Below, one piece after another: positions 1 to 32,918 of a DNA stretch of 32,918 bases (position 1 is the stretch's first letter; each line of letters opens with the position of its first letter). The stretch lies in assembly GCA_903851235.1 (NCBI GenBank), contig CAINNR010000020.1:1-32918 (forward strand), given 5' to 3'. Made by a program: the position numbers and the translations under genes. This DNA comes from an uncultured Candidatus Berkelbacteria bacterium (lineage in GTDB: Bacteria; Patescibacteriota; UBA1384; XYA2-FULL-43-10; CAINNR01). The notes beneath the pieces were generated by a model. That model was not told the origin of the DNA and ran no database searches. It worked only from the letters and a program-made list of their open reading frames with translations.

Positions 1-220
1 CGAAGGAGTCAACACAAAACTTAAAACTATTAAACGCTTATCATATGGTTTTAGAAATATTGATAATTACATTAGAAAGGCAATGCTTGCTTTCATTCCA
101 ATTAGTCTACTTTTATCACATTACTTGACATAGAGCCACCAGTCAATTGACAAATAATAATATATATGCTATCGTACTGACATAACTCGCGAAAGTCGAA
201 AGTTGAAAGGAAGATTTGTG

Positions 221-742
221 ATGACCGATGGGGTAGATAACCGTTCCAAAGCAGTTGGTTGGCTTAACCTGGCAAGAAGTCGAGCAAACAAGCAGAGAGT
301 CGACCTCGAGATCTCTAACCTTCGGGAGTATGCCAACAAAGCTGGTTGCACACTCGAGGATCTCGGCACCAACGAGGAGGAGCTAGGTGCACTGATCATT
401 CAAAGCCACCGCTCCGAAGCGGTCAGTTGGCTTCGTTTGGCTAGGATGCTAGCAAGTGATGGGGAGATCAAAGCTGAGATCGCTTACCTCCGGGGGTATG
501 CCAGCAAAGCTGGCTGCACACTCGAGGATCTCGGTACCAACGAGGAGGAGTTGGACGCGCTGATCATTCAGGGCAACCGCTCCGAAGCCATTATGTGGCT
601 CGGTCTGGCGAGAGAGCGTGCAAACAGGAAGGATATCAAAACTGAGGTCAGTTGGCTTCGGCAGTTCGTCAGTCTAGCTGGTTGCACACTCGAGGATCTC
701 GGCACCAACGAGGAGGAGTTGGCAGCGCTACAGTCCAAGTGA
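221..742 (+). CDS. Hypothetical protein made of three tandem ~56-aa repeats
   Basis: ATG at 221 after AAAGGAAG; internal repeats RSEAVxWLxLAR...AGCTLEDLGTNEEELxALIIQ; followed by a terminator hairpin. The ORF track start at 203 is an upstream TTG. Confidence 0.8.
   Translation: MTDGVDNRSKAVGWLNLARSRANKQRVDLEISNLREYANKAGCTLEDLGTNEEELGALIIQSHRSEAVSWLRLARMLASDGEIKAEIAYLRGYASKAGCTLEDLGTNEEELDALIIQGNRSEAIMWLGLARERANRKDIKTEVSWLRQFVSLAGCTLEDLGTNEEELAALQSK
242..742 (+). repeat. Three in-frame tandem repeats with 168-bp period (242-409, 410-577, 578-742)
   Basis: GCTGGYTGCACACTCGAGGATCTCGGYACCAACGAGGAGGAG recurs at 341, 509 and 677 (exact 168-bp spacing). Confidence 0.95.
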
Positions 743-772
743 CCATGGTCAAAACCTGGTTCAGAGTAGTAC

Positions 773-805
773 ACTCATTGGGAGAAATTCCGATGAGTTT
801 TTTTA
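773..805 (+). terminator. Rho-independent terminator
   Basis: actcattggga-gaaa-ttccgatgagt followed by a T tract. Confidence 0.85.
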
Positions 806-1072
806 TTGTTTAACATAAGTATTTTCTTTGTTTTATCTGAGGTCCAGAAATTTCTTTGCCAAATTGAAATATTTCGGAACAGCTTTATCAGAGGGAACCA
901 ATTTTGGAAATTGTCATTATAGTAATGGTTTTTTAGTTGATATAAAATACTATTTTTATACAAAATTACAATACGATATAACAATAATGAAAAATACAAA
1001 TATAGTCCGAATGATCTGTCCGGCTGAAATATTTTAGTTCTCTGATTAAAAAAGGTTTTTACCTTTACTGTA

Positions 1073-1101
1073 TTGACAAATGCAGTTCTTTTTGCTATAG
1101 T
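1073..1101 (+). promoter_or_regulatory. Sigma70-like promoter
   Basis: TTGACA-N17-TATAGT with TGC directly before the -10. Confidence 0.75.
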
Positions 1102-1142
1102 GCAGATAGAATTCCCGTGCAACTACAGAGGAGGGCTAAACA

Positions 1143-1535
1143 ATGGGCAGAATTGATTTGAGAACAGTGGATCTGAGCCGCTTCGTAGGTGGCCAGATTG
1201 AGGCGCAGAATGAGGTCGAGCGGTACATCTACCGCGGCGAGATCTCAGCCATTCGGATGGAGGGAAATAGCCTGATGGTCGAATTGGCATGGATGGCAAA
1301 GGGTGAGGGGTTTCCTCCGATTCCCACGAGATGGGTCGTAAGCGACAACAAGCCGTACCGCGCAAGTCTCGAGATCTACTCGGTTAGCAACATTGGTCCC
1401 AGCAGTCCCGAGGTCGGTGGCGGTGACCGCATCTGCTTGCAGTCGTGGGTCGTCAACGAAACGACCGTACTGTTCCCCGCAGATGGGAGTCGCATGGACC
1501 CGACTAAGGTCGAAGGGCTCGTAATTCCGGCGTAG
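1143..1535 (+). CDS. Hypothetical protein (130 aa), GC-rich ORF
   Basis: SD gaggaggg, ATG 1143, promoter upstream, strong terminator downstream. Confidence 0.8.
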   Translation: MGRIDLRTVDLSRFVGGQIEAQNEVERYIYRGEISAIRMEGNSLMVELAWMAKGEGFPPIPTRWVVSDNKPYRASLEIYSVSNIGPSSPEVGGGDRICLQSWVVNETTVLFPADGSRMDPTKVEGLVIPA

Positions 1536-1560
1536 TTGAGAAGCTGCGCAATGAACCACA

Positions 1561-1603
1561 GCCATCATTTTATGACTTCGTGTCCTGAATGATGGCCTTT
1601 TTT
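1561..1603 (+). terminator. Rho-independent terminator
   Basis: gccatcatt ... aatgatggc + T tract. Confidence 0.85.
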
Positions 1604-2037
1604 TATTCAAATAAGAATTGCAACTGAAAATCGAAACAATAGCCAGCAGATTCTATGTTTCATTTTTTTACAGTAAACTTGAGGAACTTAAGTTTTATTC
1701 TCCGATCTATTCATCATATTTTTACTGAAAAAAAATTGCCTTTCTAGTATTTCAAATCTTTCCCAAAATATCAAAATATCTTGACATAATATAGCCCCAA
1801 ACATCTTCACCAAGGGGTCAATCAAAAAATGCCACCTCGCGTGATGTTTTTTCATTGTTAATAGCTGAGATTAGGACTCGAAAGTGCTCGGGAAAACAAT
1901 TGCATCCCCGTAGAGAAAGATAATAGAAAATTTGGATCCTTGTAAGCCGAGGGGTGGTTGAAATCTCCATTTTGGTGTCAAAAAATCCTGATAAACTAAC
2001 GCCATGGTTTTTTGGTCACTATAATCCCTGAAAAGTA

Positions 2038-2066
2038 TTGACAGTTAAATTATCATATGCTATGAT
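2038..2066 (+). promoter_or_regulatory. Sigma70-like promoter
   Basis: TTGACA-N17-TATGAT. Confidence 0.8.
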
Positions 2067-2107
2067 ATCCCAGTCACTTCATCCTGACCGGAAGGAGGGA
2101 ATCCGAA

Positions 2108-2386
2108 ATGAGCATAGGAGTGAGAATCGGAATCGTGATTGTGTTGCTGCTGGTGTTGCTTCTAGCGTTTGCCTTTGATGCTTTCACCCAGCTGGCTGAC
2201 CCGGTGATCAAGAGCCAGATGGCAATGAAGCAAATGACCAACGATCCAGACAGCGCCACAGCGATGCACACTTATGAGCTGGGGAAACGCTGGATCGAGA
2301 TCGGGACTGTAGCATTCTTCGTCCTGATCGGGATCCTGCTGATGTCCCCGGAGATCAAGCAGTGGTATCTCGAGTACTCGGCGTAA
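2108..2386 (+). CDS. Small membrane protein (92 aa)
   Basis: SD ggaaggaggg; N-terminal and C-proximal hydrophobic segments. Confidence 0.8.
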   Translation: MSIGVRIGIVIVLLLVLLLAFAFDAFTQLADPVIKSQMAMKQMTNDPDSATAMHTYELGKRWIEIGTVAFFVLIGILLMSPEIKQWYLEYSA

Positions 2387-2424
2387 CTACACCCACTACC
2401 CGTCCAACACGAGGAGAGATCCAA

Positions 2425-3357
2425 ATGAAGACGCGTCTGCTTGCCGTTGCCGTTGCCGCAATTGCCCTGACCATGATGATCGGCTGCATACAGCCGTTTG
2501 ACAAGCCGGAACTGGTGACCATCGAGCCCTCTCAGACGGCCTTCCTGGTGCCCCTAAAGGGCGACATCACTGAGCAGAAAGGCTTCATGTCTGAGGAATA
2601 CTTGGCTAAGGCCAAGATTTCCACCAAGGAGATACAGATTCCCCACCGCTGGCTTCAGGAAGGACGAGGTCCCGGGACCGGTCGGCATATCCCCATCGTC
2701 AAACTGATTGTCGTCGAAAGAAAGCCGGTCACCCGTGAATGGACCGAATCGCCCAGCACCGGCACCTCAACTAAGAATGAGGGGATCCAGGCCGAGTCAC
2801 AGGAGTCGATCGGCTTCATGGTCCGTATGAATGCCTCCGCACAGATCGACGAGGTCGATGCTGTTCGCTTCCTGTTTCGCTACAACAACAAGCCGTTGGA
2901 AGACATCATGGACAGCGAGATTCGCGCAAGGATCGAGTCGAAGTTTGTCGAGGAGTGTGCCAAACTCCCACTCGATGATGTCATCAAGGGTAAAGAGAAG
3001 ATCATGAAAGCGGTCCGTGACGACGTCTTCCCCTACTTCAAAGATCGCGGCATCACCATCACGGTGCTCGGGTTTAAGGGTGAGTTCACCTACCTGAACC
3101 CTGAGATCCAAACCGCAATCGATTCCAAATTCATCGCTGCACGAGAACGGGCAGCTCAGGCGGACATCAACGCTAAGAACCAAAGCAAAGCTGACGCCGA
3201 CGCCCAGATCGCGAACACGCTTCGGTCGTCCGGTGGTTTGGACTACCAGATGCGCGTCCTTGCGGCTGATAACCAGAAGAGGGCGATCGAGAAGTGGGAC
3301 GGGCACTTGCCCACCGCACTCGGATCGCAAACCGTGTTTGGGCTACCCACCAAGTAG
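2425..3357 (+). CDS. SPFH/band-7-like lipoprotein
   Basis: ATG 2425 after gaggagag; signal peptide ending in MMIGC (lipobox-like); body with band-7-like 'R.RIESKFVEECAKLPLDDVIKGKEKIMKAVRDDVFPYFKDRGITITVLGFKGEFTYLNPEIQTAIDSK..AARERAAQA'. Confidence 0.7.
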   Translation: MKTRLLAVAVAAIALTMMIGCIQPFDKPELVTIEPSQTAFLVPLKGDITEQKGFMSEEYLAKAKISTKEIQIPHRWLQEGRGPGTGRHIPIVKLIVVERKPVTREWTESPSTGTSTKNEGIQAESQESIGFMVRMNASAQIDEVDAVRFLFRYNNKPLEDIMDSEIRARIESKFVEECAKLPLDDVIKGKEKIMKAVRDDVFPYFKDRGITITVLGFKGEFTYLNPEIQTAIDSKFIAARERAAQADINAKNQSKADADAQIANTLRSSGGLDYQMRVLAADNQKRAIEKWDGHLPTALGSQTVFGLPTK

Positions 3358-3379
3358 TCGCCCTGTCCACGGAACCCAC

Positions 3380-3408
3380 CAAGGGCTGTCGAAAGGCAGT
3401 CCTTTTTT
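3380..3408 (+). terminator. Rho-independent terminator
   Basis: gggctgtc-gaaa-ggcagtcc + T6. Confidence 0.8.
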
Positions 3409-3657
3409 ATATTATTAACGGTTCCAAGAAAATTACTATGATAATAATCATTCATTACTCATTAGAAAAACCGTTTTTCCAATCCTTAAATAATTTGCCA
3501 AATTCTATTATCTCTTGATAATATAGATTCCTAATCATCTTTACTGGCTGGTGCCATAAAATCCTGAAAAATATTTGTCGGGATTTTTTGATTGAGATTT
3601 GTTATAATTTTTGATAAAGTCATACTGACAGCAACGACAACTTAAGGAGTGATCGCG

Positions 3658-3891
3658 ATGGACAAACTGTGTTTTGGGCCGGATGGGATTACAATATTGG
3701 GTAAGGTTTGTTGTGTCGGGCTTTTCATCATTGGAGTTGTGACGATCTGTCTCTGCAATTGGGTTTATACATCAATGGATCCAGTATGGGGATCCGTGTT
3801 TGTGGCTGTGTTCGGGATCATCGGAGCGCTAGCAATCGTTTTTTGTATCGACATTTCTTTGGCTTGGAAAAATGGAATGAAAGTGTTTTGA
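3658..3891 (+). CDS. Small membrane protein, two predicted TM segments
   Basis: SD aaggag, ATG 3658; hydrophobic stretches; terminator ggagtgc-aata-gcattcc-T downstream. Confidence 0.75.
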   Translation: MDKLCFGPDGITILGKVCCVGLFIIGVVTICLCNWVYTSMDPVWGSVFVAVFGIIGALAIVFCIDISLAWKNGMKVF

Positions 3892-4157
3892 CCGTCAGTC
3901 CGGTACTGCGGGAGTGCAATAGCATTCCTTTTTTTTCTTGTCATCAATATAAAATCAGCAAAAAGATCATTGTCAGATTGGAAAATTGCCAACCCATTGA
4001 CTTTTTATCATCAATTTGCTACACTTTTAACGAAAGTTGAAAAACTCTATTAGTTTTAGGGGCATTGTACTCGAAAGCGAAAGGGAATCACAACTTGGGT
4101 CGATCGAATTTGTAATTTATCTCACAACGCCTCGGCGAAGTGGGAAAAAGGATTTAG

Positions 4158-4526
4158 ATGAGTGATGATGCTACAAACGATGATGCTACAAGCGAAGAAG
4201 TCAAACCTGCCGGTGACGTAGAAGGAAACAAACTTTACGTTGGCAACCTGCCTTTCTCAGTTGACAATGCCAAACTTGGCGAGATTTTCTCAGCCATTGA
4301 TGGTATTGAAGTTGTTGAAGCGGTTGTTATTACCGACAAGTTTAACGAAGGTAGATCAAAAGGCTTTGGATTCGTTACTGTTGCTGATGCTGCGCAAGCA
4401 CAAAAAGCGATTGAAGCGATGAACGGCCAAGATGTTGACGGTCGCAAAGTTGTTATCAATGTTGCCCGACCAAAAGTCGAGCGCAACGATAACGATCGAC
4501 GCGGTGGTTTCAACAGAAGCTACTAA
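4158..4526 (+). CDS. RRM-domain RNA-binding protein
   Basis: RNP-2 LYVGNL and RNP-1 KGFGFVTV motifs. Confidence 0.95.
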   Translation: MSDDATNDDATSEEVKPAGDVEGNKLYVGNLPFSVDNAKLGEIFSAIDGIEVVEAVVITDKFNEGRSKGFGFVTVADAAQAQKAIEAMNGQDVDGRKVVINVARPKVERNDNDRRGGFNRSY

Positions 4527-4535
4527 GCTTTCAAA

Positions 4536-4573
4536 AAAAATCACTCGAGATAGTATCTTGGGTGATTTTTTTG
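4536..4573 (+). terminator. Rho-independent terminator
   Basis: aaaatcac ... ggtgatttttttt hairpin. Confidence 0.85.
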
Positions 4574-4648
4574 TTGACCTTAGAATAGTAATGTGGTATA
4601 TTCTATCTGTCATAATAACCACACTAGACATGGAAGGGTGACGAGCCA

Positions 4649-5104
4649 ATGGGCGAAAAAGGTACAACAACAGGTGTACTAATGGTTGACAGGGAATCGT
4701 TTGGGCTCCGATTCTTGCCGGAGAATGGTTCCGGGCCCGGAGTTGATAATATCTTTTTCCTCAATTTAGCAAATATCCCACTGGCGGCCCCGGTTGTTTT
4801 CCGTGTTGAGGATGGTTCTTTGACAATTCGAACACAAGAGGTTAACGAAGCTCGACATCGTCGCGAAAGCGTACATCGTTTTTTGGATATGGTTTATGAC
4901 GATTTTCCAAATTTAGTCAACCGCAAAGTTCGTGTTATATTCAATGATGGAAAAATTCTTAATTTCAGGGTAATTAATCGAAGCGCCGTGACTGACACAA
5001 CGTTGATTGTAACCAGTGATCTTCAACCAGTCAGAGAGTTTCTTTTCGAGGTTGAGAGACTTTACAGACGCGACCCGTTGGTCGTAATCGATCCCGAAGA
5101 TTAG
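4649..5104 (+). CDS. Hypothetical protein, distant relative of the 15655 and 17526 minus-strand proteins
   Basis: DGSLTIRT....LVNRKVRVIFNDG matches the DGELIIRT....LVGKEITITFGD pattern; shared GGAAGGGTGA leader. Confidence 0.75.
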   Translation: MGEKGTTTGVLMVDRESFGLRFLPENGSGPGVDNIFFLNLANIPLAAPVVFRVEDGSLTIRTQEVNEARHRRESVHRFLDMVYDDFPNLVNRKVRVIFNDGKILNFRVINRSAVTDTTLIVTSDLQPVREFLFEVERLYRRDPLVVIDPED

Positions 5105-5192
5105 CATTTCCCCGCCAGTGTACTTTTCCACTGGTTTTTTTTTATCTTTTGTGGTATATTATCTGCAAGTCAGAAAATGGAGGAGTGATCAC

Positions 5193-5777
5193 GTGGATAT
5201 CACCATGCCGGCGTCAGCACGGCTGGAGTTTAGACTTGAATGTGTGAAGCGCGCCATAGTAGAGTTTCCTCATCTTTTCCTGTGCGACGAAAGAAAAACC
5301 GCCAATAGCAATTTCTGGTTAGCGATCAATCAAATTCCACTGGAGTACAGAACAATGTTATTGGTGTTGAAATTTGCTCGTTTTAACGATGATATTACCA
5401 ATCAAGGTAAGGAAATCGTCGGTGATTTTGGCGAAAAAGTCGGAAAAACATCACTCCTTCCGATTCTTATTCCACGATCACCAATCACCAAAGACATGCC
5501 TACTCATGGCTCACAAAATCGAGGGGCAGTGTTTTCACAGGGAACCATTTCAACCTTTGTGCAAGACTTTGGTGTTTGCGACCCTGAAACCAATGATGAT
5601 CAAGTTTTTCGAGTTTCGCCCCAAGAGATCGGGTTTCTCGCGACTGCAAAACACGTGTACGTTTATCCGCGTGAGATTATTGACATTGTCGTTTACGAGG
5701 AAGTACCAAAATATCTTAACGACAGTCAGAGAGATTACGTTAATAATTTCTACAGATATCTGGCTTCATCAGACTAG
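5193..5777 (+). CDS. Hypothetical protein (GTG start)
   Basis: SD ggaggag 9 nt before GTG 5193; TGTGGTATATT promoter upstream. Confidence 0.75.
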   Translation: MDITMPASARLEFRLECVKRAIVEFPHLFLCDERKTANSNFWLAINQIPLEYRTMLLVLKFARFNDDITNQGKEIVGDFGEKVGKTSLLPILIPRSPITKDMPTHGSQNRGAVFSQGTISTFVQDFGVCDPETNDDQVFRVSPQEIGFLATAKHVYVYPREIIDIVVYEEVPKYLNDSQRDYVNNFYRYLASSD

Positions 5778-5892
5778 ACAGTTTCCTCGGCTTGCCTCTT
5801 CGGCGGCCGTTTTTTTATCTCGATTGACAAAAAGTCACATCAATGTTAAATTATTAGCAATGCAACTAACAGTTGTAAAGGGAGGAGTCGCA

Positions 5893-6144
5893 GTGAGACT
5901 CACAAGCGCCGCGGAAGAAGCTGCAGCTCGAAAGCTAGCGTCAGAACTGATAATTCAGCAAAGGGCTATAGAGATTGCTTCGCTTTGCCGGTTTTGCTTG
6001 GGAACAAATTGGAGAAATTGCTCGTCGTGTGACGGAGAAGGCACATCACTTGTTCGTGGAGCGTTCTCCGGAAGATATTTTCTCGGGCGTTGTCCAAATT
6101 GTCACGGTTTTGGTCTTGTAGAATGCAGTTGCAGAAAACATTGA
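5893..6144 (+). CDS. Small zinc-finger protein with DnaJ-like CxxCxGxG motifs (GTG start)
   Basis: SD ggaggag + GTG 5893; CRFC, CSSCDGEG, CPNCHGFG, CSC; promoter TTGACA-N17-TAAATT. Confidence 0.8.
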   Translation: MRLTSAAEEAAARKLASELIIQQRAIEIASLCRFCLGTNWRNCSSCDGEGTSLVRGAFSGRYFLGRCPNCHGFGLVECSCRKH

Positions 6145-6232
6145 TGTTGTTCAGATTGTTCATTACCCTCGGTTCGCCAACTCGGTGGCCGTTTTTTTAT
6201 TGATTATATGAATAAATAATATATACTATAAT

Positions 6233-6565
6233 ATGGAGGTGGTTGCTACGCGAAAGCCGACCTCAAAAAACTGTCCGTTCTGCGGTCGATTTATGCAACT
6301 ATTTTGGTTTGACAAAGATAATCTGGTTATCTCACACGTCAAGTTTCTGACAACAGAGGACCACGTCGCGGTCTTTCATTGCAATTCCTGTGGCGAATAT
6401 GATGGAGAGGATTATACCATCTATTACCAGTGGGAAATTTACAAGGATACGATTGATTTTGACGATCTGCCGGCCGATGAAGCTGCGATAATCAAAAATG
6501 AATTAGCAGAAATGAAGCAAGCTTTTCTGAATCGTCCGTATTTGGCGGTTCCAAACATCTTTTAA
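6233..6565 (+). CDS. Zinc-ribbon-like small protein; start codon uncertain
   Basis: CPFCGR....CNSCGEYDGE; ORF followed by a terminator (agcgatc..ggtcgct-T7). Confidence 0.75.
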   Translation: MEVVATRKPTSKNCPFCGRFMQLFWFDKDNLVISHVKFLTTEDHVAVFHCNSCGEYDGEDYTIYYQWEIYKDTIDFDDLPADEAAIIKNELAEMKQAFLNRPYLAVPNIF

Positions 6566-6637
6566 AGCGATCCAATACCAGGTCGCTATTTTTTTGTCCA
6601 AAAAAGCTCGAATTCCGGTTGGAATCGAGCATGTTTT

Positions 6638-6784
6638 TTAGTCGCCTTTTTTTGAATCCCCCAACTTTGGTTCGGTGCCGACCCAAAAATCTTGGGCAAT
6701 AAGAACAATCACCAGAAGTAAAAGCGCATACTCACGCGTTGTCAACTCGCCGTCAAACCAACCCGGCCACTCCGGCTTTGGCAT
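6638..6784 (-). CDS. Micro-protein with one TM segment (48 aa)
   Basis: SD ggaggcg before ATG 6784: MPKPEWPGWFDGELTTREYALLLLVIVLIAQDFWVGTEPKLGDSKKGD; terminator hairpin downstream on the minus strand. Confidence 0.65.
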   Translation of the reverse strand: MPKPEWPGWFDGELTTREYALLLLVIVLIAQDFWVGTEPKLGDSKKGD

Positions 6785-6924
6785 TTTCACACGCCTCCGT
6801 TCATTGACAGCTCCAATCAACATAAGCGTATCACCGTTTTTAAATCATCGCAAGAATTATCTGAAGTAATTTACTCGGATCCGTTGAACCGGGAGTCGAG
6901 TAGGCGAAATTACAATCAGTTGAA

Positions 6925-7083
6925 TTATTTTGAATGGTGATTTTCAGAGGCGCAAACCGTTGCTTGGTCAAGATGGCCAAAAGTCCACCAGCAGAAGCAA
7001 ACAATAAGGCTGAAAAGTGCAAAAATTTCCCCGAACTCAACACTGCCGATTCCGTTTTTGTCTCGCCATAACCGTGTGAGCAC
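6925..7083 (-). CDS. Candidate TM micro-protein (52 aa, GTG start), below ORF-track threshold
   Basis: SD GGAGGAG-cgaaa-GTG; VLTRLWRDKNGIGSVEFGEIFALFSLIVCFCWWTFGHLDQATVCASENHHSK; TATATT -10 upstream. Competes with the 90-aa ORF 6840-7112 in another frame. Confidence 0.45.
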   Translation of the reverse strand: MLTRLWRDKNGIGSVEFGEIFALFSLIVCFCWWTFGHLDQATVCASENHHSK

Positions 7084-7196
7084 TTTCGCTCCTCCTCGCT
7101 TCTATTTTGCAACTTGCGAAGAATATACCAAATCTCGGATATAATTTAAAGCGTTCTATTCATAATCGAAAAAAATTTGTTATAATAAGAACAGAA

Positions 7197-8111
7197 ATGG
7201 CAAAAGTAATTTCGGTCAAAAATTTGGTTAAAAAATATGGCAAATTAATCGCCGTCAACGGTATCTCTTTTGATGTCGGGCAGGGCGAAATTTTTGGTTT
7301 GCTTGGTGAAAATGGTGCTGGAAAAACCACGACATTGGAAATGATTGAGGGTTTGCGAACACCGACATCCGGTAGCATTGAAGTTCTAAATTGTGATATT
7401 GTCGAACGCCGCGACGCAGTCAAAGAACGAATTGGTGTTCAGTTACAATCATCGGCCTACTATCAATTTTTGACACTTAGGGAAATACTTGAACTTTTTG
7501 CCAGTTTTTATGCAAAAAATATCTCTGCTCAAAAACTTTTAAAACTGGTTGATTTGGAGCATAAGTCCGGCAGCCTGATTGGTAATCTCTCCGGTGGCCA
7601 GCGACAACGATTTTCAATTGTTGCCAGTTTGGTAAATGATCCTGAGGTGGTGTTTTTAGATGAGCCGACGACCGGGCTTGACCCGATCGCTCGGAGAAAT
7701 CTTTGGGATCTAATTATAAAAATTAAAGATCAGGGTAAAACCATCATCTTAACCACTCACTATATGGAGGAGGCGGAGATTCTCTGCGATCGCGTGGCGA
7801 TTATGGAAATGGGAAAAATTTTAGTTATGGACGAAACTCATAAGCTGGTTGAAAAATCTAAATTTCCGTACACAATCACTTTTATCGATAAAAAAATCAG
7901 CGAAAAAAAATTAAATGAATTAAAAAAATATGCTGAAGTTGGAAATGTTTTTGGCAAAGAAAGTAAATACTTCTTAAAAATAAAGAATCAAGCGGCAATG
8001 ACCGACGTGTTAAAATTGGTTCAGGCAATCAATCCAGAGAGTTTAACTGTTGGCCGCGCGACGTTGGAAGATTTATTTATCGAATTGACCGGGAAACAAA
8101 TAGAGGAATAA
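7197..8111 (+). CDS. ABC transporter ATP-binding protein
   Basis: Walker A GENGAGKTTT, signature LSGGQRQR, Walker B VVFLDEPTTGLDP. Confidence 0.95.
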   Translation: MAKVISVKNLVKKYGKLIAVNGISFDVGQGEIFGLLGENGAGKTTTLEMIEGLRTPTSGSIEVLNCDIVERRDAVKERIGVQLQSSAYYQFLTLREILELFASFYAKNISAQKLLKLVDLEHKSGSLIGNLSGGQRQRFSIVASLVNDPEVVFLDEPTTGLDPIARRNLWDLIIKIKDQGKTIILTTHYMEEAEILCDRVAIMEMGKILVMDETHKLVEKSKFPYTITFIDKKISEKKLNELKKYAEVGNVFGKESKYFLKIKNQAAMTDVLKLVQAINPESLTVGRATLEDLFIELTGKQIEE

Positions 8112-8124
8112 TCAGTAGGAATGG

Positions 8125-8180
8125 ATGACAAATGAAACTGATGGTGAACAGCGAATCAATCCGTCATTGGCTATTAGTAA
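8125..8180. repeat. Intergenic imperfect-palindrome element, copy 1
   Basis: gatgacaaatgaaac...agcgaatcaatccgtcattggctattagtaa, matching copy 2 at 11860. Confidence 0.65.
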
Positions 8181-8208
8181 CATCAGTTATCCTCCCCAGG
8201 AGAAAATA

Positions 8209-9285
8209 ATGTGGAAACTTTTTACATCTGATTTGAAAATGCTGGCAAGAAATCGTCAGTCGCTTTTTTGGGTTTTATTTTTCCCACTGATGTTTACTTT
8301 TATTTTTGGCTTGTTCTTCGGCAAAAATAATACTATTGGTACTATCGCCGTTGTCAATAAATCCAACAGTCAACTTGCAATCGGAGTCGCATCAGCGCTG
8401 GACAAATCTAACATCTTCAAAATTCAAAACGAGGATGATTTAAACAGTGCGAAAAATGATATTAAAAAGGGAAAAATTTCGGCGGCGGTATTTATTCCTG
8501 AAAGCTTTGGCGCTCTATCACCGACTTCATCGAAACAAATTGAAATTGTCTATGATCCTGGCAGCCAAATATACAGTAGTTTGTCCGGCGTTATTGGCCA
8601 ATATCTTACGGTTGTAAACTACCAACTTCAAAATTCAAAGCCAATATTTTCTTCTACTCTCGAGCCGGTGACTGATCGAGAGTTAACTTACTTCGATTTT
8701 GTTCTTGCCGGCGTTTTGGGCTTAGCGCTAATGCAGTCATCAGTCATCGGCATTGGCGTATCGATGGCAAAATATCGCGAAGACAAAATTTTAAAACGAA
8801 TCACCACGACGCCGGTCAAAAGTTGGAAATTTATCTTGGCCGAAGTTTTGTCGCGTCTGATTATCAACCTAATCCAAATCGCCATTATCCTTTTGGTTGG
8901 CAAATTCATTTTTGGCGCTCATATCTATGGTAATATTTTCCTTATTATTCCAATCGCACTGTCCGGCGCATTTCTTTTCCAGCTGATCGGTTTTGTTGTC
9001 GCGTCATTTTCCAAAACCGCCGATGCGGCGCAAGGTATGGCGACAGCAATTACAATTCCGATGATGTTTTTGGCAGGCGTTTTTTTCCCAATCGACTCGT
9101 TACCAAAGTGGCTTTATTCCATAGTCCAATATTTGCCGTTAGCGCCACTGTTGCGCATCATTCGCGGAGTAATGCTGGAAGGAACGTCACCATTTTTCGA
9201 GCCGAAAAATTCCATCATTCTTGTCAGCTGGATCATTGCCGCGCTTCTGGTTTCAATTTACAAATTCAAGTTGTCTGATGAATAA
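8209..9285 (+). CDS. ABC-2 type transporter permease
   Basis: SD aggaga before ATG 8209; multiple TM segments, downstream of its ATPase. Confidence 0.9.
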   Translation: MWKLFTSDLKMLARNRQSLFWVLFFPLMFTFIFGLFFGKNNTIGTIAVVNKSNSQLAIGVASALDKSNIFKIQNEDDLNSAKNDIKKGKISAAVFIPESFGALSPTSSKQIEIVYDPGSQIYSSLSGVIGQYLTVVNYQLQNSKPIFSSTLEPVTDRELTYFDFVLAGVLGLALMQSSVIGIGVSMAKYREDKILKRITTTPVKSWKFILAEVLSRLIINLIQIAIILLVGKFIFGAHIYGNIFLIIPIALSGAFLFQLIGFVVASFSKTADAAQGMATAITIPMMFLAGVFFPIDSLPKWLYSIVQYLPLAPLLRIIRGVMLEGTSPFFEPKNSIILVSWIIAALLVSIYKFKLSDE

Positions 9286-9375
9286 AAATACAAGAATCTG
9301 TTGTGCGGATTTGACATGGATAAAATATCTTTTTATAATTGAGTCAAACAGTAATCTTTAATCGAGGAGGAAAAA

Positions 9376-9543
9376 ATGAAGAGCAAAAGTTTGGCGATGG
9401 TACTCTTTTGGGCATCGGTAATCGCTGTGGTTTTGGCATTATTGGACGCAGTTTCGGTCGGCGTTTGGCTTTCGGCTTCGACTTGGTTGGTAACCGCCGC
9501 CGTTCTCGGTATTTGGGCGATTTTTTCCGACGACAAGAAATAA
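9376..9543 (+). CDS. Small two-TM protein (55 aa), not in ORF track
   Basis: SD gaggagg, ATG 9376: MKSKSLAMVLFWASVIAVVLALLDAVSVGVWLSASTWLVTAAVLGIWAIFSDDKK; promoter TTGACA-N17-TATAAT. Confidence 0.8.
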   Translation: MKSKSLAMVLFWASVIAVVLALLDAVSVGVWLSASTWLVTAAVLGIWAIFSDDKK

Positions 9544-9574
9544 TAGTATTATTTTATTTCAAATAGGAGGACAA

Positions 9575-9748
9575 ATGTCTCGAATTACTTTGGGGATTGT
9601 TGGTGTCCTTTTGGCGGTTATGGGAATTTGGTCATTGATTCCGGCGTGGAGAATATCCGGCGCCGTTGTTCCAGCCTGGCACTCATGGTCAGACATCATC
9701 GTTGGTGTGATTGTTTTAATCATCGCCATCTCCGATTCGAAAGAGTAA
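9575..9748 (+). CDS. Small two-TM protein (57 aa), not in ORF track
   Basis: SD aggagg, ATG 9575: MSRITLGIVGVLLAVMGIWSLIPAWRISGAVVPAWHSWSDIIVGVIVLIIAISDSKE; terminator downstream. Confidence 0.8.
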   Translation: MSRITLGIVGVLLAVMGIWSLIPAWRISGAVVPAWHSWSDIIVGVIVLIIAISDSKE

Positions 9749-9868
9749 GCAAATTACGCATTCTTAAAAAACGGCTTGATATTTCAGGTCGTTTTTTTGT
9801 GCGGAATTTAACAAAGATTAGGAAATGTTATATGATTGCGTTGTGTAAATAATTAACTAGGAGGAAAA

Positions 9869-10414
9869 ATGGGAGAAAAAATAAATTACACTCCACCGGA
9901 GGCTGTCGAAGATATTGATTTGGCGCGCAAAATGGCAGAGGCAGAAGTGCCTAGCCGCCAAGATGCTGCTGCTATAAGGAGGGGAGGGAGTGGTTATGAA
10001 TCGGAAAAAGCAACACAACAGAGAGAAGAAAGAGCACAACAACGTGACAAAATTGCTACACAACTTGCCGAAGATGTTGAGATGGGCGAGGAAGGCATTA
10101 AAAAGGAAGTCGAGGGGCTGAAGGCGGAGATCGCCAATCTTAGTGGTTTGCACATGGTGTCTGTTACTGGACACACCCCCGGAGTTATAATGGCTCTTCA
10201 CACAGAGCTCGGAGTTGATGTGAATCATGCCGTACTTAAGACCCAAAAACCGACAATGACCAGAGATGGTGTCGCTGGTTCGATTGATATTAGTATTTAT
10301 CCGACAAATGTACCAGAAAAATACTGTATAATTTCCTTTCGTGATAACGAAATGTCAGAACGTTATTTTAATATGCGCAACCCCAGTGAAGACATTAAAG
10401 GTGTTGCCTTGTAA
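9869..10414 (+). CDS. Hypothetical protein with charged/coiled-coil N-terminal half
   Basis: SD aggagg, ATG 9869; Q/E/R-rich segment. Confidence 0.75.
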   Translation: MGEKINYTPPEAVEDIDLARKMAEAEVPSRQDAAAIRRGGSGYESEKATQQREERAQQRDKIATQLAEDVEMGEEGIKKEVEGLKAEIANLSGLHMVSVTGHTPGVIMALHTELGVDVNHAVLKTQKPTMTRDGVAGSIDISIYPTNVPEKYCIISFRDNEMSERYFNMRNPSEDIKGVAL

Positions 10415-10556
10415 ACCGGGCGAAGAGCATTACCATCAGCCACTATTTCGTAGTATCTGGACAACAGACAAAAAAACCGCTAACTATTTAAATTACCATA
10501 AACCCCTAAACTAGCAATACGGTTTTATGGGAGGATGTTTTTATTGAGGAATTTTA

Positions 10557-11120
10557 TCAATCAAATTTTAAGGCCTTGGTATATTTTTGAATTAAGTCAT
10601 TGACTGATTTATTGTAAAGTTTTGCGGCGAAATCGGCTTCCGATAAATTATTTGCTGCAACAGTTCGTGATTCTATTGACTGAATTCCGACATCGCCGAT
10701 TAATTTTTTGCTCGCTAAATCAAAAGCGATTGATTGGATTGTTAACGGAACGCCGGACAGATAATTTTCAATTGTAGCCGGTAATTTTCGCCGTTTGATC
10801 GAGGCGATATTATTGATCGGAATCAAATCCATTTCAATTTTTGAGTTACTGATTTTGGAATTGCCAAAATTGTTTGTTTTTGCCGTCCAACCGGTTGGCA
10901 AATTTGGAATCAAAATTTTTTCAACAATAAAATCAAAATCTGCTTTTGGAGTGGGGGAATTATAAATTAGGTGGCAAATTGTTCGGAAAACCATTCCGCC
11001 GACAAGCCAAATTTTTCCCTCGGAGCTATTTCTGACAATTTTTATCGCGTCGTGAAAATCTGCTAGATTAAATAGATATTCAGAGCAGATTTTTTGGTAG
11101 ACTTTTCGTTGATTTTCCAT
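10557..11120 (-). CDS. Nucleotidyltransferase-like protein
   Basis: WLVGGMVFR...ADFDFIVE...MDLIPI resembles GG...D.D nucleotidyltransferase/polyA-polymerase-head motifs. Confidence 0.55.
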   Translation of the reverse strand: MENQRKVYQKICSEYLFNLADFHDAIKIVRNSSEGKIWLVGGMVFRTICHLIYNSPTPKADFDFIVEKILIPNLPTGWTAKTNNFGNSKISNSKIEMDLIPINNIASIKRRKLPATIENYLSGVPLTIQSIAFDLASKKLIGDVGIQSIESRTVAANNLSEADFAAKLYNKSVNDLIQKYTKALKFD

Positions 11121-11199
11121 AAAAATAATTTTTGACTTTTACTTTTAGTGTCACCATGCTATATAATATCATTGTCAACGAAAATATAAAAAACTAATT

Positions 11200-11847
11200 A
11201 TGAAAAAATTATTTCTGGACATTGAAACATTACCGGCATCGGGCGAACAGATGGCGATAGTTAAAGATCTTTTTGAAGATTTTAAAAAGAAGAAAAAGCC
11301 GGATTCTTCGACTTCACTCAGGATGGCACCGTTTAAAGATGACAATTCATCTTTCGACGGATTTTTCCGTGGCACATCCTTTTCCGGCGATTTCGGTCGG
11401 ATCTTTTGTATCGGTTATGCCGTTGACGACCAGTCAACTGAGTGCCTGACCGGCGGCGAAAAAGAGATGCTGGAGAAGTTCTGGCAAATTGCAAAAGATG
11501 TCGGCGTATTTATCGGTCACAACGTGATGGATTTTGATATGCGATTTATTTATAAGCGATCAATTATTCTCGGTGTCCGACCAACACAAGATCTGTCATT
11601 TGCCAGGTACCGCAATAATCCGATTTTTGATACAATGAGAGAGTGGGAAAAGTGGGGGAGCAATGGCGTCAGTCTGCACAAATTGGCGCTGGCGCTAGGT
11701 TTGGAATCATCGAAGTCCGGCGGGATTGATGGTTCACAGGTTTATGATTTTTTCCTTGCCGGAAAAACCGAGGAGATTTGTGACTACTGTAAACGTGATG
11801 TCGAAGTCACAAGAAAAATTTACAAAAGAATGACATTTAATAATTAA
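11200..11847 (+). CDS. Predicted 3'-5' exonuclease (DnaQ-like, PolB-exonuclease-related)
   Basis: MKKLFLDIETLPA (ExoI DxE), GHNVMDFDMRF (ExoII), YCKRDVEVT (ExoIII). Confidence 0.85.
   Translation: MKKLFLDIETLPASGEQMAIVKDLFEDFKKKKKPDSSTSLRMAPFKDDNSSFDGFFRGTSFSGDFGRIFCIGYAVDDQSTECLTGGEKEMLEKFWQIAKDVGVFIGHNVMDFDMRFIYKRSIILGVRPTQDLSFARYRNNPIFDTMREWEKWGSNGVSLHKLALALGLESSKSGGIDGSQVYDFFLAGKTEEICDYCKRDVEVTRKIYKRMTFNN
11301..11330 (+). repeat. Dispersed-repeat-like sequence inside the exonuclease ORF
   Basis: GGATTCTTCGACTTCACTCAGGATGGCACC, translated PDSSTSLRMAP. Confidence 0.6.
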
Positions 11848-11858
11848 CAAGAAGTAGA

Positions 11859-11913
11859 TGACGGATAAACCAATAGCAAATAGCGAATCGATTCGTCATT
11901 AGCCATTAGTAAT
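11859..11913. repeat. Intergenic imperfect-palindrome element, copy 2
   Basis: gatgacggataaacc...agcgaatcgattcgtcattagccattagtaa. Confidence 0.65.
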
Positions 11914-11931
11914 TGTGATAAGGAGAATACC

Positions 11932-12111
11932 ATGTTTGCAGGATTGATGATTTTGCTTGTCGGAGTTGTTTTTTTGCTACAAAATTTGGGTTACATTGGT
12001 GGAAACGTCTGGGGAATCATTTGGCCGGCACTCATAATTCTCGTTGGACTTTCAATGTTGATGCGGCCGAAACTTCGTGGACATTGGTTCGAGGCGAAAA
12101 ACAAAAAATAA
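11932..12111 (+). CDS. Small membrane protein, LiaF/LiaI-like TM region (DUF5668-like)
   Basis: SD aaggaga, ATG 11932: MFAGLMILLVGVVFLLQNLGYIGGNVWGIIWPALIILVGLSMLMRPKLRGHWFEAKNKK; 59 aa, so missed by the ORF track. Confidence 0.8.
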   Translation: MFAGLMILLVGVVFLLQNLGYIGGNVWGIIWPALIILVGLSMLMRPKLRGHWFEAKNKK

Positions 12112-12123
12112 TTGGGGGCGAAA

Positions 12124-12963
12124 ATGAAATTTCTGGCCTGGTTGCTTGCAATCATAGTTTTTTTTAGCAGTTTTTTTGTTGGTTTTGCCTACAATCTCCA
12201 TCAAACGTTTTTAACGCCGGAGAATACCAAACAGGCACTGACAAAAGTTGATTTTTACAGCCAAATTAAGTCGGTGTTAAAGAAAGATTTTTTTGACGCT
12301 GCAGCATCAAGTGATGGAAGTGCGACAAAAATTATCAACGCCAGCATTGGGCAATTTGACTTTCAACCGATGATTGAAAACCTAATCTCTGATTTTTACA
12401 TCGGTTTAAAACAAAAAAACGCTTTCGCTCTAAACATCGATTTAACCGGTTTTAAAAACGTTTTCATTTCAAATTTGTTGCCAACAACCAATAAAGAATC
12501 GGCCGAGGAATTGGCAACCGCAGTTCCGGATAGCTGGCAAGTTGATCTGTCCGGTTACAAATCGTCTATTGCAGTAGTTAAATTTATGTATGTTGACTAT
12601 ATATGGATTTTAATCGTTTACGGAATAGCGGTATTTCTCTTTCTGCTCTTTTGCCTTTTGAATTCGGTAAAATATTTAAAATTATTTTTTTGGACATTCT
12701 TAATTGTCGGTCTTTTGTTACTTCTGCAAATGTTTTTTTGGAAAGTGGTAAATCTTTCGCCATTTTTGGCATTGATTGAATCGCAGGGAAACAGCGGTTT
12801 GGTAATTTTGCTTGAAAACATTGTGTCGTATTTTAAACTTCAAACAACTCAACTTTTGCTTTGGGAATCGATTTATTTAATCGCGCTGTCAATTATCGGT
12901 TTAATCGTCGTTTCTCTAATCCCGACAAAAATTGTCAATGTGCCATTACACGAAAACAAATAG
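12124..12963 (+). CDS. Integral membrane protein, unknown function
   Basis: N-terminal TM, ~150-aa loop, then several TM segments. Confidence 0.8.
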   Translation: MKFLAWLLAIIVFFSSFFVGFAYNLHQTFLTPENTKQALTKVDFYSQIKSVLKKDFFDAAASSDGSATKIINASIGQFDFQPMIENLISDFYIGLKQKNAFALNIDLTGFKNVFISNLLPTTNKESAEELATAVPDSWQVDLSGYKSSIAVVKFMYVDYIWILIVYGIAVFLFLLFCLLNSVKYLKLFFWTFLIVGLLLLLQMFFWKVVNLSPFLALIESQGNSGLVILLENIVSYFKLQTTQLLLWESIYLIALSIIGLIVVSLIPTKIVNVPLHENK

Positions 12964-12981
12964 TTTTTTGCCTTCAAAAAT

Positions 12982-13590
12982 ATGAAAAGAAAATTGGCAA
13001 AAATTGGATATTTTCTGCTTGCAATTATTGTCATTGGCGCAATCGGAGTTTTTTTGTCCCGCTCGAAAATATTCGCCTCCGATCTTGGTGGTGGTGACCA
13101 ACAGGTTATTAATTTAGGTGGAAGTTTTGGTCAGAGAACCGTTAGGGTAAATATTAACGCCGGTCAAGGAAAAATTGAAATTGAAAAAAATCTATTTACC
13201 GATTGTAATTCGAATCTTGTTGGATTTCAGGACGAAGCCAAAATTAGAGGGACGATTTCAGTGAGTTCAGGTGATAAAGCGGTTGAAATTACTGCCGCTG
13301 TTGGGGCTCATTCTGAAAATCGTCAGTATTTCACAATCGATAAGAATTTTTGCCCGCAACCGCTAGCTTTTGTAAAAGATGGCGCGATTAGTTATAATAT
13401 TTATAGCGATGAACCTAATTTTTTACTTCAGGATTTTAATGACGATGGTAGCACTGACATTGCCGCAGAGTATCGCAACTACGATCTGAATCCGATTGTC
13501 GATGGAACGAGAGATATTTATTTTTTTGATCCAAAAACGAATCAATTTATGTTTAGCCAGACGGAAAATTTTCAATATTCAACAAATTAA
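12982..13590 (+). CDS. Membrane-anchored/exported protein with DFNDDGSTD calcium-loop-like motif
   Basis: N-terminal TM anchor, then a soluble domain with a DxNxDG motif. Confidence 0.75.
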   Translation: MKRKLAKIGYFLLAIIVIGAIGVFLSRSKIFASDLGGGDQQVINLGGSFGQRTVRVNINAGQGKIEIEKNLFTDCNSNLVGFQDEAKIRGTISVSSGDKAVEITAAVGAHSENRQYFTIDKNFCPQPLAFVKDGAISYNIYSDEPNFLLQDFNDDGSTDIAAEYRNYDLNPIVDGTRDIYFFDPKTNQFMFSQTENFQYSTN

Positions 13591-13598
13591 TATACAAA

Positions 13599-14087
13599 AT
13601 GACAACAGAGGAAGAGTTTTCAAAATCAGTTAAAAAAAGTTCAAAATCGCTAACTGCACTTTGGGTCGCGGTCGCGGTGTTGTTTTTGGCGTCAGCGGCT
13701 GTGATCGCCGGACTTTGGGTATCGTTTCGGAAAGAGAAAATTGGCAACAATCTGGCATCGGTCAACAACACCGAGTCGGGTGAAGTGATGGGCGCAACGA
13801 CCGAAGACCCTGATTATCTCAGCAATCTGGTGGCGAACCTAAAAACCACCGGTGTTATTGCCTATGGTTTTAACAGCAACGCGGAAACCAAAAGACAGTT
13901 AGCAATTTTCGGCCAAGCGATTTCCAACCTTGATTATGTCGAGTGCGATTCGCAGGTAGCCAATTCAAATCCTGACGAGTGTATTGCCAGAGGCATCAGC
14001 GATTATCCAACCTGGGTTAAAGGCGATCAAAAATTCGTCGGCTTCAAAACTTTAGAGGATTTGGAAAAAATCTTGGCGGCACAATAA
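13599..14087 (+). CDS. Membrane-anchored thioredoxin-fold protein lacking the CxxC
   Basis: IAYGFNSNAETKRQLAIFGQAISNLDYVECD..NPDECIARGISDYPTWVKGDQKFVGFKTLEDL resembles the Trx domain of VKOR-fused proteins. Confidence 0.8.
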   Translation: MTTEEEFSKSVKKSSKSLTALWVAVAVLFLASAAVIAGLWVSFRKEKIGNNLASVNNTESGEVMGATTEDPDYLSNLVANLKTTGVIAYGFNSNAETKRQLAIFGQAISNLDYVECDSQVANSNPDECIARGISDYPTWVKGDQKFVGFKTLEDLEKILAAQ

Positions 14088-14110
14088 TATTTACCTGCTC
14101 AAATAAAATC

Positions 14111-14142
14111 CCGGAAGGCTTGTGGCGCTTCCGGTATTGTTT
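14111..14142 (+). terminator. Rho-independent terminator
   Basis: ccggaag...cttccgg + T tract. Confidence 0.85.
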
Positions 14143-14155
14143 TTTTGGACTATTA

Positions 14156-14917
14156 TTATGGATACAATTTGGCGTCCGTGTATTCGTTACAAATGGATCC
14201 TGATTCGCGCCATGACAAACTGACCTTCGTCAGTGTGACAATTGCACTGATGAGGACAATACTACTGGTAGGAAACTTGTCGATAAATGTGTTTCGTATC
14301 AGTGCAAGATCATCATCAGTGACTGGTAATATGCGTCTGTAGGCAGTATCTCTTAAAGTATCGATCAATATCAGTGAAACTATTGATTTTAGTGTTCTGA
14401 TATCCCAGTCGAAAAAGTAAGGTGAAGACCCTGCAGTGGCCCTTATTGAGACAGAGACATCGCAGGTGAAAGTAAGACTATCGTGATTGTCGCTTTGAAT
14501 GGGTGTGGCAAAAAACAAATCACGATGGCCGGAAATAAAAATGGTTAGAGTCCTCATCGGATGAAGACGATACTTGATTGGTCCTTGATACCAGGAGCTT
14601 TGGCCACAAGGTGACTTATGCCAACCGGCCCAGGTTTCGCCTCTGGAATCAATTGTAACGCAGGGAAAACTTCCGGCCAAAATTGTCAGAAGAATTAAGG
14701 TATCAGCTCCCCATAGCTCACTCATATTGATGGTGCCGCGTATCGAGTTGATAAACACCAAGATTGCTAAACCAAAGAACACAAACCCGAAAGAGATGCA
14801 AAGCCCGGCAACCTCCACGGATTTTGGTACCAATTTTGAAGCGCGAATTGCTAGCGCGATCATCAAAAACTCAATCATCAACCCACCGACTCCCAATGCT
14901 ACCGCTAGCGCAAACAT
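14156..14917 (-). CDS. Membrane protein with possible SPFH-like domain
   Basis: Two N-terminal TM segments, then 'DSLTFTCDVSVSIRATAGSSPYFFDWDIRTLKSIVSLILIDTLRDTAYRRIL'; SD aggaaa. Confidence 0.65.
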   Translation of the reverse strand: MFALAVALGVGGLMIEFLMIALAIRASKLVPKSVEVAGLCISFGFVFFGLAILVFINSIRGTINMSELWGADTLILLTILAGSFPCVTIDSRGETWAGWHKSPCGQSSWYQGPIKYRLHPMRTLTIFISGHRDLFFATPIQSDNHDSLTFTCDVSVSIRATAGSSPYFFDWDIRTLKSIVSLILIDTLRDTAYRRILPVTDDDLALIRNTFIDKFPTSSIVLISAIVTLTKVSLSWRESGSICNEYTDAKLYP

Positions 14918-15250
14918 AGTTATTTCCTGCTTCCACCTGGCTGGTACCAGGGGTATCTCCGCTGGGTGACCCCCATGGAGATTTCTGCGTATTATTACGC
15001 ATTGCGGAAATCATAACATAAATCGAATAAAAAAGCTAGACTTTTACCATTTACCACCATTTTTATTTTCTAAAATTATGAGCTTAAATTCAATAGAAAG
15101 TCTTTGCTGGATTGATTATTGACTTATCAACTTGAAAAATAATCACAAATTTCGCTTGACAAGCGTGGTGTGCTCTCATTACAATATACACATGAGCACC
15201 AATTGCTCATATAAACGTAAAAAAATCCACATCGAGAGGAGGTGAGTGAA

Positions 15251-15397
15251 ATGGTAGAAGCATACTGTGTAAAATGCAAAGCAAAAAAAGAGATGCAAAA
15301 TGCAGAGGCAGTTACTATGAAAAATGGTAAACCGGCAATGAAAGGTATTTGCCCAACTTGCGGTACAGGAATGTACAGAATCGGCAAAGCTGCATAA
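15251..15397 (+). CDS. DUF5679-like small zinc protein
   Basis: SD ggaggtg; MVEAYCVKCKAKKEMQNAEAVTMKNGKPAMKGICPTCGTGMYRIGKAA; 48 aa. Confidence 0.85.
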   Translation: MVEAYCVKCKAKKEMQNAEAVTMKNGKPAMKGICPTCGTGMYRIGKAA

Positions 15398-15454
15398 TTG
15401 ATTTAAATCTCATACATACTTGCCGGCTAAGGTTATTTTGTAACTTAAGCTGGC

Positions 15455-15573
15455 GAAAAAGAAAAATCCGGAGTAATATCCGGGTTTTTCTTTTTGCTGA
15501 GGAAATTATCATATTGATTGTCGACGATCGTGCACAATCAATATGATTTTGTCGGTGCCCTGGTATTGAAATT
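15455..15573 (-). ncRNA. Candidate small RNA (hypothesis)
   Basis: Orphan minus-strand promoter TTCATA(15608-15603)-N17-TATGAT(15585-15580), 40-bp imperfect palindrome 15508-15547, then a bidirectional terminator hairpin aaaaagaaaaatccgga/tccgggtttttcttttt; no convincing ORF. Confidence 0.35.
15508..15547. repeat. Near-perfect 40-bp palindrome
   Basis: ATCATATTGATTGT-cg-ACGATCGT-gc-ACAATCAATATGAT (14-bp arms around an 8-bp palindrome). Confidence 0.9.
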
Positions 15574-15617
15574 GTAACGATCATAGCAGAATCGATATCA
15601 ATTATGAATAAAAAAAT

Positions 15618-15636
15618 GCCAGCGGGAAACGCTGGC
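15618..15636 (-). terminator. Array A terminal hairpin (R0)
   Basis: gccagcg-ggaaa-cgctggc with T tract on the minus strand. Confidence 0.85.
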
Positions 15637-15654
15637 GGGAAAATGCTAAGCCGG

Positions 15655-16125
15655 CTAGGCTTTTGGTGGTTCAAATGAAGTTCCTGCAGGCTCGTCACCG
15701 AAATCGAATTTGAGACTGGTTAATTCTTCACTCAGTAATTGGCATGTGTCAAGATAAGTGACTTTAGTTCCACTTCGTAGCCAAATCTGCCCAGGATCGG
15801 ATAGTTCCCTTAAATTGATTGTACCCTCTACTGGTTCACGGTCCCCAAAAGTGATTGTAATTTCTTTGCCTACCAGGGTTTCCGGCTTGGTGTGCATCAA
15901 CTTACAAAGCCGTAAAAGGTCATGGTCAAGATCGGCATTGGCTGCAGCTTTAGGCGTTCGAATTATCAATTCGCCATCACCAATGTCACAAACCGTGCCA
16001 GATTTCCTTAACACGCCGGCATGCTCTAGTATTTCCTGCAAATAATCGTCCGGCTGTTCCGCGGAGTCAGACCTAAAAATGATTTCTTCTCCAGGAATGA
16101 TGAACTGACCTATTCTTCGTTCCAT
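15655..16125 (-). CDS. Array A gene 1: 'IIPGEEIIF' family protein
   Basis: SD GGAAGGGTGATGTGACG-ATG; MERRIGQFIIPGEEIIFRSDSAEQP..GTVCDIGDGELIIRTPKAAA. Confidence 0.8.
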   Translation of the reverse strand: MERRIGQFIIPGEEIIFRSDSAEQPDDYLQEILEHAGVLRKSGTVCDIGDGELIIRTPKAAANADLDHDLLRLCKLMHTKPETLVGKEITITFGDREPVEGTINLRELSDPGQIWLRSGTKVTYLDTCQLLSEELTSLKFDFGDEPAGTSFEPPKA

Positions 16126-16160
16126 CGTCACATCACCCTTCCGCGCTTGATGTTGCATTG

Positions 16161-16210
16161 TACAGAATATACCACATAAGATAAGAAAAATGCCAGCGGG
16201 AAACGCTGGC
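16161..16210 (-). repeat. Array A terminator+promoter junction R1
   Basis: GCCAGCGTTTCCCGCTGGCATTTTT...TATGTGGTATATTCTGTA (minus strand). Confidence 0.85.
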
Positions 16211-16240
16211 GGGGAAAGGTTTGATTGGATTGATTAGATG

Positions 16241-16528
16241 TTATCTTCGAATTGCTTCTATGGATCCAATACAGGTGCTGATTATTGAGAGAATGATTAT
16301 TGCCGACATTGTGGCCTTAGTCTCGTAAGGAACACTGGCATTACCAAAATAAAAAAGGAAGAAAAAGTTTGTAATGAACCCAACCGAAGCGCATACAAAC
16401 CACGGCACGTAAGAGTCCTGAAATTGCGGGACTTGTTTCTTTTTCATCCAAAAGCAAAATATCAATCCGATTACACACGCTACCAAGGTAATCAAAATCG
16501 GCCATGCCCACTGTGGCATTCCGTTCAC
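16241..16528 (-). CDS. Array A gene 2: small multi-TM protein (paralogue family)
   Basis: (V/M)NGMPQWAWPILITLVACVIGLIFCFWMKKKQVPQF... Confidence 0.8.
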   Translation of the reverse strand: MNGMPQWAWPILITLVACVIGLIFCFWMKKKQVPQFQDSYVPWFVCASVGFITNFFFLFYFGNASVPYETKATMSAIIILSIISTCIGSIEAIRR

Positions 16529-16549
16529 GATCCTTTCGGAGGGATGTCA

Positions 16550-16612
16550 CATCGCACAGAATATACCACAAAGGATAAAAAAATGCCAGCGGTTGGGCTG
16601 GCGAAGGGGAAT
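16550..16612 (-). repeat. Array A terminator+promoter junction R2
   Basis: + strand: atcgcacagaatataccacaaaggataaaaaaatgccagcggttgggctggcgaagggg. Confidence 0.9.
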
Positions 16613-16633
16613 TGCCGTATCATCAAACTTAAG

Positions 16634-16966
16634 TTACATTTTCCTAGCATTGTTAGATGACACATTTGGATGGTAAGAAATGATTGGTGGACGAAAACCG
16701 ATGATCAAGCCAATAACCAAAATTATTAACGAAACAACGATGCACCACACCCATATTAAGTCAATTCCTTCCGGGTAGGGCTTACAACCTGCAATCCCGA
16801 TAAATGAAACCACGAAGCCAAGCAAACCACTTGCCATCCATGGTGCGTTGGGTACGGGAAATTCCGGTATCTGTCTTTTCCTCAACCAAGAGCAGAGAAG
16901 GTAGCCGATTACCAGCCCCATTTCAGTTGCAAATATCGGTAAAGCCCAATATGGCATGGATTTCAC
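16634..16966 (-). CDS. Array A gene 3: small multi-TM protein (paralogue family)
   Basis: VKSMPYWALPIFATEMGLVIGYLLCSWLRKRQIPEF..PWMASGLLGFV. Confidence 0.8.
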   Translation of the reverse strand: MKSMPYWALPIFATEMGLVIGYLLCSWLRKRQIPEFPVPNAPWMASGLLGFVVSFIGIAGCKPYPEGIDLIWVWCIVVSLIILVIGLIIGFRPPIISYHPNVSSNNARKM

Positions 16967-16988
16967 GTCCCTTCCACGGAGATTATCA

Positions 16989-17051
16989 CATCGCATAGAA
17001 TATACCACAAAGTACAAAAAAATGCCAGCGGTTGGGCTGGCGAAGGGGAAT
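16989..17051 (-). repeat. Array A terminator+promoter junction R3
   Basis: + strand: atcgcatagaatataccacaaagtacaaaaaaatgccagcggttgggctggcgaagggg. Confidence 0.9.
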
Positions 17052-17072
17052 TGTTACGTTAACAAAGTGTGG

Positions 17073-17417
17073 CTACATTTTGTGATGGTTTTCCGGTGTC
17101 TTGTGCGGAAGACAGGTTGTGGTCTTATGAAGATCTCGTTGAAGGACAATCCAGAGCCCGATAAAATCACAGGTAATTGGTACAATAATCGGCAACCCCC
17201 ACAATAATCTGATGAAATAAGGCAAACTGTAGTTAAGGAAATGTGGACCGGAAATACAAATGCCCGGAATTCCACAAACACCGTTCAAAATCCACCAGGC
17301 GTCTGATAAAAAAAATAATCGGTTTCCTTTTCTCCTCAGATACCGCAAAAGTATTGTGCTTGCGATAGAACCACAGATAACAATCAGCACTGGCCAGACC
17401 CATTGCATTGCTATCAT
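17073..17417 (-). CDS. Array A gene 4: small multi-TM protein (paralogue family)
   Basis: MIAMQWVWPVLIVICGSIASTILLRYLRRKGNRLF; SD gaaagga. Confidence 0.75.
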   Translation of the reverse strand: MIAMQWVWPVLIVICGSIASTILLRYLRRKGNRLFFLSDAWWILNGVCGIPGICISGPHFLNYSLPYFIRLLWGLPIIVPITCDFIGLWIVLQRDLHKTTTCLPHKTPENHHKM

Positions 17418-17439
17418 GATCCTTTCATAGTGATTGTCG

Positions 17440-17492
17440 CATCGCATAGAATATACCACAAAGTACAAAAAAATGCCAGCGGTTGGGCTGGC
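17440..17492 (-). repeat. Array A terminator+promoter junction R4
   Basis: Almost identical to R3: atcgcatagaatataccacaaagtacaaaaaaatgccagcggttgggctggc. Confidence 0.9.
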
Positions 17493-17525
17493 GGTAAAGG
17501 TTAAGCCGTTTGAGGCTTTTGGGTG

Positions 17526-17954
17526 CTAGTTAAGAAGTTCAACTTTCGGATCACCTATGAAGAAATGCGATAAGTAGAGGATAGTATGTATTTTGGTAGC
17601 TAAATTTAACACATGGAGTGAACCATCGATTACGTCGTCGATATAATATACACTGGCTTCTTTGCTCTCGAAAGTGAATCTTAATTGCTTACCTTTCAGA
17701 CCGTTTGGATCTTTCATAAACTGCTCAATGATCTGATAAATCTGCTCGCGATTTTCGGCTTTGGCTGCTGCTTCTGGTGTGCGGAGTATTAGCTCGCCAT
17801 CGCCGATGTTACAAACCGTGCCAGGTATCCTTAGGACGCCGGCATCAAAAAATATATTACGCAAAGGTTCATTTTGCTGCGCCGGGAAGTCAGACTTAAA
17901 AATGATTTCTTCCCCAGGAATAATTATTAATCTCCCAATCATTCTCAGTCCCAT
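17526..17954 (-). CDS. Array A gene 5: 'IIPGEEIIF' family protein
   Basis: SD GGAAGGGTGATGCGCA-ATG; MIGRLIIIPGEEIIFKSDFPAQQ..GTVCNIGDGELILRTPEAAA. Confidence 0.8.
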   Translation of the reverse strand: MGLRMIGRLIIIPGEEIIFKSDFPAQQNEPLRNIFFDAGVLRIPGTVCNIGDGELILRTPEAAAKAENREQIYQIIEQFMKDPNGLKGKQLRFTFESKEASVYYIDDVIDGSLHVLNLATKIHTILYLSHFFIGDPKVELLN

Positions 17955-17985
17955 TGCGCATCACCCTTCCAAATCAGATATCGCA

Positions 17986-18036
17986 ACGCATAGAATATAC
18001 CACAAAGTATAAAAAAATGCCAGCGGTTGAGCTGGC
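17986..18036 (-). repeat. Array A terminator+promoter junction R5
   Basis: + strand: acgcatagaatataccacaaagtataaaaaaatgccagcggttgagctggc. Confidence 0.9.
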
Positions 18037-18068
18037 AAAAGGGAAATGGTTGTGATATTAGAGGTAAA

Positions 18069-18404
18069 TTACGTTTTGTGAGTTGTATCAGACATTGCTT
18101 TAGGAGATTGAGAAGTGAATGGTGGGTTAAGCATGGCGATACTCCAACCAACAATCATGATGACAAACGAAGCAACAACACACCAAGCCCATATTGGATT
18201 GATCCCTTTTGGAAAGGATTGGTTGCAAGCAATCCCAACCATCGCAAAGACAAATCCGAACAAGCCACTTCTCATCCAGAGTGTGCCCGGTGCTAGATAT
18301 TGCGGAACTTGTTTCCTCCCCATGATGTAACAAAATATCAACCCGATTGTGCACCCAGCCAAAGTGATTACGATCGGCCATGACCCTTGTGGCATTGCTA
18401 TCAC
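18069..18404 (-). CDS. Array A gene 6: small multi-TM protein (paralogue family)
   Basis: MIAMPQGSWPIVITLAGCTIGLIFCYIMGRKQVPQYLAPGTLWMRSGLFGFVFA. Confidence 0.8.
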   Translation of the reverse strand: MIAMPQGSWPIVITLAGCTIGLIFCYIMGRKQVPQYLAPGTLWMRSGLFGFVFAMVGIACNQSFPKGINPIWAWCVVASFVIMIVGWSIAMLNPPFTSQSPKAMSDTTHKT

Positions 18405-18430
18405 GGTCCTTTCGGCTTAATGTCACATAG

Positions 18431-18450
18431 CACAGAATATACCACAAAAT
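18431..18450 (-). promoter_or_regulatory. Array A 5'-most promoter (R6), no terminator half
   Basis: Minus-strand TTGCAA-N17-TATATT with TGTGG extension. Confidence 0.75.
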
Positions 18451-18576
18451 AGTTTGATTTGCAATAGAAAATTTGCTATTATAAAGCAAGTCGTAAGTCT
18501 TAATCCAGTAAGTCATAGGCGAGTTCAAAAATGCTTTTGCTTAAAACTTACAAACTTGCGAGCTTAAAACTTTTAT

Positions 18577-20007
18577 ATGAAACGAAGCGAACTGTTTTTC
18601 TCATTTCTTTTAATACCGGTTGACGCGGCGATGATAATCGCTTCTTTTGTCTTGGCTTATTACATTCGAATTAAAGCCGATATTTTACCCGTAAATTCCG
18701 ATGTTTCATTCCACCAATATCTTTGGTACGTACTATATATTTTACCAATCTGGTTGATTATTTTTGCTATGTCCGGATTGTATAAAATTTCTCGCGAACG
18801 AAATTATTTCAACGATTTTTACAAAATTTTCGTCAGCAACGCGGTTGCGATTTTAATTTTTATCGTCGCGATCTTTTTTAGTCGATCGTTTTTCTTTTCG
18901 CGGGTGATTTTAATCATTATTCCGTTGCTCTCGGTTTTTCTGGTTTTTATCGCGCGATTAATTGTTACCTCGTTTCAACGTTATTTATACCAATTCGGTT
19001 ACGGTGTCCATAAAGTGGCGGTAATCGGCGACAATTCAGTTTCTCTTCAACTGGCCAGAGAAATCAAACAGGTAAAACGTCTCGGTCTGGAGTTTGTCGG
19101 GATTGTCAACGGTTTGGGTGATGCCAAAGATCACAAATCGAGTCTGAAGATTATCGGCAATGTCGAAAATCTACAGGAAATCATCGGCAAATACCATCCG
19201 GACGAAATTATATTAACCGATGTCGGAATCAACCGTGAAAAAATTTTAGATATTATCCAAGCTTGTTCCGACGCCAATGTCAGCTTTAAATTCATCTCCG
19301 ATGTTTATTCGATCGTTACAACCTCAAACACTTCATCAGTTTTAGCCGGCTTTCCGGTCATGGAACTAAAAACCATTGCTCTTGATGGCTGGGGTCGAAT
19401 CGCCAAACGGTTTTTTGACATAGTTTTTTCCATCGTATGTTTAATCATTTCTTCACCATTTATGCTTTTGGTTGCGATTGGGACAAAATTAACTTCACCG
19501 GGGCCGATAATTTATAAGCAAAAACGTGTCGGTCGCGATGGCAAATCATTTAATTTTTACAAATTTCGTTCGATGTTCGCTGATAAATGCGACACCACTG
19601 AGCGCGGCTCAAAGTGGACTACCGCATCTGACGACCAAACCAGAATTACGCCGTTCGGCAAATTTATTCGCAAAACCAATTTAGACGAGCTGCCACAGCT
19701 TTGGAATGTCTTTATCGGTAATATGAGTTTTGTCGGGCCGCGACCGGAATTGCCAAAATTTGTCGATGAATTTCAAAAGGAGATTCCGGAGTATTTTCGC
19801 CGTCATCGGGTAAAATCCGGTATCACCGGTTGGGCGCAGGTTAACGGTCTAAAGGGTGACACTTCAATCCCCGAACGAGTTCAATTTGATATATACTACA
19901 TTGAAAACTGGAGTTTTTGGTTTGATATCAAAATTGCGATAAAAACTGTTCTCTTAATTATCGCTGAAGCCTTTGGAGGCAAATATGAATATCGCGATCG
20001 TTCATGA
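18577..20007 (+). CDS. Undecaprenyl-phosphate sugar phosphotransferase (exopolysaccharide initiating polyprenyl glycosylphosphotransferase)
   Basis: N-terminal TMs, CoA-binding-like fold, C-terminal [11 protein letters not shown]...[27 protein letters not shown]...[23 protein letters not shown]. Confidence 0.95.
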
Positions 20008-21082
20008 TTGGTTATCGGAGTTTGCCGGTGCTGATAAAGTTCTTTGGCAATTAAAGCAAATATATCCCGACGCCGACATCTATACCTCAATTTACGATCA
20101 AAAAAAAGTTCCGCAATTTGCGAAATATAAAGTATATACTACATATTTACAAAAGTTTCCTTTGGCAAAAAAATTTCGTTCGATCATGATTCCTTTAATG
20201 CCATTAGCGTTCGAACAATTGGATTTATCCAAATATGATTTAGTAATCTCAAACAGCACCTCCGCTGCCAAAGGCGTTATCACCCGTCCTAATACCTGCC
20301 ACATTTCGTATTGTCACACACCGACGAGATATCTTTGGATGCCAAAGATGGATAATAGAGCTTCCTCCGGCTGGTTGCGCCGGCGAGTTAATAAAAGCCT
20401 AAAAATTTGGGACTTGGCGGCCTCAGCTCGTCCGGATTTTTATATCGCCAATTCGGAAAATATTAAGGCGCGAATTAATAAATTTTATCATCGCGACTCA
20501 GTAGTCGTATATCCGCCGGTTGACACCAGTTTCTATAATCCGAAAAAATCCGACATCGAAAAAAAGGATTTTTACCTTTTTGTCGGCCGTTTTGTACCTT
20601 ACAAAAAAGCCGATTTGGTAATCGAAGCCTTCAACAAATTAGGAGTTGAGTTACGATTGATCGGTAGCGGACCAGAGGAAGAAAAATTAAAAAAAATGGC
20701 GAAACCAAATATTAAATTTCTAGGTCGCGCGTCGGACGAAGTACTATTTAACAATTTTAAATCCGCCAAAGCGTTGATCTTCCCGTCGGAAGAGGATTTT
20801 GGTATTGTGCCGGTTGAGGCTTTTGCCTGCGGTACACCGGTAATCGCTTTCGGCAGCGGTGGCGCAACAGAAACCGTAATCAAAGGGAAAACCGGCGAAT
20901 TTTTTCTCAAACAAACTCCGGAGTCTCTTATCGAAACGATAAAAAACTTCGATCCGGAAAGATACAAGTTTGAGGATTTACGATCTCAAGCCGAAGAGTT
21001 CTCAAACGAAGTTTTTGCTAAGAATTTCAAATCAACTATCGACAAAATGTACTCGGATTACAAAAAGCAGATGGATTTGTAA
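19985..21082 (+). CDS. Glycosyltransferase family 4 (GT-B)
   Basis: [24 protein letters not shown]-terminal EDFGIVPVEAFACGTPVIAFGSGGATETV. Overlaps the upstream gene by 23 bp; SD ggaggc. Confidence 0.95.
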   Translation: MNIAIVHDWLSEFAGADKVLWQLKQIYPDADIYTSIYDQKKVPQFAKYKVYTTYLQKFPLAKKFRSIMIPLMPLAFEQLDLSKYDLVISNSTSAAKGVITRPNTCHISYCHTPTRYLWMPKMDNRASSGWLRRRVNKSLKIWDLAASARPDFYIANSENIKARINKFYHRDSVVVYPPVDTSFYNPKKSDIEKKDFYLFVGRFVPYKKADLVIEAFNKLGVELRLIGSGPEEEKLKKMAKPNIKFLGRASDEVLFNNFKSAKALIFPSEEDFGIVPVEAFACGTPVIAFGSGGATETVIKGKTGEFFLKQTPESLIETIKNFDPERYKFEDLRSQAEEFSNEVFAKNFKSTIDKMYSDYKKQMDL

Positions 21083-21107
21083 CTTGGATTTTATCGAATT
21101 AAAAAAA

Positions 21108-21129
21108 GCACACGCGGGTTGGCGTGTGC
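21108..21129 (-). terminator. Array B hairpin T1
   Basis: gcacacgc-gggttg-gcgtgtgc with A/T tract on the minus-strand 3' side. Confidence 0.9.
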
Positions 21130-21139
21130 AATGAAAGTT

Positions 21140-21553
21140 CTAGTTTGTTATTTCGGCAAGTGCGGCTTCTGCCGCCGCAAGCACCTCATTGATAATCGTT
21201 TCGGGATGAGGTTTTCCTTTGTGTTGCAAAGTTATGTGCTTTGTCTGCTGTTGTTTAATTTCATCAGAATAATGTTCGGTAAGCTTTTCCAGCAGTAATC
21301 GGATTTGCTCGGCAAGTGGTCCAGTAAGATCATTGTAACAACAACCCAGCATACAACAGCTACAGAAACTGCAATCATTGTTTTTGCTGTCATAAAACCT
21401 AACCAAAATTATATCACCACCAATTGAAATAATGACCGATGTGTCACCGAGCACCATTTTGAATATTGTGAACATTGGGAATGCACTGCAATCCCATCTC
21501 TCCAGTGGAAGACCATTCAAAGTCCCAATCAATCTGCTGACTTCGCCAGCCAT
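21140..21553 (-). CDS. Array B gene 1: small Cys-rich-loop protein
   Basis: MAGEVSRLIGTLNGLPLERWDC...CSFCSCCMLGCCYNDLTG...INEVLAAAEAAL; SD aaggat. Confidence 0.75.
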   Translation of the reverse strand: MAGEVSRLIGTLNGLPLERWDCSAFPMFTIFKMVLGDTSVIISIGGDIILVRFYDSKNNDCSFCSCCMLGCCYNDLTGPLAEQIRLLLEKLTEHYSDEIKQQQTKHITLQHKGKPHPETIINEVLAAAEAALAEITN

Positions 21554-21575
21554 TTGGACCGCATCCTTCACAGCG

Positions 21576-21617
21576 TGATAATTCAGCATTTGGAATATAC
21601 CAAATGCTGAATTATCA
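21576..21617. promoter_or_regulatory. Perfect 18-bp inverted repeat enclosing the -10 of array B gene 1
   Basis: TGATAATTCAGCATTTGG-AATATA-CCAAATGCTGAATTATCA; minus-strand -10 TATATT is the 6-nt centre. Confidence 0.85.
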
Positions 21618-21660
21618 GTCAAGACCTAAGAGTAAACCAAATATAATCGAACTAAAAAAA

Positions 21661-21682
21661 GCACACGCAGGTTGGCGTGTGC
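21661..21682 (-). terminator. Array B hairpin T2
   Basis: gcacacgc-aggttg-gcgtgtgc. Confidence 0.9.
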
Positions 21683-21692
21683 AAAGACGGTT

Positions 21693-22103
21693 CTAACTGG
21701 GGGGATTTTGGTTCATAAAAGATTCTATGAAGCTTTCGGCAACTTCGTCTCTTGAAACATCGACAGTCGGCTTCGGTCCCCCAAATTTCCTCAATTCTTC
21801 CAATTCGTTGGAAAAATGATCGCGAAGTTTTTCGTAAAGTGCGAGAAGTTTCTTTGACACCTCATCGCAAATATGCCCATCACCATCAAAAAGCGGATCA
21901 ATATCATATGAGACACTCTGGGGATGAAAAAAAATGCTGAGAGGATAATAGCTGTTGGAAAAAATCAAAGTCGTGTTTCCAGATGTAAGACAAAAAGTAG
22001 GTACGTATGAGCAACGATTGACTTCCCACTGATCGGGAGTTGTCGCGACAATCGCATCCACTAACCGGATCAAAACTTCATTACCCGTAACTTGCTTAGA
22101 CAT
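21693..22103 (-). CDS. Array B gene 2: small hypothetical protein related to genes 1 and 3
   Basis: SD aaggaga, ATG 22103; similar layout (W near residue 27, amphipathic helix, EV.ESFI C-terminus). Confidence 0.75.
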   Translation of the reverse strand: MSKQVTGNEVLIRLVDAIVATTPDQWEVNRCSYVPTFCLTSGNTTLIFSNSYYPLSIFFHPQSVSYDIDPLFDGDGHICDEVSKKLLALYEKLRDHFSNELEELRKFGGPKPTVDVSRDEVAESFIESFMNQNPPS

Positions 22104-22141
22104 GGCATTCTCCTTCAACGGCGGTGATATTTCGCAGATGA

Positions 22142-22171
22142 AGTATAGCAAGAACCGGAAAGCTTTGTCAA
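22142..22171 (-). promoter_or_regulatory. Sigma70-like promoter of array B gene 2
   Basis: TTGACA-N18-TATACT. Confidence 0.8.
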
Positions 22172-22178
22172 TAAAAAA

Positions 22179-22200
22179 GCACACGCGATTTGGCGTGTGC
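22179..22200 (-). terminator. Array B hairpin T3
   Basis: gcacacgc-gatttg-gcgtgtgc. Confidence 0.9.
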
Positions 22201-22208
22201 GTAGTGCT

Positions 22209-22625
22209 TTATGCGGGATTTGTGCCCTTGATCGTTGCCAAAACTTCTTCGATAATGTTTTGTGCTGTAGGTGGATTATTTTCAATCCTTAAGCGTCTTG
22301 CTTCGCTCTCGATCTTCTGTTGCTGAATTTCTTCGTCAAAATGTGCCCCTAGCTTTTTTACCAGCCCATATAGCTTTTGCTCGTTATCTCCCGAGATTCT
22401 GGTATAGTCGCATGACCGCTCGAGGCATGAACAAGTTGTTACACATCCTCGTTCTTTGCTAATTGGTATCATCGTCATACCCATGTTGTTGGATGAGATT
22501 ATTACAACTCTTCTCCCGTCGATGTTTAACACAAATTGCTCCTCAATGTCACAGGCACCGATACTCCAGTATTCAATTGGCAGTTGGGCCAACTCGTCAA
22601 TAAAATCTGAAAGAAGCTTGTCCAT
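22209..22625 (-). CDS. Array B gene 3: small Cys-rich-loop protein
   Basis: MDKLLSDFIDELAQLPIEYWSIGACD...CVTTCSCLERSCDYTRISG...IIEEVLATIKG. Confidence 0.8.
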   Translation of the reverse strand: MDKLLSDFIDELAQLPIEYWSIGACDIEEQFVLNIDGRRVVIISSNNMGMTMIPISKERGCVTTCSCLERSCDYTRISGDNEQKLYGLVKKLGAHFDEEIQQQKIESEARRLRIENNPPTAQNIIEEVLATIKGTNPA

Positions 22626-22662
22626 TTGGGCACCTGTTTCCCTAGGATGGCACGACAGGGGA

Positions 22663-22691
22663 AATATAACAAAAATAGTATTATTTGTCAA
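22663..22691 (-). promoter_or_regulatory. Sigma70-like promoter of array B gene 3
   Basis: TTGACA-N17-TATATT. Confidence 0.85.
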
Positions 22692-22709
22692 TATCAATCA
22701 ACAAAAAAA

Positions 22710-22729
22710 CACACGCTGGCCGGCGTGTG
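22710..22729 (-). terminator. Array B hairpin T4
   Basis: cacacgc-tggccg-gcgtgtg. Confidence 0.9.
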
Positions 22730-22743
22730 CGTGAAATCGTTTT

Positions 22744-23115
22744 CTACTCATCGACTGAAATTAGATCTTTTCCAATCCATGGAATGATTAAACCTCTTGC
22801 ATGACATCCATCAACGATTTTCATCCAAAGTAAAAAGACACGTTTGTCGCCACTGAGCAGAGTATCACATCTCTCATTTGTGTAACACTCAATTTTGTAA
22901 TCACCTAGACCGGTGAAAACGACCTGCAGACTAACTCTAATGTTCTTATCTGGTATGTCCATGGGATCCCGAATGAGTATCAGAGGCAGATTACCAAAAT
23001 AAAATATTCGCCTGAATGGATAACGGTATAGCATTTTCAATTGATCATCGGGACATTGCATGGCTTGGTTGAACAAACTACGAATGGCTAACCACAGTTT
23101 GATTGTTTTTAGCAT
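22744..23115 (-). CDS. Array B gene 4: hypothetical protein
   Basis: ATG 23115 after gcgggtg; leader shared with gene 3. Confidence 0.7.
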   Translation of the reverse strand: MLKTIKLWLAIRSLFNQAMQCPDDQLKMLYRYPFRRIFYFGNLPLILIRDPMDIPDKNIRVSLQVVFTGLGDYKIECYTNERCDTLLSGDKRVFLLWMKIVDGCHARGLIIPWIGKDLISVDE

Positions 23116-23154
23116 CCGTTGTCACCCGCTTTCTTGTGATGGTGCGACAGAGGA

Positions 23155-23183
23155 AATATAGCAAAAATAATATTATCCGTCAA
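23155..23183 (-). promoter_or_regulatory. Sigma70-like promoter of array B gene 4
   Basis: TTGACG-N17-TATATT. Confidence 0.8.
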
Positions 23184-23257
23184 AAATATTTACTTTATTT
23201 CATTGTTTGTGATATATATTATGTAGCGCAAGCGACAACTATTGGGAGGCGGTTGGA

Positions 23258-24145
23258 ATGACCGACGCCAGGACCGAAGTCGAATGCAATAAAGTCATCT
23301 CTAACTTACGAAGTGCTAAGTTTTGGTGGTCGGGAGGGATTGTGCCAATCCAATATTTCGTGATATTCATTCTGCACTTCTTTCTCTGGGCACTTGTTGC
23401 TCCAGTGGTCCGACAATTCTTCCCAAATGCGACATCAGACGCGGAAAAGATGAACATTGATGGTTGGTGTGGCTATGTAATAGCGGCGATACTTGTTGTG
23501 GTGACCATCTTGGTTTTTGGAGGGCGAAAAAAAGCCTATGACAACGCCAAGAGAGTTTTCGGGAACACTTTTAAGGGTGTCGCGTTGGTAGTTGTTGATA
23601 ACTATCGAAAATACCACGCATTTTACCAACAGATGGATGTTGCTTGCAAACCGGATGTTGTTTTGCCGGCACGCAGCAATTTTGACGGTGATTGCAGTTT
23701 GGAAAATGAGCTTGGCGTTTCAGCCAAGGTCGTGATTACTTTTACTTCCGGCAAAAGATATTTTTCTATGCTGCCAATACCGGCGCTTCAGTCTGCGGTT
23801 GAGGTTGTCGAGGACGTAACAATCGCTAACATAGGCTATCCTGATACTGTTGCCCAGATGTTGTCGTGGTATCCACATGGCGACGACTCGATTATTAAAG
23901 TGGTTGAGTCGTGTCTTGTATCGCGCCTTTATCGCGCAAAAAGTTTGGCAACGTTTTGTGATGTTCGTCCTTTTGATGAACGGCTAGGAGACCCAGTTGA
24001 TCGATTTGAAGCAGCATTAGAGGAGTGTGGTAATGCGCTTCTGACAAACGATGTTGTTAAGGACCCGTTTGGTGTCAAGGTTACTGTTGGCAAAGTTAGC
24101 GGAAGTACCTCACTCACAAGGGCAAAAGCATTTGCGACTGAATAA
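23258..24145 (+). CDS. Membrane protein, two TM segments plus C-terminal soluble domain
   Basis: SD gggaggcgg, ATG 23258; terminator cggcg..cgccg-T7 downstream. Confidence 0.75.
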   Translation: MTDARTEVECNKVISNLRSAKFWWSGGIVPIQYFVIFILHFFLWALVAPVVRQFFPNATSDAEKMNIDGWCGYVIAAILVVVTILVFGGRKKAYDNAKRVFGNTFKGVALVVVDNYRKYHAFYQQMDVACKPDVVLPARSNFDGDCSLENELGVSAKVVITFTSGKRYFSMLPIPALQSAVEVVEDVTIANIGYPDTVAQMLSWYPHGDDSIIKVVESCLVSRLYRAKSLATFCDVRPFDERLGDPVDRFEAALEECGNALLTNDVVKDPFGVKVTVGKVSGSTSLTRAKAFATE

Positions 24146-24204
24146 TTATCCGACGGCGGAAAGCTACAAACTCTTCGCCGTTTTTTTATTATCTATAAAA
24201 AAAA

Positions 24205-24225
24205 GCACACGCGAATTGCGTGTGC
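24205..24225 (-). terminator. Array B hairpin T5
   Basis: gcacacgc-gaatt-gcgtgtgc. Confidence 0.9.
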
Positions 24226-24236
24226 TGTGTGAATGA

Positions 24237-24683
24237 TCAGCCGTGGAAGTTATAGCATTGAAAGTCTTGGTTTTCGTCATCAAATACCACCCAGTGGTAA
24301 AGATTCAAAATGCGGAGTTCGTAAATTGTGTCATCTGATAGAATACTGCGCCGACGCAGTTTGAGTGTAGTTTCATCATCAGTTGATATTCCAAAGAAAA
24401 GCCCTGCTTTTGCCATAGCTATTACGGTTTCCTTCGGAGACTCAAGCGCAAATCCCTTGAAAAACAGCCATTTGGCGGCGGTAGGATTTGCTGCCACCAT
24501 ATAAGTCAACAAGTCGTCTAGTGATCTGAATTGGGGGACGATTGCAATTTTGCCGTCGGGCTTTTCCCACGCACAGTACGGATAGCCGGACGTAGTAATG
24601 ACACCAAACTCATATATGGCGAAGTTTATCTTCTCTTGAAAAACCACATTATATTCCGGCAATCGCATGAGAGACATTACCAT
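24237..24683 (-). CDS. Array B gene 5: hypothetical protein
   Basis: VAANPTAAKWLFFKGFALESPKETVIAMAKAGLFFG shared with gene 6. Confidence 0.75.
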   Translation of the reverse strand: MVMSLMRLPEYNVVFQEKINFAIYEFGVITTSGYPYCAWEKPDGKIAIVPQFRSLDDLLTYMVAANPTAAKWLFFKGFALESPKETVIAMAKAGLFFGISTDDETTLKLRRRSILSDDTIYELRILNLYHWVVFDDENQDFQCYNFHG

Positions 24684-24724
24684 ACAGATCACGCCTTTCG
24701 TGGGCGAGTTTAGCCAACACAAGC

Positions 24725-24753
24725 AATATAGCAAATATTATTTTAGCGGTCAA
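24725..24753 (-). promoter_or_regulatory. Sigma70-like promoter of array B gene 5
   Basis: TTGACC-N17-TATATT. Confidence 0.8.
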
Positions 24754-24781
24754 CGGTTTTAAATAAGCAAGAATAAAAAAA

Positions 24782-24800
24782 CACACGCGTGAAGCGTGTG
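24782..24800 (-). terminator. Array B hairpin T6
   Basis: cacacgc-gtgaa-gcgtgtg. Confidence 0.9.
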
Positions 24801-24805
24801 CTGGA

Positions 24806-25249
24806 TTAGGAATTTGGAAAGTCGCAGTGATAGTAATCTGTGCTAACATCTGTTACACAATTCCAGCCGTAATGCTTCAAAAGGTTAATCGTTTCTGTAT
24901 TCGATTTGTAGATTTTAATTCCCTGACCGTTTGAAGTTTCTTCCACCGTACCGTAAATGATTTTGGCTTTTACCATTGCGATTATGGTTTCCTTCGGGTG
25001 TTTGAGCAACAACCTTTTATTTAGCAGCCAACCGGCGGCGGTTGGGTTAACTGCTACCAGTTCCATAAGCAATTCATCAGTGGAATTGTGATCCCAGTCA
25101 CCTTCTGCCCATTTCACTTTATTTCCTTCGCGCCAGGCAAGATATAAATACATGTGATGACCGATACCGGAGACCACTCCAAGTTCATATCCATTGTCCT
25201 GGAAAACAACATAACGGAAATCACATCTGTCGGCGAGCAAACTCAACAT
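24806..25249 (-). CDS. Array B gene 6: hypothetical protein
   Basis: VAVNPTAAGWLLNKRLLLKHPKETIIAMVKAKIIYG; SD ggaggt. Confidence 0.8.
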   Translation of the reverse strand: MLSLLADRCDFRYVVFQDNGYELGVVSGIGHHMYLYLAWREGNKVKWAEGDWDHNSTDELLMELVAVNPTAAGWLLNKRLLLKHPKETIIAMVKAKIIYGTVEETSNGQGIKIYKSNTETINLLKHYGWNCVTDVSTDYYHCDFPNS

Positions 25250-25284
25250 CGTATTCGACCTCCCTGGGTTTGATCAACGATGTG

Positions 25285-25313
25285 AGTATAGCAGATATAG
25301 CTTTGGTGGTCAA
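25285..25313 (-). promoter_or_regulatory. Sigma70-like promoter of array B gene 6
   Basis: TTGACC-N17-TATACT. Confidence 0.8.
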
Positions 25314-25446
25314 TAATTTAGTTGCAAGTAAATATTTGTGCCTAAAAATACTTAATATTTCACGACTGTGAGTACCCAAAGTATTTTTTGTGGCAAAGAA
25401 TAGCCGTCGGTCGAGGTTTGGGCTTTATTGTTATATAATAGTATGT

Positions 25447-27450
25447 ATGAAGAGAATTGAAGATATTCGACCGGTTAGGAAAATTAAAAGCATAATTGAA
25501 AATCCCGAACCGGTTTTGCCGGTCGAGGATTTTTTTACAGCTGAAATTCAGCCGGATATTGACCAAACATCAGATCAAAAACACTTAAACAAAAGACGAA
25601 TTTGGCCGTGGCTTTTTTTGTTTATCGTCATCATCAGTGTTACGTTTTTCTGCGGATTTGAACTTGTCAAAGCTAAAAGTATTATTGTCGACAATTTATA
25701 TGGAATGAATTCCGGCTTTTCCGCTTTGACCGACAGTTTGTCGAGTAAAGATCTTGCCGGCATCGGCGGCCAAGTTAAAACCCTAAACGCAAAAACCGCA
25801 GATTCGGTTTTAATCTTGCAATCGATCGGCCAGGATAATATTACACTAAGTTTGCTTTATCCTAAAGGCAAGTCATCAAAAATTACCAGCGAAATTGATG
25901 CCGTTCGTGGCGCGCATTTATTGACCAATTCATTCGATCAGGTGCTTAATTTTTCATCAGTTTCGGATTCTTCCGGCACGGATTACCTGTCGAAAATTAA
26001 TGGTTATCTCGGCAGTTTCAGTCAAATTCTCGGCGCTTCACCGAAAAAAATTAAGATGGCGAAATTTTACAGTCAGGAAGCACAGAATATAAATTCATCG
26101 CTTGATCCGAAATTATTTCCAACCTCGGAAGAAAAAACCATTAGCAGTTTGCAAAAGTTTTCGACGACATCAAACGATTTCTTCAACTATTTGACCAACA
26201 TCCCGGCGGATTTGTCATCGGCCTTGACAATTTCCGGTGGCAAAAAAAGCTATCTGATTTTGTTTTTGAATAACGCTGAGATTCGACCCGGTGGCGGTTT
26301 TATCGGTTCATTTGCCCGACTCGATTTGGAAAATGGCAAAGCGACGGCGTTGGATTTTGAGACTAACATTTACACTTTAGATCAAGCTTTTGTTAATGCC
26401 GGCAATGTTATTACGCCACCGGCGGGAATTTCCAGCATCACCAACGCTTGGACAATGCGCGACTCGAATGTTTATCCGGACTACGCCACAAGTTCAGAGA
26501 AAGTCGCTTGGTTCTATCAACAGGAGTCGGGAAAGCAAGTTGATGGTATTATCTCAATCGACACAACGCTTTTTCGCAATTTGCTCAAAGTTGTCGGCCC
26601 GATCGAGATGCCCCAGTACAATATGACAGTCACCGATGAAAACTTTTTGCAGAACGTTCAATATCAAGTTGAAATCGGCTACTACCAAAATCAAAATAAT
26701 TGGGCGCTGAACCAGCCGAAAAAGATTCTCGCCGATATGATGCCGAAATTTGTAGCGGCGATGACGAAAAACAGTCAGGTTGAATCAAAAGTTGGTAGTC
26801 AGATTATGAAAGCGATTTCTGAAAAGCACTTGATGGTATATTCGAATATGCCAAGTGTTGAAGATTTAATTGATGGCATTGATCTTTCGGGGAAGATTCA
26901 CGACGCCAGTGGCGATTATCTCTATTTATCTGACGCGAATATTGGCGGTGTTAAGAGCAGTTTAAATATTGCGGAAACGGTGAATCAAAATATTGAAATT
27001 GATAATTCCGGCACAGCGAAGGAAAGTTTGACGATTTTGCGAAAGCATAACGGCAGTTACGAGTGGCCGGATGGCGAGAACAGAAATCTTCTTCGGGTTT
27101 TACTTCCATTATCAAGCCGAATTGACCGACCAAAAGTAACTCCCGAGGTAGTTTCCGACAAAAGCTCAATTGCTTATTGGCAAAATACCAAGCCGGGTGA
27201 AACAACAAGTTCGGAAGTTGATTATCATCGCGACTTGGCTGTTAATTTGAATGCCAACAGTTTCGATTATCAAATAACAATACAGAAACAGCCGGGGATT
27301 GAAAGTTACGATTGGAATCTTTATTTAGTGTATCCAACTGGCTGGAAACCACAAAATGTAGAGGGGTATGATGCTACCAACCGACAAATCCATTTAAATC
27401 AGCAGATTTCAAAAGACTCGGTTTTCCGACTTCGATTTATGCGCGACTAG
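25447..27450 (+). CDS. DUF4012-family exported protein
   Basis: N-terminal TM; SYLILFLNNAEIRPGGGFIGSFARLDLENGK signature; PQYNMTVTDENF. Confidence 0.85.
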   Translation: MKRIEDIRPVRKIKSIIENPEPVLPVEDFFTAEIQPDIDQTSDQKHLNKRRIWPWLFLFIVIISVTFFCGFELVKAKSIIVDNLYGMNSGFSALTDSLSSKDLAGIGGQVKTLNAKTADSVLILQSIGQDNITLSLLYPKGKSSKITSEIDAVRGAHLLTNSFDQVLNFSSVSDSSGTDYLSKINGYLGSFSQILGASPKKIKMAKFYSQEAQNINSSLDPKLFPTSEEKTISSLQKFSTTSNDFFNYLTNIPADLSSALTISGGKKSYLILFLNNAEIRPGGGFIGSFARLDLENGKATALDFETNIYTLDQAFVNAGNVITPPAGISSITNAWTMRDSNVYPDYATSSEKVAWFYQQESGKQVDGIISIDTTLFRNLLKVVGPIEMPQYNMTVTDENFLQNVQYQVEIGYYQNQNNWALNQPKKILADMMPKFVAAMTKNSQVESKVGSQIMKAISEKHLMVYSNMPSVEDLIDGIDLSGKIHDASGDYLYLSDANIGGVKSSLNIAETVNQNIEIDNSGTAKESLTILRKHNGSYEWPDGENRNLLRVLLPLSSRIDRPKVTPEVVSDKSSIAYWQNTKPGETTSSEVDYHRDLAVNLNANSFDYQITIQKQPGIESYDWNLYLVYPTGWKPQNVEGYDATNRQIHLNQQISKDSVFRLRFMRD

Positions 27451-27536
27451 AGTGGTAAAACCGGCAATTATTTCATTGATTTATTGGTATATTTTGACTA
27501 TAATGATAGAGAAGGAATTAAGGAGGGCTTGGAATT

Positions 27537-29679
<2,143 letters not shown>

Positions 29680-29722
29680 TGATGGCTCAAAAGTCAAAAT
29701 TGTAATTAAAAACTAAAAAGTT

Positions 29723-32716
29723 ATGCCTGACGAAGAAAATACAACTGAATCAATAAAGGATATTGAAACTGAAGCAACAGCCGAAAACATCGAGCCGGAT
29801 TTTGTTGATACCAATATCGGTAAATTGGCCGATCGTGACCTGCGCCTTGAGATGGAGGAATCCTATCTCGATTATGCCATGAGCGTTATTGTTTCTCGCG
29901 CACTACCGGATGTTCGCGATGGTTTTAAGCCGGTTCATCGCCGGGTTCTTTACGCAATGTGGGATACCGGACTTCGGGCCGGCGTCAAATATCGAAAATG
30001 CGCCGCCGTTGTTGGTGAAGTAATGAAAAGTTATCATCCGCACGGTGACTCCGCAATTTACGACACACTGGTTCGCTTAGCGCAGGATTTTTCGATGCGC
30101 TATCCACTTGTTGATGGTCAAGGAAACTTTGGCTCTATGGATGGTGACAGTGCGGCGGCAATGCGCTACACCGAATCGCGAATGACACATTTGGCCGAAG
30201 AGATGTTAATTGACATTGACAAAAACACCGTTGATTTTACCGATAACTACGATGGCACAACCAAAGAGCCGACAGTTTTGCCGGCGCGAATTCCGCAGTT
30301 ACTGCTAAATGGCACCGACGGAATTGCTGTTGGCATGGCGACGAAAATTCCGCCACATAATCTGACCGAACTTTGTGACGGTGTCATTCACCTAATTGAT
30401 AATCCAGAAGCGTCGTCAGAAGATCTGACACAGTTTGTGAAGGGCCCGGATTTTCCAACCGGTGGCTTAATTTTTGACATTGAAGAAATTAAGCAGGCCT
30501 ACATTACCGGAAAAGGTAAAATTGTCATCCGTGCCAAAGCCGAAATAGAGGAAGCCAAACGTGGCTTTCGGATTATCATCACTGAAATCCCTTATCAAGT
30601 AAATAAATCGACTCTGATCCAAAAAATCGCCGAGCTGGTTAAGGATCACAAAATTGACGGCATCTCTGATTTGCGCGATGAATCTGATCGAAACGGTGTT
30701 CGCGTTGTTGTTGAGCTTAAAGCTAACTCTTACCCGAAAAAGATATTAAATCGCTTGTTTGAATTAACCCAACTCCAAACAGCGTTTCACGTAAATATGT
30801 TGGCACTAACGCCGTCAATGGAGCCACGAGTAATGAATTTGCACGCCGTGCTTGATTTTTTCATCAAACATCGCCAGGAAGTCATTGAACGTCGAACAAA
30901 ATTTGATTTGCAAAAGGCCAAAGATCGGGCACATATTTTGGAAGGCTTAATCATTGCGCTTGATTCAATTGACAAAATTATTGAAACAATTAAAAAATCC
31001 GCCAATCGTGAAGAAGCGGCAAGAAACTTAGTTGTCAATTTTGAGCTCTCCGAGGCACAGGCATCGGCAATCCTTGATATGCGGCTTTCCGCTCTGGCGG
31101 CGCTTGAACGGAAGAAAATTGAAGAGGAATATCAAGAAAAATTGAAACTGATTGCTTATCTGGAAGATTTACTGGCTCATCCGGAGAAGATTCTGTCGTT
31201 AATCAAAAAGGATTTAGAGGAGATCAAGGAAAAATATGGTGATGAGCGCCGAACGCAAATAATTCCAAACGGCTTAAATAAATTCTCAGCTGAAGACCTT
31301 ATTCCCGATGAACAGGTTATTATTACAATAACCAAAGGAAATTATGTCAAGCGCCAGCCGGTTGGCACCTACCGAAAACAAATTCGTGGCGGAAAGGGCA
31401 TCGTCGGGATTTCAACCAAAGAAGAGGACTCGGTTATTCATATGGTTTCGGCTTCGACTCATGACGATCTATTTATTTTTACCGATGCCGGCCGAATTTT
31501 CGCCAACAAAGTTTATGAATTGCCGGCGACATCGCGCCAATCCAAGGGCGTGCCAATTGTCAACATCATTCAATTGGCGCAAAACGAAAAGGTTACGGCA
31601 ATTTTGCCGCTAAAAAAGGATGAATCTATCAACGGTAAATTCTTTGTGATGACCACCGTTCGCGGCATTATTAAGAGAACACTGGTCGAGAAGTATCAAC
31701 ATATTCGAAAAACCGGAATTGCCGCCATCAAACTGGCCAAAGGCGATCAACTCAAATGGGTGGCGATGTCATCCGGTGACCACATTATCGCGCAAGTTTC
31801 AAATAAGGGTTTGGCGATTTGTTATAAAGAATCCGATGCCAGAACAATGGGTCGTAGCGCAGCTGGTGTAATTGGTATGAAGCTCAGGAGTGGTGATTGT
31901 GTTGTTGGAACGGCAACGATTCCTGGCGGTGAAAAATTCTTTTCGCCACAAGCCGGCTTCCCAGATTTGCTGACAGTTTTGGAAAACGGTTTTGGCAAAC
32001 GAACAATGATTAAAAATTTTCATATTCAAAATCGCGGCGGGATCGGTATTAAAGTTGCCAATTGCACCGAGCGAACTGGAAATCTGGTCGGGATGGAAGT
32101 TATCTATGATGATTTAGGTGATGTCCTTTTGGCATCCAAGAACGGACAGTTCATTCGTTTGGCGGTAAAAGCGATTAAAAGGCTTGGACGTGATACTCAG
32201 GGTGTAACGCTGATGAAAATGCACTCCGGGGATAAAGTTTCTTCTATGACCGTTGTCCGGCCGGAAGCTAAGGAAGACGAAACTGAGAATACAGAGTCGG
32301 AAATTGTGAATCAGGAAAAAATCGACAAGTCAAAGCAAGAAGTGAAGAGTAAAAAGCGAGAAGTAAAAAGCGAGAAGCAAGAAAAAAATTCCAAATCCGA
32401 TAATTTTGAAATTAAAGCTCAGAAAATAAAGAAACCGGAAGTGCCAACTGAGGTTATTAGGAAGAAAGCCACCACTGATAACGTGCCAGCCGAGTTTCAA
32501 GAACCACCGGTTGTGCTCGACGAGGAAGATATTGAGGAAAAAATTCCACACAATTCTCTTTTGGAGAAACCAGACGATGTAATGCCGACGATTCGCGCCT
32601 ATGATCCGAAGGTTGATTTGGAGATCAAAAAAACACTTGAGGACTCATCGGATGAAGAGCCTGAACAGCCGATTAACAGCAGTTCCAACGATGTCAATTG
32701 GTGGGGGAAACAGTAA
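29723..32716 (+). CDS. gyrA: DNA gyrase subunit A, with long low-complexity C-terminal tail
   Basis: YAMSVIVSRALPDVRDGFKPVHRRVLYAM; catalytic AMRYTESRM; GyrA-box-like QIRGGKG. Confidence 0.97.
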   Translation: MPDEENTTESIKDIETEATAENIEPDFVDTNIGKLADRDLRLEMEESYLDYAMSVIVSRALPDVRDGFKPVHRRVLYAMWDTGLRAGVKYRKCAAVVGEVMKSYHPHGDSAIYDTLVRLAQDFSMRYPLVDGQGNFGSMDGDSAAAMRYTESRMTHLAEEMLIDIDKNTVDFTDNYDGTTKEPTVLPARIPQLLLNGTDGIAVGMATKIPPHNLTELCDGVIHLIDNPEASSEDLTQFVKGPDFPTGGLIFDIEEIKQAYITGKGKIVIRAKAEIEEAKRGFRIIITEIPYQVNKSTLIQKIAELVKDHKIDGISDLRDESDRNGVRVVVELKANSYPKKILNRLFELTQLQTAFHVNMLALTPSMEPRVMNLHAVLDFFIKHRQEVIERRTKFDLQKAKDRAHILEGLIIALDSIDKIIETIKKSANREEAARNLVVNFELSEAQASAILDMRLSALAALERKKIEEEYQEKLKLIAYLEDLLAHPEKILSLIKKDLEEIKEKYGDERRTQIIPNGLNKFSAEDLIPDEQVIITITKGNYVKRQPVGTYRKQIRGGKGIVGISTKEEDSVIHMVSASTHDDLFIFTDAGRIFANKVYELPATSRQSKGVPIVNIIQLAQNEKVTAILPLKKDESINGKFFVMTTVRGIIKRTLVEKYQHIRKTGIAAIKLAKGDQLKWVAMSSGDHIIAQVSNKGLAICYKESDARTMGRSAAGVIGMKLRSGDCVVGTATIPGGEKFFSPQAGFPDLLTVLENGFGKRTMIKNFHIQNRGGIGIKVANCTERTGNLVGMEVIYDDLGDVLLASKNGQFIRLAVKAIKRLGRDTQGVTLMKMHSGDKVSSMTVVRPEAKEDETENTESEIVNQEKIDKSKQEVKSKKREVKSEKQEKNSKSDNFEIKAQKIKKPEVPTEVIRKKATTDNVPAEFQEPPVVLDEEDIEEKIPHNSLLEKPDDVMPTIRAYDPKVDLEIKKTLEDSSDEEPEQPINSSSNDVNWWGKQ

Positions 32717-32918
32717 ATTTCATTAGGACTGTGTTTTGGAATCAGGAAAATTCCAATTTGGATGATTTAACTTATCGTTTGCCAAGTCAGGTGTCCCAAA
32801 CTTCTGACTTTTTTGATTAAAGCGCTCTATAATCTCGGCCGAATCAGCAAAGGTTCTGGCATCTTGATTTCTATTTGGAATTTGAATATTGGAAATTGGA
32901 GTTAGTTTGGTTATTACC

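Follow-up and report, generated by a model that had tools for sequence, protein, structure and literature searches.

In T4-type phages, promoter-early stem-loops (PeSLs), which are repeats that consist of a promoter and a stem-loop (terminator), lie between small, mostly unknown ORFs, as outlined in PMC4503421 (on Arbiol et al. 2010; Comeau et al. 2014). The regions that carry them are described there as being under intense shuffling, and recombination between PeSLs is reported to shuffle the modules (PMC4503421). According to the description in PMC3950731, a pre-ORF motif of HGTV-1 consists of a TATA box-like region and an inverted repeat, and a PeSL-like action was proposed for it. For the class I intergenic repeats of the halovirus HF2, which are 56-58 bp long, promoter activity is given as proven (PMC8707807).

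In this study, we analysed array A, a group of small genes in a bacterial genome that, like the PeSL regions, has a composite repeat of a promoter and a terminator stem-loop between small ORFs. It differs from the PeSLs because it is flanked by core genes of a bacterial chromosome and does not lie in a T4-type phage, and neither a phage DNA match nor a credible PHROG match was found in the window, i.e., in the whole stretch of 32,918 nucleotides that was analysed. Moreover, the PeSLs have one phage early promoter, whereas the genome that hosts array A has several array-specific junction families; the shuffling that was reported for PeSLs is, in array A, one that we infer. Array A is PeSL-like in its anatomy but, being chromosomal, without similarity to phages and with array-specific junctions, is not a member of the PeSLs. 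The repeated promoter-bearing intergenic elements before many small ORFs are a feature that it shares with HGTV-1 and HF2. These, however, are archaeal viruses, while in array A a bacterial terminator overlaps the next promoter, which the pertinent sections of the two sources do not describe for either virus. Integron cassette arrays also have tandem single-gene modules, hairpin-forming elements between them and hypervariable sites, but array A has neither IntI nor a common attC-type site, and there is a promoter in every junction. Phage morons are single genes that are flanked by their own promoter and terminator, and polyimmunity loci are composed of tandem small fast-evolving genes. Unlike morons and the paralogue arrays of polyimmunity loci, array A has no prophage context, and no immunity or toxin family was detected in it. 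The literature that was searched contained no description of arrays of this kind from Patescibacteria, which does not prove that none exists.

Results

The host of array A is a tiny, uncultured Candidatus Berkelbacteria with a genome of 1.04 Mb, which is a draft of 39 contigs. The window is chromosomal DNA, as is evident from gyrB, gyrA and its conserved synteny. Array A is located at 15.6-18.45 kb and comprises six ORFs in the order M1-P1-M2-M3-M4-P2, all of which are on the minus strand. A first-pass annotation of this DNA had described six small minus-strand genes that are separated by five junctions, and the ORFs and junctions were present where it had placed them. It had missed, however, that two families, M and P, which have no detectable similarity to each other, alternate in the array. 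The stop-to-start spacers are 114-117 bp long (n=5) and each contains a conserved core of approximately 54-65 bp; the cores of the five junctions are 82-95% identical in pairwise comparisons. The ends are as clean as had been claimed, with a promoter without a hairpin at the 5' end (~18436) and a hairpin without a promoter at the 3' end (15618). Since each module consists of a promoter, a small orphan gene and an intrinsic-terminator-like hairpin, the description of the repeated unit as a self-contained expression cassette was supported, and monocistronic transcription is predicted for every gene of the array.

The M family includes M1 (18069..18395, minus strand, as are all of the array genes), a 108-aa orphan with three predicted transmembrane segments (based on the ORF and on AlphaFold2 run on the M sequences), M2 (17073..17408, 111 aa), which is the most divergent member with 21-31% identity to the others (shuffle z 7-10), M3 (16634..16957, 107 aa, 38% identical to M1) and M4 (16241..16519, 92 aa, 37% identical to M1). 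In global alignments, the mutual identity of these proteins of 92-111 aa was 21-38%. P1 (17526..17954, 142 aa) and P2 (15655..16125, 156 aa), the latter of which adjoins the conserved downstream gene, were 39% identical globally and 49% identical over 96 aa. Judging from these alignments, M1-M4 are true paralogues, and so are P1 and P2. A distant P homologue, P0 (4649..5104, plus strand), is located elsewhere in the window. The AlphaFold2 model that was based on the four M sequences had helices at residues 6-27, 36-58 and 67-89 (mean pLDDT 66); the M proteins are predicted to be three-helix membrane proteins, and their predicted fold had no structural match at E <= 0.001. The mean pLDDT of the P prediction was 43, which is too low for use. 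Neither family had a convincing match in Pfam, NCBIfam, PHROGs, PADLOC or the PDB or any match in viral contigs or the plasmid and phage collections, and no immunity or toxin family was detected among them; Rfam also gave no match. No confirmed match for P was obtained in the search of the genome-contig collection, and a search of 147 relatives for M yielded two weak matches, in G044 and G112 (E 6e-4 and 8e-4), which were not counted as members. Small fast-evolving orphan proteins that are encoded in islands frequently have roles in defence or cell-surface interactions.

The 5'-most promoter (18436..18464, minus strand) is composed of TTGCAA, a 17-bp spacer and TATATT with an extended -10; it has no hairpin and TTGCAA is its -35. 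All of the junctions are also on the minus strand. In junction M1-P1 (17994..18037), the hairpin (18018-18037) overlaps the promoter (17994-18023), as it does in P1-M2 (17450..17492; hairpin 17475-17492, promoter 17450-17479), M2-M3 (16999..17041; hairpin 17024-17041, promoter 16999-17028) and M3-M4 (16560..16602; hairpin 16585-16602, promoter 16560-16589). Junction M4-P2 (16166..16210) has a hairpin with a GTTTCC-type loop (16192-16210) and a promoter whose spacer is 1 bp longer, and the 3'-most terminator (15618..15636) follows P2. All six hairpins have GCCAGC/GCTGGC stems that are followed by a T tract, and they fold at -11.5 to -13.5 kcal/mol, with no shuffle being equally stable. Their loops are YCAACC after M1, P1, M2 and M3 and GTTTCC or GTTTCCC after M4 and P2. 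In a consensus scan, the predicted -35 was the 3' arm of the hairpin, CTGGCA, which is followed by 18 bp that include the T tract and then by the extended -10 TGGTATATT. The terminator and the next promoter thus overlap, since the hairpin arm supplies the predicted -35. The fusion of hairpin, T tract and promoter that had been claimed for each junction was confirmed for five, although the last two hairpins, those after M4 and P2, differ in their loops.

The bases just 3' of the -10 (RTGCGATGYGA) are conserved in most of the junction copies. With up to three mismatches (<=3), the promoter 23-mer TTTGTGGTATATTCTRTGCGATG had six matches in the whole 1.04-Mb genome, all of them in array A, while its reversed control pattern had none. 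In a 257-kb sample, the 12-mer GTGGTATATTCT was confined to array A and to the region upstream of P0 at 4649, where the promoter that contains it is at 4593. P0 is followed by a weaker terminator-promoter junction (5115-5165, plus strand) that is related to those of array A. That these motifs represent a generic promoter of the genome was ruled out by their confinement to array A and P0 (in the 257-kb sample for GTGGTATATTCT). The exact junction promoter was not found in the viral contigs.

The P1-M2 and M2-M3 junctions are exact repeats over 54 bp (17440-17493 versus 16989-17042). The promoter and terminator cores of P1, M2 and M3 are nearly identical, although P1 has no relation to the other two and the M2 and M3 proteins share only ~27% identity. 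The earlier observations that two junctions are nearly identical over ~50 bp, with more diverged proteins between them, and that the junctions are conserved above the ORFs are therefore both borne out. Fourfold-degenerate sites were near saturation, with matches at 1/12 sites between M2 and M3, 5/14 between M3 and M4 and 13/25 between P1 and P2. Outside the stem and the T tract, on the other hand, 18 of the 20 positions matched between the terminators of M2 and M3 (Fisher p = 7e-6), and the loop, the spacer and the bases upstream of the hairpin also matched between junctions. M4 and P2 are followed by identical hairpins, which are unlike those after the paralogues M1 and P1; the terminators thus group by neighbourhood. 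If M1-P1 and M4-P2 had been copied as one two-gene block, the terminators of M1 and M4 would be alike, as would those of P1 and P2; the opposite was found.

Unlike the junction core, the 5' UTR and the ribosome-binding region track the gene family. As the hairpin tracks the neighbourhood, the copied block extends approximately from the hairpin to the transcript start. In the case of M1 and M4, the 5' UTR and the N-terminal DNA agree with the kinship of the genes, and hence some parts of the junctions do travel with the genes. Array A comprises six modules only and the incongruence is based on few characters; it is nevertheless well supported that the junction sequence was copied between neighbouring modules later than, and independently of, the ORFs. 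Because the similarity of the junctions follows neighbourhood and not family, a duplication of whole units with equal divergence was rejected; the identity of the ORFs is far below that of the junctions. The recent duplication of cassettes as whole units, which had been suggested earlier, was not supported either, as the ORFs are old, diverged or unrelated. An ordinary tandem paralogue array was also rejected, since M and P are unrelated and junctions that are 82-95% identical stand against near-saturated fourfold sites.

The gene order around the array A site is conserved in three relatives, G001, G002 and G003. In G001, which belongs to the same genus, the site holds a single 95-aa gene. Its promoter and the 5'-most promoter of array A form a gap-free alignment of 51 bp with a score of 67, compared to a shuffle maximum of 33, and on this alignment the two promoters are orthologous, although the G001 promoter has no RTGCGATG block. 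The promoter is thus older than the divergence of these two members of the genus. The terminator of the 95-aa gene and the 3'-most terminator of array A share a 17-bp tail, CGCTGGC(A)TTTTTTTAT (approximately 1 in 2000 shuffles was as good). In the family-level relative G003, there is one P-family gene at the site (L108:15107-15634) that adjoins the same downstream gene, while in G002 the site holds no gene. A contig break and a transposase-like sequence are found between the P gene of G003 and the next gene. The syntenic position of this gene indicates that P has been at the site for longer than M, which the first-pass annotation had missed. When the 95-aa gene of G001 was compared with P using a deepening profile, the p value decreased from 0.27 to 0.021 and then to 0.0041, always over the same stretch; together with the syntenic position, this is suggestive of homology. 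Of the genomes compared, the host of array A was the only one in which M genes and an expansion to six modules were seen. No relative had the same fixed gene order without the junction repeats, as the relatives have no array.

Similar differences were observed at other sites. The Obg/CHAP-like site holds three orphan genes in the host of array A and none in G001, and the rplA-rplJ interval holds five in the host compared to one unrelated gene in G001. G001 also lacks the P0 island of the window. At the array A site, the content differs between the genus mates behind an orthologous promoter (a comparison between species). Gene content thus turns over at fixed sites.

A scan for hairpins followed by T tracts, which covered 590 kb of the 1.04-Mb genome, found 202 terminators. 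Same-strand terminators within 2.5 kb of each other were considered to be pairs, and the null was obtained by shuffling the terminators among the positions. In the host of array A, 33/142 pairs were near-identical (permutation mean 0.46, maximum 3). The same procedure gave 3/23 pairs in G001 and 0/36 in a sample of G003; for a sample of the order-level relative G004 (0/7) and for 200 kb of E. coli K-12 (0/6), the pairs were few and had little power. Some of the near-identical pairs are located beside paralogues, and many are beside genes without any detectable similarity. Among the latter are the terminators at 1976 and 2542 of locus L040, with 35/36 nt in common, and those at 9187 and 9979 of L059, with 36/38 nt in common. 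In L054, the rplA junction, with both its terminator and its promoter, is repeated after an unrelated 394-aa gene (74/84 nt), whereas the GAF-like array of L065 consists of tandem paralogues with common junctions. Array B (21108..24808, minus strand) is composed of small orphan genes with a common terminator stem of its own, GCACACGC or CACACGC, which is present in six copies, while its promoters differ; in array C the terminators are likewise common and the promoters are not. Since the stem and loop are particular to each array, this is copying by descent and not a consensus. It is a genome-wide habit that terminators, and sometimes whole terminator-promoter junctions, are copied between neighbouring orphan modules. 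Such local copying across the genome is a wider finding than the single array that had been noted earlier.

Discussion

We consider array A to be a hypervariable island made up of monocistronic modules, with junctions that recombination has copied separately from the ORFs, and we assign a probability of somewhat under 60% to this reading. The site would ancestrally have held one P-family gene and would later have become an island of six modules. Homologous recombination between the junction repeats of ~55-65 bp would copy the junctions, whether by unequal crossing-over, gene conversion or the uptake of related DNA, and modules could be gained, lost or replaced while every gene retained a working promoter and terminator. 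Repeats of 55-65 bp are, in principle, of sufficient length for RecA-type recombination. Among the explanations that had been proposed earlier, homologous shuffling at the junction fits the data best, with recombination as the presumed route of copying. Selection on the junction is plausible in part, because the overlap of the hairpin 3' arm with the -35 means that part of the conservation of the junctions can be selective, but it does not explain the identical loops, spacers and upstream bases or the array-specific terminators.

It is rather unlikely, though worth serious consideration, that whole units were duplicated in tandem long ago, that their ORFs diverged fast and that purifying selection has held the junctions without any recombination. 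The true paralogy within M1-M4 and P1-P2, the use of the hairpin 3' arm as the -35, the UTRs that track the gene family and the GAF-like array of tandem paralogues with common junctions would all agree with such a history. It would leave unexplained, however, why unrelated M and P genes have common junctions, why the loop, spacer and upstream bases match despite near-saturated synonymous sites and why the terminators group by neighbour instead of by paralogue; an arbitrary stem and loop for each array is also not expected from selection on termination alone.

A site-specific insertion of cassettes, integron-like or att-like, in which the hairpin is the recombination site and each new gene carries a terminator copy with it or causes one to be duplicated, appears improbable. 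Single-gene modules with a hairpin in between, repeats beside unrelated genes and island sites that in relatives have other genes or none are what it would predict, but no integron integrase was found (the best score in the genome itself was 86.8 bits, while the cut-off is 265), the single tyrosine recombinase that was found has 319 aa and the hairpin sequence differs by array with no common site. Moreover, attC sites are unlike these hairpins, which are short, perfect and followed by a T tract, and every module comes with a promoter of its own. On the same grounds, i.e., the absence of IntI and short T-tract hairpins that differ by array, an integron cassette array was rejected. We regard as very improbable a common operator or regulatory site through which single genes are co-regulated and the similarity of the junctions is kept by regulation and not by copying. 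The conserved RTGCGATGYGA in most copies and the confinement of the promoter to array A and P0 are consistent with a regulon; the identical terminator loops and upstream bases are not explained by it, arrays B and C have common terminators without common promoters and the block is missing in G001. The least probable explanation is an assembly artefact, in which repeats induced mis-joining in a metagenome-assembled genome. A draft of 39 contigs and exact repeats of 54 bp could invite such errors, but common read lengths exceed the length of the repeats, G001 and G003 are collinear with the array region on both sides, the P gene of G003 lies beside the same downstream gene and many independent loci show the same pattern.

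Conclusions

The reading of array A as an island whose junctions are copied by recombination has a wider extension, which we put forward tentatively and with less than even confidence: such arrays may be the chromosomal counterpart of the phage PeSLs, with orphan modules at fixed sites and with junction recombination as a general route of gene gain and exchange, without an integrase, in the reduced genome of this Berkelbacteria lineage. The candidate phyla radiation has reduced genomes that contain many orphan genes, whose gain and continued expression call for an explanation. Near-identical neighbouring terminators offer a simple scan that is applicable to any genome. If the proposed explanation is true, compact terminator-promoter repeats would be expression parts and recombination sites at once, and the PeSL idea would be extended from phages to a bacterial chromosome. 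One mechanism would then cover the turnover of genes, their transcription as single genes and the location of orphan islands.

Additional small-gene loci and repeats

Array B, the second array of small orphan genes in the window (21108-24808, minus strand), carries six GCACACGC/CACACGC hairpins, which are common to at least two gene families, and its promoters are unlike those of array A, the array of six small genes of the M and P families. The P0 island, named after the distant P-family homologue P0, contains a near-identical terminator pair (CCTCGG...GGCCGTTTTTTTAT; window 5769-5818 and 6151-6200), one copy behind each of two adjoining small genes; this island is absent from the same-genus relative G001. 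The window also has a tandem-repeat ORF (203-742) with three repeats of about 56 aa, each ending in DLGTNEEEL, and the corresponding DNA repeats are 168-bp long.

Elsewhere in the source genome, an orphan island lies between rplA and rplJ (sampled stretch L054, 9900-16100, contig C25), in which the first orphan gene is followed by a second copy of the rplA terminator-promoter junction; at this site, G001 has one orphan gene only, which is unrelated to those of the source genome. An array of GAF-like small genes adjoins a tRNA-like sequence (L065, 3240-7400, contig C36), and two unrelated genes carry terminator and promoter copies in common with this array; these two also have a promoter in common. 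A reverse-transcriptase gene (RVT_1; L041, 8945-10250, contig C11) was matched by the PADLOC models of defence-type reverse transcriptases, with RT_XIII as the top match (E 1.8e-31). There is a long non-coding region 5' of this gene, and the preceding gene, which is unrelated to it, has a matching terminator.

In the family-level relative G003, the site that is syntenic with array A includes a contig break at which a transposase-like sequence was found (L108, 15640-15848, and L028, 1-560). In G001, at the site that corresponds to array B, a near-identical inverted-repeat sequence, ACAGATTTGTGCGCACGTGCGCGTTTGTCTGTAAA, stands on either side of one gene (L027, 10411-10470 and 11070-11110), a pair that resembles the ends of a mobile element.
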